Assembly: GCA_938082375.1 (NCBI GenBank)
Contig: CALKCJ010000011.1
Location: 1 to 64,000, forward strand
Length of the DNA: 64,000 bases
Direction of reading: 5' to 3'
Source: an uncultured Thermomicrobiaceae bacterium
GTDB lineage: Bacteria; Chloroflexota; Chloroflexia; Thermomicrobiales; Thermomicrobiaceae
The notes beneath the pieces were generated by a model. It was given only the letters and a program-made list of their open reading frames with translations. It did no database searches and was not told the origin of the DNA. Below, in pieces: positions 1-64,000 of this stretch. The stretch's first letter is position 1; each line of letters opens with the position of its first letter. The position numbers and the translations under genes are program-made.

Positions 1-1
1 C

Positions 2-1408
2 TACACCAAGTACGGGCCGCTGGTGTACGAGAACTTCAACGGCTGGAACACCGGCATCACGATGGCCAACCTCTCCGATTCCGCTCCCAACACGGTGACG
101 GTGAGCTTCTACAACCAGGCCGGCCAGCTCGTTTCCTCGGACCAGCGGGTGTTGCAGCCGCGGGCGGTCGAGTACGTCTACCGGCCGTCGACTGCCGACG
201 TCGGCACTGGCGGGCCCTACGGTGACCTGCAGCAGGTAGTGGTCTCCGGCACGGCGCCGCTGGCGGCGGCGGCCGACTCGATCAAGTACCAGGGCAAGCG
301 CGTCCAGGGCCAGGGCCAGGCGCTGAGCTACCTGCTCCAGGGCGGCGCCTTCCAGGGCGAGACCCTCTCGGTGGCGCTGATCCAGAAGGGGAGCAGCCTG
401 GCGCCCTCCGGCCAGTTCTCGGGCGACACCTCGGGCGTGGCCCTCTTCAACGCCAGCCCGACCACCCCGGCCACGGTCGCCTACACCTTCTACGACCAGA
501 CCGGGGCGCGGGTGGCGCCGACCCTGACCGGGCCGGTGGTGATCACGATTGGCGCGCTCGAAGGCGCTATCCTCTACACGCCGTTCTTCCCCGAGATGCC
601 AGCGAACTTCCAGGGCGCCTTCCTGGCCACGGTGGTCTCCGGCGGGGCGGACGCCCCGGTGGCGGCGGTCTCCAACAACGTCAACTACGACGTGGTCGGC
701 GACGGCACCGCGGCCTATAACGCCTTCATCGCCGGCTCCTTGGAGCTGGTGCCGACGCGCTTCCAGGCCACGCCGGAGTTCGAGTCCAACCCGGTGACCG
801 CCGTGAACGGTCGCCCGGTCAGCCACACCGTGACGGTCACGGTGTTTGACCAGTTCGGCAACCCGTTTGAGGGCGTGGAGGTCTGCGTCAACGTGGCGAG
901 CGGGCCCAACGCAGGCGAGTCCGACTGCGACGACAGCGACGCCGACGGGCAGTTCACCTTCACCTACACGTCGAACGGGACGCTGGGCCAGGACGCCATC
1001 CGCGTCTGGGTGGACCTGAACGGCAACGGGGTGATCGACGGTGGCGAGGAAGTCACTCTGATCAAGGTGTGGACGCTCGGCCTCTTCAGGGAGCTCGCCT
1101 GCACGCCGGCAACCGACACCAACCCCGTCGGCACTGAGCATACGATCACCTGCACGCTGACCGACGGGGCGGGCAACCCGGTGTCGGGCGCGACGATCCG
1201 TGCCAACATCGACCCCGGCCCCAACTCCGACGTGGACCCGATTTGCAGCCCGACCAACGTCGACGGCGAGTACACCTGCACGTACACCGGAGGCCAGACA
1301 CCCGGCACCGACACGATCACGATCTGGCACGACGCTAACGGGAATAGCCTGCGAGACGGCGGTGAGGCGTACGCTGCGGTCACCAAGACGTGGCAGCAGC
1401 CGCAGTAG
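2..1408 (+). CDS. Surface or secreted protein with Ig-like repeats (5' end outside window)
   Basis: The reading frame is open from the first bases of the window, so the N-terminus and any signal peptide lie upstream. A GTG at base 23 could start translation but sits inside what looks like a repeat. The first 240 or so residues hold two beta-rich repeats with motifs such as NTGITMANLSDS and SGVALFNASPTTPA. Two Big-1-type Ig-like domains follow, at about residues 250-350 and 355-461. Each has the opening HTVTVTVFDQFGNP or HTITCTLTDGAGNP, two cysteines, and a closing acidic loop (DLNGNGVIDGGEE, DANGNSLRDGGEA) that resembles a calcium-binding turn. Such domains are typical of cell-surface adhesin or stalk proteins. 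The ligand is unknown. No C-terminal anchor is visible, so release or non-covalent attachment is possible. Confidence 0.75.
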   Translation, partial: YTKYGPLVYENFNGWNTGITMANLSDSAPNTVTVSFYNQAGQLVSSDQRVLQPRAVEYVYRPSTADVGTGGPYGDLQQVVVSGTAPLAAAADSIKYQGKRVQGQGQALSYLLQGGAFQGETLSVALIQKGSSLAPSGQFSGDTSGVALFNASPTTPATVAYTFYDQTGARVAPTLTGPVVITIGALEGAILYTPFFPEMPANFQGAFLATVVSGGADAPVAAVSNNVNYDVVGDGTAAYNAFIAGSLELVPTRFQATPEFESNPVTAVNGRPVSHTVTVTVFDQFGNPFEGVEVCVNVASGPNAGESDCDDSDADGQFTFTYTSNGTLGQDAIRVWVDLNGNGVIDGGEEVTLIKVWTLGLFRELACTPATDTNPVGTEHTITCTLTDGAGNPVSGATIRANIDPGPNSDVDPICSPTNVDGEYTCTYTGGQTPGTDTITIWHDANGNSLRDGGEAYAAVTKTWQQPQ

Positions 1409-1458
1409 GAGGCTGCTCGCTGCACTAGCCGCGCCTGACCCGAACCCGCGCGCACAGG

Positions 1459-1485
1459 AGGCCCCGGGGGCAATCCCCGGGGCCT
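1459..1485 (+). terminator. GC-rich hairpin after the surface protein gene
   Basis: A perfect inverted repeat with 11-bp arms (AGGCCCCGGGG at 1459-1469 and CCCCGGGGCCT at 1475-1485) and a 5-nt loop lies 50 bases after the stop codon. No T-run follows, so it may be a weak or factor-assisted terminator. Confidence 0.5.
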
Positions 1486-1493
1486 TCGGCCGT

Positions 1494-1674
1494 CACCCCC
1501 GCCCCCTCTCCCGCGCGTGCGGGAGAGGGGTGTCCCCTCACCCCCGTCCCCTCTCCCGCGGGTGCGGGCGCGGGGTGCCCGAAGGGCGGGGTGAGGGCGG
1601 GCGGGTCTCCCCTCACCCCCATCCCCTCTCCCGCGGGTGCGGGCGAGGGGTGGCGAAGCCGGGGTGAGGGGAAA
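1494..1674. repeat. Three tandem copies of a GC-rich palindromic repeat
   Basis: Three units share the core CCCCTCTCCCGC-loop-GCGGGAGAGGGG, flanked by CCCTCACCCCC and GGGGTGAGGG. The first unit is a perfect 12-bp hairpin (1503-1514 with 1519-1530). The same family recurs near 6.0-6.2, 6.8, 8.2, 25.6 and 63.4 kb. It fills most of the gap between the surface protein and methyltransferase genes. Confidence 0.8.
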
Positions 1675-1683
1675 GCGGCCTAC

Positions 1684-2475
1684 CTACGGCGCCTGGCACA
1701 CGGCGAGGAGGTCGATGGCCTGGGCCAGCTCGCCCTCACCGACCCAGAAGTCCTCTGGGCCGATCGCGCCGGCCAGCTCCGGCACACGGCGGTGCAGCCA
1801 GCTCCGCACCGCCAGTGTGCCCCAGGCGTGCAGCCGCTCGACCAGCAACTGCGGCAAGCGGCGCCGCAGCCCCAGCCGGTCGAGCGCGAGCAGCCGCTCG
1901 ACCAGCGCGCGGTTGCGCGCCCGGTAGGCCAGTACCCGCTCGCTGGCGTACACCCCCAGGAGCTCCACCTGCGGGAAGAACCCGGCCAGCAGCGCAGCCA
2001 GCGACGCGGCGTCGTACTCGCGGGCGTGGTGGGGATTGAGGCCAGCCAGCACTGCCGCCCGGTTGGGGGTGGTCAGCAGCAGCCGGCCGCCGGGCGCCAG
2101 CGTGCGCCGTGCCTCAACCAGGAGGCCGGCCGGATCTGGTAGGTGCTCCAGCACCTGGAAGCAGCAGGCGAGGTCGAAAACGCCGTCGGGGAAGGGGAGG
2201 GCCTCGGCCTGCCCGGCGGCCCAAGCCAGCCGCGGGCTGAGGTAGCGGCGCCGGGCCTGCGCCAGCACCCTGGCGTCGCGGTCGAGCCCGACGACCAACC
2301 GGGCGACCCGGGCGAGCTCGGCCGCCCCATAGCCCTCACCGCAGCCGAGGTCGAGCACGGCGAGGTCGCCGGCCAGCCCTGCCGTCCAGCGGTAGGGGGC
2401 CAGGCACTGCAGCCAGGTCACCCGCAGCGCGGCCGACTGTGGCGCGACCCGCTCCGTTGTCACGCGCCCGATCAC
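1684..2475 (-). CDS. Class I SAM-dependent methyltransferase
   Basis: 263 aa, GTG start with GGAGG about 11 bases upstream. The Rossmann SAM-binding motif I is clear at about residues 40-50 (VLDLGCGEGYGAAEL), followed by an acidic residue region (VVGLDRD) that contacts the ribose. A motif like FDLACCFQVLEHLPDP fits the Methyltransf_11/UbiE-type family. The N-terminal RYDLP-like context is weak (LAPYRWTAG). The C-terminal 100 residues are Leu/Arg-rich and may shape the substrate pocket. The acceptor is unknown. Members with the LEHLPDP motif often act on small molecules, lipids or glycans. It stands alone on the minus strand, upstream of the palindromic repeats. Confidence 0.85.
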   Translation of the reverse strand: MIGRVTTERVAPQSAALRVTWLQCLAPYRWTAGLAGDLAVLDLGCGEGYGAAELARVARLVVGLDRDARVLAQARRRYLSPRLAWAAGQAEALPFPDGVFDLACCFQVLEHLPDPAGLLVEARRTLAPGGRLLLTTPNRAAVLAGLNPHHAREYDAASLAALLAGFFPQVELLGVYASERVLAYRARNRALVERLLALDRLGLRRRLPQLLVERLHAWGTLAVRSWLHRRVPELAGAIGPEDFWVGEGELAQAIDLLAVCQAP

Positions 2476-2628
2476 GCTGTGATCCGCCTCCGCCCGCTGC
2501 CGCCGAGACTGGCGCTGCTGAACCCGAACCTACCTGAAGGCTAGCCACCCCCGGTGGAAGCGTCAACACCGGTTGGCGGAACAACCCCTCCGATGCACGG
2601 AACACCCGGCAGCCCGAGCAGGGAACCC

Positions 2629-2928
2629 TCAGCGCCCGGAGCGGCCGTCACGCCGCTCCCAGTGCCGTGCCTGGGAGTAGACGCCGCTGGCCCCGAAGCC
2701 GAGGATCACCGCCGCCAGCAACACGCGCACGGCGGGTGCGAGCTCCGGCCAGACCTGCACCGCCTCGGCTAGGCCTGCCACCAGCCCGGCCACGATGACC
2801 GCGGCGGGGGTGGCCCAGCCCACTGGCAGGCCCAACCGCTTCAGCCCTTCCACGACCAACGGCACCAGGATCACTGCCGGCACGCCCAGCAGCACGATCC
2901 CATCGGCAAACCGATCGACCTCGCTCAC
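2629..2928 (-). CDS. Small holin-like membrane protein
   Basis: 99 aa from a GTG at 2928. This start overlaps the endolysin stop as GTGA and has GGAG nine bases upstream, which points to translational coupling. Three hydrophobic segments are visible, at about residues 8-30 (IVLLGVPAVILVPLVVEGL), 42-58 and 68-88 (VRVLLAAVILGFGASG). A charged C-terminal tail follows (RHWERRDGRSGR). Size, topology and position directly after a lysin gene are those of a phage holin, which would form membrane holes that let the lysin reach the wall. The assignment rests on context and topology, not on a conserved motif. Earlier in-frame starts would extend it into the endolysin gene and are less likely. Confidence 0.6.
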   Translation of the reverse strand: MSEVDRFADGIVLLGVPAVILVPLVVEGLKRLGLPVGWATPAAVIVAGLVAGLAEAVQVWPELAPAVRVLLAAVILGFGASGVYSQARHWERRDGRSGR

Positions 2929-4187
2929 TGTGCCTGTCTCCTTTCCCAAGCTATCGCCCCCAGCCGACGCAGGAGGACGTGGAAGCGGTCGGCAAGTTCT
3001 GGCTTGTCCGGGTGCCATTCGAAGACGGCGCGCTCGAAGTACTGCACGGTCCGTGTGGCTGCATCCTCGCAGGTCTCGCTGATCTCCCCAGTGAGCGGGT
3101 AGCCGAAGATAGGGAGGCCGCCGAAGCGCTCCCAGAAGGCGCGGAAGCCCCCGGCGATTGACTGGCCGGTCTCTGGGAAGAAGCGGGCCGAAGCCTCTGC
3201 CGGCTGGTCAAGCAATGTACGTACGCGGTTGATGAGCTCGTCCCAGCCGGCCTGGCGGAGGCGTGTGGGGCAGTTTTTGCCAGACCACTTGTGGTGCTGG
3301 ACGATGCGGGAAGTACCCCAGCCGTACATGCGGCAGATGGCGGCGAGCAAGCGAGCGAGGTTGTCGAGCGTGCGCTGCCAGTCGCCGTCGGTGTTGACAC
3401 AGGTTTCGACGGCGATGCTGGCGCGGTTGCCGGGGCCGTTAGGGCCGTCGCCGGCGTGCCAGGAGACTTCGTCAAGTGGCAAGAGCTGGTAGGCGACGTG
3501 GTCATCGACGACAAAGTGAAAGCTGACCTGTTCGGGGCCGCCGCCGCTGTGGGCGAAGGTGCGGTGGGCTTGGGCGTCGGCGCCTGGGCGCGGGTTGGCG
3601 GTCTCGTGGACGGTGAGCCACTGGGGAGACAAGGGGATCTGGGGGCGGTTGGGGTTGGTGAGGGGGATGAAGTCGATGATCAGGTCGAGTCCAGGCACCT
3701 GCGGCTGTTGGAAGCGCTGCATGAAGTCCTCCACTGCGCGGATATAGCTCTGTGGCGCGTTGCCGTCGGAGAGAGGGGCCCAGGTGGGGATGATCTGGGC
3801 GATCGTCCGGCGCTGGTTTTGGCGGTAGACGAAGGTGGGGTCGATGAGCCTGTATGCGAGGTCTCGAAATCCCTCTGACCAAGAGGGGTAACGGACGAAG
3901 GGGCCGCGCTCGGTGTGGAGGATCTCGCCGCTGCCGGTTCGCGTGCTGCGGGTGTTGCCTGGGGAGCGGGTGTCAGAGGACTTGCAGATACCGGCGCGGC
4001 CGAAGTTGGACTCGTGGTGGAAGAGAGCGAGGGCGAAAAGGGGGTCGACGGCGTAGGCGGCGACCATACGGTAGGCGAGGGCGGCTTCGGGCGCGGCCGG
4101 GGAGTTAGCGAGGGCGAGGATCTCATCGAAGCGGCCGAGCGAAATACGTGGCAGGGTACCGGTGACGATGGTGTCGCGGGTGATCAT
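2925..4187 (-). CDS. Three-domain endolysin (lysozyme-like plus N-acetylmuramoyl-L-alanine amidase)
   Basis: 420 aa, ATG start with GGAGGAGG nine bases upstream. Residues 1-165 resemble a glucosaminidase or lysozyme-fold domain with a catalytic-type Glu in ALFHHESNFG. Residues 190-335 are an Amidase_2/PGRP domain that cuts the MurNAc to L-Ala bond. Its zinc ligands are visible as the His of LTVHETANP, the His pair of QHHKW and the Cys of GKNCP. Residues 345-410 form an LGFP-like wall-binding repeat (FWERFGGLPIFGYPLTGEI) of the sort often seen in Chloroflexi exoproteins. No signal peptide is present, so export would need a holin; the holin-like gene overlaps its 3' end. The gene belongs to a minus-strand phage cassette. 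Confidence 0.85.
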   Translation of the reverse strand: MITRDTIVTGTLPRISLGRFDEILALANSPAAPEAALAYRMVAAYAVDPLFALALFHHESNFGRAGICKSSDTRSPGNTRSTRTGSGEILHTERGPFVRYPSWSEGFRDLAYRLIDPTFVYRQNQRRTIAQIIPTWAPLSDGNAPQSYIRAVEDFMQRFQQPQVPGLDLIIDFIPLTNPNRPQIPLSPQWLTVHETANPRPGADAQAHRTFAHSGGGPEQVSFHFVVDDHVAYQLLPLDEVSWHAGDGPNGPGNRASIAVETCVNTDGDWQRTLDNLARLLAAICRMYGWGTSRIVQHHKWSGKNCPTRLRQAGWDELINRVRTLLDQPAEASARFFPETGQSIAGGFRAFWERFGGLPIFGYPLTGEISETCEDAATRTVQYFERAVFEWHPDKPELADRFHVLLRRLGAIAWERRQAQ

Positions 4188-4256
4188 CGGTCGTCCTCCT
4201 CCTTGCCAGAGTAGTTCCTGCCCCGGGCCGCGGGTGCTTCGGCACCGGACCTCACC

Positions 4257-6023
4257 TCACACCGCCACCAGCGTCACCTCGACCTCGCGCCCGCCAACCC
4301 CGTCCCGTGGCTCCCCCTTGGTAAGCGTCTCCCTCACCCCCACCACTCGCACGCGCTCCACCACGCCCGTCAGGTCGTAGTCGATGTCCTTGAACGTCAC
4401 CGCAGCCTCGCTCGCAAACGCTTCCCACAGCTCCCGCGCCTGCTGCCACCCAGAGAGCGGATGCACACTCCCGTTACGCAGCACCTGCCCGTCCCGGCAC
4501 TGCACCACAAACCGCCACTTCTTCCGCGTCGCCCCAGCCTGCACTAGCTCGTGCTCCGCCCATACCCCCACTAAAACCGGACACCACGCGGTGATGTTGC
4601 GCATGCTCACCCGTACCTGCAGGTACCGCTCCTTCACCGGCGGCGTCAGCGTCACCGCCATGCTCCCCCGCCGCCCGTACAGCGCCGGGTCAAAACCGAA
4701 CTCGCTTCCAGCCTGCACCCACGTCTGCCCACCGTCGACCGAGTACTCCAGCTTCACGTACACCACGCCGCTCGTTGCACGCTCGTCCGGCCACGCCAGC
4801 TCGCACCCAAGCGCCCGCCACAGCTTCGGCCTGTCCCGCTCACCGCCATCCAGCAGGCTCGTCGTCACGCTCCAGCTGTCGCGCAGCCCAGTGCTCCCAG
4901 CCTTCCGCACCAGCTGCCACACGCTCACTGTGTTGTTCGTACTCCCACGCCCAGCCAAAACATCCGCGTCGTCAGCCGGCCCGGCCACATTCACCGGCCA
5001 CTGCCACACCGGGCTCGTAGAACTCTCAATCTGCCACCAGCCACGCCCGTCGTTGGCCCACACCTCGCTGGCACCGGTGTATGCGTTGCGCACCTCGCAC
5101 ACCAGGTAGCCCCCCGCCACACACGCCCCGTTGCTCGTCTGCCCCTCCGGCCCCCACGGCTCCAACACTCCCACGCTGTCTACCTTGCGAAACCGGCGCA
5201 CGCGCTTCCCCAGCCACACGTACAGCCCGTCCTGCAAGCTCGCCGCCCACACCCCATCGTCGCTGTAGGCCGATAGCGGCAGGCTCGCCTCCACCTTCCC
5301 GCCAGCCGGTCCGCCCTGATCTAGCCGCCACAGCGAGCCGCTCGTCACCACCCAGAGCGAGCCATCGTGCGAAACCATCCGCCGCGCCGGGTAGTCGATC
5401 CGCATCTCGCTGTACGAGCTCGAACTACTCCACTGCCGCAGCAGCGTCGTATCCCCGTTCACCGTCACCACCAGTCTGCCGGCACTGTTGCCCAGGAGCG
5501 TCCCGTACTCCGAGGTCAGTGCGTTCGCCGTCCAGGTGTTGTTGGTCACGTTCAGCGCCCCCACGGTGGCCGCACCGGCAAAGCAGACGTACAGCAGGGT
5601 CCCCACCAGCGCCGCGTCCACCGCGTCGGCCGCCATCTGCACCACGTGCGTCAGGCCGGAGAAGCTTCCTCCAGAAGTCGCCACGGTGTAGATGTTCCGC
5701 CCGTTCACCAGGTACACCGCGCTCGGCGTCGCAAACGCCCAGCTCCGCTTCGTCGGCACAAACGCCTGCGCCGGGGACACTGTCACATCCCGCCGCTTCG
5801 GCCCCGCGCTCACCCCCTGGCTGTCCAGCGCCGGCATCGCCCCCACGCTTGCCCAAAACCGATCCCGCTCCTGCTGCACCGCCCGCCCAGCCCCGCCGTA
5901 GAAGTCGAGCAGACGCACCCGCTCCAGCCGCCCCTCCGCCAGCGGCTCCTGCGTCCGCTGGTAGCTGCCAGCCACCAGCATGAACCCCACGCCGTCCAGC
6001 TCGATGTCATACGCCCCAGGCAT
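4257..6023 (-). CDS. Phage nozzle/propeller-like structural protein (putative)
   Basis: 588 aa, ATG start. The N-terminus (DIELDGVGFMLVAGSYQR) is followed by repeated short beta-strand units with GxLWVVTSGSLWRL-like and DGLYVWLGKRVRRF-like blades, consistent with a beta-propeller at about residues 75-380. A C-terminal beta domain (YSVDGGQTW, YLQVRVSMRNITAW) follows at about 400-588. Podovirus tail nozzles (P22 gp10, T7 gp12) are propeller proteins encoded after the portal and adaptor genes, and this gene has that same relative position. No direct sequence motif proves this, so the role is inferred from order and architecture. It could instead be a tail-fibre or receptor-binding protein. The upstream gap to the adaptor gene is filled by two repeat insertions. 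Confidence 0.5.
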   Translation of the reverse strand: MPGAYDIELDGVGFMLVAGSYQRTQEPLAEGRLERVRLLDFYGGAGRAVQQERDRFWASVGAMPALDSQGVSAGPKRRDVTVSPAQAFVPTKRSWAFATPSAVYLVNGRNIYTVATSGGSFSGLTHVVQMAADAVDAALVGTLLYVCFAGAATVGALNVTNNTWTANALTSEYGTLLGNSAGRLVVTVNGDTTLLRQWSSSSSYSEMRIDYPARRMVSHDGSLWVVTSGSLWRLDQGGPAGGKVEASLPLSAYSDDGVWAASLQDGLYVWLGKRVRRFRKVDSVGVLEPWGPEGQTSNGACVAGGYLVCEVRNAYTGASEVWANDGRGWWQIESSTSPVWQWPVNVAGPADDADVLAGRGSTNNTVSVWQLVRKAGSTGLRDSWSVTTSLLDGGERDRPKLWRALGCELAWPDERATSGVVYVKLEYSVDGGQTWVQAGSEFGFDPALYGRRGSMAVTLTPPVKERYLQVRVSMRNITAWCPVLVGVWAEHELVQAGATRKKWRFVVQCRDGQVLRNGSVHPLSGWQQARELWEAFASEAAVTFKDIDYDLTGVVERVRVVGVRETLTKGEPRDGVGGREVEVTLVAV

Positions 6024-6026
6024 CGC

Positions 6027-6195
6027 CTACCCCGTCGCCTCAGCACCCCTCACCCCCGCGTCGCCACCCCTCTCCCACCCCGCGGGAGAGGGGGTCGGGG
6101 GTGAGGGTCTACCCCGTCGCCTCCGACCGTCTTTCGGCCCCCCTCTCCAGCTCGGCGGGAGAGGGGCCGGGGGTGAGGGCCTATCCCGTCGCCTC
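6027..6195. repeat. Two palindromic repeats flanked by three 15-bp direct repeats
   Basis: The 15-mer CTAYCCCGTCGCCTC occurs at 6027-6041, 6109-6123 and 6181-6195. The last copy is the 3' end of the adaptor gene, coding EATG-stop. Between the copies lie two members of the CCCTCACCCC/CCCCTCTCC palindromic family. The pattern looks like two insertions, or an insertion plus a duplication, each duplicating the end of the gene. Confidence 0.85.
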
Positions 6196-6786
6196 CACCT
6201 GCCGCACCCGCACCCGGCGGAACCGCGCCCGCTCTTCCGCACGCAGTGTCCGCCGCGCCTCTTCCAGCACCACCCCAGCCCGCGCCGGTAACGCGCTCCG
6301 CTTCCACTCCGCCGTCAGCCGCAGCTCCAGTGCCCACACCGCCGCCCACGCCACGATGTACGGCACATCCGCATCGTCCACCGGAAACGTCGCCCCATCC
6401 CCTCCCGGCCAGGGCCGCTCCCCGTAGTACCAGACCTCGTAGTTCCCAGCCCCCAGCTTCCCCGAGAACTCCAGCCTGCCCGCAAACGCCTCCCACGCCA
6501 GCTCCTCCCCAGCCACCGCGCGCACCGGCTCGCTCCGCCGCGGCACCACCGCCCCAGTCGGTGCGACCACCCGCACCACCTCCACCACGTCCGCCGGCAG
6601 CACCAGACTCGTTTCACCGCCGCTGGCTGTAAGCGCCGCCTTCCCCTCCTTCGGCATCCGCGCCGTGTAAGCCTCCAATGCCGCCTTCAGCGCTTCGTCC
6701 AGCTCCGCATTCGTCCACAGCGGCGTCCCACTCGTGTCCTCCAGCCGGCGCCGTAGGCGCGTACGTACGTCAGCTAGCGTCGCCAT
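6181..6786 (-). CDS. Phage head-tail adaptor/connector protein (putative)
   Basis: 201 aa from the ATG at 6786, preceded by a near-perfect GGAGGTGA six bases upstream. A GTG three bases earlier is in frame but worse placed. The N-terminal helical part (VRTRLRRRLEDT, WTNAELDEALKAALEAY) matches the pattern of HK97 gp6/P22 gp4-type adaptors that dock under the portal ring. The middle is beta-rich (NYEVWYYGERPWPG), then a helix (IVAWAAVWALELRLTAEW) and a basic tail. Its place directly after the portal gene supports the call. Its last five codons are duplicated twice downstream within the repeat block, which leaves the protein intact. Confidence 0.6.
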   Translation of the reverse strand: MATLADVRTRLRRRLEDTSGTPLWTNAELDEALKAALEAYTARMPKEGKAALTASGGETSLVLPADVVEVVRVVAPTGAVVPRRSEPVRAVAGEELAWEAFAGRLEFSGKLGAGNYEVWYYGERPWPGGDGATFPVDDADVPYIVAWAAVWALELRLTAEWKRSALPARAGVVLEEARRTLRAEERARFRRVRVRQVEATG

Positions 6787-6804
6787 CACTCACCTCCGTG
6801 GTCG

Positions 6805-8163
6805 TCAGCCCTCGCCCCGCCCTCTCGGCTCCCCTCTCCAGCTGGCGGGAGAGAGGCCGGGGGTGAGGGCCGCCATCTCCTCCAGCACTCGCGCCCACTC
6901 CTCCTCAGGCGCCTCATCCCCCAGCGCCACCATCGCCGTCCGCCGGCTGTGGATGCCAGAGGCTACCAGTTGCGCCTCGCTCCGCACGAGCGCCTCCCGA
7001 TCCTTCGGCAAGATCGAGCCCCAAACCACCTCAGTGCGCCGCACACCGCCAAACTCCATCCTCCCAAACCGTTCCAGCAGATCTAGCACCATGGCGTTGC
7101 GCCGCCGGTACACCGAGTCCCACACCCGCCGCTTCCGCTGCACCTTCTGCACCAGCGGCTGGATCTCTACTTCGAGCGCCGCACCCGAGAGGTTCCGCCC
7201 ACTGTCCCCAAACGCGCTTCGCGGCGTCTCCGCCAGGTCGTACAGCGCCCGATACAACAGCTCCACGTACTCGATGTGCAGCCGCACGCCGCCGCCAGAG
7301 AGCATGTCCAAGAGATAGGCCTTCGAATCCTCCGGCAGCTCCCACACCGCCCCCTCGTCGGCCCGGATCCCTTGCGAGCCGCTCACGTTCTCCAGCACCA
7401 CGATCGGATTGCCCGAGACTTGCAGGATCTTGGAGAGCACAGTCATCCGCCGGTTGAGCTCACGGCACACGTCCAAGAGATCGGCGAGATCAGATTCGCC
7501 CCACAGCTCATGTGGTTTCGGCGCGTTCGGGAAGACCACGTAGGGGATCCAGCCGTAGGGATTGGGCCCGTCGCGGATCACCTGGCCGCCGGCCTCCAGC
7601 ACCAGCCGCTCCGGCGTCCAGTCCTCCACCACCGTCACCCGCGCACTACCAGCAGCCGGCGCCACCACCCCCAGCAGCGCCTCCGCCTCCCCGGCCGAGA
7701 GCGTGTAGCGCTGCATCACCCGCGTCAGCTGCCGCACATTGTCCGGCCTTGTCCAAGCCCAGAGCGTGGCCGGGTCCACAGCGGTCACCAGCGGCCCCGT
7801 GCCATTCCAGGTCACCTTAAACGCCCCGTCCCCCAGCACCGCGGCGTCCACCAGCGTCTGGTAGTCCAACCCGTGCCAGTCCTGTTCGGCGGCCAGCTCA
7901 TTCAGCGCCCGCTCCGCCGCCTCGCTCTCCGGCACGCTGAAGGTCACTGGCTCCGGGAACACGTAGCTCGCCACCTTGCGCACCAGCGCCCGCGCGTAGT
8001 TGATCGTCAGCCGCGTCTCGTTCCCACGCCGCCGGCGATCCCACTGCCGCCCCTCGTAGAACTCCAGGTACTCCCGGTAGCGGTTCAGCCGCTCCGTGTC
8101 CTGCCCCTTCAGCCACTGCGCGAGGCTCACGCTCCCCAAGGCCGGATATCGCTGCTCCGTCAT
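6805..8163 (-). CDS. Phage portal protein (SPP1 Gp6-like)
   Basis: 452 aa from the ATG at 8163, with GGAGGTGG just upstream. Portal hallmarks include the N-terminal YLEFYEGRQWDRRRRG segment, the wing-like IPYVVFPNAPKPHELWGESDL region, the long helix ELNRRMTVLSKILQVSGNP, and the clip/stem stretch SGAALEVEIQPLVQKVQRKR. In phages the protein forms a dodecameric ring through which DNA enters and leaves the capsid. No terminase or capsid gene is adjacent. The last 21 residues (ALTPGLSPASWRGEPRGRGEG) are encoded entirely by a copy of the dispersed palindromic repeat, so the original C-terminus has been replaced. The open frame continues upstream of this start into the dioxygenase pseudogene, which is unrelated. 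Confidence 0.85.
   Translation of the reverse strand: MTEQRYPALGSVSLAQWLKGQDTERLNRYREYLEFYEGRQWDRRRRGNETRLTINYARALVRKVASYVFPEPVTFSVPESEAAERALNELAAEQDWHGLDYQTLVDAAVLGDGAFKVTWNGTGPLVTAVDPATLWAWTRPDNVRQLTRVMQRYTLSAGEAEALLGVVAPAAGSARVTVVEDWTPERLVLEAGGQVIRDGPNPYGWIPYVVFPNAPKPHELWGESDLADLLDVCRELNRRMTVLSKILQVSGNPIVVLENVSGSQGIRADEGAVWELPEDSKAYLLDMLSGGGVRLHIEYVELLYRALYDLAETPRSAFGDSGRNLSGAALEVEIQPLVQKVQRKRRVWDSVYRRRNAMVLDLLERFGRMEFGGVRRTEVVWGSILPKDREALVRSEAQLVASGIHSRRTAMVALGDEAPEEEWARVLEEMAALTPGLSPASWRGEPRGRGEG
6808..6870. repeat. Palindromic repeat copy inside the portal gene 3' end
   Basis: This copy (CCCCTCTCCAGCTGGCGGGAGAG core, GGGGGTGAGGGC flank) exactly spans the last 21 sense codons of the portal gene and ends next to its TGA stop. 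Confidence 0.8.
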
Positions 8164-8186
8164 CACGCCACCTCCGTCGCATATCC

Positions 8187-8247
8187 TCACCCCGCCCTGC
8201 GGGCACCTCCTCTCCCGCGTGTGCGGGAGAGGGGCCAGGGGTGAGGG
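8187..8247. repeat. Palindromic repeat copy upstream of the portal gene
   Basis: Core CCTCTCCCGC-GTGT-GCGGGAGAGG with GGGGTGAGGGG flank, 24 bases upstream of the portal start. The rest of the gap up to about 8466 has no recognisable gene. It carries an open frame continuous with the portal frame but of low-complexity Arg/Pro/Ser composition. Confidence 0.8.
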
Positions 8248-8466
8248 GAACTGGCCCACCGGCCGGCTCCCGGTCGGACGGGCGAGACCTCGCACCTGCT
8301 CGGAGAGGCCGGACGTCGCCGGAGTGGACACTGGACGAGCGGCTGCACGGGTGGGCCGGGCACGCGGCTGGCCGGGCGCTCTATCGGCTGGAGAGCGGCG
8401 TCTACTCGTCCTCGGCTTCCTGGGGGGTACCGGCAGCGGTGAGGGAGAAGAGGTGGGGCTTGACCG

Positions 8467-8984
8467 CTGGTAGTTGTCTCGATGGGGGCCGAGGTCGCGC
8501 ACGACCAGGGTGACGAAAGCGATGCCGCGGATCGCGCACTCAGCCGGAACCGGGCTGTGGTGCCAGGGTAAGCCGCCGGGCGCGCCGCCGTCATCGACCA
8601 GCGCGAGTCGCTGGCCTTCGGGGTCGGCGAAGCGGATCACGCCGCGGCCGCGGCACTCTTCGATCCCCTAATGCTCTATGCGTGCTCCGCTGAGACGGTC
8701 CGCCCAGTACTGCAGCGCGGTGCGCCCGGGCACCCTGAGCGCGATGGTCGCCACCTCGCCCGCCCCCGGGCGGTGCTGCGAGGCGTCCGGCCAGTCGAAG
8801 AAGGTGAGCTTAGAGCCTGGGCTCCCTGTCTCGTCCGCGTACAAGTGGTAGGCCGAGATGTCGTCCTGGTTGACGGTCTTCTTCACTAGGCGCATCCCCA
8901 GCACCTGGGTATAGAAGCGGAGGTTCTCGGTGGCCCGTCCGGTCACCGCCGTGACGTGGTGGAGCCCGCGGAGTTCCGGCTCGG
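8467..8984 (-). pseudogene. Broken ring-cleaving dioxygenase (glyoxalase-fold, MhqO-like)
   Basis: The minus strand encodes the first half of a vicinal-oxygen-chelate dioxygenase: GLHHVTAVTG, the RLVKKTVNQDD signature, TFFDWPDA, then RFADPEGQRLALVDD and WHHSPVPAECAIRG. Three lesions are visible. There is no in-frame ATG, GTG or TTG before the conserved start, because the nearest ATG is in another frame. An in-frame TAG lies at 8668-8670 between the two halves. Homology stops at about 8467, before the second VOC module would be complete. The stop therefore lies inside a continuous frame rather than at a frameshift. The truncation point is next to the phage cassette, so insertion or deletion tied to that element is a plausible cause. 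Confidence 0.75.
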
Positions 8985-9032
8985 CCCCGAGTGTTCTACT
9001 GCTCTTCGCATGGTTCTCGCTGTCACGCGGGG

Positions 9033-9545
9033 CTACCCATCGCCTGCCGGCGCGGCTGTGGCCCGCAGCAGGGTCACCGGGTCGCCCGGTCGCAGCGTGC
9101 CCGGCTCCAAGACGACCGCGGTGACCCCCCGGCGGCCGTAGAGATGCTTGACCAGCAGCGGGTGGTACACCGCGACCGTCTTGCACGGCTGGTTCTGTGC
9201 CGTGACCTCGACGAGCACCGGCCCGAGTCGCAGGCGGTCGCCGGGCTGGAGGTCGCTCAGGTCGCCCAGGCCCCAGACCAACACGTTTTCGGCGAGGTCG
9301 CCTGGCTTGAGCTGGATATCGAGGAGCAGGTTCATCTCGTCCAGCACTTCCTGGGCGACGATGGTGAGCTGGCGCCGGTTTGGCTCCGGCTCGCCAGTCT
9401 TCTTGTGCCGGTTGTGCAGGCCGGCGTGATAGTCCCCCACGATGCCGTGCGGGCCGACCTCGACCGCCAGCCGGGGGTACTTGGGGACCCCGCTGGCCGG
9501 GCTCGAACATACAGCGACCACCTGTCCGACTCGGTCCGCGCTCAC
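9033..9545 (-). CDS. MOSC domain protein
   Basis: 170 aa from the GTG at 9545, which has a strong GGGGAGGAG seven bases upstream. The open frame continues further upstream, but that part has no support. MOSC features include KYPRLAVEVGPHGIVGDYHAG near the N-terminus, RRQLTIVAQEVLDEM, LAENVLVWGLGDLSDLQPGD and the conserved Cys in NQPCKTVAVYHP. The MOSC fold is known from molybdenum-cofactor sulfurase and from YiiM/MARC proteins, where the Cys carries sulfur or contacts the cofactor. This short stand-alone form probably handles sulfur or Moco transfer; the exact substrate is not visible. It is divergent from the HyuA-type gene. Confidence 0.85.
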   Translation of the reverse strand: MSADRVGQVVAVCSSPASGVPKYPRLAVEVGPHGIVGDYHAGLHNRHKKTGEPEPNRRQLTIVAQEVLDEMNLLLDIQLKPGDLAENVLVWGLGDLSDLQPGDRLRLGPVLVEVTAQNQPCKTVAVYHPLLVKHLYGRRGVTAVVLEPGTLRPGDPVTLLRATAAPAGDG

Positions 9546-9639
9546 CGGTGCGCTCCTCCCCGCGACCCGATCAGATGCTTCATTGTATGTATCACACCAG
9601 TGCGTCGTCGGCACCCCGACGACGCGCTCGGGCGCACAC

Positions 9640-9658
9640 GCGGTACAGTACGTACCGC
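9640..9658. promoter_or_regulatory. Palindrome upstream of the HyuA-type gene
   Basis: Inverted repeat GCGGTAC-AGTAC-GTACCGC with perfect 7-bp arms and a 5-nt centre, 65 bases before the HyuA-type start in the divergent intergenic region. Size and position suit an operator for a dimeric repressor, but no regulator is encoded nearby. Confidence 0.4.
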
Positions 9659-9723
9659 ACGCCCCGCCCTGGTTAAGGGTGGAGCAGTACCCACAGCCGC
9701 GATAGCTGAAGGAAGGAGCGGAC

Positions 9724-11265
9724 GTGCGGATCGGGATCGACGTCGGCGGCACCAATACCGACGCGGTGCTGCTCGATGGCCGCGAGGTGATCGCTTGGGC
9801 CAAGTGGCCAACGACGCCCAACGTGACCGACGGCATCATCGCGGCGCTGCGAGCGGTGCTTTCCCGAGTAGACGTAACTGCCCGCGACGTCGGCGCGGTC
9901 ATGATCGGTACCACACACTTTACCAACGCGATCGTCCAGCGGAGCCAGCTGGACCGGATCGCGGTGATCCGGTTGGGCCTGCCAGCTACTCAGGCCATCC
10001 CTCCGCTGACCGACTGGCCCGACGAGCTGCGCGAGGCTGTTGCTGGGCTCGTCCGGCTCCTGCCTGGAGGTCACCAGTTTGATGGCCGGGAGATCGCCCC
10101 GCTCGACCGCGAGTTGGGAGATTGGCTCATCGCCGAGCTGCGCGCGGAGGACATTGATGCCATCGAGGTGACCGCGGTCTTCTCCCCAGCGGTGCCTGAC
10201 CACGAGCGCACGCTGGCAACTTGGCTGCGAGATGCGCTGCCGAGCGTGAGCCTGACTCTGTCGCACGAGATCGGCCGGCTGGGGTTGCTGGAGCGGGAGA
10301 ATGCGGCGGCGCTGAACGCCTGCCTCACCACAGTGGCCCGCCGGACGATCGGTGCCTTTACGCACGCGCTGGCTGAGCTGGGTATCGAGGCGCCCCTCTA
10401 CCTGAGTCAGAATGACGGAACACTGATGACGGCCGAGTTCGCGGCTCGCTACCCGGTACTGACCTTCGCTTCCGGCCCCACCAACAGCATGCGCGGGGCG
10501 GCGGCGCTGAGCGGGATCGCCGACGCAGTCGTGCTCGATGTCGGTGGCACCACCACCGACGGTGGCGTGCTGGTGAGCGGGTTTCCTCGCGAAGCCTCGT
10601 TCGAGGTCGAGATCGGCGGCGTGCGCACGAACTTCCGTATGCCGGACGTGGTGAGTATCGGTCTCGGCGGTGGAAGCCTGGTCAGCGCTGATGGCGAGCG
10701 GATCGGGCCGCAGAGCGTCGGCTACCGCCTCTCCGAGGAGGCACTCGCCTTCGGTGGCCCGACGCTGACCGCGAGCGACATCGCCATCGCTGCCGGTCGG
10801 GCCGCCTTCGGCCAGCCGGAGTACGTCCGCGACCTGCCCCGCGACCTCGTCCACCGCGCGCTGTCGATGATCGATCGCCGACTGGCCGAGCTGGTCGATG
10901 CGCTGAAGACGTCGCCGGATCCCGTGCCCGTCGTGGTGGTCGGCGGTGGGAGCGTGCTGGTGCCTGACGAACTGGAGGGGGCATCGACAGTTGTCCGGCC
11001 GCCGCACGCCGCGGTCGCGAATGCGATCGGGGCAGCGATCGCACAGGTGAGCGGGGAGATCGACCGGGTGTTCTCGCTTGAGGGCAGAGGCCGTGACTCG
11101 GCACTGGCGGAAGCGAAGGCCGAGGCCGAGCGGCTGGCGGTCGAAGCGGGGGCTGACCCCGCGACCGTCAGCGTCGTCGAGGTGGACGAGATCCCGCTCG
11201 CCTACCTACCTTCGAATGCGGTGCGCATCCGCGTGAAGGCGGTCGGTGACCTGCGAGGGGTGTAA
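9724..11265 (+). CDS. Hydantoinase/oxoprolinase family protein (HyuA-like)
   Basis: 513 aa, GTG start preceded by GGAAGGAG. The actin/ASKHA-type phosphate-binding loop is at the N-terminus (GIDVGGTNTDAVLLDG) and a second one in the centre (VVLDVGGTTTDGGVLVSG), the layout of hydantoinase A/5-oxoprolinase N plus A domains. GTTHFTNAIVQR and a glycine-rich GLGGGSLVS are also family features. These enzymes open cyclic amides such as hydantoins or 5-oxoproline using ATP. The 3' neighbour, two bases away, is a DUF917 protein. This pairing recurs in bacteria and points to a joint reaction on a hydantoin-like compound. It is shorter than 5-oxoprolinase and has no HyuB subunit nearby. Confidence 0.85.
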   Translation: MRIGIDVGGTNTDAVLLDGREVIAWAKWPTTPNVTDGIIAALRAVLSRVDVTARDVGAVMIGTTHFTNAIVQRSQLDRIAVIRLGLPATQAIPPLTDWPDELREAVAGLVRLLPGGHQFDGREIAPLDRELGDWLIAELRAEDIDAIEVTAVFSPAVPDHERTLATWLRDALPSVSLTLSHEIGRLGLLERENAAALNACLTTVARRTIGAFTHALAELGIEAPLYLSQNDGTLMTAEFAARYPVLTFASGPTNSMRGAAALSGIADAVVLDVGGTTTDGGVLVSGFPREASFEVEIGGVRTNFRMPDVVSIGLGGGSLVSADGERIGPQSVGYRLSEEALAFGGPTLTASDIAIAAGRAAFGQPEYVRDLPRDLVHRALSMIDRRLAELVDALKTSPDPVPVVVVGGGSVLVPDELEGASTVVRPPHAAVANAIGAAIAQVSGEIDRVFSLEGRGRDSALAEAKAEAERLAVEAGADPATVSVVEVDEIPLAYLPSNAVRIRVKAVGDLRGV

Positions 11266-11267
11266 CG

Positions 11268-12386
11268 GTGTGGTACGTGGACGAGGAGCGACTGGAGCAT
11301 ATCGCGATCGGGGCCGGAATTCTCGGTACCGGGGGTGGTGGGAACCCCTACTACGGCAAGCTGCACGTGCGGCGGCTGCTCCGCGAGGGCGCGCGCATCC
11401 CGGTCGTACGCCTCGACGAGGTGCCAGACGACGCGCTCGTCGTCTCCGTCGGCGGGATGGGCGCCCCGACCGTCGGCATCGAGCGGATCCACCGGGGTGA
11501 CGAACCGCTGGTCGCGCTGCGGGCGCTCGAAGAACACCTGGGCCGGCGGGCGACCCACCTGATCCCCGGAGAGATCGGCGGGGCGAACTCGACCCGCCCG
11601 ATGGCAATCAGCGCCATGACCGGCCTGCCGGTCATCGACGGAGATGGGATGGGCCGGGCCTTCCCGGAGCTGCAGATGGATACGTTCAACATTTACGGCG
11701 TCTCGGCAACGCCAGCGGCGCTGGCCGATATCTACCACAACGTGGTGCTCTTCCCGCGGCTGGCGGACGCGGTCACGCTCGAGCGCTACGCCCGAGCGGT
11801 GACGATCCAGATGGGCGGCGCGGCGGGGTATGCTTTCCCAGTGATGACTGGCACGGAGGCCAAGCGCACGGCTGTTCCGATGACCCTCTCGCTTGCCGAG
11901 GCGGTCGGCGCGGCGGTGCGGCGCGCTCGCCGGGAGCACGGTGACCCGGTGGAGGCGGTGCTGCGCGTGGCCGGTGGCCAGGTGTTGTTCCGCGGCAAAG
12001 TGGTCGATGTGCAACGCCGGCTGGTCGCCGGCTTTGCCCGCGGCGTGGTTGAGCTCGATGGGCTGGGTGACAACCGTGGTAGCCGGTTACGGATCGACTT
12101 CCAGAACGAGAACCTGATCGCCCGACGAGATGAGGAGGTCGTCGCCGTCGTGCCTGACCTGATCTGCCTCGTCGATACCGAGACGGCCGAGCCAGTGACG
12201 ACTGAGGTGGTGCGCTATGGCCTGCGGGTGGCGGTGCTGGGTATCCCGGCGCCGTCGCTGCTCAGGACACCGCAAGCGCTGGCCGTGGTCGGCCCGGCGG
12301 CGTTCGGCTATCCAGATGTCGAATACCGGCCACTGCCAGGGGCCTATGGCGGCGACCACCTGCTTACCGCCAGGACGAACCTTTGA
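11268..12386 (+). CDS. DUF917 family protein (S-methyl thiohydantoin desulfurase-like)
   Basis: 372 aa, GTG start two bases after the HyuA-type stop, so the two are co-translated. Family features are the N-terminal LGTGGGGNPYYGKL, GGMGAPTVGIERI, the GEIGGANSTRPM block, PVIDGDGMGRAFPELQM and QMGGAAGYAFPVMTG. DUF917 proteins are associated with ATP-dependent or hydrolytic conversion of hydantoins and thiohydantoins and commonly follow a HyuA homologue. Function here is inferred from family and pairing; the substrate is unknown. The protein is full length. Confidence 0.85.
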   Translation: MWYVDEERLEHIAIGAGILGTGGGGNPYYGKLHVRRLLREGARIPVVRLDEVPDDALVVSVGGMGAPTVGIERIHRGDEPLVALRALEEHLGRRATHLIPGEIGGANSTRPMAISAMTGLPVIDGDGMGRAFPELQMDTFNIYGVSATPAALADIYHNVVLFPRLADAVTLERYARAVTIQMGGAAGYAFPVMTGTEAKRTAVPMTLSLAEAVGAAVRRARREHGDPVEAVLRVAGGQVLFRGKVVDVQRRLVAGFARGVVELDGLGDNRGSRLRIDFQNENLIARRDEEVVAVVPDLICLVDTETAEPVTTEVVRYGLRVAVLGIPAPSLLRTPQALAVVGPAAFGYPDVEYRPLPGAYGGDHLLTARTNL

Positions 12387-12402
12387 AGCGATGCACCTGG
12401 GT

Positions 12403-12660
12403 TCAGTGTGCTACCGCGGTGAGCAACATCTGCCGCAGCACGTAAAGCAGGAGGAGTGCAACGAGCGGTGAGAAGTCGAACATACCGAGCGGGGGCAGTA
12501 CCCGTCGAATCGGGGCGATGATCGGCTCGGTGAGCTGCACCAGGAACTGGCTGATCGGGTTGCGCATTCCCCGGTCGAACCACGAGAGGATCGCCCGGGC
12601 GATAATGGCGATCTGCATGATGGTCAGGAAAGTGAGCAAGATCTGGAAAACTAGGAGCAC
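12403..12660 (-). CDS. YggT family membrane protein
   Basis: 85 aa from the GTG at 12660, with AGAGGG about eight bases upstream; a GTG at 12702 would add 14 residues. Two hydrophobic stretches, FQILLTFLTIMQIAIIARA and FSPLVALLLLYVLRQML, flank the YggT signature (ILSWFD, then NPISQFLVQLTEPIIAPIRR, then LPPLGMFDFSP). YggT proteins are small inner-membrane proteins linked to cell division, osmotic tolerance or plastid Ycf19 function. The molecular role is unsettled. The gene is convergent with the DUF917 gene. Confidence 0.85.
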   Translation of the reverse strand: MLLVFQILLTFLTIMQIAIIARAILSWFDRGMRNPISQFLVQLTEPIIAPIRRVLPPLGMFDFSPLVALLLLYVLRQMLLTAVAH

Positions 12661-12702
12661 TGTCGCTGCCCTCTCTTCGCGTTGTCTTCCCAACCCTAAC
12701 AC

Positions 12703-13193
12703 GTTGCCGTCTTGCCGTCAACCTCAGGCGCGGCGCGCAGCGGGCGGCACCGCGAGCCAGCGGGTCAGCCTGTGTTCTCGGCGGCCCTCCACAGCTCCTC
12801 GACGCGTCTCCGTCGCTCCCGTGCGGCGAGGTCGGCCACACTCGTCCTCGTGCGGCGCGACTTGGCCACGCCTCAGGGCGACGGTGCTGCTCGACCGCCA
12901 CCAGGCCGGTTGCGCGCTCGTCGGCGCCCCTTGATCCTCCCGTGGTCGTTCTGCCACGGTGGCTCGACACCGCCGCCCCGGTAGGCTATGCTCCGTCGGG
13001 AGGGTTCATCTTAGAGCAAAGGTCTACCGCGGGTCTCACCGCTGGAAACGCGTGCGGGGGCGAAGTTTCGCCCTGGCAAGAAGGGGCGCTTGTGCGTCCT
13101 GACACCGGCCGCGACCCGGCTGCGGGGTGTCGAGGTGGCGCGGGTACTGTATATGCATCGTGGATGAAGGATCAACGGACAAGCATCGAATCC
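12703..13193. other. Intergenic stretch without a convincing gene
   Basis: No supported long gene. The minus strand has a 34-codon frame (12869 to 12765, GTG start) reading VAKSRRTRTSVADLAARERR and ending ELWRAAENTG. It is helical and charged, and could be a tiny gene, but its ribosome site is poor, so it is noted rather than called. Confidence 0.4.
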
Positions 13194-13223
13194 TTGACAC
13201 GGAGCGCCTCATATCACTATAAA
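13194..13223 (+). promoter_or_regulatory. Strong sigma70-type promoter for the glycosyltransferase
   Basis: TTGACA at 13194-13199 and TATAAA at 13218-13223, spaced by 18 bases. Transcription would start near 13230, leaving an 85-base leader before the glycosyltransferase start. Confidence 0.75.
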
Positions 13224-13314
13224 CGTCTCACGGGGAGGGTCAAGGCGCTGCCTGGCTGCGGTCACGGCGACGCGCCGAGCTCAGCATTCAGGGAGCAAAA
13301 GGAGGTCTTGCGCG

Positions 13315-14631
13315 ATGCGGATCGCCCAGATTGCGCCGCTCTACGAAGCTGTACCTCCGAAGCTCTATGGAGGTACCGAGCGGGTGGTCTATGCACTCGT
13401 GGAGGAACTGGTTCGCCGTGGACATGAGGTGACGCTGTTCGCCAGCGCCGATTCAAAGACGAGCGGACGCCTCCTACCGATGGCCGAGGGTGGGCTGCGC
13501 CTGCATGGCACGAAGGATCCGCTCGCCCTTCACGTGGCTATGCTGGAGGAAGTCTACGCCCAGGCCGACCAGTTCGACGTGATCCACTCGCATGTGGACT
13601 ATCTCACGTTCCAGTTCGCTCGCCATTGCCCGGTTCCGACGGTGACCACGCTGCACGGGCGGCTCGATCTGCCCGAGACGCGGCGCGTCCTCTCACGCTA
13701 CCCTGAGCAACGGCTCGTCAGCATCAGCGAGGCGCAGCGCCAGCCGCTCGCTGACCTGCCGCTGCGCTGGGTGGCGACGGTCTACAACGGCATTCGCTTG
13801 AAGCACTTTCCCTTTCGCGCTGAGCCAGACGATCCGCCCTATCTGGTCTTTCTCGGCCGCATCTCTCCTGAAAAGGGCCCGCTCCAGGCGATTGAGGTCG
13901 CCCGACGCGCTGGCCTGCGCTTGAAGATCGCGGCCAAGATCGATCCCGCTGACCGGAAATGGGCCGAGGCCAACTTCCTGCCGTTGCTGGGCACGCCTGG
14001 TGTCGAGTACCTGGGCGAGCTCGATGAGCAGCAGAAGGCGGAACTGCTGGGCGGCGCGCTGGCTCTACTCTTCCCGATCGACTGGCCTGAGCCCTTCGGG
14101 CTGGTGATGATCGAGTCGATGGCCTGCGGTACTCCAGTGATCGCCTTCCCAGGAGGGTCGGTCGACGAGATCATCATGGATGGGGTGACCGGTCTCGTCT
14201 GCCGTTCCCATACGGTCGAGGAGATGGTCGCGGCGCTGAAGCGGGTCGACCGGATCGACCGCACCGCCTGTCGTCGCCGTGTCGAGCAGTACTTCAGCAG
14301 CCGGGTGATGGCCGAGCGCTACGAGGCGGTGTATCGCCAGGTGGTGGCGGAATCGCTGGCCGAGCGGCTCGAAGTGGCCATCGCTGGCGCCGACGGCCGG
14401 CTTGCTGTGCGCGCTCCAAGCGAGCGAGACAGCCGACCCCTCCTCCTGACAGCGCGCGTCACCCGCGAGGGTAGAGCGCAGCGTCCGGTGGATGAGAAGG
14501 CGCAGGACTCGCTGGACTGGTACGAGGGCGAGGCGAGCGACAACACCCTTCGCGCTCAGTCACTGGAGGTGGCGAGCCTGGGTGAGGCCGCCCTCGGCGA
14601 GGCGGGCGCTGGTTGTCCGGCGGCCAGTTAA
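13315..14631 (+). CDS. GT4 family glycosyltransferase
   Basis: 438 aa, ATG start behind AGGAGGT. The N-terminal Rossmann domain begins with RIAQIAPLYEAVPPKLYGGT and the glycine loop GGTERVVYALVEELVRRGHE. The C-terminal domain carries YLVFLGRISPEKGPLQAIEV and the nucleotide-sugar binding motif EPFGLVMIESMACGTPVIAF, with the E-x7-E pair that marks GT-B, retaining GT4 enzymes. The last 60 residues are a low-similarity Ala/Arg/Glu tail. GT4 members act in glycolipid, trehalose or polysaccharide synthesis. The acceptor cannot be read from the sequence. It has its own promoter and is not in an operon; it overlaps the convergent LLM gene by four bases. Confidence 0.88.
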   Translation: MRIAQIAPLYEAVPPKLYGGTERVVYALVEELVRRGHEVTLFASADSKTSGRLLPMAEGGLRLHGTKDPLALHVAMLEEVYAQADQFDVIHSHVDYLTFQFARHCPVPTVTTLHGRLDLPETRRVLSRYPEQRLVSISEAQRQPLADLPLRWVATVYNGIRLKHFPFRAEPDDPPYLVFLGRISPEKGPLQAIEVARRAGLRLKIAAKIDPADRKWAEANFLPLLGTPGVEYLGELDEQQKAELLGGALALLFPIDWPEPFGLVMIESMACGTPVIAFPGGSVDEIIMDGVTGLVCRSHTVEEMVAALKRVDRIDRTACRRRVEQYFSSRVMAERYEAVYRQVVAESLAERLEVAIAGADGRLAVRAPSERDSRPLLLTARVTREGRAQRPVDEKAQDSLDWYEGEASDNTLRAQSLEVASLGEAALGEAGAGCPAAS

Positions 14632-15695
14632 GGGCGTAGCTGGGCGACGAGCTCGGCGTATGCCGCTGGCTCCAGATCGCCCGGCGGCGCCAGGAAGACG
14701 TGCGTGACGCCGATCTCGGCGAGCCTTCGCAGCCGGGCTCGGATCTCGGTGGCTGGGCCGACATAGCTCACGGCTGCGACCAGCTCAGTCGGAATCAACC
14801 GGCGCGCGGTGGCGAGGTCACCGAGTTCCCGAGCGAGGCTGAACCCTCCGCCCCGGGCCAGCACTTCCTCGGTTCGCATGACCTGGCGCAGTCGCGTCAT
14901 CAGCGCCGGCACGTCGAAGCCGGGCACGTCGAGCTGGCGATCCATCCCGGGCAGGGTGCAGAGGAGCGCCAGGAGGTTCTTGCGCCGCTCGAGGACCGGC
15001 TCGGGATCGTCGGTCACGGTGATCGCGGTGCGCACGAAAACGCTGAAGGAAGCCGCGTTCCGTCCAGCCGTTGCGACCGCCCGCCGCACCTCGGGAACGA
15101 GACGGCGCAAGAACGACTCGCTGGCGAACTCGGCGACGAGCACACCGTCGGCCAGTTGCCCGGCAAGCCGAAGAGCGCGTGGGCCGATGGCGGCCAGGTA
15201 GATCGGAATCGAGGGCTGCAGCGGCCCGAACGCCAGGCGCCAGTCGTTCACGCGAAAGTGCCCCGAGATTGAGGCGCGGTGGGGTGGCTGCCACCACTGG
15301 CGAAGCAGCCCGATCGTCTCACGCAGCGCGCGGAGCGGCTGCCCCGTTTCCATACCCAGGCCGTTCCGGTACCACTCCGGCTGGCCCCGGCCGAGCCCGA
15401 GAAAGGCTCGCCCTCCCGAGAGGCGATCCAGGGTTGCCACGGACATGGCGAGCAAGACCGGATGCCGAAGATACGGATTGGTCACGCCGGGGCCCAGCCG
15501 GATCTGCCCGGTGCGCACCGCCGCCGCGCCGAGCACGCCGAAGACGTCCCACCCGTCGGGATCCTCGCTGAGCCAGGCCGAATGCAGTCCAGCCTGATCG
15601 GCGACTTCGATCGCCCTGACGGTCGCGCGCGCCGCTCGGTGGGGATCGGTGCCGCGTGTCCACGGGTGGTGGGAGAGATCCAGGCAGAACTCCAT
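14628..15695 (-). CDS. LLM class oxidoreductase (probably F420-dependent)
   Basis: 355 aa, ATG start. The bacterial luciferase-like TIM barrel is seen in AIEVADQAGLHSAWLSEDP, GPGVTNPYLRHPVLLAMSVA, TLDRLSGGRAFLGLGRGQ (the GRxxLGLG block) and the PIYLAAIGPRALRLAGQLAD motif that binds the cofactor phosphate. The PIYLAAxGPxxLxLAG pattern is typical of F420-dependent members such as Mer- and Adf-like enzymes rather than FMN luciferases. It would reduce or oxidise a small organic substrate with F420, or FMN if that call is wrong. No F420 biosynthesis gene is in the window. Confidence 0.85.
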   Translation of the reverse strand: MEFCLDLSHHPWTRGTDPHRAARATVRAIEVADQAGLHSAWLSEDPDGWDVFGVLGAAAVRTGQIRLGPGVTNPYLRHPVLLAMSVATLDRLSGGRAFLGLGRGQPEWYRNGLGMETGQPLRALRETIGLLRQWWQPPHRASISGHFRVNDWRLAFGPLQPSIPIYLAAIGPRALRLAGQLADGVLVAEFASESFLRRLVPEVRRAVATAGRNAASFSVFVRTAITVTDDPEPVLERRKNLLALLCTLPGMDRQLDVPGFDVPALMTRLRQVMRTEEVLARGGGFSLARELGDLATARRLIPTELVAAVSYVGPATEIRARLRRLAEIGVTHVFLAPPGDLEPAAYAELVAQLRP

Positions 15696-15725
15696 GCGGT
15701 GGCCGATTCTCTGCTCTCCGGCCGC

Positions 15726-17123
15726 TCAGAGCGGCGGTCGGCGCAGGTGCCAGTCAGTGCGCTGCTGGTAGGCGCGGGCGACGGCAAGCAGCCGGTTCTC
15801 CGATCCAGCCGCACCGACGAACTGGAGACCGGTCGGCAGCCCACGCTCCCCGAACCCGTTCGGGACGCTTATGGCCGGTAGGCCCGCCAGGTTTCCGGCG
15901 CTGCCGAGCGGTAACCGTCGCCCCTTGCCGGCGTAGTCGTCGAACCGCATATCGAGCGGGCTCGCGACGACCGCTGTCGCCGGGTGCACGACGGCGTCGT
16001 AGCGCTCGAGCAGCGCGCCCAAGGCCAAGCGCGCCTGTCGCCGGATCCGCATCGCGCGCAGGTAGTCCACCGCCGGGATGGCCAGGCCCGCATAGCCTCC
16101 AGTGCGGTCCTCCGGCGCGGTCAGGCCCAGGAAGATGCCGGAATCGAGCATGTCCTCGAACGCCGAGGCGGCTTCGGCGCTCAGGATGACCCGCGCCGTC
16201 TCGTTGAACGGAAAGTCCGGCAGCGTCACCGGCTCGAGTCGCGCGAACTCGCTGACCACCTCGAGTGCTGTCTCGAAGTTGGCCCGTACCTCGGGCTGTG
16301 CGGTCTCCAGCGCCTCCTCTAGTACCCCGATCCGGAAACCATGGGCTGGCTCCCGCTCAGGCTGGTACTGGAAGGGTGTGGGAAGCGTCGAGGGGTCGTT
16401 ATGGTCGGGGCCGGCGATGGCTTCCAGCACGAGGCCGCAGTCGTCGGCGCTGCGGCACATCGGCCCGATCTTATCGAGCGTCCAGCTCAAGACCATCGCC
16501 CCGTAGCGGCTGACCCGGCCGTAGGTCGGTCGAAGGCCGCTGACGCCGCAGTAGCTCGACGGGGTCAGGATCGATCCCCAGGTCTCTGAGCCCAGGGCGA
16601 ACGGCACGGCGCCCGCGCCGACCGCCGAGCCGGGACCGCTGGAAGAGCCGCCGCTCCAGGCCTCCAGGTTCCAGGGGTTGAGGCCAGGCCCGGTGAGCGA
16701 GGCGTTCGGCTGCTCGTAGCCCATCCCGCCAGCGAGCTCGACCGAGCCGAGTTTGGCGACGAGCACCGCCCCGGCGTCGCGCAGCTTCGCGATGACCGTG
16801 GCGTCGAAGTCGAAGCGCTGCTCGCGTAGCGGCTCGGCACCCCAGGTGGTCGGGTATCCGGCGGCGGCGATGAGATCCTTGGCCCCGTAAGGGATGCCGT
16901 GGAGCGGGCCACGGTCGAGCCCCGACGCGAGCTCGGCCTCGGCAAGCCGCGCTTCACGCAGTGCCCGCTCGCGCGTGACGGTCACCACGGCATTAAGCCG
17001 ACGTCCGACCGTCTCGAGCCGGTCGATACAGTATTCGGCGAGCTCGGTCGGCGTCGCCTCCCCCGAACGGAGGAGCTGCCCTAACTCGCGGATGCTCAGA
17101 TACGCGAAGTCGCGAGTAGCCAC
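15726..17123 (-). CDS. Amidase signature family protein
   Basis: 465 aa, GTG start with GAGGAGGT upstream. Amidase-signature catalytic elements are visible. The Lys is in HGIPYGAKDLIAAAG (about residue 81), and the glycine/serine loop is AWSGGSSSGPGSAVGAGAVP with the cis-Ser and nucleophilic Ser in FALGSETWGSILTPSSYCG. The family hydrolyses linear amides and includes GatA, but the lack of gatB or gatC nearby and the SETWGSI motif favour a catabolic or biosynthetic amidase. A 65-aa protein gene just upstream in the same direction is probably a GatC-like partner. Substrate unknown. Confidence 0.88.
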   Translation of the reverse strand: MATRDFAYLSIRELGQLLRSGEATPTELAEYCIDRLETVGRRLNAVVTVTRERALREARLAEAELASGLDRGPLHGIPYGAKDLIAAAGYPTTWGAEPLREQRFDFDATVIAKLRDAGAVLVAKLGSVELAGGMGYEQPNASLTGPGLNPWNLEAWSGGSSSGPGSAVGAGAVPFALGSETWGSILTPSSYCGVSGLRPTYGRVSRYGAMVLSWTLDKIGPMCRSADDCGLVLEAIAGPDHNDPSTLPTPFQYQPEREPAHGFRIGVLEEALETAQPEVRANFETALEVVSEFARLEPVTLPDFPFNETARVILSAEAASAFEDMLDSGIFLGLTAPEDRTGGYAGLAIPAVDYLRAMRIRRQARLALGALLERYDAVVHPATAVVASPLDMRFDDYAGKGRRLPLGSAGNLAGLPAISVPNGFGERGLPTGLQFVGAAGSENRLLAVARAYQQRTDWHLRRPPL

Positions 17124-17138
17124 TGCTCTGACCTCCTC

Positions 17139-17336
17139 TCACGGCAGGAAGATGAAGTCCGGTTCATCGGCGTTGCGGAGTGGGCGGCGGCGCAACGTCG
17201 CCGCAGCCTGAGCTAACTGCTCCAGATCCTCGCGGATCTCTTGCCACTGTGGTTCGGTGAAGCGCCCGGGAAACCGCTCTCGGAGGCCAGCCAGTCGCCG
17301 CTCGATCTCCCCATCGACACGCTGCTCGCTCATCAT
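17139..17336 (-). CDS. Small amidase-associated protein
   Basis: 65 aa with two consecutive ATG codons (17336 and 17333) behind GGGGAGG. It has a helical N-terminal half (RRLAGLRERFPGRFTEPQW), a second helix (IREDLEQLAQAAATL) and a conserved-looking tail LRNADEPDFIFLP. It is followed after 15 bases by the amidase gene. Length, helical design and the acidic DEP tail recall GatC/AtzG-type subunits that stabilise amidase-signature enzymes. That role is inferred from context; no signature motif is certain. Confidence 0.65.
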   Translation of the reverse strand: MMSEQRVDGEIERRLAGLRERFPGRFTEPQWQEIREDLEQLAQAAATLRRRPLRNADEPDFIFLP

Positions 17337-17467
17337 GCCCTCCCCTCGACGGCGTCGCTGTCGTACCAGGCACTATACGCGCGGCGTGCCGAGTTGTCAG
17401 CAGGGCAACGGCCATCGAGCAGCGCTCATTCGGCGCGGGCAGACTGCGGGTCCGGTGTGTACCTGGG

Positions 17468-17899
17468 CTAGCGCGCCGGTGGCGTGGGGATGACGAGCAC
17501 CTGGCCAGCTTGCAGGCTGTTTGGGTCGCTGATGTTGTTCGCATCGACGAGTGCCTGGATGTCGAGGTTGAACTTCACCGCGATGCCGTAGAGCGTGTCG
17601 CCTGGCTGGACGATGTAGGTGCTCGGGCGAGCCTCGCTGCCTTCGGGAGCCGATGGAGCGGGGACGTCCTGCGGTGCGGTGGTCGGTGTCGCGCCAGGAG
17701 CGATCGCCGGGCCGGGCGTCGGGGTAACGATCTCGAGCATGATCAGTGGGGTGGCGGTCGGCGTGGCGGCGAGTCTCGGCGTGCTCTGCCGCTCACCGAC
17801 GCCGAGGCAGCCAGCCATGAGAAGCCCGCATGCGCATGCGACGACGGTCGCCCGCCGCAGCCCGTACCCGGCTCGGGGCGCAGCGTCCTGCCAGCCCAT
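17468..17899 (-). CDS. LysM domain lipoprotein
   Basis: 143 aa, ATG start behind GGAGGGG. A basic N-terminus (GLRRATVVACACG) leads to a lipobox LLMAGC, so the Cys at about residue 31 should be lipidated after signal peptidase II cleavage. A Pro/Thr/Ala-rich linker of about 55 residues spans the cell surface. A single C-terminal LysM domain (STYIVQPGDTLYGIAVKFNL to LQAGQVLVIP) would bind peptidoglycan. It may tether or organise the cell wall. It has no visible enzyme domain. Confidence 0.88.
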   Translation of the reverse strand: MGWQDAAPRAGYGLRRATVVACACGLLMAGCLGVGERQSTPRLAATPTATPLIMLEIVTPTPGPAIAPGATPTTAPQDVPAPSAPEGSEARPSTYIVQPGDTLYGIAVKFNLDIQALVDANNISDPNSLQAGQVLVIPTPPAR

Positions 17900-17960
17900 C
17901 GAGGATCCCCTCCTGCTCGGAGCTCACTACCTCCCCGCTAAGCATAGCAGCGCCACGCGG

Positions 17961-18218
17961 CTAGTCCTGCTCCTCGGGCTCGGGGCCGAAGAGCCGCTGT
18001 TGGAGACGCCGGATCACCTCGCGGCGCTCCTGCTCGGTCGCTGGATCGCGCTCGAAGCGCAGGCGGAAGATCGAGCCTTCACGCGTGTCTTCCGGGAGCC
18101 AGCGCAGCGGCAGCACCAGTTGCTGGCCATCGTCGAGGACGAGCACGGCCAGCCGCTCGCCGCGCTCATCGAGCTCAATCCGATCGACTGTGACCACTGG
18201 GCCACGCTCAACGCTCAC
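17961..18218 (-). CDS. DUF3006 domain protein
   Basis: 85 aa from the GTG at 18218, which overlaps the end of the upstream metallo-beta-lactamase gene by 11 bases. The DUF3006 pattern is visible: VTVDRIELDERGERLAVLVL, DDGQQLVLPLRWLPEDT, REGSIFRLRF. These small beta-barrel proteins are usually encoded directly after ComEC/Rec2-like hydrolases, as here. The function is unknown, but the overlap implies coordinated production. Confidence 0.75.
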   Translation of the reverse strand: MSVERGPVVTVDRIELDERGERLAVLVLDDGQQLVLPLRWLPEDTREGSIFRLRFERDPATEQERREVIRRLQQRLFGPEPEEQD

Positions 18219-19158
18219 CTGACCACCCTCGCCGGGTTCGTACCCGGTAGCCCGTCCCGTCGGACTCGATGACCACAGTGCCATCCACGTCGGTACGGTA
18301 CACCACGATCCCGACGGCTCGCAGCCGGTTCATCACCTCCGAGTGTGGGTGGCCATAGGGGTTACCGGCTCCGGCCGAGATGACCGCGACTGCCGGCCTG
18401 ACCGCTTCCAGCAACTCGGGCGTCGTCGAGGTTCGGCTGCCATGGTGGGGCACCTGGAGCACCTGCGCGCGCAGCATATCCTCTTCCAGCGAGATGAGCG
18501 CTCGCTCGGCCGGCGCCTCAATATCTCCGGTCAAGAGGATGGTCACGTCACCGTGCACGAGCCGGACGACCAGGCCGTTGTCATTGTCCGATAGGTCGCC
18601 GCTCTCGTCCCTCAGCAGGGGATCGCGTGGCCAGAGGATCTCGAGCCTAACGTGCTCGCCCAGCGCGAGTGTCTGCCCGCGACGGGCTCGCTGGGCGTGG
18701 ATACCGCGCTCAGCCACGCGCTGGAGCGTCTCCAGATAGGCCAGGTTGGTCGACGGTAAGGCGGGGTCGAGAAAGGTTTCGACCGCGAAAGTGTCGAGGA
18801 CAGCCGGCATGCCACCGACGTGATCCTGATCGGGGTGGCTGAGGAGCAGGTAGTCGAGCCGGGTCACTCCTTGCTCCTCGAAGAACGGGGCGATCACCTC
18901 GCGCACGTCGCGCGCGCTGTTTCCGGCGTCGTAAAGCAGCGCATGCCCATCCGCGGTAACTACAGCCACAGCTAACGCCTGGCCGACGTCGAGGAAGGCG
19001 ACGGTCGCGCGGCCGGCGACGGCGCTCGACCCGACGGAGGCGGGGAGCCAGCGGGTACGGGCCAGGAGCACTCCTGCGGCCAAGAGGAGCAGTCCCAGCG
19101 CAAGGAGCCAGGCCGGCAGGCGCGGCCCCTTGTGACTGGATCGGGCTCTTTGGGTCAT
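18208..19158 (-). CDS. ComEC/Rec2-like metallo-beta-lactamase fold hydrolase
   Basis: 316 aa, ATG start. A single N-terminal membrane helix (LPAWLLALGLLLLAAGVLLA) anchors an external metallo-beta-lactamase domain. The metal-binding motif is LSHPDQDHVGGM. Upstream is AFLDVGQALAVAVVTADG with LLYDAGN, and downstream are LTGDIE and VPHHGSRTSTTPELL. This is the stand-alone form of the C-terminal domain of ComEC, a family proposed to degrade the non-transported DNA strand or act on other phosphodiesters. The full ComEC channel domain is missing here. It is followed by DUF3006. Confidence 0.85.
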   Translation of the reverse strand: MTQRARSSHKGPRLPAWLLALGLLLLAAGVLLARTRWLPASVGSSAVAGRATVAFLDVGQALAVAVVTADGHALLYDAGNSARDVREVIAPFFEEQGVTRLDYLLLSHPDQDHVGGMPAVLDTFAVETFLDPALPSTNLAYLETLQRVAERGIHAQRARRGQTLALGEHVRLEILWPRDPLLRDESGDLSDNDNGLVVRLVHGDVTILLTGDIEAPAERALISLEEDMLRAQVLQVPHHGSRTSTTPELLEAVRPAVAVISAGAGNPYGHPHSEVMNRLRAVGIVVYRTDVDGTVVIESDGTGYRVRTRRGWSGER

Positions 19159-19162
19159 GGCC

Positions 19163-19777
19163 CTACCTTCGTGCAGGATCGGGGGGCTGCTGGTCGAGTG
19201 CCCGGCTCTTGCGCCACATAAGGTAGGCGCGCTGCAGCACAGTTAGGTTCGTGGCGATCGCAAGGAGCCAGAGCGCGAGGACAGGCCGCTCGAGGAGCAG
19301 GAACAGCGCCAGGACGACGATCCGCTCCGGACGCGCAAACAGGCCGGCGGTGAGCGACACGCCGGCCGCCTCGGCCCGGGCCCGGGCGTAGCTGACCATC
19401 AACGAGCCGACTGTGGCGGCGTAACAGAGCAGCACTGGCACCTCGCCGAGTCCGGCGCGTAGGATATAGACGAGCAGTCCACCGAAAAGCACCGCTTCGG
19501 AGTAGCGGTCGAGTGTCGAGTCCAGGAACCCACCGAAGCGTGTCACGCGCTGGCTCGCGCGCGCCACTGCACCGTCGACCATATCGAACGCCCCAGCCAG
19601 TAACGTGAGCGCTCCGGCCAGCCGCAAGTTGCCTGAGGCGATGACAAGGGCCACGCCCAGGTTCAAGAGAAACCCGAGCACCGTCAGCCAGTTGGGTGAG
19701 AGCCGCGTGCGGGCGACCAGCTCGCCCACGCGGTGGAGACGTCCACGTACCCGGTTAGCGACAATCGAGCTGATCAT
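19163..19777 (-). CDS. CDP-alcohol phosphatidyltransferase (PgsA/phosphatidylinositol-phosphate synthase-like)
   Basis: 204 aa, ATG start overlapping the upstream glycosyltransferase stop as ATGA. The family signature D-x2-DG-x2-AR-x8-G-x3-D-x3-D is intact in FDMVDGAVARASQRVTRFGG followed by FLDSTLDRYSE. Six membrane helices are suggested, for example LTVLGFLLNLGVALVIASG and IVVLALFLLLERPVLALWLL. The enzyme joins a CDP-activated lipid to an alcohol phosphate. Translational coupling to a PimA-like glycosyltransferase argues for inositol phosphate as acceptor, as in actinobacterial phosphatidylinositol mannoside synthesis. Phosphatidylglycerol phosphate synthesis is the alternative. Confidence 0.82.
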   Translation of the reverse strand: MISSIVANRVRGRLHRVGELVARTRLSPNWLTVLGFLLNLGVALVIASGNLRLAGALTLLAGAFDMVDGAVARASQRVTRFGGFLDSTLDRYSEAVLFGGLLVYILRAGLGEVPVLLCYAATVGSLMVSYARARAEAAGVSLTAGLFARPERIVVLALFLLLERPVLALWLLAIATNLTVLQRAYLMWRKSRALDQQPPDPARR

Positions 19778-20970
19778 GTCCTCTCACCACCGAACCAGCC
19801 GCGGAGCGGAATGCGTGTAATCGACGGTCGGGGCACCGGTACCGCTGGCTTACGCGCGGCTACCGCCCGCAGGCGATCATAGTACGCCAGCGTTTGGTCG
19901 GCGATGACCGCCCAGGAGAAGCACTCGGCCCGCCGCCGGCCGGCCTGGCCCAGGTGCTGCCGGAGTTCGCGGTCGGCGAGGAGGTGAACCAGGGCCAGCG
20001 CAAGTGCCTCTGGGTTCTTTCGCTCGACCAGCAGGCCCTCAACCCCGTGCCGAACCACATAGCGGTAGCCGCGGATATCGGTCGCCACCACTGGCTTGCC
20101 GCTCGCCATGGCCTCCAGCAGCACGATGCCGAAACTCTCCCGGCCGGTCGCCGGTGAGCAGAACACGTCACAGGTCGCGTAGTAGCGGGGGAGATCCTGT
20201 GGTGCCACCGGCCCGACAAAGCGGAGATGCGCGGACAGCCCGTGGCGCTCGATCAGCCATTGGAAGCGGCGTGGGTCTCCAGGGCCAACCACGATGAGCT
20301 GGACTGCCGGGAACTCGCGCTGCACCAGCGCCAGGGCTTCGAGCAGGTGTTTGAAACCCTTGCGCGACTCGTTGTAGCGACCAACGAACAGGATTGTCGG
20401 CCGGCCGGCGAACTGCTCGAGCGGTGGCACATCGGGCCGAAACAGATCGATGTCGATCCCATTCGGGATGAGTTCGTAGTGGCCAGGAAAGTAGCGGCTG
20501 ACGAACTCCAGCGCAGCCGGCGAGACAGCGATCCGTCCGTGGAGCTTGCTGAAGAAGTGTGCCAGGATTGGCTTGCCGTACAGGTAGCCGAGGTTGTGGG
20601 AGCGCGCGGCATGGAAGGTGCCGACGTTGATCGTCCGCGAGTGCAGTAAGACGAGCAGCGGGAGCGCTGGCGCGAGTGGCTCGTGGAGATGGACGACATC
20701 GAACTGCTCGCGCTGGAGGAGGTCTTTGACTTTGCCGGAGACGAACGGGGAGAGCGTGATCCGCGCCGTGGAGCCATTGGCCGGGATCGGCACAGCCGTG
20801 CCGAGCTTGATGAAATGGCCGTCGTCCTGCTCGTCTTCTCCCAGCGACCGCGGGGTGAGCACGCGGGTCGCGTGCCCACGCTTTCGGAACTCGGCGTCGA
20901 GGTGCAAGATATGCTCGTTGACGCCGCCGGGAAAGGTGAAGTCGAATGGTGAGACCAGGAGGATCTTCAT
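19774..20970 (-). CDS. PimA-like GT4 glycosyltransferase
   Basis: 398 aa from the ATG at 20970. The open frame continues upstream without support, and the conserved start KILLVSPFDFTFPGGVNEHI begins exactly there. GT-B features include the GGVNEHILHLDAEFRKRGH loop, the acceptor-side FDVVHLHEPLAPALPLL, FVGRYNESRKGFKHLLEAL and the donor motif ESFGIVLLEAMASGKPVVAT. HLHEPLAP and FVGRxxE/PRKG-type motifs are characteristic of phosphatidyl-myo-inositol mannosyltransferase PimA. Overlap with the CDP-alcohol transferase gene supports a glycosylated phosphoinositide product. Thermomicrobia are known for diol-based phosphoinositide glycolipids, which would be a fitting product here. Confidence 0.8.
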   Translation of the reverse strand: MKILLVSPFDFTFPGGVNEHILHLDAEFRKRGHATRVLTPRSLGEDEQDDGHFIKLGTAVPIPANGSTARITLSPFVSGKVKDLLQREQFDVVHLHEPLAPALPLLVLLHSRTINVGTFHAARSHNLGYLYGKPILAHFFSKLHGRIAVSPAALEFVSRYFPGHYELIPNGIDIDLFRPDVPPLEQFAGRPTILFVGRYNESRKGFKHLLEALALVQREFPAVQLIVVGPGDPRRFQWLIERHGLSAHLRFVGPVAPQDLPRYYATCDVFCSPATGRESFGIVLLEAMASGKPVVATDIRGYRYVVRHGVEGLLVERKNPEALALALVHLLADRELRQHLGQAGRRRAECFSWAVIADQTLAYYDRLRAVAARKPAVPVPRPSITRIPLRGWFGGERT

Positions 20971-21033
20971 GACGTGCCCTGCCCCCAGCACCAGTACGCG
21001 GCGCGATGACACTGTGGCCCGCGGAGGCGCGCG

Positions 21034-21207
21034 ATGAACTGGTCGGCCGCGCTCTTCACCGCTGGCGTCTGGTGGCTGCTCGCCACCGGCTGGCTGCTGC
21101 TGCGGCCCCGGCCGCACTCACCGCAGCTCGCACTGCTCGCCGTCCGGCTGCTCCAGGATCTCATCCCTGGCCTGCTGCTCGCTCTCCTCATGGGCCGGCT
21201 CTTCTAA
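21034..21207 (+). CDS. Small two-helix membrane protein
   Basis: 57 aa, ATG start with GGAGG seven bases upstream, TAA stop. It opens with MNWSAALFTAGVWWLLATG and ends with DLIPGLLLALLMGRLF. Two hydrophobic segments are separated by a short Arg/Pro/His loop (RPRPHSPQ). It is divergent from the PimA-like gene and convergent with the PRC-barrel gene. No family is recognised. Good ribosome site, clean stop and strongly hydrophobic coding favour a real small protein. Confidence 0.5.
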   Translation: MNWSAALFTAGVWWLLATGWLLLRPRPHSPQLALLAVRLLQDLIPGLLLALLMGRLF

Positions 21208-21219
21208 CGCCACCGCCGC

Positions 21220-21744
21220 TCAGCGGCTTGGCCGCTCGACTTCTGGCTCGGTGTCCGGGCTTTCTTGGGCGGCACTTTCTGGCACGACGACCACATCGCG
21301 GCCGATGCTGATGACGCGGTCGATCGGAACAGACTGCCGGCGACCGAAAAGCCCCGAGAGCCCGACTGGTGCGAACTCGACCGTGAGGAGACGGCCTGAC
21401 GGCGTCTCGACCTCGGCCCCGGCGACCGTTCCCACCAGGCGTCCCTGATCGCTCACGACTCGGAGGTTTGTGAACTCACTCAAGCTCAGCAGCTCCCGGC
21501 TCGTCTCCTCGGCCTCGGCCCGTACGACGTCCCGACTGGGAATCATCACCGCGTCGGGGCCAACACTGCTCACCGCTCCCATCTCGACCTGCGTCGTGCG
21601 TCCTCCGAACAACCCGCCGCTGCTCACCTGCAAGCGCACGATGCGCCGTTCAGCCGGGCTGAGCAGGACATCGGACACCTCGCCAAGCCGCTGGCCGTCT
21701 TGAACCGCGACGACTGCCAAACCCTTCAGAGCCTTGATGTCCAC
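21220..21744 (-). CDS. PRC-barrel domain protein
   Basis: 174 aa, GTG start with AGAGGAAG upstream. Two PRC-barrel units are visible: residues 1-80 (LKGLAVVAVQDGQRLGEVSD, AERRIVRLQV) and 95-160 (EFTNLRVVSDQGRLVGTVAG, LLTVEFAPVG, SVPIDRVISIGRDVVVV). The C-terminal tail is acidic. PRC barrels are small beta domains found in photosynthetic reaction centre H subunits, RimM and stress proteins, and they mediate protein or RNA contacts. No specific role is visible. Cytoplasmic, as there is no signal or membrane segment. Confidence 0.8.
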   Translation of the reverse strand: MDIKALKGLAVVAVQDGQRLGEVSDVLLSPAERRIVRLQVSSGGLFGGRTTQVEMGAVSSVGPDAVMIPSRDVVRAEAEETSRELLSLSEFTNLRVVSDQGRLVGTVAGAEVETPSGRLLTVEFAPVGLSGLFGRRQSVPIDRVISIGRDVVVVPESAAQESPDTEPEVERPSR

Positions 21745-21854
21745 GGCCTGCTTCCTCTCGGGATGTACCGGATCGACCCTCGACCATCATCATAACCGAC
21801 CTGTTTCGGTACGCACTGCTCGATCTCAGCCGGTCGCGGCGCTCTGCCGCCACC

Positions 21855-22643
21855 TTACAGGCTGCCGCGGTATGCGCCACCGTCCACCAGGACCGTCTGG
21901 CCGGTGACGTAGCTGGCAGCGGGCGAGGCGAGGAAAACGACCACGTTGGCGAACTCCTCCGGCTCGCCCAGACGGCCCAGCGGGATCCCGTCGGCGGAGT
22001 CCTTCAGCGCCTCGTCCAATGATATCCCCTCGCGCTCGGCGCGCTGACGGGCCAGCTCAATGATCCGATCGGTGCGGGTCGATCCGGGGCCCACGTTGTT
22101 GACCCTAATGTTGTAGGGTGCAAGTTCTTCAGCCAGCGTCTTGGCGAAGCCGACGACGCCCAGCCGTGCCGTGTTGGAGAGGATGAGCCCGCGGATCGGC
22201 TGCTTGACCGAAATCGAGGTGATCGTGACAATGGCGCCGCCTTGTCGCTTGAGATAGGGCACCGCGGCTCGGCAAAGCCGGATCGTGCTCATGAGGTTGA
22301 GCTGGATCGCATCGAGGTACGCCTGCTCGTCGAAGTCCTCGAAGCCGCCGCCCGGCGGGCCACCGGCGTTAGTGACGAGGATGTCCAGCCGGCCAAAGTG
22401 CCGAACCGTCTCGTCGACGACACGCTGCACCTGGGCTGTGTCCCGCGCATCGGCCACCTGAGCCAGCACCTCGGCTCCCGTCTGGTGGCGCAGCCGCGCA
22501 GCGGCCTCTCCGATCCGCCCGGCGTCGCGAGAAAAGATACTCACATGGGCGCCCTCGCGGGCAAACCCGTGTGCTACCGCGTAGCCGAGCCCCTTGCTCG
22601 CCGCGGCTACCAGCGCCACCTTGCCTCGTAGTCCGAGATCCAT
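21855..22643 (-). CDS. SDR family protein with altered catalytic residues
   Basis: 262 aa, ATG start with CAGGAGG upstream. The N-terminal cofactor loop is slightly atypical ([13 protein letters not shown] in place of TGxxxGxG). NAG is present ([14 protein letters not shown]), as is the C-terminal [20 protein letters not shown]. The catalytic Ser is present (TITSISV), but the positions 13 and 17 residues later, normally Tyr and Lys, are Ser and Arg ([19 protein letters not shown]). It resembles the beta-ketoacyl-ACP-reductase-like subgroup that lacks a perfect catalytic tetrad. It may bind nucleotide without classical SDR chemistry or use another base. Monocistronic. Confidence 0.85.
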
Positions 22644-22849
22644 CGCCGTCCTCCTGTCGAGAGCTGCGCCTGTTCGCCAATTTCGCTGCCACCCATTCTA
22701 GCCGGAAGCGGTCGCGGTTCCTCTGGAGGCGTGACGGTGCCTAGCCAGCGCGGGTGCATCGCCGTGGTATGATCGTGAACCGCGAGCAGTCTGGTTATGT
22801 CACACCGCCGTCGTGCTGCTCGGGCCAGGTCACTCGGGATGGAGCTGGG

Positions 22850-25417
22850 ATGAACCGTCGGCGCAGCGGGCGCAATGGGCGCAACCGGCGCTTTAGCCAG
22901 GGCAACGGCCATCCGCCGATCGGCCGGCGTGGTAGGCGGGCGCGGCCGGTACCGCCCTGGCTCCTGACTCCACGACCCCGCAGGCAGCGCAGCGCCAGCC
23001 AGGACACCTTGGTTCGCGTCCTCCTCGGTACGCTCCTGGCGGTGACCCTCCTCGTGGTGGGGACGGCGGGAGCGGCTGCAGCCACGGGCCTGTTTGCCTG
23101 GTCATACCTGATGGCTGATCTCCCCTCGCCTGACCGCATCGAGGCTCCACAGTTCCAGACCACCAAGATCTACGACCGCAACTGGCGGCTGCTCAGCGAG
23201 GTCACTGACCCCTACACCGGCTGGCGCTGGGCGATCAGCTACGATGAGCTAATGGATCATATCAAGCGCCAAAAGAATGACCCCAACAAGCCCCACCGGG
23301 CCTGGATCGTCGACGCAACTGTCGCCGCCGAGGACGAGACCTTTTGGGTAAACCCTGGAGTCGAGCCACGAGCGATCATTCGGAGCTTTCTGACGAACCT
23401 CAGCGGCGAGAACATCTCCGGCGCCTCGACCATTACCCAGCAGGTCGTGCGCCTGCTCTACCCGGAGAAGATCGGTACCGAGCGGACGTACACGCGCAAA
23501 CTGCGCGAGGCGGTGATGGCACTGCGCTTCACCCGCCGCTATACCAAAGAGCAGATTCTCGAGATGTATCTGAACAATGTTTATTACGGCAACCGCTCCT
23601 ACGGTATCGACGCTGCGAGCCAGTCGTACTTCAACAAGTTTGCTTGGGAACTGAGCCTGGCCGAGGCCGCGATGCTCGCTGGGTTACCCCAAGCGCCCAG
23701 TGTCTACGACCCGACGCAGAACTACGAGCTGGCGAAAGCCCGCCAGCGCTATGTGCTCGAGCGGATGGTCGAGCTCAAGATGATCACGCGCCAGGAGGCT
23801 GAGGCGGCCTACCAGGAGCCGCTCTTCCCCCACACCCGCCAGGATCGGACCACGCTCGCTCCGCACTTCGTCAACTTCGTGCGCGCCTACCTGGAGCAGC
23901 GCTACGGCGCGAATGCCGTGACCCGGGGTGGGCTGCTGGTGCGCACGACGCTCGACCTCTCGGTGCAGGAGACCGCTCAGCAGATCGTCAGCGACTGGGT
24001 CTCTCGTCTGTCAGGGTACCAGGTCAACAATGCCGCACTGGTCGCGATGCTGCCGTGGAGCGGCGAGATCATCGCCATGGTCGGCAGTGCCGACTTCTAC
24101 AACGAGGCGATCGACGGGCAGGTCAATATTATCGACACCCTGCAGCAGCCGGGGAGCGCCATCAAGCCGGTCACCTACCTCGCGGCCTTCGAGAAGCTGG
24201 GCTGGTACCCAGGCACGATCGTCTTCGACTATGCCAAGACGTGGCGCCTGCCCGGCTGTAAGCCCTACGCTCCCCGCAACGCCACTGGGCAGCACTTCGG
24301 AGCGATTAGCGTACGCGAGGCGCTGGGCAACTCGTTGAACATACCGGCGATCCAGACGCTTGAAGCCGTCGGTATCCCGGCCATGCTCGATATGGCCCAG
24401 CGGCTGGGGATCAAGACATCGTTCTGGCAGGATCCCAATCCGTGCGACCTGTCGATCACCGTCGGTGGACGTGAGGTGAAGCCGATCGAGCTGACGAATG
24501 CCTTCGCCACTATCGCCAACAACGGCCGCTACGTGCCCTACAACCCGATCCTCGAGATCATCGCGCCCGGCAACCAGGTCATCTACCGGCTCGACCGTGC
24601 CACGGTGCTGAGCCAGGCGGAGCAGGTCGTCCGGGCTGAGTACGCCTACGAGGTCACCCACGTCCTCTCCGATAACCGCGCGCGTTCGATGATCTTCGGC
24701 GCCAACAACCCGCTGATCTTGCCTGAGCTGGAGAACCGCCCGGTCGCAGCCAAGACCGGTACCTCCGAGGACGCACGTGACCTCTGGACAGTGGGCTACA
24801 CGACTGACCTCGTGGTGGGCGTCTGGGTGGGCAACACTGATAACAGCCCGACCCGCGGGCTGGACGGCGTGAGCAGCGCCGCCCGCATCTGGCATGACTT
24901 CATGGTGCGAGTCCATCAGGATCCGGCACTGGCCCAGGTACTGCTGGGCCCGCATGGGCAGCCGATCGCGCCCGAGTTCCCGCGCCCGCCAGATATCATC
25001 GAGGCACCAGTGTGTGCCGCAACTGGCAAGCGGCCGATTCCTGGTGTCCGGACAGTAACCGAGATCATGCCGCGCGGTGGGGGCCCGCGCCTGCGCTGCG
25101 ACCAGGTGAACGAGTGGGAACAGCGCGAGCTGCGGGCGGCGCTCGCCACTCCCAAGGGGATGACAGCACGCGGGCGCTCGGCGCTGAACGCCTACGCGGC
25201 GATGGTCGGCCGGAATCCGATCGTGATCGATGTGGAGCGGCAGCAACCGCTGCCCACGCCGCAGATCGGCACGCCGCTGACGCCTACCCCCACACCGACT
25301 GAAGACTCGTTCACTCTCCCCGTCCTGACGCCCGTTCCGCACCCGCCGGGAGGTGCTTCGCCAAGCGACGAGGGCGGGCTCCACCCAACCCCAACGCCCG
25401 GCCTGCCGGGTCAGTAA
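22850..25417 (+). CDS. Class A penicillin-binding protein (transglycosylase/transpeptidase)
   Basis: 855 aa from the ATG at 22850 (GGAGC upstream); an earlier in-frame start would add an unsupported 32 residues. A basic N-terminal tail precedes one membrane helix (LVRVLLGTLLAVTLLVVG). The GT51 glycosyltransferase domain shows AAEDETFWVNPG, GASTITQQVVRLL, RKLREAVMALRF and KEQILEMYLNNVYYGN. The transpeptidase domain has the SxxK motif in QPGSAIKPVTY, SxN in GNSLNIPAIQ and KTG in VAAKTGTSEDARD. The C-terminus is a Pro/Thr-rich tail. The protein polymerises and cross-links peptidoglycan outside the membrane. The GT51 motif normally has His where Asn stands in FWVNPG, a minor variation. Confidence 0.92.
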   Translation: MNRRRSGRNGRNRRFSQGNGHPPIGRRGRRARPVPPWLLTPRPRRQRSASQDTLVRVLLGTLLAVTLLVVGTAGAAAATGLFAWSYLMADLPSPDRIEAPQFQTTKIYDRNWRLLSEVTDPYTGWRWAISYDELMDHIKRQKNDPNKPHRAWIVDATVAAEDETFWVNPGVEPRAIIRSFLTNLSGENISGASTITQQVVRLLYPEKIGTERTYTRKLREAVMALRFTRRYTKEQILEMYLNNVYYGNRSYGIDAASQSYFNKFAWELSLAEAAMLAGLPQAPSVYDPTQNYELAKARQRYVLERMVELKMITRQEAEAAYQEPLFPHTRQDRTTLAPHFVNFVRAYLEQRYGANAVTRGGLLVRTTLDLSVQETAQQIVSDWVSRLSGYQVNNAALVAMLPWSGEIIAMVGSADFYNEAIDGQVNIIDTLQQPGSAIKPVTYLAAFEKLGWYPGTIVFDYAKTWRLPGCKPYAPRNATGQHFGAISVREALGNSLNIPAIQTLEAVGIPAMLDMAQRLGIKTSFWQDPNPCDLSITVGGREVKPIELTNAFATIANNGRYVPYNPILEIIAPGNQVIYRLDRATVLSQAEQVVRAEYAYEVTHVLSDNRARSMIFGANNPLILPELENRPVAAKTGTSEDARDLWTVGYTTDLVVGVWVGNTDNSPTRGLDGVSSAARIWHDFMVRVHQDPALAQVLLGPHGQPIAPEFPRPPDIIEAPVCAATGKRPIPGVRTVTEIMPRGGGPRLRCDQVNEWEQRELRAALATPKGMTARGRSALNAYAAMVGRNPIVIDVERQQPLPTPQIGTPLTPTPTPTEDSFTLPVLTPVPHPPGGASPSDEGGLHPTPTPGLPGQ

Positions 25418-25606
25418 TCGCCGCCCCCGGGCGCTTTGCGAGGGCCGCCTCCTAGACGGTTCGCGGCCTGGGCGCTCCAGCATCTCGAGACGTTCGGTGA
25501 TCGCGACGTCCAGATCAATAATGACAGCCGCAACCAGGTAGTCCCGCGGAGCGCGGCGTCAGGCTCAGGATCCGGACACCGCGATCCAAGCCCACTTTCG
25601 CTCGCA

Positions 25607-25707
25607 TCCCCTCTCCCACAGCACGGCGAAGGGAGGGGAACACCGAGCCGATGTTCGGCATGTCCTCCCCTCTCCCGCAGCGCGGAAGAGGGGGCAGGGG
25701 GTGAGGG
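25607..25707. repeat. Palindromic repeat copies upstream of the complex I operon
   Basis: Two imperfect copies (CCCCTCTCCCACAGC...GGGAGGGG and CCCCTCTCCCGCAGCGCGGAAGAGGGG with GGGGGTGAGGG) sit in the 388-base gap between the penicillin-binding protein gene and nuoA. Apart from this and the GAGGTG site before nuoA, the gap holds no recognised gene. Confidence 0.75.
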
Positions 25708-25805
25708 CATCAGAACGCGAGCTATTCTCGGCCAGGCAGTCCACCGCTCGAGATTGTGCTATGCTACACAAGCGGGTAAGGGCTTGCCTGGGATGAGGTG
25801 ACCAG

Positions 25806-26165
25806 GTGTCGCTCGCCAGCTATGCCGTTATCGGCCTACTCCTGATCACGGCCGTGATCATGGGCTCGGCGTTGCTGTTCATTGGCCACTTTGTGCGGCC
25901 GCGTCGGCCCACACCGGCCAAGCTGCAGCCGTATGAAAGCGGCGTGCCGGACGTTAACCCGCCACGGGCGCGCTTCACACCGCGCTTCTACCTGGTCGCC
26001 CTGCTGTTCGTGATCTTCGATGTCGAGGCGATCTTCCTCTACCCCTGGGCGGTCGCGTTTGACGCGCTGGCGCTCTATGGTTACGTCCAGGCAGCGCTCT
26101 TCGTCGGGCTGCTCCTGGTCGGGCTCCTCTACGAATGGAAGAAAGGAGCCCTCGAATGGGTCTAA
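25806..26165 (+). CDS. nuoA: NADH-quinone oxidoreductase subunit A
   Basis: 119 aa, GTG start with GAGGTG upstream. Three membrane helices and the family block [19 protein letters not shown] followed by [20 protein letters not shown] (including the FDVE motif) identify NuoA, a membrane subunit at the junction between the quinone site and the proton channel of complex I. It is the first gene of a ten-gene cluster; its 3' end overlaps nuoB by ten bases. Confidence 0.95.
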
Positions 26166-26716
26166 CCGCCGAGGAGCAGCTCCAGCGGAACATCTTCGTG
26201 ACCAGCGTCGACTGGGTCTTCAACTGGGCCCGTCGCTCCAGCCTCTGGTGGCTGCAATTTGGCCTGGCCTGCTGTGCCATCGAGATGATCAGCGCCGCGA
26301 TGCCCCGCTTCGATCTCGCCGAGCGCTTCGGCATGCTCTACCGTGCTTCCCCGCGCCAGGCAGATCTGATGATCGTTGCCGGTACGGTGACCAAGAAGAT
26401 GGCGCCGGTGGTGCGGCAACTCTACGACCAGATGGCCGACCCCAAGTGGGTCATCAGTATGGGAAGCTGTGCCAACGTCGGCGGGCCGTTCGATACCTAT
26501 GCCGTGGTGCAGGGCGTCGACCAGGTGATCCCGGTCGATATCTACGTGCCTGGCTGCCCGCCGCTGCCGGAGGCGCTTTACTACGGCGTGCTTGAGCTGC
26601 AGAACCGAGTCATCCGCTACGACTCGCTCAAGAAGAAGCACGGCAAGGAGGCCGCTGAGGCCGACCGCCAGGCCCAGCGCGAGGCCGCGCGGGCGGCGCT
26701 CGGCCCACGGCGGTAG
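26156..26716 (+). CDS. nuoB: NADH-quinone oxidoreductase subunit B
   Basis: 186 aa from the ATG at 26156, inside the end of nuoA, with AGGAG eight bases upstream. The N2 4Fe-4S cluster ligands are present as the adjacent Cys pair in [11 protein letters not shown], the Cys of MGSCANVGG and the Cys of [19 protein letters not shown]-like ([19 protein letters not shown]) is another family block. NuoB carries the last iron-sulfur cluster that passes electrons to quinone. Confidence 0.95.
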
Positions 26717-26735
26717 AGGCGAGGGTGCGAGGGCC

Positions 26736-27353
26736 ATGAGCGACGAGCAGCAGGCACCAGTTCCGGCTCTCCGCCCACGCGAGCCGTGGCAGACCGGCTA
26801 CTGGGGGCCAACGAATCCCGACGAGCACCCGGCCGTCATCGCCGTGCGCCAGCGCTTTGCGGAGGCGTTCGAGGAGGCGGTCACCTTCCGCGACGAGATG
26901 ACGATCCGGGTCAAGCGCGAGGCACTGCGCGAGGTGGTCGCGTTCCTGCGCGACCATCCGGAGCTGCGCTACAACCACCTCACCGATCTCACCGCAGTCG
27001 ACATGCTCAACCTGCGCGACGAGCCGCGCTTCGACGTCGTGGTCCAGCTCTATTCCATCCCCCGCCGGCAGCGGCTGCGCGTCAAGTGCGGCGTGAACGA
27101 CGGCGAGACCGTGCCCTCGCTGGTGCCGCTGTTCGCTGGGGCCAACTGGCTAGAGCGCGAATGCTACGACATGTTCGGCATCGTCTTCGAGGGGCATCCA
27201 GATCTCAGACGCATCCTGTTGCCCGATGACTGGGACGAGGGGCACCCGCTGCGTAAAGAGTACCCGCTCCGTGGCTACCGCGACTACGTGCAGCCCGGTT
27301 TCGAGCGGCCAGCACCGCGGGTGCGTGGCTCCCTCCCGAGGCCAAGGCCATGA
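26736..27353 (+). CDS. nuoC: NADH-quinone oxidoreductase subunit C
   Basis: 205 aa from the ATG at 26736; the longer open frame upstream overlaps nuoB and is not used. The 30-kDa subunit signature is intact: [18 protein letters not shown] followed by [20 protein letters not shown]. An N-terminal 40-residue Pro/Arg extension precedes the fold. The stop overlaps the nuoD start as ATGA, so C and D are coupled but not fused. Confidence 0.94.
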
Positions 27354-28579
27354 TCGACTTCACGCAACCGACACCGGTTCTCCTGAGCGAAGAGCGGCAG
27401 ATCACCGAGACCCGCCGTGAGCTCGTCCTCAACATGGGGCCGCAGCACCCCAGCACGCACGGCGTGTTGCGAGTTCGCTTGACACTCGAGGGCGAGATGG
27501 TCGTCGCCTGCGACCCGGTGATCGGCTATCTCCACCGCGGCGTGGAGAAGCTGGGCGAGTCGCACCGCTACGCTCAGATCGTCCCCTGGACAGACCGGAC
27601 GGACTACGTTGCCGCGCCTTCGAACAACCTGGGCTACGTGCTCGCGGTCGAGAAGCTCTGCGGCATCGAAGCGCCGGAACGGGCACAGTACTGGCGCATG
27701 ATCATGGCCGAGCTGGCCCGGATCGCCTCGCATCTGGTCTGGCTCGGCACCCACGCGCTCGATATCGGCGCGCTCTCGGTCTCGCTGTATACGTTCCGGG
27801 ATCGTGAGCTGATCCTCGACATCTTCGAGAAGTTCTGTGGCGCCCGGCTGACGACCAACATGATGGAGATCGGCGGGTTTTCCCGCCAGATTCCGCCCGC
27901 GCTACCGGAGATGGTGCGCGACTTCTGCCGTTACTTGCCGAAAGCGATCCGTGAGTACGAAGACCTGCTCACGGAGAACCCAATCTGGCTGGCCCGCACC
28001 AAGGGCGTGGGTATCGTCGAGCCGGAGATCGCGATCAGCTACAGCCTCACTGGTGCCTGCCTGCGCGGCTCCGGCGTGAACTACGACGTGCGCAAGGCGA
28101 TGCCGTATCTCCTCTACGACCGGATCGACTTCGCGGTGCCGCTCGGCACCCACGGCGACGTCTACGACCGCTACCTGGTGCGCGTCGAGGAGATGCGACA
28201 ATCCATCCGCATCATCGAGCAGTGCCTGGACCAGGTGCCGGCCGACGGGCCGCTGATGGCCTACGAGTCGAACTACGTCATCCCGCCGCACGAGCGGGTG
28301 ATGACGACGGCCGAGGACATGCAGCGGCACTTCATCTGGGTGATCAAGGGCTTCTCGCCACCGAAGGGTGAGGTCTACCACGCTGTGGAGCATTCCAAGG
28401 GGGAACTCGGCTACTACATCGTCAGCGATGGGTCACCGATCCCCTACCGGATGCGGATCCGATCCCCTGATTTCGTGAACCTGCAATCGCTGCCCTACAT
28501 GGCGCAGGGCGCGATGCTAGCGGACGTGGTCGCCCTGATTGGGACGATCGATATCGTGCTCGGCTCGGTTGACCGGTAG
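27350..28579 (+). CDS. nuoD: NADH-quinone oxidoreductase subunit D
   Basis: 409 aa. The 49-kDa subunit is recognised by [20 protein letters not shown], the HRGVEKLGE block, [32 protein letters not shown] and the C-terminal region [20 protein letters not shown] with [19 protein letters not shown]. It forms the quinone pocket with NuoB. The 106 bases that follow up to nuoH hold no gene; nuoE, nuoF and nuoG are absent. Confidence 0.95.
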
Positions 28580-28685
28580 GAGCGGAATGCTCGCCTCCAT
28601 GACCACCCAGCGCCGACCTGCGGGTTGCGCCAGGCGGAGGCGACTGGCGGCGATGCGCCGTGGACGGGAGTGATCGCGACAAGCG

Positions 28686-29711
28686 ATGGACTGGGAACCG
28701 CTGATCGTCAGCTACCTATTCGGCTTCGTCCTACTCAATGTCCTGCTCCTCGCCATGGCCTACATGACCTGGCTCGAACGCCGGCTGGTGGCGTTCTTCC
28801 AGGATCGGATCGGGCCCAACCGCACCGGGCCGTTCGGCTTGCTTCAGCCGATCGCCGACGCGGTCAAACTGATCAGTAAAGAAGATATCGTCCCGGCCAA
28901 CGCCGACCGGTTGGTCTTCCTGGTGGCGCCGTTGCTCTCGTTCGTCCTGGCACCGCTCGGCGCCCTGGTCGTCCCCTTCGGGGATGCGGTCACCGTGTTC
29001 GGTCGCCAGGTGAACCTCTACGTGATCGACATCAACGTGGCCGCGCTCTACTTCCTGGCGGTCGGCTCGATGGGGGTCTACGGCATCATCCTGGGGGGCT
29101 ATGCCTCCGGCAACCGCTACTCGCTCCTGGGGGCGCTTCGCTCCACCGCCCAGGTCATCAGCTACGAGCTGGTGCTCGGGCTCTCGCTGGTCGGCATCTT
29201 CATCTTGACCGGTTCCCTCAGCTTGGTCGACATCTTGCGCGTGCAGCAGCGGACACTGGTGCTCGGCGGGCTGGAGCTACCTAACTGGTTCCTCTTGAGC
29301 CAGCCGCTGGCGTTCGTGCTGTTCTTGATCGCGGCGGTCGCCGAGACGAACCGGGCGCCGTTCGACTTGCCGGAAGCCGAGACCGAGCTGATCGCGGGCT
29401 ACTTCACCGAGTACTCCGGCTTCCGCTTCTCGTTCTACTTCCTCGCCGAGTACATCAACATGATCGTGGTCTCGTTGATCGCGGCCACGCTCTTCCTCGG
29501 CGGGATCGACGGCCCCTTCGTCGACGGTGTCTGGTGGCTGGCTGTGAAGGCGTTCATCTTCCTGTTCTTCTATGTGTGGCTCCGCGCCACGCTGCCTCGC
29601 TTCCGCTACGACCAGCTCATGGGGCTGGCGTGGAAGGTGCTGCTGCCGCTGGCACTGATCAACATCGGCGTGACTGGTCTGGTACGGCTGTGGGGGATCG
29701 GAGCACTGTGA
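28686..29711 (+). CDS. nuoH: NADH-quinone oxidoreductase subunit H
   Basis: 341 aa, ATG start. Eight membrane helices and family motifs YMTWLERRLVAFFQDRIGPN, GVYGIILGGYASGNRYSLLG, RSTAQVISYEL and ETNRAPFDLPEAETELIAGY identify NuoH, which links the quinone site to the antiporter-like subunits. Only 61 bases separate it from nuoJ, so the usual nuoI gene is missing from its standard place. Confidence 0.95.
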   Translation: MDWEPLIVSYLFGFVLLNVLLLAMAYMTWLERRLVAFFQDRIGPNRTGPFGLLQPIADAVKLISKEDIVPANADRLVFLVAPLLSFVLAPLGALVVPFGDAVTVFGRQVNLYVIDINVAALYFLAVGSMGVYGIILGGYASGNRYSLLGALRSTAQVISYELVLGLSLVGIFILTGSLSLVDILRVQQRTLVLGGLELPNWFLLSQPLAFVLFLIAAVAETNRAPFDLPEAETELIAGYFTEYSGFRFSFYFLAEYINMIVVSLIAATLFLGGIDGPFVDGVWWLAVKAFIFLFFYVWLRATLPRFRYDQLMGLAWKVLLPLALINIGVTGLVRLWGIGAL

Positions 29712-29772
29712 GCCGGAGGATGACCGTCGTGGCGTTGCTGGCGGAGCCGAGTTGGGAGGCTGAGACCAACCG

Positions 29773-30495
29773 ATGGCCATCGAGGTCTTGATCTTTTACC
29801 TGCTTGCGGGGGTCGCGATCGCTGCGGCGGCCGGGGTGGTGCTGGCACGCAACCCGGTGCACAGCGCGGTGTCGCTCGTGCTGTCCTTCGTCAACGTGGC
29901 GGCCATCTACGTGATGTTGCGGGCCGAATTCCTCGCCGTCGCCCAGGTCATCGTCTACACCGGCGCGATCATCGTGCTAGTGCTCTTCGTGCTCATGCTG
30001 GTGCAGCAGCAAGACCTGCCGGAGTTCCACGGCGGCCGGCCGCTGCGCCGAGCCGTGGGCTTCCTGCTGGGGTTGGTCCTCTTGGCTGAGGTCGCCGCTG
30101 CCATCCTGACCCGATCACTCCGCGGCGCGCCTGGCTCCTGGCCTCCCGAAGCGGTCGCTGCAGTGGGCGGCAATATCCAGGCCATCGGCCGCGAGCTCTA
30201 CTCGGTCTACATGCTTCCGATCCAGGCGACGGCGCTGCTCCTGCTGGCCGCGACCGTCGGCGCGCTCTTCCTCGCCCGCCCGGAGCTGATCGAGGAACGT
30301 CTAGCGGTGGCTCGACGGCTGTTCACGATCTCGCTCGCGCACCCGCGCGGCGTCGATCCGCTGCAGCCCGTGGCCGAGTTGCCTGGCCCGCACGACAACG
30401 AGCGGAAGCCTGCCGGGGGCGACCGGGTACTGGTGATGGCGCGCAATGCTGAGGAGTTCACCGAGCAGCCGGCCTGGGGGGAGATCCGGCGATGA
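29773..30495 (+). CDS. nuoJ: NADH-quinone oxidoreductase subunit J, with extended C-terminus
   Basis: 240 aa, ATG start. Helices and the NuoJ blocks NPVHSAVSLVLSFVNVAAIY, LRAEFLAVAQVIVYTGAIIV and LFVLMLVQ are clear, ending with LLLLAATVGALFLA. Beyond these lies a hydrophilic tail of about 75 residues (RPELIEERLAVARRLF onward, including GPHDNERKPAGG), which many shorter NuoJ proteins lack. Overlaps nuoK as ATGA. Confidence 0.92.
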   Translation: MAIEVLIFYLLAGVAIAAAAGVVLARNPVHSAVSLVLSFVNVAAIYVMLRAEFLAVAQVIVYTGAIIVLVLFVLMLVQQQDLPEFHGGRPLRRAVGFLLGLVLLAEVAAAILTRSLRGAPGSWPPEAVAAVGGNIQAIGRELYSVYMLPIQATALLLLAATVGALFLARPELIEERLAVARRLFTISLAHPRGVDPLQPVAELPGPHDNERKPAGGDRVLVMARNAEEFTEQPAWGEIRR

Positions 30496-30800
30496 GCGAG
30501 CTGACGACGGCGCATTTCCTCTTTCTCAGCGCGGCGCTCTTCATCATCGGGATGGTGGGCGTGCTCACCCGGCGCAACGTGCTGATCATCTTCATGTGCG
30601 TCGAATTGATGCTCAACGCGGTGAACGTCAGCTTCATCGGATTCGCTTGGGAGCAGAATGCGCTGACCGGGCAGATCTTCGCGCTCTTCGTCATCGCGGT
30701 CGCTGCTGCCGAGGCGGTCATCGGGCTGGGAATCGTGATGGCGTTGAGCCGGCGACTGGACACGGTGGACATCGACGAGGTGCGCCAGCTCCGCGAGTAA
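30492..30800 (+). CDS. nuoK: NADH-quinone oxidoreductase subunit K
   Basis: 102 aa. Three helices with the NuoK features GVLTRRNVLIIFMCVELMLN (including the conserved Glu in the second helix) and VAAAEAVIGLGIVMAL (third-helix Glu), both needed for proton transfer. Translation is coupled to nuoJ. Confidence 0.95.
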   Translation: MSELTTAHFLFLSAALFIIGMVGVLTRRNVLIIFMCVELMLNAVNVSFIGFAWEQNALTGQIFALFVIAVAAAEAVIGLGIVMALSRRLDTVDIDEVRQLRE

Positions 30801-30885
30801 TGTTCTGCTCCAGGACGGGGCGGCCCGCGGCGTCGAGCCGGCAGGGTGTCGCGGATCCGAGACGGAGGAACGGTAGGGGCAGGGT

Positions 30886-32787
30886 ATGGAGTGGATCGCC
30901 GACTGGCTGTTCGTCATCCCGCTGGCGCCGCTGATAGCGGCGGTCGCCAACTTCCTGCTCGGGCGGTGGTGGATCCGTGACCGAGCACACTGGATCGCCG
31001 TGCCCGCGGTCGGCGTTTCCTTTCTGGCCAGTGTCCCGGCCTTCCTCGCGGTCGCTCGCCAGCACGAGCCACTGAGCCAGCACCTGTACACCTGGATCCC
31101 GGCCGGCGACTTCCGGGTTCCTGTGGTGCTCTCCGTCGACCAGCTCACTGCGGTGATGCTGCTCGTCGTCACCGGCGTCAGTTTCCTGGTGCACCTCTAT
31201 TCGGTTGGCTACATGCACGGTGACCCTGGCTACCACCGCTTCTTCGCCTATCTCCCGCTGTTCGTCTTCTCGATGGTGATGCTGGTGCTGGCCAGTAACT
31301 TCCTCGTCCTCTTCGTCTTCTGGGAGGCGGTCGGCCTCTGCTCGTACCTGCTGATCGGCTTCTGGTTCCGCCGCCGCTCGGCGGCCGACGCGGCCAAGAA
31401 GGCGTTCATCGTCAACCGGGTCGGCGACTTCGGCTTCAGCATCGGGATAATGCTGATCTTCGTCACGCTGGGCACCCTGGACTACGCCGAGGTCTTCGAG
31501 CGGGTCGGAACGCTCGGCGCCGGCACCGTCACGGCCATCGCGCTGCTGCTCTTCACCGGTGCGATCGGCAAGTCGGCGCAGGTGCCGCTCTTTGTCTGGT
31601 TGCCGGACGCGATGGAGGGCCCCACGCCCGTCTCGGCATTGATCCATGCGGCGACCATGGTGACGGCCGGCATCTTCATGGTGGCGCGCACGCACCCGAT
31701 CTTCCTCGCCTCGCCCACGGCGATGCTGGTGGTCGCGATCGTCGGCGCGGTGACCGCCTTCATCGCCGCCACCATCGCGGTGACGCAGTACGACATCAAG
31801 CGGGTCGTGGCCTACTCGACGGTGAGCCAGCTCGGCTACATGGCGATCGGGCTGGGGACGGGCGCCTGGATCGCGGCGATCTTCCACCTGTTTACCCATG
31901 CGTTCTTCAAGGCCCTGCTCTTCCTCGGCTCCGGCAGCGTCATGCACGGCCTCCACGATGAGCTGGATATGCGCCGGATGGGCGGCCTCAAGCGCTCCAT
32001 GCCGCTCACCTATTGGACGTTCCTGATCGGCGCGGCGGCCAACGCAGGGATCCTGCCGCTGGCCGGCTTTTGGAGCAAGGACGAGATCATCGTCGGAGCC
32101 TGGGTCGGGGGCTACCCAGTGGTAGCCCTGATCGCGCTGGCCGCCGCCTTCTTCACCTCGCTGTACATGTTCCGGGCCGTCTTCATGACGTTCCACGGCG
32201 AGGAGCGGTTCGACCGGGCCCACCTGCACCCGCACGACCCTCCCTGGACCATGTCGGTGCCGCTGGTCGTCCTGGCGGTCGGGGCGGCAGTGGCCGGCTT
32301 CGCTGGCGTGCCGCCGGAGCAGGGCTGGTTCCACCGTCTGCTCGAGCCAGTGTTCGAGAGCGCTATGCACCATGAGGTGAGCCTAGCGACCACGCTGGCA
32401 TTCGGCGCGATCTCGACCGTAATTGCCCTGGCCGGGCTCTACCTGGCGGCCGCCGCCTATGTGCTCGGCACCGTCTCGCCGGCTGTGGTGGCCGAGCGGT
32501 TGGGCCCGCTCTACCGGCTGGCCTACAACAAGTGGTATTTCGACGACGTCTACCAGCGGCTGATCGTCGAGCCGGCGCGCGGTTTCGCCACCTTCCTCTG
32601 GCGACAGATCGATGTCGGGGTGATCGACGCGGCCGTCAACGGCGCGGCCAGCCTGGTGGTATGGACGAGCCAGCTCTGGCGCCGGGCCCAGACCGGCCTG
32701 GTGGCCAACTACGTGCTGGCCATCGCGCTCGGCACCGTGATCATCGTCGGCGCGTACCTGATAGCCGGCAGCAACCTGTTCAGGTAG
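30886..32787 (+). CDS. nuoL: NADH-quinone oxidoreductase subunit L
   Basis: 633 aa, ATG start with GGGGCAGGG upstream. The antiporter-like core includes VGLCSYLLIGFWF, LFTGAIGKSAQVPLFVWLPD, AMEGPTPVSALIHAATMVTA and GVYMVARTHP-like sequence (GIFMVARTHPIF), with Lys residues in the GKSAQ helix. The C-terminal 170 residues contain the extra helices and the long lateral helix typical of NuoL. It pumps protons at the distal end of the membrane arm. Confidence 0.95.
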   Translation: MEWIADWLFVIPLAPLIAAVANFLLGRWWIRDRAHWIAVPAVGVSFLASVPAFLAVARQHEPLSQHLYTWIPAGDFRVPVVLSVDQLTAVMLLVVTGVSFLVHLYSVGYMHGDPGYHRFFAYLPLFVFSMVMLVLASNFLVLFVFWEAVGLCSYLLIGFWFRRRSAADAAKKAFIVNRVGDFGFSIGIMLIFVTLGTLDYAEVFERVGTLGAGTVTAIALLLFTGAIGKSAQVPLFVWLPDAMEGPTPVSALIHAATMVTAGIFMVARTHPIFLASPTAMLVVAIVGAVTAFIAATIAVTQYDIKRVVAYSTVSQLGYMAIGLGTGAWIAAIFHLFTHAFFKALLFLGSGSVMHGLHDELDMRRMGGLKRSMPLTYWTFLIGAAANAGILPLAGFWSKDEIIVGAWVGGYPVVALIALAAAFFTSLYMFRAVFMTFHGEERFDRAHLHPHDPPWTMSVPLVVLAVGAAVAGFAGVPPEQGWFHRLLEPVFESAMHHEVSLATTLAFGAISTVIALAGLYLAAAAYVLGTVSPAVVAERLGPLYRLAYNKWYFDDVYQRLIVEPARGFATFLWRQIDVGVIDAAVNGAASLVVWTSQLWRRAQTGLVANYVLAIALGTVIIVGAYLIAGSNLFR

Positions 32788-32799
32788 GGGAGCGTACCG

Positions 32800-34386
32800 G
32801 TGGATCAGATCCCGATCCTCAGCCTGATCACCTATGCGCCGCTGGCCGGCGCGGTGATCCTGTTCCTCTTGCCCCGCGCGACGGAGCGCGCAGCGCGCTG
32901 GGTCGCCCTGCTCGGCAGCGGCGTCTCGTTCGCCCTCTCACTGGCCATGCTCGCCGCCTTCGACCGCTCGGCTACCGGCATGCAGTTCACCGAGTTCATC
33001 GACTGGCTGCCGGGGCTGGGGATCGCCTACCGGCTGGGCGTGGACGGCATCAGCGCGCCGCTGGTGGTGCTGACGACGCTACTGAGCCTGATCTCGGTGC
33101 TTGCCTCCTGGGATCCGATCCGGCGGCGCGTGCGCGAGTACTACATCTCGCTCCTGCTGCTCGAGACCGGTATGCTCGGCGTCTTCGTCAGCCTCGACCT
33201 CTTCCTGTTCTACATCTTCTGGGAGGTCATGCTGATCCCGATGGCGCTGATCATCGGGATCTGGGGCAGCGCCAACCGGGTCTACGCCGCGGTTAAGTTC
33301 TTCCTCTACACCCTGGCCGGCAGCTTGCTGATGCTGGTCGGCATCGTCGCCGTCTACCAGGCGTACTTCGAGCAGACCGGGGTGCGCACGCTCGACGTGC
33401 TGGAACTGGCCCAGGGTACTTATGGACAGGCGTTCCAGATGTGGGCTTTCGCGGCCTTCTTTCTGGCCTTCGCCATCAAGATCCCGATGTGGCCCTTCCA
33501 TACCTGGTTGCCGGATGCGCACGTCGAGGCGCCGACGGCTGGGTCGGTCATCCTGGCCGGTATCCTGCTGAAGATGGGCGGCTACGGCTTCTTGCGCTTC
33601 AACCTGCCGCTCTTTCCAGACGCGACACGGGCCTGGGCGCCGTTTATCATCGTGCTCTCGCTGATCGCGATCATCTACGGCGCACTGGTGGCGCTCGTCC
33701 AACCGGATCTCAAGAAGCTGGTGGCCTACTCCTCGGTGAGCCACATGGGCTTCGTGACGCTCGGCATCTTCGCGCTGAACGCGCAAGGGCTGTACGGCGC
33801 CATGATCGTGATGATCAGTCACGGGCTGGTCACCGGCGCCCTCTTCCTGCTGGTCGGCATCCTCTACGAGCGCGCGCATACCCGGGAGATCAGCGCCTTC
33901 GGTGGGCTGCACCGCTCCATGCCGGTCGCCGCGGCCTTCTGGGGCCTATTCGCGTTCGCCTCGCTGGGGCTGCCAGGGCTGAGTGGCTTCGTCGGCGAAT
34001 TCCTGGCTATCCTCGGCGGGTTCCGGGTCTACCGCTGGGCCGGCGTGATCGCCATGTTCGTGGTCATCCTGGCGGCCTGGTACATGCTCTGGATGCTTCA
34101 GCGCATCGTGATGATGCGCGCGCCGGGCGAACCGCCCGACCCTGACGATCCGGAGCTGCGGCTCGCCGCCGTGCACGGAGTGCCGCCGGCCGCCGGTGGT
34201 GCGGGGCCGCGCGGGCAGGCGGTCGACCCGCGCACGTTCCCCGACCTGAACTGGAAGGAGTTCGCGACGCTGGCGCCGCTGGCCGTGCTGACAGTCTGGA
34301 TCGGTGTCTATCCGGGCTATCTCATGCGCATCCTGCGGCCGGCGATCGAGCAGGCGCTGGCGGCCTTCGGGCGGATCGGGCTCTGA
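32800..34386 (+). CDS. nuoM: NADH-quinone oxidoreductase subunit M
   Basis: 528 aa, GTG start with GGGGAG upstream. Antiporter-like subunit with YRLGVDGISAPLVVLTTLL, FYIFWEVMLIPMALIIGIWG, AFAIKIPMWPFHTWLPDAHV, EAPTAGSVILAGILLKMGGY and SSVSHMGFVTLGIF. A cytoplasmic insertion of about 45 residues (RAPGEPPDPDDPELR onward) lies before the last helices. The gene is 12 bases downstream of nuoL. Confidence 0.95.
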   Translation: MDQIPILSLITYAPLAGAVILFLLPRATERAARWVALLGSGVSFALSLAMLAAFDRSATGMQFTEFIDWLPGLGIAYRLGVDGISAPLVVLTTLLSLISVLASWDPIRRRVREYYISLLLLETGMLGVFVSLDLFLFYIFWEVMLIPMALIIGIWGSANRVYAAVKFFLYTLAGSLLMLVGIVAVYQAYFEQTGVRTLDVLELAQGTYGQAFQMWAFAAFFLAFAIKIPMWPFHTWLPDAHVEAPTAGSVILAGILLKMGGYGFLRFNLPLFPDATRAWAPFIIVLSLIAIIYGALVALVQPDLKKLVAYSSVSHMGFVTLGIFALNAQGLYGAMIVMISHGLVTGALFLLVGILYERAHTREISAFGGLHRSMPVAAAFWGLFAFASLGLPGLSGFVGEFLAILGGFRVYRWAGVIAMFVVILAAWYMLWMLQRIVMMRAPGEPPDPDDPELRLAAVHGVPPAAGGAGPRGQAVDPRTFPDLNWKEFATLAPLAVLTVWIGVYPGYLMRILRPAIEQALAAFGRIGL

Positions 34387-34410
34387 GGGCAAGGATCTGA
34401 GGAGAGAGCC

Positions 34411-35898
34411 GTGCCGGTGCAACTGGTTGCTCCAGACTGGTCGCTGCTCGTCCCGCCGCTGATCGTGCTCGGGACGATCCTGGTGCTGCTGGCTGCCGAC
34501 CTGGTGCTTCCGCGAGAGCGTCAGGCCGGACTCACCGTGGTCGCGCTGCTCGGGCTGGCGCTGGCCCTGACCTCGCTTGCGAGCATCGACTGGTCGGCCA
34601 AAGGGGTGACGTTCGGTGGTATGTACCGGGCCGACTCCTTCAGCCTCTTCATCTCCCTCGTGGCCCTGATCGCTGGCGTCCTCTCGGTCATGGTCTCGGC
34701 CGGCTACGTCGAGGCTGGGATCGAGCCGGGTGGCATGGCGCTCGCCGAGTACCTCTCGCTGCTGCTCTTCTCGGTACTCGGCACCATGCTCGTCGGCGCG
34801 GCGGGCGACCTGCTGATGATCTTCCTCGGCATCGAGATGAGCTCACTCGCAGTGTACACGCTGACTGCCTTCGCCCGCCGGCGGCTGACCTCGATCGAGG
34901 GCGCGCTGAAGTACTTCCTGCTGGGCGCCTTCGCCACGGCGATCTTCCTCTACGGGATCGCCTGGGTCTACGGCCTGACCGGTAGCATCATGCTCGACGA
35001 CATCGCTGCCGCGCTGCGCGGCAGCGTGCGGGGCGACGCGCCAGTTGAGGCCTCGCTGCTGCTGGCGCTGCTCCTGCTGGCCGTTGGGCTGGGGTTCAAG
35101 GTGGCGGCCGTCCCGTTCCACATGTGGACGCCCGACGCCTATCAGGGAGCCCCCACGCCGGTCTCGGCCTACATGTCGGTGGTGCCGAAGGTGGCCGGCT
35201 TCGCGGCCATGGCGCGGGTGCTGGTGCAGGGGCTCAACCCGCTCAGCCAGCAGTGGCTGACGTTGATCACGGTGCTGGCCTTCATCACCATGGTCTACGG
35301 CAACGTGGTCGCCATCGCCCAGCGCGACGTCAAGCGGATGCTCGGCTACTCGTCGATCGGCCACACCGGCTACATGCTGGCCGCCCTGGCCGCCTTCACC
35401 AGCCTGCAGCCCGGCGACCGCAGCGTCGGCAGTCTGCTCTTCTACCTGTTCGCTTACGCCTTTATGAACATCGGCGCCTTCGGTGTCGTAGCCTGGCTAC
35501 AGGAACGCGGGCAGGGTGTTAACCTGGAGGACTTCCAGGGACTCGCCGCGCGCAGCCCGCTGGCCGCTTTCGCGATGTCGGTCTTCATGCTCTCGCTAAT
35601 GGGCATGCCGCCGCTGATCGGCTTCTACGCCAAGTACTACGTGATCCTGGCGCTGATCGAGGCCGGGCTCCTCTGGCTGGCGGTCGCAATCGTGGTCATG
35701 AGCGCGGTGTCGGCCTTCTTCTACCTGCGCGTGGTGACGGTGATGTACTTCACTGAGCCGGCCGGCGCCTGGCAGCCGGCCCGGACGCGGATGCTCGGCG
35801 CGGGGCTGGCGGTGATGGCACTGGGCAACCTGGCGCTGGGGCTGTTCTCCGGCCCGGTACTCGATCTGGCCCAGCGCTGGGCCCTCGCCTTCGCTTAG
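34411..35898 (+). CDS. nuoN: NADH-quinone oxidoreductase subunit N
   Basis: 495 aa, GTG start behind GAGGAGAG. Features include [78 protein letters not shown] and [17 protein letters not shown]. It is the last gene of the complex I cluster. A minus-strand open frame starting at 36247 runs 149 bases into its 3' end. Confidence 0.95.
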
Positions 35899-36247
35899 CA
35901 CAGTTCCCAGCCCATGCTCTATTCCGAGCCGAGCGAAGGATCCGCCTATGCTCTGGCCTGCTGGCAGGAGGGTATGAAACGTAGACGATGTCGCCTATTT
36001 CGAGCCACTTGGGATCGGGATGACCGCTTGCTCCGATCGTGCCATCTCGGTGTCTGTACTGGTGCACGATCGTCATTTCTGTGCCGTCATGCCCGTAGTA
36101 ACGCAGTGTCTGGCTCATGGAGCCATGCTCGCGATGAGTGCGGTTCGTGACATGGCTCTCGTGGATGACCTCTACTCGCAGCTCGCCGTTCTGGACACGT
36201 TCCCAATAAAAGAACGGTGGCACCATGCGTTGGCGCGCTCTGGCCAT
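35750..36247 (-). CDS. Hypothetical protein downstream of the LigD polymerase gene
   Basis: 165 aa, ATG start three bases after the LigD-polymerase stop, so probably co-transcribed. Residues 1-110 look like real protein: [40 protein letters not shown] and [20 protein letters not shown] with GDIVYVSYP. The last 50 residues are antisense to nuoN and Pro/Ala/Arg-rich, so the natural stop was probably lost by a small deletion. No family is recognised with confidence; the [14 protein letters not shown](R/H)PDPK pattern suggests a small conserved protein. Confidence 0.45.
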
Positions 36248-36250
36248 CTG

Positions 36251-37165
36251 TCAGCGATCAAGCGGCAGCCGCTGGGGCTGGACCTTCACTTCGGCCCAGG
36301 GGTCACCGATCGCGTCCAGCCGCTGGGGCAGCGTGCGGATCGTGAAGTGCTCCGGGCGCACCCGGCCCTCCTCGATCTCCTCCCAGGCCAGTGGCGTCGA
36401 AACCGGCGCGCCCGGCCGGGCACGCAGGGTATAGGGAGCCGCGGTGTTGCGCGCTAGGCTGTTCTGGGCGTGGTCGATCGTGACCCGCTCGTCCTCGTCG
36501 TGAGTCGCGCCGTCGCCGGTGGCCACGAGATCGGGGTGCTCCTGGCTCAGCTCCTCGGCCAATCGATGCACCCACTCTCGTACTGCCTCGACTGGATGAA
36601 CCGGCTCTAGCGGGAGAAAGAGGTGCAGCCCGGAGCCGCCGCTAGTCTTGGGCAGGGCCACAAGCTTCCGCTGGACCAGCCGCTCGCGGATCAGCAGTGC
36701 CACTCGCAACACGCGCTCGTAGCCGGCCCGTGGGCCGGGGTCAAGGTCGAAGACGGCCCAGTCGGGGTAATCCGGTCGCTCAACCCGAGCATGCCACTGG
36801 TGGAACTCGAGCGCGTCGCGGTTGGCGTACCAGACCAGCCCAGCGACGTTCTCGATCAGGGGGAGGCGTCGATCCTGTCCGGTCGTCTGCGGCCGGTAGG
36901 GAGCCGTGCGCAGCCAGCCGGGCAAGCGCGCGGGCGCGTTGCGCTGGTAGTGGCCGGGCTGCTCGATCCCGTCGGGGAACACCCGCAGCGTCACCGGGCG
37001 GCCGCGCAGGTACGGGAGCATCACCGGGCCGACCTGCCGGTAGTAGCCGAGCAGGTCACGCTTGGTCAGTCCGTCGTCCGGCCAGAGCACCTTGTCCAGG
37101 TGCGTGACCGCGACCTCGATCCCGTCGAGCTCCCAGACCTCGCCTCCGGACGCACGGTGTGCCAC
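36251..37165 (-). CDS. Stand-alone LigD-type DNA polymerase/primase domain
   Basis: 304 aa, GTG start with GGGGGAG upstream. Matches the NHEJ polymerase domain (PolDom) of LigD: THLDKVLWPDDGLTKRDLLG, PVTLRVFPDGIEQPGHYQRN, the catalytic Asp pair in AVFDLDPGPRAGYE, LPKTSGGSGLHLFLPLEP and the C-terminal RNTAAPYTLRARPGAPVSTP. The canonical third Asp region is DERVTIDHAQNSLARN. The ligase and phosphoesterase domains of full LigD are absent, and no ku gene is nearby. In other bacteria separate PolDom proteins work with Ku and a separate ligase in double-strand break repair. Confidence 0.85.
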   Translation of the reverse strand: MAHRASGGEVWELDGIEVAVTHLDKVLWPDDGLTKRDLLGYYRQVGPVMLPYLRGRPVTLRVFPDGIEQPGHYQRNAPARLPGWLRTAPYRPQTTGQDRRLPLIENVAGLVWYANRDALEFHQWHARVERPDYPDWAVFDLDPGPRAGYERVLRVALLIRERLVQRKLVALPKTSGGSGLHLFLPLEPVHPVEAVREWVHRLAEELSQEHPDLVATGDGATHDEDERVTIDHAQNSLARNTAAPYTLRARPGAPVSTPLAWEEIEEGRVRPEHFTIRTLPQRLDAIGDPWAEVKVQPQRLPLDR

Positions 37166-37265
37166 GACACAGCTCCCCCGCGCTGCACAGCCGCTGCCTC
37201 AATGATGCCTTACGCGTCCTTGCCGCGCATGACAATGTGTCTGCAAGCCAGGCCGTGTGGCGCTA

Positions 37266-37404
37266 TCAGCGTGCCCGGAGCGGCAGCGGGCGGCCGATCG
37301 TATTGCCTTGGACGTAGTCGACACCCAGGGACTGGATGCCCTCGACCCATTCGGCGCCCTCGACGGGCGGGCGAAGCTCCCGCCGGAGACCCTCGGATCT
37401 CGGT
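37266..37404 (-). pseudogene. C-terminal remnant of an EAL-domain protein
   Basis: Reading the minus strand to a TGA at 37266-37268 gives about 45 codons ending EGIQSLGVDYVQGNTIGRPLP. This matches the last helices and strand of EAL cyclic-di-GMP phosphodiesterases (LGxDYxQGxxxGRP). The EAL motif and catalytic core are missing, and no start is visible. The rest of the 37166-37514 gap has no recognised gene; a possible -10 (TACAAT at 37447-37452) precedes the CBS gene. Confidence 0.45.
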
Positions 37405-37514
37405 GGGGCCAGCGCTGATGGGAATGCCGCTGGCTCCGCCCTGTGCTACAATGCCGATGCCTGCCGGATTATCGGCTTCCCGAAGGGAGCGTGGGCCCGG
37501 ATCTGGGCGACACC

Positions 37515-38918
37515 ATGATCTACCCGAATGTGCTCTCGCTGATCGGCAAGACACCACTAGTCAGGCTGAACGCTGTCACCCGTGGCCTCGAGGCGAGCGT
37601 GGTGGCCAAACTCGAGTTCCTGAACCCCGGGGGTAGCGTCAAAGACCGGATCGGCTTCCGCATGCTGGAAGAAGCCGAGCGGCGCGGCTGGCTCAAGCCG
37701 GGCGGTACCATCGTCGAGCCGACGAGCGGCAACACCGGCGTCGGGCTGGCGATGGCGGCGGCGATCAAGGGGTACCGCTGCATCTTCGTCATGCCGGACA
37801 AGGTCTCCACCGAGAAGGTCGCGCTGCTGCGCGCCTACGGCGCCGAAGTGGTCACAACGCCGACTGCCGTGCCACGCGAGTCGCCGGAGTCCTACTACAG
37901 CGTGGCCGACCGGCTGACCCGAGAGATCCCCGGGGCCTTCCAGCCTAACCAGTACTTCAACCCGATGAACCCACGCGCCCACTACGAGACGACTGGCCCG
38001 GAGATCTGGCAGCAGACGGAGGGGAAGGTGACCCACCTGGTGGCCGGGGTCGGCACCGGCGGCACGATCACCGGCGTGGCCTGGTACCTCAAGGAGCAAA
38101 ACCCGGCGGTCAAGGTCATCGGAGCCGACCCCGAAGGCTCGATCTACACCTGCCCTGAGCATGTCCGCCCCTACAAGGTCGAAGGGATCGGTGAGGACTT
38201 CTGGCCAGGCACCTTCGAGCCCTCGGTCGTGGACGAGTGGATCACCGTCTCCGACCGCGACTCGTTTCTGACCGCGCGCCGGGTCACCCGCGAGGAGGGG
38301 ATCCTGATTGGTGGCTCCGGTGGCACGGCCGTCTGGGCCGCGCTCCAGGTGGCGCAGCGCGAGAACCGCCCGGATACGCTCATCGTTGTGATTGTTCCCG
38401 ACAGCGGTCGCGGCTACCTCTCGAAGATCTACAACGACGACTGGATGCGCGAGAACGGCTTCCTGGCTCGGTTCGGTCCGCCAGCGCGCGTGTCGCTCCT
38501 GCTCCAGGCCCGTGAGACCACCGAGCTGCCGGCGGTGGTCGCCGTGCGGGCCAACCAGACGGTGGGGGAGGCGATCGACCTGATGCAGCGCTACCGGATC
38601 TCGCAGATGCCGGTACTCCGCGACGACGCCGACCCAGCCGGGCCGATCGAGGTGCACCAGGTGGTCGGGAGCATCGAGGAGCGGACGTTGCTGGATCGGG
38701 TGTACCGGCGGCCCGAGGCGATCCACGAGCGCATCGGCGCAGTGATGGACCTGCCGTTTCCGCTGGTCGATCGCAACGAGGAAGTGGAGCGGGTCTTCCC
38801 GCTGCTCTCGTCCGGCGCGCCGGCCGTGCTGGTCGAGGAGCGCGGCACAGTCGTTGGGATCCTCACCCGCTCCGACCTGCTCAGCTTCGTCGCGCACCGG
38901 AACGAGGTCGCGCCGTGA
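37515..38918 (+). CDS. Cystathionine beta-synthase
   Basis: 467 aa from the ATG at 37515; upstream in-frame sequence is not conserved. The N-terminal 330 residues are a fold-type II PLP enzyme: IGKTPLVRLN, the PLP-lysine in FLNPGGSVKDRIG, PTSGNTGVGLAMAAAIKGY and the phosphate loop GVGTGGTITG. After the catalytic domain (SDSGRGYLSKIYNDDWM-like) come two CBS repeats (about 345-400 and 410-465, for example TRSDLLSFV). It joins serine and homocysteine to give cystathionine. It could also act as a cysteine synthase, but the CBS domains and the neighbouring gamma-lyase favour transsulfuration. Confidence 0.9.
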   Translation: MIYPNVLSLIGKTPLVRLNAVTRGLEASVVAKLEFLNPGGSVKDRIGFRMLEEAERRGWLKPGGTIVEPTSGNTGVGLAMAAAIKGYRCIFVMPDKVSTEKVALLRAYGAEVVTTPTAVPRESPESYYSVADRLTREIPGAFQPNQYFNPMNPRAHYETTGPEIWQQTEGKVTHLVAGVGTGGTITGVAWYLKEQNPAVKVIGADPEGSIYTCPEHVRPYKVEGIGEDFWPGTFEPSVVDEWITVSDRDSFLTARRVTREEGILIGGSGGTAVWAALQVAQRENRPDTLIVVIVPDSGRGYLSKIYNDDWMRENGFLARFGPPARVSLLLQARETTELPAVVAVRANQTVGEAIDLMQRYRISQMPVLRDDADPAGPIEVHQVVGSIEERTLLDRVYRRPEAIHERIGAVMDLPFPLVDRNEEVERVFPLLSSGAPAVLVEERGTVVGILTRSDLLSFVAHRNEVAP

Positions 38919-38931
38919 GAGGGGTGGCACG

Positions 38932-40110
38932 ATGACCCAGGCTGAAGGCCTGCACTTCGAGACGCTGGCGATCCATGCCGGCCAGGAGCCGGACCCGGCC
39001 ACCGGGGCGGTGATCGTGCCGATCTACCAGACCTCGACCTTCGCTCAGGAGGGAGTCGGCCGGCACAAGGGCTACGAGTACGCCCGCACCGATAACCCGA
39101 CGCGCACTGCCCTGCAGATAGCCTTGGCGGCGCTGGAGGGCGCGCGCTGGGGGCTGTGCTACGCCTCGGGCCTGGCCGCCACCCAGAACGTCTGGTACCT
39201 GCTCGACCCCGGCGACCACGTCGTCCTCTCAGACGACGTCTACGGCGGCACCTACCGGCTGATGGCGCGCGTATTCGCCCGCTATGGGATCGAGTACTCA
39301 CTGGTCGACCTGACCGACCCCGAGCGCGTGCGCGCCGCGCTCCAGCCCCAGACGCGCATGATCTGGGCCGAGACACCGACTAACCCGTACCTGAAGGTCG
39401 TGGACATCGCCGCGCTGGCCGAGATTGCACACGGTAACGGCGCGCTGCTGGTAATCGACAACACCTTCGCCTCGCCGTATCTGCAGCAGCCGCTGGCGAT
39501 CGGGGCTGACCTGGTGGTGCACAGCACGACCAAGTACCTCGGTGGGCACAGCGACGTCGTGGGCGGCGCGGTGCTGGGGAAAGATCCGGAGATCTACCAG
39601 CGGCTCAAGTTCCTGCAGAACGCCTGCGGCGACGTGCCGGGGCCGTTTGACTGCTGGCTGATCCTACGCGGGATCAAGACGCTGGCGGTGAGGATGCGCC
39701 AGCACAGCGCGAACGGCATGGCAGTGGCCGAGATGCTCCGCTCGCACCCGGCAGTCGAGCAGGTCTTCTATCCTGGTCTGCCCGACCACCCTGGACACGC
39801 CATCGCGCGCCGCCAAATGCCTCGCGGCTTCGGCGGCATGGTCTCGTTCACGGTGCGTGGTGGCGCCGAAGTGGCGCGGGCGGTCGTCGAGGCGACGAGG
39901 GTATTCACGCTAGCCGAGAGCCTAGGCGGCGTGGAGTCGCTGATCGAGTGCCCAGCCGCGATGACGCACGCCAGTATGGCTGGCTCGGGCAGTGAGGTCG
40001 CTGAGAACCTGATCCGGCTCTCGGTGGGGATCGAGTACATCGACGACCTGCTGGACGACCTGCAGCAGGCGTTGGCGCGCGTCTCGACGGCCGCTCGGGC
40101 GAGCGGATAG
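38932..40110 (+). CDS. Cystathionine gamma-lyase/synthase family PLP enzyme
   Basis: 392 aa from the ATG at 38932, 13 bases after the CBS stop. Cys/Met-metabolism family features: TLAIHAGQEPDPATGAVIVP, YQTSTFAQ, YEYARTDNPTRTALQIALAA, AETPTNPYLKVVDIAAL, and the PLP-lysine in VVHSTTKYLGGHSDVVGG. It would cleave cystathionine to cysteine, 2-oxobutyrate and ammonia. Paired with CBS it completes reverse transsulfuration from homocysteine to cysteine. The same family includes gamma-synthases, so the direction is inferred from the neighbour. Confidence 0.9.
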   Translation: MTQAEGLHFETLAIHAGQEPDPATGAVIVPIYQTSTFAQEGVGRHKGYEYARTDNPTRTALQIALAALEGARWGLCYASGLAATQNVWYLLDPGDHVVLSDDVYGGTYRLMARVFARYGIEYSLVDLTDPERVRAALQPQTRMIWAETPTNPYLKVVDIAALAEIAHGNGALLVIDNTFASPYLQQPLAIGADLVVHSTTKYLGGHSDVVGGAVLGKDPEIYQRLKFLQNACGDVPGPFDCWLILRGIKTLAVRMRQHSANGMAVAEMLRSHPAVEQVFYPGLPDHPGHAIARRQMPRGFGGMVSFTVRGGAEVARAVVEATRVFTLAESLGGVESLIECPAAMTHASMAGSGSEVAENLIRLSVGIEYIDDLLDDLQQALARVSTAARASG

Positions 40111-40239
40111 AGGAGCCCGATCCGGGCGGCTCGGGGTCGCTTTCAGCCGGCAGGCGTGAGACGACGTCTGCGGTCACCTTGTGTGTTGGGTCGCCAGTGA
40201 AAGTGACCTGCGCGCGGTGCAAGGGTAAAGAGGGCTCCG

Positions 40240-42264
40240 CTGAAGAGCGACGCACGACGGCCTGAACAGGTCACCACCCAGCCGGCTAGGTCCACCGCGG
40301 AGGCGGGGCGAACAGCAGTCCGGAGCTGGGCTGGCTATGGGTTTGCTGCCGCCGCCTTCGTCGCACTCGCGCTCGTCGTCACCTGGCCGCTGGCGCGTGA
40401 CCCGGTTCACCGACCGGTGAGCTGGGGCGACCCGGTCTTCCAGGCCTGGACACTGGCCTGGGATGTCCACGCCTGGCGAACTGACCCCCTGCGCGTCTTC
40501 GATGCGAACATCTTCTACCCCTACCGGAACACGCTGGCCTACTCCGATCACCTCTTCGGCCAGGCGTTGCTCGTGGCGCCGGTGCTATCGATCACCGAGA
40601 ACCCGATCCTGGCGGACAACGTGGCGACTTGGCTGGCGCTGGCGCTTTCCGGCCTGGCCATGTACACGCTGGTGCTCGACCTTGCCGGCAGCCGCGCGGC
40701 GGGCCTGCTGGCTGGGATTGCCTATGCGGCCGCGCCACCGCGGCTGGCCCACCTCGAGCACCTGCACCTGCTCTCAGGCCAGTGGCTCCCGCTCGGCGTG
40801 CTCGCTGCCTGGCGCGCGCTGCGTCAGGGGTCGCGCCGCTGGGCCGCGGTGCTCGGCCTGGTCGTCGTCGCTCAGGGCCTCTCCGGCATCTACTACTTGG
40901 CCTTCCTCAGCATCTTGCTCGCTGTCGCGCTCGTGGCAGCTCTCCTTTTCGAGCGGTCGCGCCACGCACTGCAGGGTGCCGCCTGGTCGGCCCTGGCGTG
41001 TGCCGTCGCGCTCGCCCTCCTGTTGCCGACCCTGTTGCCCTACTGGCAGGTGCACCAGGAGCTGGGGGCTGAGCGTACCCCAGCGGAGGTCGCCCAGTGG
41101 AGTGCGCGGCCAGCCGACTACCTGGCCGTCAGCCCGTCTCACCGCCTGTACGGAGACCTCCTGGGAAGCCGGTTCCACCGGCATATCGAGCACGACCTCT
41201 TCCCCGGCGCTCTGGTCGTCGTGCTCGCGCTCATCGGGCTGACCGAGCGTCGCGGCGGCTGGGCGCGCTGGGCGCTGCTGGCCTTGATAGCAGTGTCCGT
41301 CATCTTCAGCTTCGGCATCTCGGCGCACGCGCTCGGTCGGGAGCTGCCGTTGCCCTACCGGCTGCTCTACGAGCACCTGCCTGGCTTCAAGGCGATCCGG
41401 GTTCCGGCCCGGTTCGGTCTGCTCGCGCTGGTGGGGCTGGCCGCGCTGGCCGGGCTCGGCGTCACTCGGCTGGCCGAGCGGCTCGCCTCGCGTCGGCCGG
41501 TTGCTGTGTTGGGCGGCATCGCCCTTGCAGCCGCGCTGCTCGCGGAAGGGGTGCACGCTGTCGCCGTCGGTGACCCGCTGCCGGTGACCCATGCCGAGCT
41601 GCAGCGACGGGACTACGCCTGGATGCAGGCCAACCCGGCCCCGGCGATCGAGCTGCCGATGGGCGAGGGGGTCGTCGCTGCCGCCTGGCCGAACTACTGG
41701 TCGACCTTCCACTGGAACCCGCTGGTCAACGGCTACAGCGGCATCACGCCGCCGGCCTACTATGTCTTCCGTGACCGGATGCGTGCGTTTCCCTCTCCGG
41801 ACACGATCGCGCTGCTGCAGGGGATCGGCGTGCGCACCGTGGCCTACCACGCAGATCCGAACCGTCCGCCGGCCGAGGATCCGGTGCTCCAGAGGATCGC
41901 CGCCTATCCGCAGCTTACGCAGGTCGTCGGCGGGCCCAACTACGTCTTCACCCTGGAGCCGAACCCCTGGCTCTGGGAGCTGGCTCTCGCGGTGCCGAAC
42001 GGGGCGCCGGTCGACCTGCCCGCGCTTGAGCGCGATCCGGCGATCTTCGGCATGCTGGCCGCGATCCTGCAGCGGACGGGGCACCGTGTCTACGGCCGGG
42101 GCCAGCTCGACTACTGGCGGTTGCCAGCGGCTCCGCAAACTGTCTGCTACGCCGTGCTGCCGTTCGACGTCGACCCGGCAGAGTTCGGTTATCCAGGCGC
42201 GCGCGGCGTGGCGCAGCGCCAGTGGCTTGTCCTCTACGAGCGCGCCGGCTGTTCGGTTGGCTGA
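40240..42264 (+). CDS. Multi-pass membrane protein, glycosyltransferase-like (start uncertain)
   Basis: About 674 aa if translation starts at the CTG at 40240, 615 aa from the GTG at 40417. The frame between 40207 and 40417 has no ATG, GTG or TTG. It nevertheless encodes a hydrophobic helix (AAAAFVALALVVTWPLARDP) directly joined to the conserved-looking loop DPVFQAWTLAWDVHAWR, so the GTG would cut off the first helix. AAAGAGGG lies five bases before the CTG. Ten or more helices follow, with LEHLHLLSGQWLPLGVLAAW and LPGFKAIRVPARFGLLALVG, then a soluble C-terminal domain. This layout is that of GT-C-like membrane proteins linked to cell-surface glycosylation. No catalytic motif is certain. Confidence 0.75.
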   Translation: MKSDARRPEQVTTQPARSTAEAGRTAVRSWAGYGFAAAAFVALALVVTWPLARDPVHRPVSWGDPVFQAWTLAWDVHAWRTDPLRVFDANIFYPYRNTLAYSDHLFGQALLVAPVLSITENPILADNVATWLALALSGLAMYTLVLDLAGSRAAGLLAGIAYAAAPPRLAHLEHLHLLSGQWLPLGVLAAWRALRQGSRRWAAVLGLVVVAQGLSGIYYLAFLSILLAVALVAALLFERSRHALQGAAWSALACAVALALLLPTLLPYWQVHQELGAERTPAEVAQWSARPADYLAVSPSHRLYGDLLGSRFHRHIEHDLFPGALVVVLALIGLTERRGGWARWALLALIAVSVIFSFGISAHALGRELPLPYRLLYEHLPGFKAIRVPARFGLLALVGLAALAGLGVTRLAERLASRRPVAVLGGIALAAALLAEGVHAVAVGDPLPVTHAELQRRDYAWMQANPAPAIELPMGEGVVAAAWPNYWSTFHWNPLVNGYSGITPPAYYVFRDRMRAFPSPDTIALLQGIGVRTVAYHADPNRPPAEDPVLQRIAAYPQLTQVVGGPNYVFTLEPNPWLWELALAVPNGAPVDLPALERDPAIFGMLAAILQRTGHRVYGRGQLDYWRLPAAPQTVCYAVLPFDVDPAEFGYPGARGVAQRQWLVLYERAGCSVG

Positions 42265-42517
42265 GGTGACATGAGGGTGAGCCCGGTGGAGCAGAAAGGA
42301 GCGAGCCGTTGGATGTGGCCTTTGGCGCAGGTGGGTTGCGCGCGCGGCGACTCGTCGCGCGACTCGCTCGCGGCTCAGGTAGTCGGCGTACCGAGCCGAA
42401 GCTATACTCAGCGGCGTTGTCCTGGCGCGTGGGGCCAGGACAGCTGTGGGACGAGTAAAGTCGACCAGTTTTCGCCCGCTTCCCACGCGAGCGGCGGGAT
42501 AGCGCGGTCGGGTACGA

Positions 42518-43501
42518 GTGCGGCGCACGGTTGTCGGTATCGCCATTAGCCTGGTCTTCCTCTTCCTGGCCCTGCGCGGGCAGGACTTCGGTGCCGTTTG
42601 GAGCGCGCTGAAGCGTGCCGAGTACTGGTATGTCATCCCGGCGCTGGCGCTCTACTTCAGCGGCGTCTGGTTCCGGTCGCTGCGCTGGTCGGTGTTGCTC
42701 CACTCTGTCCGCCGTGTCCACTGGAGTGAGCTGTTCCCGATCGTGGTGATCGGCTATATGGCGAACAACATCTTGCCGCTGCGGACGGGCGAGCTCGTGC
42801 GGGCCTACGCGCTGTCCAGCCGCACTGACGTGCGCAAGACGGCGGCGCTAACGACGATCGCGCTCGAGCGCCTGTTCGACGGCCTCACGATGCTGGGGTT
42901 CATGCTGGTGGCCTCGCTCTCGGTCGCGCTGACCTCCCCGCTTCGCCACCTGGCTGTCGTGGCCGGGCTGCTCTTCGTGCCGATGCTGGTCGCCCTGGCG
43001 ATCGTCAGCGACGGTCGCGTGCGCGACGCGCTGGTCGCCCGCATCGTGCCTCGCCTACCGCACCGGATACGCGATCGTGCCGAGCGGACGGTGCATTCGA
43101 TCACCCTCGGCTTGAGCATTCTCCAGCGCCGGCGAGAGCTGGCGGTGGTCGCAGCCACCTCGCTGGCCGCTTGGCTGTTCGAGGCCTCGACCTATCTGGT
43201 CGTGGCGCAGGCGTTTGACCTGCGGCCGGGCCTGCTCGTCGTCCTGCTGACGACTGCGGTGGCCAATCTCGCGACACTGATCCCATCCTCGCCGGGCTAT
43301 GTCGGGCCGTTCGAGGCCGGTGTCCTGCTGGTGCTGGTCGGCGTGGTCGGCATCACGCGGGAGCTGGCGCTCTCGTATGCGCTGGTGCTGCACGGCGTGC
43401 TCTACTTGCCGGTGACACTCTGGGGCCTGCTCTTCTGGTGGCGCGAGAGCCTCTCCTGGCGAGAAGCACGGCGTGCCTCGGTCGAGGAGGCAGCGAGTTA
43501 G
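42518..43501 (+). CDS. Lysylphosphatidylglycerol synthase TM-region/UPF0104-type membrane protein
   Basis: 327 aa, GTG start. Eight or so helices with family features SGVWFRSLRWSVLL, the IGYMANNILPLRTGELVRAY block, ALERLFDGLTML and IPSSPGYVGPFEAGVL (the P-S/T-PGxxGxxE motif). Members include AglD-type proteins and the membrane half of MprF, which move or modify lipid-linked molecules. The position between a GT-C-like gene and uppP suggests a role with polyprenyl-linked glycans, possibly translocation. The 253-base gap before it shows no gene. Confidence 0.82.
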   Translation: MRRTVVGIAISLVFLFLALRGQDFGAVWSALKRAEYWYVIPALALYFSGVWFRSLRWSVLLHSVRRVHWSELFPIVVIGYMANNILPLRTGELVRAYALSSRTDVRKTAALTTIALERLFDGLTMLGFMLVASLSVALTSPLRHLAVVAGLLFVPMLVALAIVSDGRVRDALVARIVPRLPHRIRDRAERTVHSITLGLSILQRRRELAVVAATSLAAWLFEASTYLVVAQAFDLRPGLLVVLLTTAVANLATLIPSSPGYVGPFEAGVLLVLVGVVGITRELALSYALVLHGVLYLPVTLWGLLFWWRESLSWREARRASVEEAAS

Positions 43502-44338
43502 GTGGGTGTGCTGGAGGCGATCCTGCTCGGTACCGTGCAGGGGCTGACCGAATTCTTGCCGATCAGTAGCTCGGCTCACTTATTGGTCGTGCCCTGGCTC
43601 TTCGGCTGGCGGGAGCCGGGACTCACTTTCAACGTGGCGCTGCATCTGGGGACGCTGCTCGCGGTCGTCACGTATTTCTGGCGCGAGCTGGTCGCGATGG
43701 CGGCCGGCCTGCTGCGCGGTCTGCGAGCCCGCCGGCTCGCGGGGGAGCCGGATGCCCGGCTGGCCCTGATCATCGGCATCGGCTCGATCCCGGCAGCTGT
43801 GGCCGGCTTCCTGGGTTCGGACGCGCTGGATGCGTACTTCCACTCCGGCGGCGGTGGCAACCAGGCGATCATGGTGAGCGCGCTGCTGCTGATCGGCCTG
43901 GGTCTGCTGCTGACGCTGGCCGAGTGGCTAGCGCGCCACCGGCGGGAGCTGAGTGAGATCAACGCCTGGGACGGCGTCGTCATCGGCCTTGCTCAGGCCC
44001 TGGCCCTCCTGCCCGGTGTCTCGCGCTCGGGAAGCACGATCACCGCCGGGCTCTTCCTCGGCTTGCGCCGGGAAGCAGCGGCCCGCTTCTCATTCCTGCT
44101 CGGCGTGCCGGCGATCGCTGGCGCGGGGCTGCTCGAAGGGGTAAAGCTCCTGCAGGCCGGGCTGCCTGCCGAAGAGCGGGTCATCTTCGCGGCGGGCACG
44201 ATCAGCGCCGCCGTGGTGGGCTATCTCGCTATCGCCTTCCTGCTCCGGTTCTTGCAGCGGTACTCGACGATGGTCTTCGTGGCCTATCGGCTGATCCTCG
44301 GCCTGGTGCTCTTGGCGGTGGTGACGCTACGGACATGA
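43502..44338 (+). CDS. uppP: Undecaprenyl-diphosphatase
   Basis: 278 aa, GTG start directly after the previous stop; GAGGAGG lies 11 bases upstream within the preceding gene. The two active-site regions of the UppP/BacA family are intact: GLTEFLPISSSAHLLVVPWL near the N-terminus and ALLPGVSRSGSTITAGLFLG in the middle. Eight helices are predicted. It recycles undecaprenyl pyrophosphate to the monophosphate carrier for wall and polysaccharide synthesis and is linked to bacitracin resistance. It fits with the two preceding envelope genes. Confidence 0.93.
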   Translation: MGVLEAILLGTVQGLTEFLPISSSAHLLVVPWLFGWREPGLTFNVALHLGTLLAVVTYFWRELVAMAAGLLRGLRARRLAGEPDARLALIIGIGSIPAAVAGFLGSDALDAYFHSGGGGNQAIMVSALLLIGLGLLLTLAEWLARHRRELSEINAWDGVVIGLAQALALLPGVSRSGSTITAGLFLGLRREAAARFSFLLGVPAIAGAGLLEGVKLLQAGLPAEERVIFAAGTISAAVVGYLAIAFLLRFLQRYSTMVFVAYRLILGLVLLAVVTLRT

Positions 44339-44344
44339 GCCGGT

Positions 44345-44689
44345 TCAGGCGATGAAGCTGCCCAGCTCTGATTCGTCGTCGGGCTGCAGGAGGATCACGC
44401 GGTCGTCAGCCTGGATGGCGCCGAGTACGAGCACTTCCGAGGGGAAACCGGCGACGCGGCGCACCGGCAGGTTGACGACGGCGACCACCAGCCGGCCGAG
44501 GAGCTCGCCGGGACTGTACCAGGGCTGGATGGCGGCCGAGGAGCGGCGAGTACCGAGCGGGCCGAAGTCGATCGTGAGCTTGTAGGAGGGCTTGCGCGCC
44601 TCCGAGAACTCCTCCACGGCGACGATCCGGCCGACGCGCATATCGACCCGCTGGAAGTCCTCGATCGTGATCGTCTCTTTTGGCTCCAT
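44345..44689 (-). CDS. csaA: CsaA-type tRNA-binding domain protein
   Basis: 114 aa from the ATG at 44689 (GGGGAGAG eight bases upstream); a longer frame adds 12 residues without support. The OB-fold tRNA-binding domain is clear: FQRVDMRVGRIVAVEEF, KLTIDFGPLGTRRSSA, LLGRLVVAVVNLPVRRVAG, FPSEVLVLGA. Length and motifs match CsaA, an export-related chaperone that shares the fold of the MetRS C-terminal domain. Confidence 0.88.
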   Translation of the reverse strand: MEPKETITIEDFQRVDMRVGRIVAVEEFSEARKPSYKLTIDFGPLGTRRSSAAIQPWYSPGELLGRLVVAVVNLPVRRVAGFPSEVLVLGAIQADDRVILLQPDDESELGSFIA

Positions 44690-44830
44690 CCGCGTGTCTC
44701 TCCCCGTTGATCGATGTGCCCTCATTCTGGCTTCACGGCTTCCGCCGGGGTGCGCTCCGCCGCGCCCCTCGCCGCGAAGCGATCTAGCCTAGCACACCGG
44801 CCGTCCGCTGGTATGCGGTAGACTGTGCAC

Positions 44831-45601
44831 ATGAGTGCGCCTCACGCCGACCCGGTCGACCCACCGGACGAGCCGTTCGAACTCCTCGACCCGGACGGGC
44901 AGCCCACCGGCACCGTCCAGCCCCGGCATGCCGTCCATCGCGACGGTAAGTGGCATGGTGCCTTTCACGTCTGGATCGCCTGGCGGGACAGGAGCGGCAT
45001 CCCCTCGGTGTTGCTGCAGCGGCGCAGCCGCTGGAAGGATACGATGGCCGGGATGGTCGACGTCAGCGTCGGCGGCCACTACCGGGCTGGCGAGTTGCCG
45101 GGTTCTCGTCTCGGGCGGAGAGAGCCGGGCCGGTCGGCGGTGCTCCGCGAGCTGCGCGAGGAGCTGGGCCTCACGACGCGAGCCGAAGCGCTCGTCCCGG
45201 TCGGCCGGCGGTGGATGGAGCGCGCTGGCCCTGGCTGGATCGACCGCGAGGTGCAGGACATCTTCGCGCTGCCGCTGGCGGTTGCCCCCGACGGGCTGGT
45301 CCCGGATCCCGCTGAGGTTGAGGCGCTGCTGGTCGTTGGGTTAGCCGACCTGCGCGCGCTGGTCGTCGGGGAGCGCGGGGCGGCGCCGACGCAGGAGTTT
45401 CCGGTGCGGGCGGCGGGAGGCCTGGACGTGCCCCGGGAGGCGACGCTGACGGTCGAGCAGCTCGTGCCGGTCGACGACGGATATTGGGAGCGGACAGTCG
45501 CGACATTGCAACGGCTGCTGGCCGGAGCGCCAGCCGGGTGGTTCGAGCTTGGCCGAAGTGCGCGAGACGGCGGGAGAGGAGGCAGCCGGTGGATGAGCTG
45601 A
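44831..45601 (+). CDS. NUDIX hydrolase with an insertion in the Nudix box
   Basis: 256 aa from the ATG at 44831. The protein opens like IPP-isomerase/YfcD-type NUDIX enzymes: FELLDPDGQPTGTVQPRHAV, HRDGKWHGAFHVWI. The Nudix box is split: GGHYRAGE is followed by about 12 extra residues (SRLGRREPGR) and then SAVLRELREELGL, which keeps the REx2EE metal ligands. The 70-residue C-terminal part has no known motif. It would hydrolyse a nucleoside-diphosphate-linked compound. It overlaps a following small frame. Confidence 0.82.
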   Translation: MSAPHADPVDPPDEPFELLDPDGQPTGTVQPRHAVHRDGKWHGAFHVWIAWRDRSGIPSVLLQRRSRWKDTMAGMVDVSVGGHYRAGELPGSRLGRREPGRSAVLRELREELGLTTRAEALVPVGRRWMERAGPGWIDREVQDIFALPLAVAPDGLVPDPAEVEALLVVGLADLRALVVGERGAAPTQEFPVRAAGGLDVPREATLTVEQLVPVDDGYWERTVATLQRLLAGAPAGWFELGRSARDGGRGGSRWMS

Positions 45602-45760
45602 ATGGCTGGCGCGCGCTCCGGGCTTTCCGGGATCCCGTCGCGCTGGCTCGCTGCCCTGCGCGGGCGTGCCGAGCTGGAGGCGCTCGCCGACCGGCTGCTC
45701 GAGCTGGCCTGGCCGTTAGGGCCACGCGAGGAGGATGTAAACGCCTCCCCCCGTGCCTAA
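45589..45760 (+). pseudogene. Possible frameshifted small gene after the NUDIX gene
   Basis: A GTG at 45589 has an excellent AGGAGG six bases upstream and begins VDELNGWRALRAFRDPVALA, overlapping the NUDIX end. A second frame then continues sensibly as RWLAALRGRAELEALADRLL with ELAWPLGPREEDVNASPRA and a TAA at 45758. Joining the two needs a one-base shift near 45650. The combined product would be a helical protein of about 58 residues. The family is unknown. Confidence 0.35.
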
Positions 45761-45794
45761 ACGCCGCCAATCTGCCTCTGGTCGCGACACCGGC

Positions 45795-47366
<1,572 letters not shown>

Positions 47367-47437
47367 GTGAGCCTCCTCCCTCTCCGTGCGACGAGCCGAT
47401 ATGCCCATAGTCTACCGCGCATCATACAGGGCGACAG

Positions 47438-47470
47438 GCCAGGCGGCTGCTCCTCGGGCAACCGCCTGGC
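47438..47470 (-). terminator. Hairpin between isocitrate lyase and malate synthase genes
   Basis: GCCAGGCGG (47438-47446) and CCGCCTGGC (47462-47470) form a 9-bp stem with a 15-base loop in the 134-base gap. It has no T-run. It may attenuate or protect the transcript and set different levels of the two enzymes. Confidence 0.45.
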
Positions 47471-47500
47471 TTCGTGCTCAGCCCCGTGCTTGCAAGCCAG

Positions 47501-48664
47501 CTAGACGACTGCTTTGTCCGGCAACGGCTCCTCGAACTCGCTTCCCAACCGCGGCGCGTCGTACGCCTGGCCCAGGTGGTGATGGTAGGGCACGCCGGAG
47601 AAGAGGTGGTGGCTGCGCGTAGGGAAGTCGCCCTCCGGCGCCCACTCCTTGCGCTGGAGCGCGATGTACGCCTGCTCGTGCTCGCGGGCCAGCGCCTGGA
47701 GCAGCTCGCTGAAGCCGTACCCCATGGCGTGCTGGGCGGCGAGCGTGATGAAGATGAACTTGACGTCCATCTCCCCCAGCTCGCGGAAGGAGATCGGGTT
47801 CGGCTCGGTGAACCACTTGAACGAGGACGACCAGTTGAAGGCGAAGCGGGCCTGGGGGAAGCGCTTCTTGATCTCGGCGACGAAGGTCTCCAGCGGCCGA
47901 CGGTCGGCCGTGGGGAACTCGCACCAGAGGAGATCGGGTACACCCGAGTCGAGATAGCGCAGCCCGCGCTCGATGGCGAGCGGCAGCCCGCGCGTCGACT
48001 CCGGCGCGTCCACGGCAGAGACGGCGTCCGTCCGGGCGATGACCACGAAGTCGCGGTTACCGAGGTCGTCGGCCACGGCGCGGATCATGCGGAGCTTACC
48101 GACCATCTCCTGCGCGGGGATGAGCGCCTTGCCGCCGATATGGCCGCACCGCTTCGGCATCACCTGGTCTTCGATGTGGGCCCCGGCGAGGCCGGCAGTG
48201 ACGTACAGCTCCGCCGTGCGCTGGACGTTGAAGATGTTGCCGTAGCCGGTATCCATATCGGCGACGACCGGCGGGATGTGCAGGTGCTTGGGTAGGGTCC
48301 CTTTCTCCGGGTCGCCGACTGCCATCGTCAACTGGAACTTGCGCAGCGCCATCACGATGCGGCGGCCGGCGTCGGCGATCTCGACGCTGGTGTAGAGATC
48401 CATGTCGGTGGTGCCGAGGTGGCCGATGGCGAAGGAGTAGCCACTGAAGTAGACCGCAGGAAAGCGGTAATACATGACCAGCTCGGCCCCGTGCGGGTCG
48501 TAGATGCCCGGCGCGAAGACGTAAGGCAGGGTATCGAGGAGCTGGCGCAAGCGGGTGCTGGGATGGATCCAGCGGGAGGCTGGCACGGCATAGCCTGGGG
48601 GCAAGAGCGGCGTCGGCACCAGGACGTCCGGGTTCTCAGGCAACGAGGGCGGTAGCGTCCACAT
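47501..48664 (-). CDS. aceA: Isocitrate lyase
   Basis: 387 aa, ATG start with GAGAGGAG upstream. The catalytic loop is present as MPKRCGHIGGKALIP (consensus K-K/R-C-G-H). Metal and substrate residues lie in VVADMDTGYGNIFNVQRTAE and IARTDAVSAVDAPES; NWSSSFKWF is the second active-site region. It splits isocitrate to succinate and glyoxylate. It is about 40 residues shorter than the Escherichia coli enzyme, mainly at the ends. It is divergent from a LysR regulator, a likely controller. Confidence 0.92.
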   Translation of the reverse strand: MWTLPPSLPENPDVLVPTPLLPPGYAVPASRWIHPSTRLRQLLDTLPYVFAPGIYDPHGAELVMYYRFPAVYFSGYSFAIGHLGTTDMDLYTSVEIADAGRRIVMALRKFQLTMAVGDPEKGTLPKHLHIPPVVADMDTGYGNIFNVQRTAELYVTAGLAGAHIEDQVMPKRCGHIGGKALIPAQEMVGKLRMIRAVADDLGNRDFVVIARTDAVSAVDAPESTRGLPLAIERGLRYLDSGVPDLLWCEFPTADRRPLETFVAEIKKRFPQARFAFNWSSSFKWFTEPNPISFRELGEMDVKFIFITLAAQHAMGYGFSELLQALAREHEQAYIALQRKEWAPEGDFPTRSHHLFSGVPYHHHLGQAYDAPRLGSEFEEPLPDKAVV

Positions 48665-48932
48665 CGGCGTACTCCTCTCCCTTGTACGCGTAGACTGCGT
48701 GGTTCGAAAGCGGGTATGAGCAGCCCTCCATGGCCGGGCGGCAAGGCGGCGCCCGTGGATAGGGCTGTCGTGAGCTAGCGTCGTACTACGGGGCAGCAGG
48801 CACTGGAGGATTTTCGGCCTAGCCAGGGAGCAATAGGGGCATGCGGCGCGAACCGCGCATTACCGTGTCTCAAGCACAGGGGCATCGTACCCTCCTTCCG
48901 CTCGCTATGCGGGCCGGAACCGCCCCGCCCTG

Positions 48933-48977
48933 TTCACAGAATAGCGGTATGTGCATATAATGGCCAATAGCAGTTAT
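48933..48977 (+). promoter_or_regulatory. lysR promoter with overlapping operator-like dyad
   Basis: TTCACA (48933-48938) and TATAAT (48956-48961) are spaced by 17 bases. ATAA (48957-48960) and TTAT (48974-48977) form an interrupted dyad overlapping the -10, and TATG-TG-CATA (48949-48958) lies just before it. The AT-rich stretch stands out in a GC-rich genome. It suits binding and autoregulation by the LysR protein in this 338-base divergent region; the remainder toward aceA has no gene. Confidence 0.6.
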
Positions 48978-49002
48978 AGATAGACATATAGGAGAACCCT
49001 AT

Positions 49003-49902
49003 ATGGATGTCACTCTCCGTCAGCTACAGGTCTTCCACGCGGTGGCGAGGCACCGTAGCTTCTCGCGCGCGGCCCATGCGCTGTGCGTGAGCCAGCCGGC
49101 AGTCTCGGCCCAGATCAAGGCGCTCGAGCAGGCGCTGCAACTCAAGCTGTTCGAGCGTACCGGACGCTCGGTGGAGCTGACCGAGGCCGGGCGTCACCTG
49201 TTGCCATATGCAGAGCAGGTCATGGAGTTGCTCGACGACGCGATGCGGGCCGTCCAGGATCTCAACAGCCTGCAGCGCGGGCGCGTGGCGGTCGCGGCCA
49301 GCACCACGGCCGGCATCTACGTGGTACCGCGCGTGCTCGGCGCGTTCCACCGGGCCTATCCCGGCATCGAGCTCTCGCTGGACGTGCTCAACCGCTTCGC
49401 GGTGCAACAGCGAGTGCTCGCCGGCGAGTTCGACGTCGCCATTATGGGGCTGATCGAAGACCCGCACGAGCTGGAGATCGCGCGGTTCTTGCCCAACGAT
49501 CTGGTCGTCGTTGCCTCACCCCGGCATCCGCTCGCACGCCGGCGGAGCATCCCGCTGGCGGAGCTGGGGCGTGAACTCTTCCTGGTACGGGAGGTTGGCT
49601 CGGGCACGCGGGCCGACATGGAGCGCATTTTCGCCGAGGCTGGGGTGCCGCTGCGCATCGCGATGGAGCTGCGGAGCAGCGGGGCCATCAAGCAGGCGGT
49701 CGCCGCTGACCTCGGTATCGCGGTGGTGCCACTCGATGCCATCCAGCTCGAGCTCGAGACCGGCCGGCTGGTCATCCTTGACGTCGAGGGGTTCCCGGTT
49801 CGGCGCTCCTGGTCGCTGGTACGCCGCGCGAGCCGGCCGCCCTCCCCCGCGGCCGACGCCCTCTGGCACTTCTTCCTGCAGTACACCCTCCAACCGCACT
49901 GA
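49003..49902 (+). CDS. LysR family transcriptional regulator (CbbR-like)
   Basis: 299 aa, ATG start behind AGGAGA. The N-terminal winged helix-turn-helix is LRQLQVFHAVARHRSFSRAA followed by HALCVSQPAVSAQIKALEQA. The effector domain begins at about residue 90 (GRVAVAASTTAGIYVVPRVL). It resembles CbbR-type regulators. Divergent orientation from isocitrate lyase, across a region with an AT-rich dyad, points to control of the glyoxylate-shunt genes and of itself. The effector is unknown. Confidence 0.88.
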   Translation: MDVTLRQLQVFHAVARHRSFSRAAHALCVSQPAVSAQIKALEQALQLKLFERTGRSVELTEAGRHLLPYAEQVMELLDDAMRAVQDLNSLQRGRVAVAASTTAGIYVVPRVLGAFHRAYPGIELSLDVLNRFAVQQRVLAGEFDVAIMGLIEDPHELEIARFLPNDLVVVASPRHPLARRRSIPLAELGRELFLVREVGSGTRADMERIFAEAGVPLRIAMELRSSGAIKQAVAADLGIAVVPLDAIQLELETGRLVILDVEGFPVRRSWSLVRRASRPPSPAADALWHFFLQYTLQPH

Positions 49903-49914
49903 CGGGCTGCCTGC

Positions 49915-50790
49915 CTAGGGTTCCTTGAACAGCCGGCGCTGCTCGGCCCCACCGTCTTCTCCGGGCAGTGGTGGATGAGCGATGCCAAGGAGATCCATGA
50001 GCAGCGCCGCGTTGCGTGGCCCCTGGTTGCGGTAGTTGGTGTTGAAGAAGACATGGACTGCCTGAGCTTCTTCGACCGCCCGCAGGATCTTCGGCCGCCA
50101 CTCCTCCAGTTCCTCCGGCCGATACTCCCAGTTGAAGCGCTCGCCGGTCGTGCCGGTGAAGCGGTACCAGGTCGCGGCGTTGCGACCGTGGAAGCGGATC
50201 ACCGCGAGCTGCGGGTTCGTCACCGCGTACAGCGGCGGCACGCTGCCGACGCCGATCTGCGGCTCGTCGACCATCGTGAAGCTCAGGCCCGTTTCGCGCA
50301 GCAGCTCGAGCGTCTCCTCGGCGTGCTCCTCGTCCAGCCAGTCGCGGCGGCGGAACTCGACCGAGAGCCGGAAGCCCGGCAGCAGCTCTGGGAGCAGGCA
50401 CAGGTACGCGCGGTGCTCCTCGGTGTTGCGGTAGGACGGCGGGAACTGGAACGTGATGGCCCCCAGCTTGCCTGCCTCGGCCAGCGGCGCGATCGCCTCG
50501 GCAAAGGCCTTGGCCAGGTCGGCGTCCGGCGTCGGGGCCTCGCCGCCCGGCTCTTCCGGCGTGCTGGTCAGCTCGCGCGGCGGCTTGACGTCGAAGACGA
50601 AGCCCGGCGGAGTGCGCTGTACCCAGCCCTCGACCACGCGATGCTCGGGGATCCGGTAGTAGGTCGAGTTGACTTCGACGATCGGGAAGTAGCGCGCGTA
50701 GAAGCTGAGGCGCTCGGTCGGCTTGATGCCCGGGGGATAGAACGGCTCGTGGTCTGTCCAGGACGAGGTACCGATGAGGAGCTGGCCCAT
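49915..50790 (-). CDS. DUF72 family protein
   Basis: 291 aa, ATG start with AAGGGTGAG upstream. DUF72 TIM-barrel features include LLIGTSSWTDHEPFYP, YARYFPIVEVNSTYYRIP, FVFDVKPPRELT, LGAITFQFPPSY, LSVEFRRRDW, and FHGRNAATWY with VFFNTNYRNQGPRNA. The biochemical function of the family is not established. It is convergent with the lysR gene. Confidence 0.88.
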   Translation of the reverse strand: MGQLLIGTSSWTDHEPFYPPGIKPTERLSFYARYFPIVEVNSTYYRIPEHRVVEGWVQRTPPGFVFDVKPPRELTSTPEEPGGEAPTPDADLAKAFAEAIAPLAEAGKLGAITFQFPPSYRNTEEHRAYLCLLPELLPGFRLSVEFRRRDWLDEEHAEETLELLRETGLSFTMVDEPQIGVGSVPPLYAVTNPQLAVIRFHGRNAATWYRFTGTTGERFNWEYRPEELEEWRPKILRAVEEAQAVHVFFNTNYRNQGPRNAALLMDLLGIAHPPLPGEDGGAEQRRLFKEP

Positions 50791-50954
50791 GTTCGTCTCA
50801 CCCTTCGCGGCGACACGCTACTGCTGGAAGCGTAGCACACGCGTTCGAACAGGGTTCCATCCGGCCCGGTTCGCCATCCGGCGGCTGAGGATGCGATACT
50901 CACGGCAGCAGGCGAGCGAGCCGTGCGCTTCGTCATGACGCGAGGAGGTCTATC

Positions 50955-51659
50955 ATGCCAATCCTGTCGAACGCCGACCGCGAGTACCTGAGCCAGGTCT
51001 TCGCCGAGCGGCTGGTCGACCCGGTCAAGATACGCCTGTACACGCAGAAACTGGCCCAGCTCAGCATCCCGGGCTACGAGTGCATGACCTGCCGGGAGAC
51101 GAACGAGCTGATGGAGGAGGTCGCCTCGCTCTCGGACAAGATCGAGCTGGAGATGCTCGACTTTCTTCAGGTCAGGGAGCAGGCTGCCCGGGAGGGGATC
51201 ACCGAGATCCCAGCCATTGTCCTCGAGGGCAAGAACAAGGGCAAGGTGCGCTTCATCGGCGTGCCGGCCGGCTATGAGTTCGCGACGTTGATCGAGGACA
51301 TGATCGATGTGTCTCGCGGCACGACGAAGCTCCAACCCCTGAGCCGGGAGATCCTCGGCAAGCTCGCTCGCCCGGTGCATATCCAGGTGTTCGTGACACC
51401 GACCTGACCACACTGCCCGCGTGCCGCCAGGCTGGCGCACATGATGGCAGTCGAGAGCGACAAGGTGACGGCGGACGTGGTCGAGGTCAGCGAGTTCCCA
51501 CACATCGCCCAGCGCTACCGCATCTACGCGGTTCCGAAAGTCGTGATCGACGAAACGCTGGAGTTCGAAGGCGCTCGCCCGGAGGAGGCGTTTATCGCCG
51601 CGGTCGAATCGGTCGCTGGCGGCCCGGTCGAAGAAGGCGGATCGCCTCAGGGAGAGTGA
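50955..51659 (+). CDS. Two-domain glutaredoxin-like disulfide oxidoreductase, probable selenoprotein (UxxC)
   Basis: 234 aa if the in-frame TGA at 51405-51407 is read as selenocysteine. ATG start behind AGGAGG. Domain 1 (1-115) is thioredoxin-fold with a CxxC in GYECMTCRE and the cis-Pro region ITEIPAIVL. Domain 2 (130-234) reads HIQVFVTPT-U-PHCPRAARLA, then VPKVVIDETLEFEGARPEE (cis-Pro). The TGA falls exactly on the first active-site Cys, the same frame continues with fully conserved-looking coding, and a hairpin follows it. Related Chloroflexi PDO-like proteins have VFVTPTCPYCP at this site. The protein would catalyse thiol-disulfide or peroxide chemistry. A simple nonsense mutation is the alternative: it would leave a 150-aa one-domain protein, and the piece from 51441 untranslated or separate. 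Confidence 0.8.
51405..51440 (+). promoter_or_regulatory. Candidate bacterial SECIS element
   Basis: After the UGA (51405-51407) and a 13-base spacer, GTGC-C-GCCA (51421-51429) pairs with TGGCGCAC (51433-51440), leaving one bulged C and the loop GGC. The loop begins 22 bases after the UGA and has G in its first two positions. Both fit the known rules for bacterial selenocysteine insertion hairpins. Confidence 0.6.
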
Positions 51660-51693
51660 CGATCGGTAGATCTGCGGAGGGGGTGCCGACGGT

Positions 51694-53355
51694 GTGGGCG
51701 GCCAACTGCGCCCGGCCGCTTGCGCGCGGTCGAGTCTGGCGTGGGCGTGGCCCCTGGTGGGGGCCGCCGAGACGCGGCTGGCGCTGGCGCTACCGGGGAG
51801 GCCCCCGGCTGCGCGGCTGTTGTGGCTGCTGGACGCTGCCGGCGCTTACGCTCTGGCTCGGTCTGGTCTGGTGGGTGGTTCGACACCTCGGCCGCAGGTA
51901 GAGCGCGCGCCGCCCGGCAGTGAGTTCGATGTGGTCGTCGTCGGCGCGGGGCCGAACGGCCTGGCGGCGGCGATCGTGCTCGCGCGGGCGGACTGCTCGG
52001 TGCTCGTGATCGAGGCCGCGGCGTGCGTCGGTGGCGGGATGCGCTCGGCGGCGCTGACCCTGCCCGGCTTCGTCCATGATGTCTGCTCGGCCATCTATCC
52101 GCTCGGCGCTGGCTCGCCGCTCTTCCGAACCTTCCCGCTCGACCGCTTCGGTCTGGAGTGGATCCAGCCGCCAGCGCCGCTGGCCCACCCGCTCGACGAC
52201 GGCACGGCGGTACTGCTTGAACGCTCGGTGGAGGCGACGGCCGCCGGGCTTGGCGCAGATGCCGCGGCCTACCGGCGGCTGATGGCTCCGCTGGTAGCCG
52301 ATGCCGATCGCATCCTGCGCTTTATCCTGGGCCCCTTCCGGATTCCCCGCCACCCGCTTACCCTGGCGCGCTTCGGGGTGAAGGCGCTCCGCTCAGCGGC
52401 CGGGCTGGCGTCCGCGCAGTTCGCGGGCGAGCGGGCGCGCGCGCTGCTCGCTGGGCTAGCGGCCCACTCGATGCTGCCGCTCGAGCAAAGCCCGAGCGCC
52501 GCAGTCGGGCTGGTGCTGGCCATGCTGGGCCATACCGTCGGCTGGCCGCTGCCGCGCGGCGGCTCGCAGCGCATCGCCGACGCGCTGGCTGGCTACCTGC
52601 GCTCCCTTGGCGGCGAGATCATGACCGGTCGTCCGGTGCGTGCGCTCGAGGAGCTGCCCCCGGCCAGGGCCGTGCTCTTCGACCTGACGCCGCGGCAGGT
52701 GTTGGCCATCGCCGGGCAGCGGCTCCCCGCCGGCTACCGCCGCTGGCTCGAGCGCTACCGCTACGGCCCCGGCGCCTTCAAGCTGGATTGGGCGCTGGCC
52801 GGGCCGATCCCCTGGCGGGCGCCGGAGTGCCGGCGCGCCGCCACCGTCCACCTGGGGGGCACGCTGGCCGAGATCGCGGCCTCTGAACGCGAGGTCGCTC
52901 TGGGCCGGCATCCGGAGCGGCCCTTCGTCATCCTGGCGCAGCCCAGCCTCTTCGACCCCAGCCGGGCGCCGGAGGGCAAGCACACGGCCTGGGCCTACTG
53001 CCACGTACCGAACGGCTCGCGCACCGACATGACCGAGCGTATCGAGGCGCAGGTGGAGCGCTTCGCTCCCGGCTTCCGTGACGTGATCCTGGCCCGGAGT
53101 GTCATGGGCCCAGCCGACCTCGAGCGGTACAACTCCAACTACGTCGGCGGCGACATCAACGGGGGTCTCCAGGATCTGCGCCAGCTCTTCACCCGGCCAG
53201 CGCCGCGGCTCAACCCGTACATGATACCCGACCCCCACCTGTATATCTGTTCGGCATCGACCCCGCCCGGCGGCGGAGTCCATGGCATGTGCGGCTACTG
53301 GGCGGCCCGGGCGGCGCTCAGGCAAGTGCTGCGAGCGCACGGCCGACGTACCTGA
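51694..53355 (+). CDS. CrtI/phytoene dehydrogenase-like FAD oxidoreductase
   Basis: The FAD-binding fold starts at about base 51922 with FDVVVVGAGPNGLAAAIVLA and the acidic end EAAACVGGGMRSAAL. The C-terminus has the closing motif CSASTPPGGGVHGMCGYWAA. From there the protein is about 477 aa, normal for this NAD(P)/FAD amine-oxidase/phytoene-dehydrogenase-related family (PYROXD2-like). The open frame has a good GGAGGGGG site before GTG codons at 51692/51694, giving 553 aa with a 75-residue Ala/Leu-rich N-terminal extension; a GTG at 51871 is an alternative. The enzyme probably oxidises a hydrophobic or isoprenoid substrate. It lies 35 bases after the selenoprotein gene. Confidence 0.82.
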   Translation: MGGQLRPAACARSSLAWAWPLVGAAETRLALALPGRPPAARLLWLLDAAGAYALARSGLVGGSTPRPQVERAPPGSEFDVVVVGAGPNGLAAAIVLARADCSVLVIEAAACVGGGMRSAALTLPGFVHDVCSAIYPLGAGSPLFRTFPLDRFGLEWIQPPAPLAHPLDDGTAVLLERSVEATAAGLGADAAAYRRLMAPLVADADRILRFILGPFRIPRHPLTLARFGVKALRSAAGLASAQFAGERARALLAGLAAHSMLPLEQSPSAAVGLVLAMLGHTVGWPLPRGGSQRIADALAGYLRSLGGEIMTGRPVRALEELPPARAVLFDLTPRQVLAIAGQRLPAGYRRWLERYRYGPGAFKLDWALAGPIPWRAPECRRAATVHLGGTLAEIAASEREVALGRHPERPFVILAQPSLFDPSRAPEGKHTAWAYCHVPNGSRTDMTERIEAQVERFAPGFRDVILARSVMGPADLERYNSNYVGGDINGGLQDLRQLFTRPAPRLNPYMIPDPHLYICSASTPPGGGVHGMCGYWAARAALRQVLRAHGRRT

Positions 53356-53703
53356 TCTCCAACGCGAAGGGGCCTTCCGCTCGCGGCCAGCGGGAGGCAC
53401 TTGCCCGGCAGGGGGTGCCCAAACCGGAACCGAGGTGCCGCGGCGTGTTCACTGACCTCGATCCGCAGTGTGACGGTCAAGACTTGGTTCAATTGACAGT
53501 TGACTCACCCTCTGCATGGAACCACAAGGACATTCGCTCTGCGAGCCAAGTGAACGGGAGGGGCAAAGCCTGAACGCGCATCGCAGCGAGCGAAAGGGGG
53601 TAACCGCGTCCGGATTTGACCGACAGGATAGAGGAGAATGGTGATAGCCTTGCTCCCTGCGAGCTGGAGGGCGACCTGTCTACTGTGAAGGGAACATTGT
53701 GTC
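53356..53703. other. Intergenic stretch without a recognised gene
   Basis: No coding frame with family resemblance was found on either strand. GTGAAGGGAAC at 53684-53694 is the ribosome site region of the pseudogene that follows. Confidence 0.5.
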
Positions 53704-54778
53704 ATGAGAAAACCCTTGGCCTTGATTCTCGCGCTCGCGCTGCTCGCCGGCGCAATCGGTGGCGGTGCGGCCGCATCATTACAGGCCACCGAGCCGTCCG
53801 AGCCAATTTGATGGGTCGCTCTACGTGGCCGAGGCAGGCCGCGGTGGTAAGGGCCCCTGCGTCGCGGGCCCGGAGGGGAACGAGATCTGTTATGGCCCGT
53901 CCGGCGCATTGGCCCGAATCTCGGATGGTGCCCAGGAGCCGATCGCGACTAGCCTGCCCTCACTCGCGCAGGCGGATGGTGGTTTCGCGCTGGGGCCGCA
54001 CGACATTGCCGTGCGCGATGACGGGAGCCTCGTCGTGGTCACCGGTTTGGGAGCTAACCCAGCGATGCGGCACCAGCTCGGCGAAGCCGGAACGAACCTC
54101 GGCCTGCTCCTGTCAATCGACGACGGAGGCGGGTGGACGACCATCGCGGACCTTGCGACCTACGAGGCGGCCAGCGACCCGGATAGCGCCGGGCCGGACA
54201 GCAATCCGTACGCTGTGCTGGTCGAGCCGGATCGCCTCATCGTCGTCGATGCTGGTGCCAGTGCGCTGCTGGCGGTGGCTGCGGACGGCCACATCTCCAC
54301 ACTCGCTGTTTTCCCGCCTCAGCAGGTCGACGCGCCACCGATCCTCGATGTGCCGCCGGGCACCAAGATCCCGGCGCAGAGCGTGCCCACCACGGTCGCC
54401 AAGGGGCCGGATGGGGCGTACTACGTCGGCGAGCTGACCGGCTTTCCGTTCCGGCCCGGCATGGCGCGCATCTGGCGCGTGGGGCCCGGCGAGGAACCGG
54501 AGGTGTGGACGACCGGATTCACTAACGTCATCGACCTGGCGTTCGTCCTGATGGGAGCCTCTACGGGCTGGAGATCGCCGCCAACGGCCTGCTGGCGGCC
54601 GAGCAGGGCAACATCTTCGGCGCCCTGATCCGGATCGCGCCCAACGGGGAACGCACGACCCTGGTGAGCCAGGGGCTCGTGTTCCCGACCGGGCTCGCCA
54701 GGGTCGGACGGCAGCATCTATGTGTCAACCAACGGCACCTCGGTTGCTGCGGAGCAGGTGGTTTGCATCGAGCCGTAG
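53704..54778 (+). pseudogene. Broken ScyD/ScyE-like secreted propeller protein
   Basis: An ATG at 53704 opens a clean signal peptide (KPLALILALALLAGAIGGG, cleavage after AAA). Its frame stops at 53809. A second frame continues the family body: DGSLYVAEAGRGGKGPC, GPHDIAVRDDGSLVVVTGLG, DSNPYAVLVEPDRLIVVDAG, KGPDGAYYVGELTGFPF, FTNVIDLAF. Near 54545 the frame shifts (PDGSLYGLEIAANGLLAAEQ continues in another frame), and near 54700 again (SDGSIYVSTNGTSVAAEQ, stop at 54776-54778). About 40 residues between the signal peptide and the first blade are deleted. At least three lesions make this a pseudogene of a ScyD/ScyE family secreted protein. Confidence 0.8.
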
Positions 54779-55327
54779 CCGAAGGCGAGCCGGCGCTAGT
54801 TGCCGGTGCCTGTCAACACGCTGTTTCGTCGTTGCGGGGATTGCCGGGTACTCGCGACTGTGTGAGACGGCGGAATGTGCCAACGACGAGAGGATTCCCT
54901 CGATACCAGAGTTGGGCACCGTGATCACCGTAGATGACGGTTCCCTGCACCCCGCTTTGAGCGCTGCGGACACGGCACCCCCTAGTTAATCGGCTCAACG
55001 AGTGGCACCATGCGCTTGGGTCTCAGCCTTCACTCTACAGAGGGTTTTCTTCTCGAGCCGATAGTGGAACCTGGCTGCAGGTCGTGCCAAGGTGTGCGAG
55101 AGTGCGATCCGAGAGGTGAGGCGGTGCGAGAGAAATCGAGATTCACTATTGTCGCAACTGTGACGAGGCCGGATTGGGGAGCTGTCGTCAGCATGCTGTG
55201 CGCCGACTGCTGCAGGATGCGCCCGCCTCGTTCTGATGATACTTGAGGCGGGAACGTAGTTTCTGTTGAGGCTGGTTTCACACGCGGTGGGCTAAGCCGT
55301 AATGCCTGGAAAAGCGGTGATCCTGCG
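54779..55327. other. Intergenic stretch, probably decayed sequence
   Basis: Short open frames on both strands have no family resemblance and no good starts. The stretch lies between two pseudogenes and has lower GC than most of the window, consistent with relic DNA. Confidence 0.45.
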
Positions 55328-56518
55328 ATGGTCTTTGTTCACCCACACGTGTTTGCGGATCGTCACCGCTAGCTTTGGTGGTTTCTTGAGAAGACTGGTC
55401 TTCGGCTAGTCATCGTCTCAGAGCCGAACAACTTCTATATGCTGTCTGGCTTTCACCTGGATGTCGAGCAGTGGGAAAGGCAGGTGGCCCTCGTAGTTCC
55501 CTGCGCGGCTGAGCTGTTCATGGTGATGAACGAGCTGTCGACCCATCACTTGATGATGGCGAAAGAGCGGGGTTGACTGTTTGTCCCTGACTACGCGATC
55601 TACCTGGAACAGCCTCGCTCGTTCCCGCGGATGGACACGCGTGAACGGTGGGCGCATCTTCTAGCCGAGATAATGCGGAGTCGAGGGATCAGCGGCGGTG
55701 CAATCAGGATCGAGGGCACTGGCCTGGCTGTTCTCCAGGCGGTCATGCCGAACGTGCAGTTCGTCGATGTCACATTGCAGCTGGTTCGGATGCGCGAAGA
55801 CAAGTATCCCGAAGAACTCGAGATCATGCGCCGGTGTGCTGAGCTGACCGATTGGGGACAGGATCGCTCCATGGAGCTGGTCAAGCGAGGCGAACTGGTC
55901 GCCGCGTTTGATTTCACGATGGCAGCGCTCTTGGCCGAAGAAGGCGCGCCGCGCTACCCCGACGCGCGCTGGGAAGTGCGCGTCTTTTCACTGAGCGGTC
56001 CGGTGTCTGCGGCGCCGCATGGCACCGGCGCCGATGCCGGCACTCGTTTTTCCACAGGTGACGTCGTCGTGAACATCATTATCGGCCGGCTTGCTGGATT
56101 GGTCGTGGAGAAAGAGCGCACACTCTTCCTTGGTGAGCGCAAGGATCACTTGCGACGACGCGCCTTCGAGACGGCGACCGCAGTGTGTGAAGCCGCCGCG
56201 GCGCAGATGGTGGCAGGGAAGACGGTGGCGAATGCAGATGCTGCGGCCCAGCGGGTGATCGAGGAAGCTGGTTTCGGCGAGGATATCCAGCATCGCAGTG
56301 CTCAAGGGATGGGGATCAAGGGGCACGAGTTTCCTGAAGACATGCCGTTTAACTATCGTCCCTTCCGAGAAAACGAGGTGTTCTCGTGCAAGCCGGGGAT
56401 GGAAATCTACGACGTTGGCGGATTCCGACACGACGATACCCTTATCGTTGGCAAGTATCGGCCAGAGATCATCACGAGGCGCTCCACGAGCCTAGAAGAC
56501 CAGGCCGTCCCGATTTAA
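55328..56518 (+). pseudogene. Inactivated M24 family (Xaa-Pro type) peptidase
   Basis: A full-length frame of 397 codons runs from the ATG at 55328 without any frameshift but has two nonsense codons: TAG at 55370-55372 and TGA at 55574-55576. The TGA stands in KERG-stop-LFVPDYAIYLEQP, where relatives have Trp. The sequence fits family M24: LVIVSEPNNFYMLSGFHLDV, ELEIMRRCAELTDWGQ, FSLSGPVSAAPHGTGADAG, VIEEAGFGEDIQHRS, IKGHEFPEDMPFNYRPF. Catalytic positions are also lost: the usual GHGIG His is Gln (SAQGMG) and the EPG Glu is Lys (FSCKPGMEI). Translation of the part from 55631 could give an inactive C-terminal domain. Confidence 0.8.
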
Positions 56519-56653
56519 GCCGGAGCATCCTGCGCTGACCGTGGAAGGTGTGATCAGCCTCGCGGCAGCGCGAGAATCTCGGCAGTGTGAGTTTGAGGAT
56601 GCGAGCCGCGGTCATCGCCCTGCTCGGTACTTGCCCGAGGAGGGTCTAGCCGC

Positions 56654-56968
56654 ATGGCCTTGGTTCTGCACGCCGCAGTACTTCGGAATAGTGTCTATCC
56701 GGAACCAAGGTTCGCCCTCGATGTCGCTATCCAAGGAGACCGCATCGTTGACCTACGGCCCGCGACCATGCGCTCGCCTCGTGACCACTACGTGCGCGAC
56801 CTGGCTGGAGCTTTTCCGCTGGTCGGCCTGAACGACATCCATGTCCTTCTCGTCTGGACCGGTGGCTCCGCTCCGGCGAACGTCGTCGCCGCCGCGGGCG
56901 AACAGCTCACCCTCGTCCTCGCTGTGGAATATGCGTGCGCGGCGTTTGAAGATTACCACTGGGGATAG
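56654..56968 (+). pseudogene. N-terminal fragment of an amidohydrolase
   Basis: 104 codons starting with ATG at 56654. The pattern LDVAIQGDRIVDLRPA, RDLAGAFPLVGLNDIHVLLV and WTGGSAPANVVAAAGEQLTL is the start of a metal-dependent amidohydrolase (imidazolonepropionase/prolidase-like group). The metal-binding HxH is damaged (DIHVLL instead of DxHxH), and the protein stops after about 100 of 400 residues. It continues the run of pseudogenes that starts at 53.7 kb. Confidence 0.65.
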
Positions 56969-57239
56969 GCGCGCCGAGCATGCATGAGGCAGTCGAGAAC
57001 TGCCCAGGTTCGGTATCTCAACCGCGGGGAGCTGGGCCACCACGTCCTTGTAGTCCAGCTGTAGTTTTCCCGGGCAAGAGGCGACCGGACGCGCAGCCGA
57101 GCGGCAGCGCTGTACTTTGCCGTTAAATGCTTCGCCGCTGCATGTTCCCAAGGAAACGCGCGTCCTGCGCATGTACCCGCCCTCATCCGCGGGTCTCGGT
57201 GCAGCCGTACTGGTCGCCTCTGGAGCGACCTCACGCGGC
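56969..57239. other. Intergenic stretch after the amidohydrolase fragment
   Basis: No gene recognised. It probably contains the decayed rest of the amidohydrolase, but no frame with clear similarity was found. Confidence 0.4.
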
Positions 57240-57268
57240 TTGACAGACGAGACAGGTCCGCATAAACT
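57240..57268 (+). promoter_or_regulatory. Promoter for the DUF4397 gene
   Basis: TTGACA at 57240-57245 and TAAACT at 57263-57268, 17 bases apart, upstream of the GAGAGGAG ribosome site and the GTG start at 57331. Confidence 0.55.
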
Positions 57269-57330
57269 TTTGGACAGGAGGCCAAGGAGGCGAGGTCTAA
57301 CAAAGATTAGGTAGACGAGAGGAGTACCCT

Positions 57331-58161
57331 GTGAACAGGTATCGCTTGCTGGGAGTCCTTAGCGTGCTGGTCTCTCTCACCCCGCTGAGCGCCCTCGCGG
57401 CAGGTCATGACACTGCCTCCGTTACTGTCGTGCACGGAGTCCCGGATCTCGTAGTCGACGTCTACGTGGACGATCAAAAAGTTCTGGAGGGTTTCTCCTT
57501 CGGCATGGTGACCGATCCGCTTCCTCTTGCTCCGAACAGCTATCGCCTGGCGATCCGCCCGGCTGGAGCTGATCCAACGAGTGATCCGGTTCTTTCGGCC
57601 GAAGCGACGCTCAAGGCTGGCGACAACGTTTCAATCGTCGCTCATCTCGCAGAGGATGGACAGCCTCGGCTCTCGATCTTCGTGAATGACCTTAGCACCA
57701 TTGCAGCTGGCAAGGGACGGGTCGTCGTCCGACATATGGCCCAAGCCCCAGCAGTCGATGTCCGCGCTGGTGGGGCCGTGCTCTTCGCCAACCTATCCAA
57801 CCCGAATGAAGCGAAGGGCGACGTCGATGCTGGCACCTACGCCGTCGATCTCACGCCCGCTGGACAGGGAACGGTGGTCTTTGGTCCCGTGAACCTTCCG
57901 GTCAATGCAGGTGTCTCGACAATCGTCTATGCTATTGGATCGCTGGAAGGTGGCACGTTCACGCTAGCGACCCAGACGATCTCTGGGTTGGGACCGGCAC
58001 CGACTCAGGTGGACACTGGCTTTGGTGCAAGCTCGGTCGCTGTCCACTACCCGATGCAGCTCCTTGTGGTTCTTGGCCTGCTCGGCATTATTGGCCTGGC
58101 TGTCCCCTTGCGCAGGGGTCTGGCGGCTGCAGTTCGCTCGCTACCGATCCGGAATCGGTGA
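57331..58161 (+). CDS. DUF4397 surface protein, likely sortase substrate
   Basis: 276 aa, GTG start with GAGAGGAG upstream. A signal peptide (NRYRLLGVLSVLVSLTPLSA, ending ALAAG) is followed by two DUF4397 beta modules: SVTVVHGVPDLVVDVYVDDQ with YRLAIRPAG, and VVVRHMAQAPAVDVRAGG with GTYAVDLTPAG. Near the C-terminus the motif QVDTG is followed by a membrane helix (MQLLVVLGLLGIIGLAVPL) and a basic tail (RRGLAAAVRSLPIRNR). That three-part tail resembles a sortase sorting signal, and a class F sortase gene follows. The protein is probably anchored on the cell surface. The ligand is unknown. Confidence 0.82.
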   Translation: MNRYRLLGVLSVLVSLTPLSALAAGHDTASVTVVHGVPDLVVDVYVDDQKVLEGFSFGMVTDPLPLAPNSYRLAIRPAGADPTSDPVLSAEATLKAGDNVSIVAHLAEDGQPRLSIFVNDLSTIAAGKGRVVVRHMAQAPAVDVRAGGAVLFANLSNPNEAKGDVDAGTYAVDLTPAGQGTVVFGPVNLPVNAGVSTIVYAIGSLEGGTFTLATQTISGLGPAPTQVDTGFGASSVAVHYPMQLLVVLGLLGIIGLAVPLRRGLAAAVRSLPIRNR

Positions 58162-58188
58162 ACGGCCAGTAAGTAGAAGGTGAAGGGT

Positions 58189-58238
58189 GGGCTCGGAGTC
58201 TGGATTCTTGCTCGCTTGCTCGTGTCGGCTCCGAGCCC
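58189..58238 (+). terminator. Hairpin between DUF4397 and sortase genes
   Basis: GGGCTCGGAG (58189-58198) and CTCCGAGCCC (58229-58238) form a perfect 10-bp stem with a 30-base loop. No T-run follows. It may act as a partial terminator or a processing signal that lowers sortase expression relative to the substrate. Confidence 0.45.
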
Positions 58239-58259
58239 GTCCTTCGGATTGGCTGAACC

Positions 58260-59036
58260 GTGCATCCACGAATTCGGCTCACCAGCTTCCTTAGCCTGAT
58301 TCTCGCTGTAACGCTCCACGGCGTTTGGACGACGAGTGTCGGAGAAGCGGGAATAGGATCGGCTGCGTCCCCAGCCGGAATGCCACGCTATCAAGATCAA
58401 CTAACGACCGATCGCAAGCCTGGGTTTTCCTCTTCGCCGCTGAGCGGTATCGTGCTACCGGAGCCGCGACACGTATGGTCTATGCCAATAGAAGACGATG
58501 CTAAGGACGTGCCTAAGGCGTCCACCGTTAAGGTCGGCGCTTCAGGGCTGACGACCTTGCAAGTCAAGCTCGTTCCGCCGCAAACTCTGGAGATACCGAG
58601 TCTCAGCCTCGAGGCCCCGATCGTGCCGGTGTCGCTCGGCCCAAGTGGCGAGCTGGCGCTATCGGCTGACCCCGGCCTCGTCTTCTGGTATCAGGGTAGT
58701 AGCAACCCAGGGCGCCCTGGCCGGGCGCTGTTGGCTGGACACCTCGACAGCCCGACAGGTCAAGCGGGCATCTTCGCGAATCTATCTCGTCTCGCGTCAG
58801 GGGCGGAGGTAGTCGTCGTACTCGCAAACGGGGAACGGCTCAGCTTTACCGTGGTTGCTCAGCGGCGGATATCGGCTGCTGCCCTGCCGCCAGATCTCCT
58901 GCACCCGTCTCCGTGGCCGGAACTCGTTTTGATTACGTGTGCTGGAAAATGGCTCCCTGGAGCTGGCCGGTACTCAGAAAACCTGCTGATAGAAGCGGTA
59001 CTTCGCGCTGCATCGACTCCGAGTCAGCAAGAATGA
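58260..59036 (+). CDS. Class F sortase
   Basis: 258 aa, GTG start. An N-terminal signal-anchor (LTSFLSLILAVTLHGVWT) precedes a long linker to about residue 100. The sortase domain follows: LEIPSLSLEAPIVPVSLGPS, the catalytic His in ALLAGHLDSPTGQAG, the Cys in LVLITCAGKWLPGAGRYSEN and the downstream Arg in GRYSENLLIEA. The short TC-(x)-R arrangement and length match class F enzymes. It would cut a sorting motif and attach the protein to the wall. The neighbouring DUF4397 protein is the likely substrate. Confidence 0.87.
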   Translation: MHPRIRLTSFLSLILAVTLHGVWTTSVGEAGIGSAASPAGMPRYQDQLTTDRKPGFSSSPLSGIVLPEPRHVWSMPIEDDAKDVPKASTVKVGASGLTTLQVKLVPPQTLEIPSLSLEAPIVPVSLGPSGELALSADPGLVFWYQGSSNPGRPGRALLAGHLDSPTGQAGIFANLSRLASGAEVVVVLANGERLSFTVVAQRRISAAALPPDLLHPSPWPELVLITCAGKWLPGAGRYSENLLIEAVLRAASTPSQQE

Positions 59037-59084
59037 CCGCGATCTTCCCATCCGAGTTAGTGTATCCTTCAGGGGCTCTGGTCA

Positions 59085-59114
59085 TTGACACTGCACAAAG
59101 CCGTGCGCTATCCT
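59085..59114 (+). promoter_or_regulatory. Promoter of the riboflavin operon
   Basis: TTGACA at 59085-59090 and TATCCT at 59109-59114 with an 18-base spacer. Transcription would start near 59121, just before the riboswitch. Confidence 0.7.
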
Positions 59115-59129
59115 GACCAGTGCAAGACC

Positions 59130-59252
59130 TTCGGGGCAGGGTGAGGCGCGGCAGCGCCAATTCCCGACCGGCGGTAGAGCCCGCGAGCGGCTGCGGCCGC
59201 AGGATCCGGTGAAACTCCGGGGCCGACGGTATAGTCCGGATGGGAGAAGGTG
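59130..59252 (+). ncRNA. FMN riboswitch (RFN element)
   Basis: Conserved RFN segments occur in order: TTCGGGGCAGGGTG, CCCGACCGGCGGTAGAGCC followed by CGCGAGC, ATCCGGTGAAACTCCGG, GCCGACGGTATAGTCCGGAT and GGGAGAAGG. The element binds FMN and here precedes an intrinsic-terminator-like hairpin, so FMN would shut off transcription of the rib operon. Confidence 0.95.
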
Positions 59253-59298
59253 GTTGCACCTGGTCGCTGGCCAGGCACAGCCTAACCTTGATCGATGT

Positions 59299-59330
59299 AA
59301 CCCGAGGGCTTTGCCTTCGGGTTATTTGTC
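59299..59330 (+). terminator. Riboswitch-controlled attenuator
   Basis: AACCCGAGGG and CCTTCGGGTT (with one G-T pair) form a 10-bp stem with loop CTTTG at 59299-59323, followed by ATTTGT. It lies between the riboswitch and ribD, in the correct place for an FMN-dependent terminator. Confidence 0.8.
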
Positions 59331-59346
59331 CTCGGTGGAGCGCGGC

Positions 59347-60504
59347 ATGGGAGCGTCAGGCGTCTGGACGGAGGAAGATCGCCGGTGGATGCGCCGGGCG
59401 CTGGCGCTGGCCTGGCGTGCCCAGGGGCGGGTGGCGCCCAACCCTGCGGTTGGAGCGGTGGTGGTGCGAGATGGCGAGCTCGTCGGAGAAGGCGCGACCA
59501 GGCCACCTGGCGGGCCGCACGCTGAGATCGTCGCACTCCAGCAGGCCGGTGAGCGCGCGCGTGACGCGACGCTCTACGTCACGCTCGAGCCGTGTGCCCA
59601 TTACGGCCGGACACCTCCCTGTGCCGATGCGATGATTGCCGCTGGCATCCGACGTGCGGTGGTTGCGCTCCTCGATCCGTTTCCGGAGGTCTGTGGCCGG
59701 GGTATCGCGCAGCTCCGCGCCGCAGGTGTCGAGGTCGAGGTAGGCCTGGAGGCTCGGGAGGCGGCCCTGGTCAACGCTGGCTACCTCAAGCGGCTGCGCA
59801 CCGGCCTGCCGGAAGTCACGGCCAAGTACGCGATGACGCTCGACGGGCGCATCGCCACGCGTACCGGGCACTCACGCTGGATCACTGGCGAGCTGGCGCG
59901 CCGCGAGGCGCACCGGTTGCGCGATCGACACGACGCGGTCATGGTCGGGGTCGGTACGGTGCTGGCCGATGATCCCCTGCTGACGGTGCGCCTGGCGGCG
60001 GAAGAGGCCGGCGAGGGTGGCCCGCATCACCCGTTGCGGGTGGTGGTAGACAGCCGAGCGCGCACGCCAGCGACGGCTGCCATGCTCCGCCGGGACACGC
60101 CGGGGCGTACCGTGATCGCCTGCACCGCCGACGCGCCGGCCGAGCGCGTGCGCGGGCTGGAGGCAGCCGGTGCGGAGGTCATGATCCTGCCGCGCGGTGA
60201 GGGTGGTGTCGATCTGGTGGCGCTGCTGCGCGCGCTCGCCGAGCGCGGAGTCAACCGCCTCCTGGTCGAAGGCGGCGGCCGGCTGCTGGGCCGGCTCTTC
60301 GACCTCGGGCTGGTCGATCAAGTCGTCGCCTTCATCGCGCCGGTGGTCGTCGGCGGCTGCGAGGCGCCGGGCCCGGTCGGCGGCCGCGGCGTGGCGGCGA
60401 TGGAGCAGGCCTGGAGGCTGCAGAGCGTCGAGCTGTGCCGGCTGGGGCCGGACGTGATGCTCACCGGCCGGCTGACCTTCCCGCCGATCTCGGAGGTGTC
60501 GTGA
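59347..60504 (+). CDS. ribD: Bifunctional deaminase/reductase RibD
   Basis: 385 aa from the ATG at 59347, with GGTGGAG upstream; the longer frame would run through the attenuator. The N-terminal deaminase has the zinc motif GGPHAEIVAL and LEPCAHYGRTPPCADAM. The C-terminal reductase has TAKYAMTLDGRIATRTGHSR, VGVGTVLADDPLLTVR and NRLLVEGGGRLLG. It converts the GTP-derived pyrimidine to the ribityl intermediate in two steps. The stop overlaps the ribE start (TGATG). Confidence 0.94.
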   Translation: MGASGVWTEEDRRWMRRALALAWRAQGRVAPNPAVGAVVVRDGELVGEGATRPPGGPHAEIVALQQAGERARDATLYVTLEPCAHYGRTPPCADAMIAAGIRRAVVALLDPFPEVCGRGIAQLRAAGVEVEVGLEAREAALVNAGYLKRLRTGLPEVTAKYAMTLDGRIATRTGHSRWITGELARREAHRLRDRHDAVMVGVGTVLADDPLLTVRLAAEEAGEGGPHHPLRVVVDSRARTPATAAMLRRDTPGRTVIACTADAPAERVRGLEAAGAEVMILPRGEGGVDLVALLRALAERGVNRLLVEGGGRLLGRLFDLGLVDQVVAFIAPVVVGGCEAPGPVGGRGVAAMEQAWRLQSVELCRLGPDVMLTGRLTFPPISEVS

Positions 60505-61142
60505 TGTTCAGCGGGATCGTCGAAGAGATCGGAACTGTGCGCTCGCTGCTAGCACGCGGTGGCGGGGCCGAGGTGGCGATCGCCTGTCGCACGGTGCTGG
60601 AGGGGACGAAAGTCGGCGACAGCATCAGCGTGGACGGCGTCTGCCTGACGGTGACTCGCCTGAGCGAGGGTGCCTTCGTCGCCGGCGTGCAGCCGGTCAC
60701 CCTGCGACTGAGCACCCTGGGCCGGCTGCGGCCGGGCGACCCGGTGAACCTGGAGCGCTCGGTGCCGGCCGGCGGGCGGCTCGGGGGGCACTACGTGCAG
60801 GGGCACGTCGACGGCATCGGACGAGTTGTCGCGCTGCGCGGCGAAGGCGAGGCATTGGTCGCTCGCATCGCCGCCCCGCCCGAGGTGATGCGCTATGTGG
60901 TCGAGCGCGGCTTCATCGCGGTGGATGGGGCGAGCTTGACGGTGATGGCAGTCCATGACGACGGCTTCAGCGTCTCGCTCGTCTACCACACGCAGCAGCA
61001 CATCACCTTGCCGCGCAAGGGGGTGGGGGCGCTGGTGAACCTGGAGGTCGACGTCATCGCGAAGTACGTAGAGCGGCTCCTCAGCCAGACCCCGCGCGCC
61101 GGGGTGACGATGGAGCTGCTGCGCCAGGCCGGCTACGCGTGA
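60504..61142 (+). CDS. ribE: Riboflavin synthase alpha chain
   Basis: 212 aa from the ATG at 60504, overlapping the ribD stop, with CGGAGGTG upstream. Two lumazine-binding repeats are visible: MFSGIVEEIGTV with DSISVDGVCLTVTRL, and GGHYVQGHVDGIGRVVAL with FIAVDGASLTVMAVHDDGFS. It dismutates two lumazine molecules to riboflavin. Second gene of the FMN-controlled operon. Confidence 0.94.
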   Translation: MFSGIVEEIGTVRSLLARGGGAEVAIACRTVLEGTKVGDSISVDGVCLTVTRLSEGAFVAGVQPVTLRLSTLGRLRPGDPVNLERSVPAGGRLGGHYVQGHVDGIGRVVALRGEGEALVARIAAPPEVMRYVVERGFIAVDGASLTVMAVHDDGFSVSLVYHTQQHITLPRKGVGALVNLEVDVIAKYVERLLSQTPRAGVTMELLRQAGYA

Positions 61143-61182
61143 GGATCCGGGCGACCGGAGTGTTTGGTACAGGGAGCTGACG

Positions 61183-62445
61183 ATGACGCGCTGGGAGAGA
61201 GTCGAGCGGGCGATCGCGGACTTCCGGGAGGGGAAGTTCGTGATCATCGTGGACGACCGGAATCGGGAGAACGAGGGAGACCTGAGCATCGCGGCGCAGC
61301 ACGTCACGCCGCAGGCGATCAACTTCATGGCGCGCGAGGCCCGGGGGCTCATCTGCGTGCCGATGGCGCCGGAGTGGGCCGACCGGCTGGGACTGCCGCT
61401 CATGGTGCCGCCGCAGGTGAACGGGAGTCGCTTCGGGACGGCCTTCACGATCTCGGTCGAGGCGCGCGAGGGGGTAACGACCGGCATCTCGGCCTACGAC
61501 CGGGCCGTCACGATCCGGAAGCTGGCCGACCCTGACGCCACACCGGCCGACTTCGTGATGCCCGGGCACGTCTTCCCGTTGCGTGCCCGCCCCGGCGGTG
61601 TCCTGGAGCGCGACGGCCAGACCGAGGCCTCGGTCGACCTGGCCCGGCTGGCCGGCCTGCACCCGGTGGCTGTCGTCTGCGAGATCATGCACGAGGACGG
61701 CACCATGGCCCGGCAGCCGGAGCTGGAGCGCTTCGCCGAGCGACACGGGATCACGCTGCTTCATGTCGCTGATCTGATCGCCTACCGACTGGCCCGCGAG
61801 CGCCCCTCGCTGCGCGTCGCCGAGACGACCTTGCCGACCGAGCACGGCGACTTCCGCATCGTGGCATACCGCCGCCTCGGTGGCGAGGAGATCGATCTGG
61901 CCCTGGTCCGCGGCGATGTCTCCGGTGAGGAGCCGGTGCTGGTACGCATCCACTCCGAGTGCCTGACCGGCGACGTCTTTGGCTCGCAGCGCTGCGACTG
62001 CGGCGAGCAGCTCGAGGCGGCGCTACGACTGATCGGCCAGGCGGGCCGGGGCGTGGTGATCTACCTGCGACAGGAGGGCCGCGGCATCGGGCTCCTGAAC
62101 AAGCTGCGCGCCTACCACCTGCAAGATCAGGGCCTGGACACGGTCGAGGCGAACCTCGAGCTCGGCTTCCCAGCCGACCTGCGCAACTACCGCGAGGCGG
62201 CGCTGATCCTGCGCGACCTAGAGATCCAGCGGCTACGGCTGCTGACGAACAACCCGCGCAAGGTAGAGGCCCTGGGCGACTGCGGCTTCGAGATCGTCGA
62301 GCGGATTCCGCTGGAGGTTCCACCGAACGAGCACAACCGCCGCTACTTGGAGACGAAGCGTGACAAGCTGGGGCACCTGTTGCAGCTCAACGGGGCACTC
62401 CCAGCGGCGGAGCTGTCCCGTGCGATTTCGAGCGTGCACGACTAG
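61183..62445 (+). CDS. ribBA: Bifunctional DHBP synthase/GTP cyclohydrolase II RibBA
   Basis: 420 aa, ATG start. Residues 1-205 are DHBP synthase (IIVDDRNRENEGDLSIAAQH, TGISAYDRAVTI, PGHVFPLRARPGGVLE). The metal-binding motif normally GHTEA reads GQTEAS here, so the conserved His is Gln. Residues 210-410 are GTP cyclohydrolase II with zinc cysteines in IHSECLTGDVFGSQRCDCGE and the catalytic RQEGRGIGLLNKLRAY. It starts both branches of riboflavin synthesis from GTP and ribulose 5-phosphate. It is the third gene of the operon. Confidence 0.93.
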   Translation: MTRWERVERAIADFREGKFVIIVDDRNRENEGDLSIAAQHVTPQAINFMAREARGLICVPMAPEWADRLGLPLMVPPQVNGSRFGTAFTISVEAREGVTTGISAYDRAVTIRKLADPDATPADFVMPGHVFPLRARPGGVLERDGQTEASVDLARLAGLHPVAVVCEIMHEDGTMARQPELERFAERHGITLLHVADLIAYRLARERPSLRVAETTLPTEHGDFRIVAYRRLGGEEIDLALVRGDVSGEEPVLVRIHSECLTGDVFGSQRCDCGEQLEAALRLIGQAGRGVVIYLRQEGRGIGLLNKLRAYHLQDQGLDTVEANLELGFPADLRNYREAALILRDLEIQRLRLLTNNPRKVEALGDCGFEIVERIPLEVPPNEHNRRYLETKRDKLGHLLQLNGALPAAELSRAISSVHD

Positions 62446-62462
62446 CGTGAGAGGGGGTCGCC

Positions 62463-63017
62463 ATGGAGACCATCGGACAGGACGGCCGGGGGTTGCAGAC
62501 GATCGAGGGGTTGCTGACGGGGCGCGGGCGGCGTTTCGGCATTGTCGCCAGCCGCTTCAACGAGTTCATCACGAACAAGCTACTCGACGGCGCGCTGGAC
62601 GCCCTGCTGCGCCATGAGGTGGACACCGACGCCATCGACGTCGTGTGGGTGCCGGGTTCCTTCGAGATCCCGATCACGGCCAAGCGGCTGGCGAAGACGG
62701 GGCGGTACGACGCGGTGATCTGCCTGGGCGCGGTGATCCGCGGGGCCACGCCGCACTTCGACTACGTGGCGGCCGAGGTCTCGAAGGGGATCGCCAACGT
62801 GGGGTTGGAGACCGGCGTGCCGGTGATCTTCGGCGTGCTGACCACCGACACGATCGAGCAGGCGGTGGAGCGGGCCGGGACCAAAATGGGAAACAAGGGC
62901 TTCGAGGCGGCGATGGCCGCGATCGAAATGGCCAACCTCTTCGCCGAGATCGACCAGCTCGCGGAGGCGGCCACGCCCGACCGTCGTCGTGGCGGCCGGG
63001 CCGCCCGCAACCCCTAG
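62463..63017 (+). CDS. ribH: 6,7-dimethyl-8-ribityllumazine synthase
   Basis: 184 aa, ATG start. Motifs include [58 protein letters not shown] (catalytic His) and [19 protein letters not shown]. It builds lumazine from the RibD and RibB products and usually forms large shells. It is the last gene of the rib operon. A basic 25-residue tail ([14 protein letters not shown]) is extra. Confidence 0.95.
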
Positions 63018-63659
63018 GGACGGTGCCTGCCGCTGGGGGGCCAGACCTAGCGGCGAGAACAGCCAGGTCACGCTCGCACGTCTATGCACGCACGCTCAGG
63101 CACGATGGCTCAGCCTCGCCGACCAGCGCTTGGGCTTCCCGCGTCCCCGCGCGCGGGGGTAACGTGAGTGCCTCCTAGCTCGGCCCTGACGCTGGCCAGG
63201 CCGGCGTTCCTGTGCGACAGGCATTTCCTGCTGCCTTCGCATGGCCTCCAGAGCGACCACCAGAATCGTCCCGACGCGATCCCCTCGCCTGTGCACGTGT
63301 TGCCCTGCGTACATTCCTTAGCGCTTTACCTTCTGCACCGTCGAGCGCGGGTAGCTCGCCGACCCTCACCCCCTTCCCCCTCTCCCATGGCCTGCAGGAG
63401 AGGGGATCCGAACGACGGGGTGAGCGCGGGGAAGCCGCGCTCACCCCGAGCCCCCCTTGAGACGGCCCTGCGCGTGAGGTGAGCGCGAACCTGTCATGGA
63501 CTGCCGGCGTGTATGCGTGAGCGTGATCGAGGGCAACGAGCGCGTTCCCGCTGGGGGTGTAAGCGATGCGGCACACGGCATTGGCGCTCCGCCTTGCCTT
63601 CGACTGATCTTGTCTGCCATGATCACGGTGCTGGCGAGGCAAGGGGCAGGAGCTGCGGC
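63018..63659. other. Intergenic region with palindromic repeats
   Basis: No gene recognised. Copies of the CCCTCACCCCC/CCCCTCTCC palindromic family lie at about 63361-63463 (CCCTCTCCCATGG...CAGGAGAGGG, then a GGGGTGAGCGCGGGG/CGCGCTCACCCC inverted pair). Confidence 0.6.
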
Positions 63660-64000
63660 GTGGGTCGGTGGGCGTGCGTACTGGCGGTGCTGGTGACACT
63701 GCTGGTACTGGTTCCGAGCCAGGCGCTCGCTGCGCCGCCGGTTCCCCGCCCGGTCGTGGCCGCCACGCACTGGATCGTGATGGACGCCGACTTCGGCACC
63801 GTCCTCGAGGGCGTCCGCCAGCACGACCGCACCGCGATGGCCAGCCTGACCAAGGTCATGACCGCGCTGGTCGCCCTGGAGCGGGGAGACCTCGACCAGT
63901 GGGTTCAGATCGTCCAATCCGACCTGATCGGAGAATCGACGGCAAACCTCGAAGCTGGCCAGCAGGTGACGCTGCGCACGCTGCTCTACGGCCTGCTGCT
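63660..64000 (+). CDS. D-alanyl-D-alanine carboxypeptidase, peptidase S11 (3' end outside window)
   Basis: At least 113 residues from the GTG at 63660, which has CAGGAG seven bases upstream. A signal peptide (RWACVLAVLVTLLVLVPSQA) leads into the S11 catalytic domain: WIVMDADFGTVLEGVRQHDR and the SxxK motif in MASLTKVMTALVALE, with the start of the next region (AGQQVTLRTLLYGLLL) at the window edge. It trims the terminal D-Ala of peptidoglycan pentapeptides outside the membrane. The rest of the gene lies downstream. Confidence 0.85.
   Translation, partial: MGRWACVLAVLVTLLVLVPSQALAAPPVPRPVVAATHWIVMDADFGTVLEGVRQHDRTAMASLTKVMTALVALERGDLDQWVQIVQSDLIGESTANLEAGQQVTLRTLLYGLL

Follow-up and report, generated by a model that had tools for sequence, protein, structure and literature searches.

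The gene at positions 50955–51659 on the forward strand of the window (the whole 64,000-nt stretch of Thermomicrobiaceae DNA analysed here) almost certainly encodes a selenocysteine (Sec)-containing protein disulfide oxidoreductase (PDO), in which an internal UGA would be decoded through SelB and a SECIS element and Sec would act as the attacking residue. Four lines of sequence evidence carry this reading: the gene itself, a conserved TGA codon, the presence of the Sec genes in the same genome and a hairpin behind the codon.

Gene structure and predicted fold

The reading frame starts at an ATG at 50955, with a Shine-Dalgarno–like AGGAGG 6 nt upstream (50943–50948, forward strand), and reaches an in-frame TGA at codon 151 (51405–51407; context VFVTPT-TGA-PHCPRAARLA), after which 83 sense codons lead to a terminal TGA (51657–51659) that is read as stop. 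With Sec at residue 151 the product comprises 234 residues. The first-pass annotation had placed this TGA at the first Cys of a second CxxC motif, and the DNA and its translation are as described there; its expectation that ordinary gene callers would truncate the gene also held, since standard ORF calling ended it at 51407 with 150 aa. Because the terminal stop is TGA as well, the decoding of TGA in this gene must be context-dependent.

A search with the NCBIfam model TIGR02187 gave a match that spans the TGA (residues 6–219, model positions 2–208 of 209), with a score of 254.5 bits compared with a curated cut-off of 185 bits. In the PDB, the PDOs 1j08 and 1a8l were matched (E ~2e-42), and their active-site Cys falls opposite residue 151 in the alignment. 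In an alignment of 30 sequences, both Cys of the first redox motif, CMTC (residues 43–46; 51081–51092), were invariant, as were P86, V193 and P194; the latter two belong to a Val-Pro-Lys at 51531–51539 in which residue 194 is the cis-Pro expected for the second thioredoxin domain. The second redox motif, UPHC (residues 151–154; 51405–51416), is indicated by the translation, the relatives and the same alignment.

An AlphaFold2 model, for which the window and locus sequences served as input, consisted of two thioredoxin folds (mean pLDDT 91.3), and a CxxC-type motif and a conserved Pro are present in both. Residue 151 is located in the turn between the strand at 141–147 and the helix at 154–167, which is the position of the attacking Cys in such domains. 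The nearest solved structures to the predicted protein were PDOs from Pyrococcus and Aquifex, and the model aligned with P. furiosus PDO 1a8l at a TM-score of 0.86. Judged by family match and modelled fold, the product is a two-domain PDO of TIGR02187 with predicted thiol-disulfide exchange activity, and the initial proposal of a PDO-like protein combining CMTC and UPHC was thus borne out.

The in-frame TGA among relatives and the Sec gene set

Among the best 80 relatives from named genomes, 8 carried TGA exactly at codon 151, and the remainder of those read carried Cys. In an even draw of 150 genomes from the same class as the window (class sample), 43 contained a strong TIGR02187 match, and in 14 of these 43, the window's own genome included, one TGA fell inside the match; when all 14 genes were read, it was located at codon 151 in 14/14. 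Three of these 14 genomes repeat the first set, so that without repeats 18 TGA genes besides that of the window were obtained. Neither TAA nor TAG was found at codon 151 among the relatives read, every non-TGA form having Cys, and other stops occurred only at query positions 222–227, i.e. at the protein ends. The homologue alignment that the first-pass annotation had proposed as a check therefore yields a site that is either TGA or Cys. The TGA forms, all with intact frames, came from the family of the window's genome, from Chloroflexota outside it and from one Nitrospirota genome. One genome (G020; L107 / L140) contained two PDO genes, one with and one without TGA, and a distant PDO (L135, in G019) had VTNC aligned to the first CxxC while the TGA was kept in the second motif.

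Downstream of the TGA, substitutions were mostly at third positions and dN/dS was <0.25 wherever it could be computed; these values were lower than those upstream in all comparisons but that of the closest pair, where differences are few. The pattern of substitutions indicates that the codons 3′ of the TGA are under purifying selection. The decay past this codon in close relatives that had been named at the outset as a sign against read-through was not seen in those relatives, which keep the TGA.

The genome to which the window belongs (G000; a draft of 61 contigs, 99.97% complete) was searched one family at a time, and all four Sec genes, for which the first-pass annotation had suggested looking, were present: tRNA-Sec (selC; 73.5 bits, anticodon TCA), SelA (532 bits), SelB (347 bits) and SelD (368 bits). 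The selB gene (C11:67513-69369) is located on the same contig as the PDO gene, 3.5 kb beyond the end of the window. The SelD gene itself contains an in-frame TGA (CAG-U-AGK; C39:18-950, L020, at the very end of its contig), which is the UxxK type given for SelD in the literature (PMC13188914). In-frame TGA was also found in two formate dehydrogenase alpha-subunit genes (G000:C19 about 112157-114946, L143; G000:C7 about 25630-28494, L144), in the context NQARI-TGA-HSSTVPGL, a common form of Sec site in formate dehydrogenases; a UHxP pattern was found in neither gene, the frames reading UHSSTVPGL instead. Judged by these genes, at least four selenoproteins appear to be made in G000, namely the PDO, SelD and two formate dehydrogenases.

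SelB was present in 14/14 TGA-bearing genomes of the class sample and in 8/8 of the first relative set, and also in 23/29 Cys-form genomes of the class sample, with 6/29 lacking it. The co-occurrence in the class sample (Fisher p about 0.08, calculated by hand) fits the Sec reading but on its own is weak evidence. A distance of ~7–19 kb separates the PDO gene from selB on one contig in most genomes of the window's family; in one Cys-form genome (G032) they are on different contigs.

Three other explanations of the TGA were weighed against Sec insertion. Ordinary translation would terminate at this codon, leaving either a pseudogene or a protein of only 150 residues; however, 18 relatives hold TGA at the same codon across phyla with intact frames, and the purifying selection that persists past the TGA (third-position bias, dN/dS < 0.25) excludes a pseudogene. 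A restart of translation would not rescue the domain, as the next in-frame ATG lies past the UxxC and its use would remove the motif together with the first strand of the domain, and we regard a true stop as highly improbable. An error of the TGC-to-TGA type could be suspected in a draft assembly of 61 contigs, but the same TGA occurs in independent genomes at 95%, 88% and 67% identity, including the named strain Thermalbibacter longus CFH 74404, and sequencing or assembly error is therefore excluded for all practical purposes. Trp-tRNA can in principle read through UGA, and either a genome-wide reassignment of TGA or near-cognate read-through could place another amino acid at residue 151. Nevertheless, 7/9 window genes checked, the PDO gene included, end in TGA, the site is Cys and never Trp in all other homologues read, and the genome has a complete Sec gene set, which together leave this explanation with hardly any probability. 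Sec insertion at codon 151 is the reading supported by the TGA/Cys pattern in relatives, by the Sec genes and by the hairpin described below, in agreement with the read-through originally proposed for this gene.

A SECIS-like hairpin and the Sec/Cys history

A SECIS-like hairpin is located behind the TGA at 51421–51440 on the forward strand, with an apical stem formed by 51425–51428 and 51434–51437 (CGCC/GGCG) and a loop, AGGCU, at 51429–51433; an extension of the stem to 51421–51440 is possible. The rules for bacterial elements (bSECIS) ask for a stem of ≥4 bp, an apical loop of 3–9 nt with G in its first two positions, and a loop 16–37 nt from the UGA (PMC13188914). The window hairpin agrees with these rules, having the stem CGCC/GGCG, G as the second letter of AGGCU and a loop that starts 21 nt past the UGA.

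Comparison of 17 distinct Sec-form sequences revealed that 95.6% of the apical stem cells were paired, versus 21–63% when the partner was slid, and that the 4-pair apical stem covaries. A compensatory change from C-G to G-C was found at the outer pair (21/33) in 5 sequences, although this single pair may represent few events inherited by several sequences. The longer stem of 8 pairs was also tested for covariation, and none was detected. The inner three pairs together with the loop G were present in 17/18 Sec forms versus 25/90 Cys forms (Fisher p = 1e-7, ignoring relatedness); the hairpin counts are inflated by relatedness among the sequences, and a large part of the stem doubles as coding sequence for the conserved AARLA. 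The loop codon is AGG in 13/18 Sec forms, and AGG accounts for 9/242 Arg codons in the window genes. Random synonymous recoding produced the full 8-pair arrangement of the window in ~1/1000 tries, for an arrangement that was picked after being seen.

Folding stability relative to shuffled sequence was not unusual for GC-rich sequence (z = -0.90), and therefore the case for the hairpin is built on its position, the loop G, the conservation of pairs and the synonymous recoding. Bare hairpin energies differed weakly between Sec and Cys forms (p = 0.005, ignoring relatedness), and many Cys forms fold well. No Rfam match to the hairpin was found; bacterial SECIS elements are varied.

The history of the Sec/Cys state was read on a quick tree, on which it requires five changes, three of them forced by starred branches. 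One Cys form (G032; L105 / L139; G032:C37:59876-60514) branches within the Sec clade of this family of the window's genome, its exact placement among the family branches being beyond the resolution of the quick tree. This genome has kept SelB, and the protein sequence near the site is almost the same; its codons read GCT CGT CTC GCG, versus GCC AGG YTG GCG in the Sec forms of the family, so that the stem is broken. These sequences are most simply explained by a Sec-to-Cys change accompanied by loss of the SECIS-like element, which makes G032 a natural control in which Sec has apparently been replaced by Cys and the hairpin lost while SelB was retained. As sampled here, the distribution of the codon shows selenium PDOs to be the rule in the window's family. 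Sec and Cys forms are ~75% identical and thus offer a cheap comparison of what selenium gives a disulfide enzyme.

Proposed redox role and relation to known PDOs

From the gene and its context we infer Sec insertion, reaction direction, electron donor and substrates as follows. SelB would deliver Sec-tRNA to the UGA at 51405–51407, aided by the SECIS hairpin with its loop 21 nt past the codon, and the ribosome would continue as far as the UGA at 51657, where translation ends. Two thioredoxin domains would then form. In the second, the Sec of UPHC would serve as the nucleophile that attacks disulfides of target proteins, and Cys154 would resolve the mixed selenenyl-sulfide. The CMTC motif of the first domain probably hands electrons to UPHC or acts on substrates of its own.

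A selenoprotein that works mainly as a cytosolic disulfide oxidase or isomerase rather than as a reductase would also be compatible with Sec insertion. Such a role would suit the proposal that PDOs help to form disulfides in thermophiles, as well as the search of G000, in which no thioredoxin reductase exceeded the family cut-off; Sec, however, usually favours reductive exchange. In addition, thioredoxin reductase supplies electrons to the PDOs of Sulfolobus and Pyrococcus, and Sulfolobus PDO passes them on to peroxiredoxin (PMC7278568). An oxidase or isomerase role is an unlikely alternative to the reductase.

For the reductase, the source of electrons was sought in the same genome. The best match to the thioredoxin reductase family in G000 scored 156 bits, against a cut-off of 343, and was the only match at E <= 1e-20. 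It corresponds to a thioredoxin-reductase-like flavoprotein (G000:C6:46035-46961, L146), the first residues of which we take to resemble a ferredoxin-NADP reductase-type flavoprotein. A search of G000 for a classical NADPH-thioredoxin reductase above the family cut-off found none, and by sequence comparison this enzyme, the usual source of electrons for PDOs, seems to be missing from the genome. G000 has one PDO. These two observations, one PDO and no thioredoxin reductase above the cut-off, form the basis for supposing that the Sec PDO could be the main cytosolic disulfide reductase of the lineage and receive its electrons from something other than NADPH-thioredoxin reductase, with Sec enabling the exchange; we consider this improbable.

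The Sec-type PDO family is already known, and the gene at 50955–51659 is a well-supported additional member. In a 2026 review, TIGR02187 with UxxC figures as a high-confidence selenoprotein prediction, under the name Homolog of AhpF N-terminal domain (Grx-like domain protein) and with ABB15282.1 as the example (PMC13188914 Table 1); the review traces the first report to a 2004 paper. A 2006 survey recorded the family in Carboxydothermus hydrogenoformans and Symbiobacterium thermophilum (PMC1794560), and the NCBIfam name of TIGR02187 is PDO_seleno_TRX. The listed family and the window PDO have in common the family model, the UxxC and a bacterial Sec system; at the level of the family description no difference in kind from ABB15282.1 was apparent, and the window's member comes from a Thermomicrobiaceae-type genome.

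The PDOs of Pyrococcus furiosus and P. horikoshii (1a8l, 1j08) likewise have two thioredoxin domains and two CxxC motifs, with 37% identity to the window PDO in structure alignment and TM-scores of 0.84–0.86, but they are archaeal and have Cys in the second motif where the window PDO has Sec. Aquifex aeolicus PDO (2ayt, 2ywm), from a bacterial thermophile, shares fold and family and is about 33% identical, but is listed as an ordinary glutaredoxin-like PDO. The AhpF N-terminal domain (1zyn, 5h29) is also a tandem thioredoxin-fold unit, but it forms part of a larger flavoprotein and was a weaker match (TM-score 0.75–0.78). The general knowledge of selenoproteins is unchanged by the window PDO; what is gained is a corrected annotation for a gene that plain callers otherwise cut at 150 residues.

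Elsewhere in the window, an FMN riboswitch (RF00050, 94 bits) at 59123–59255 overlaps the start given by ORF listing for a ribD-like gene (59209–60504), and the true start of this gene is probably further downstream than listed.
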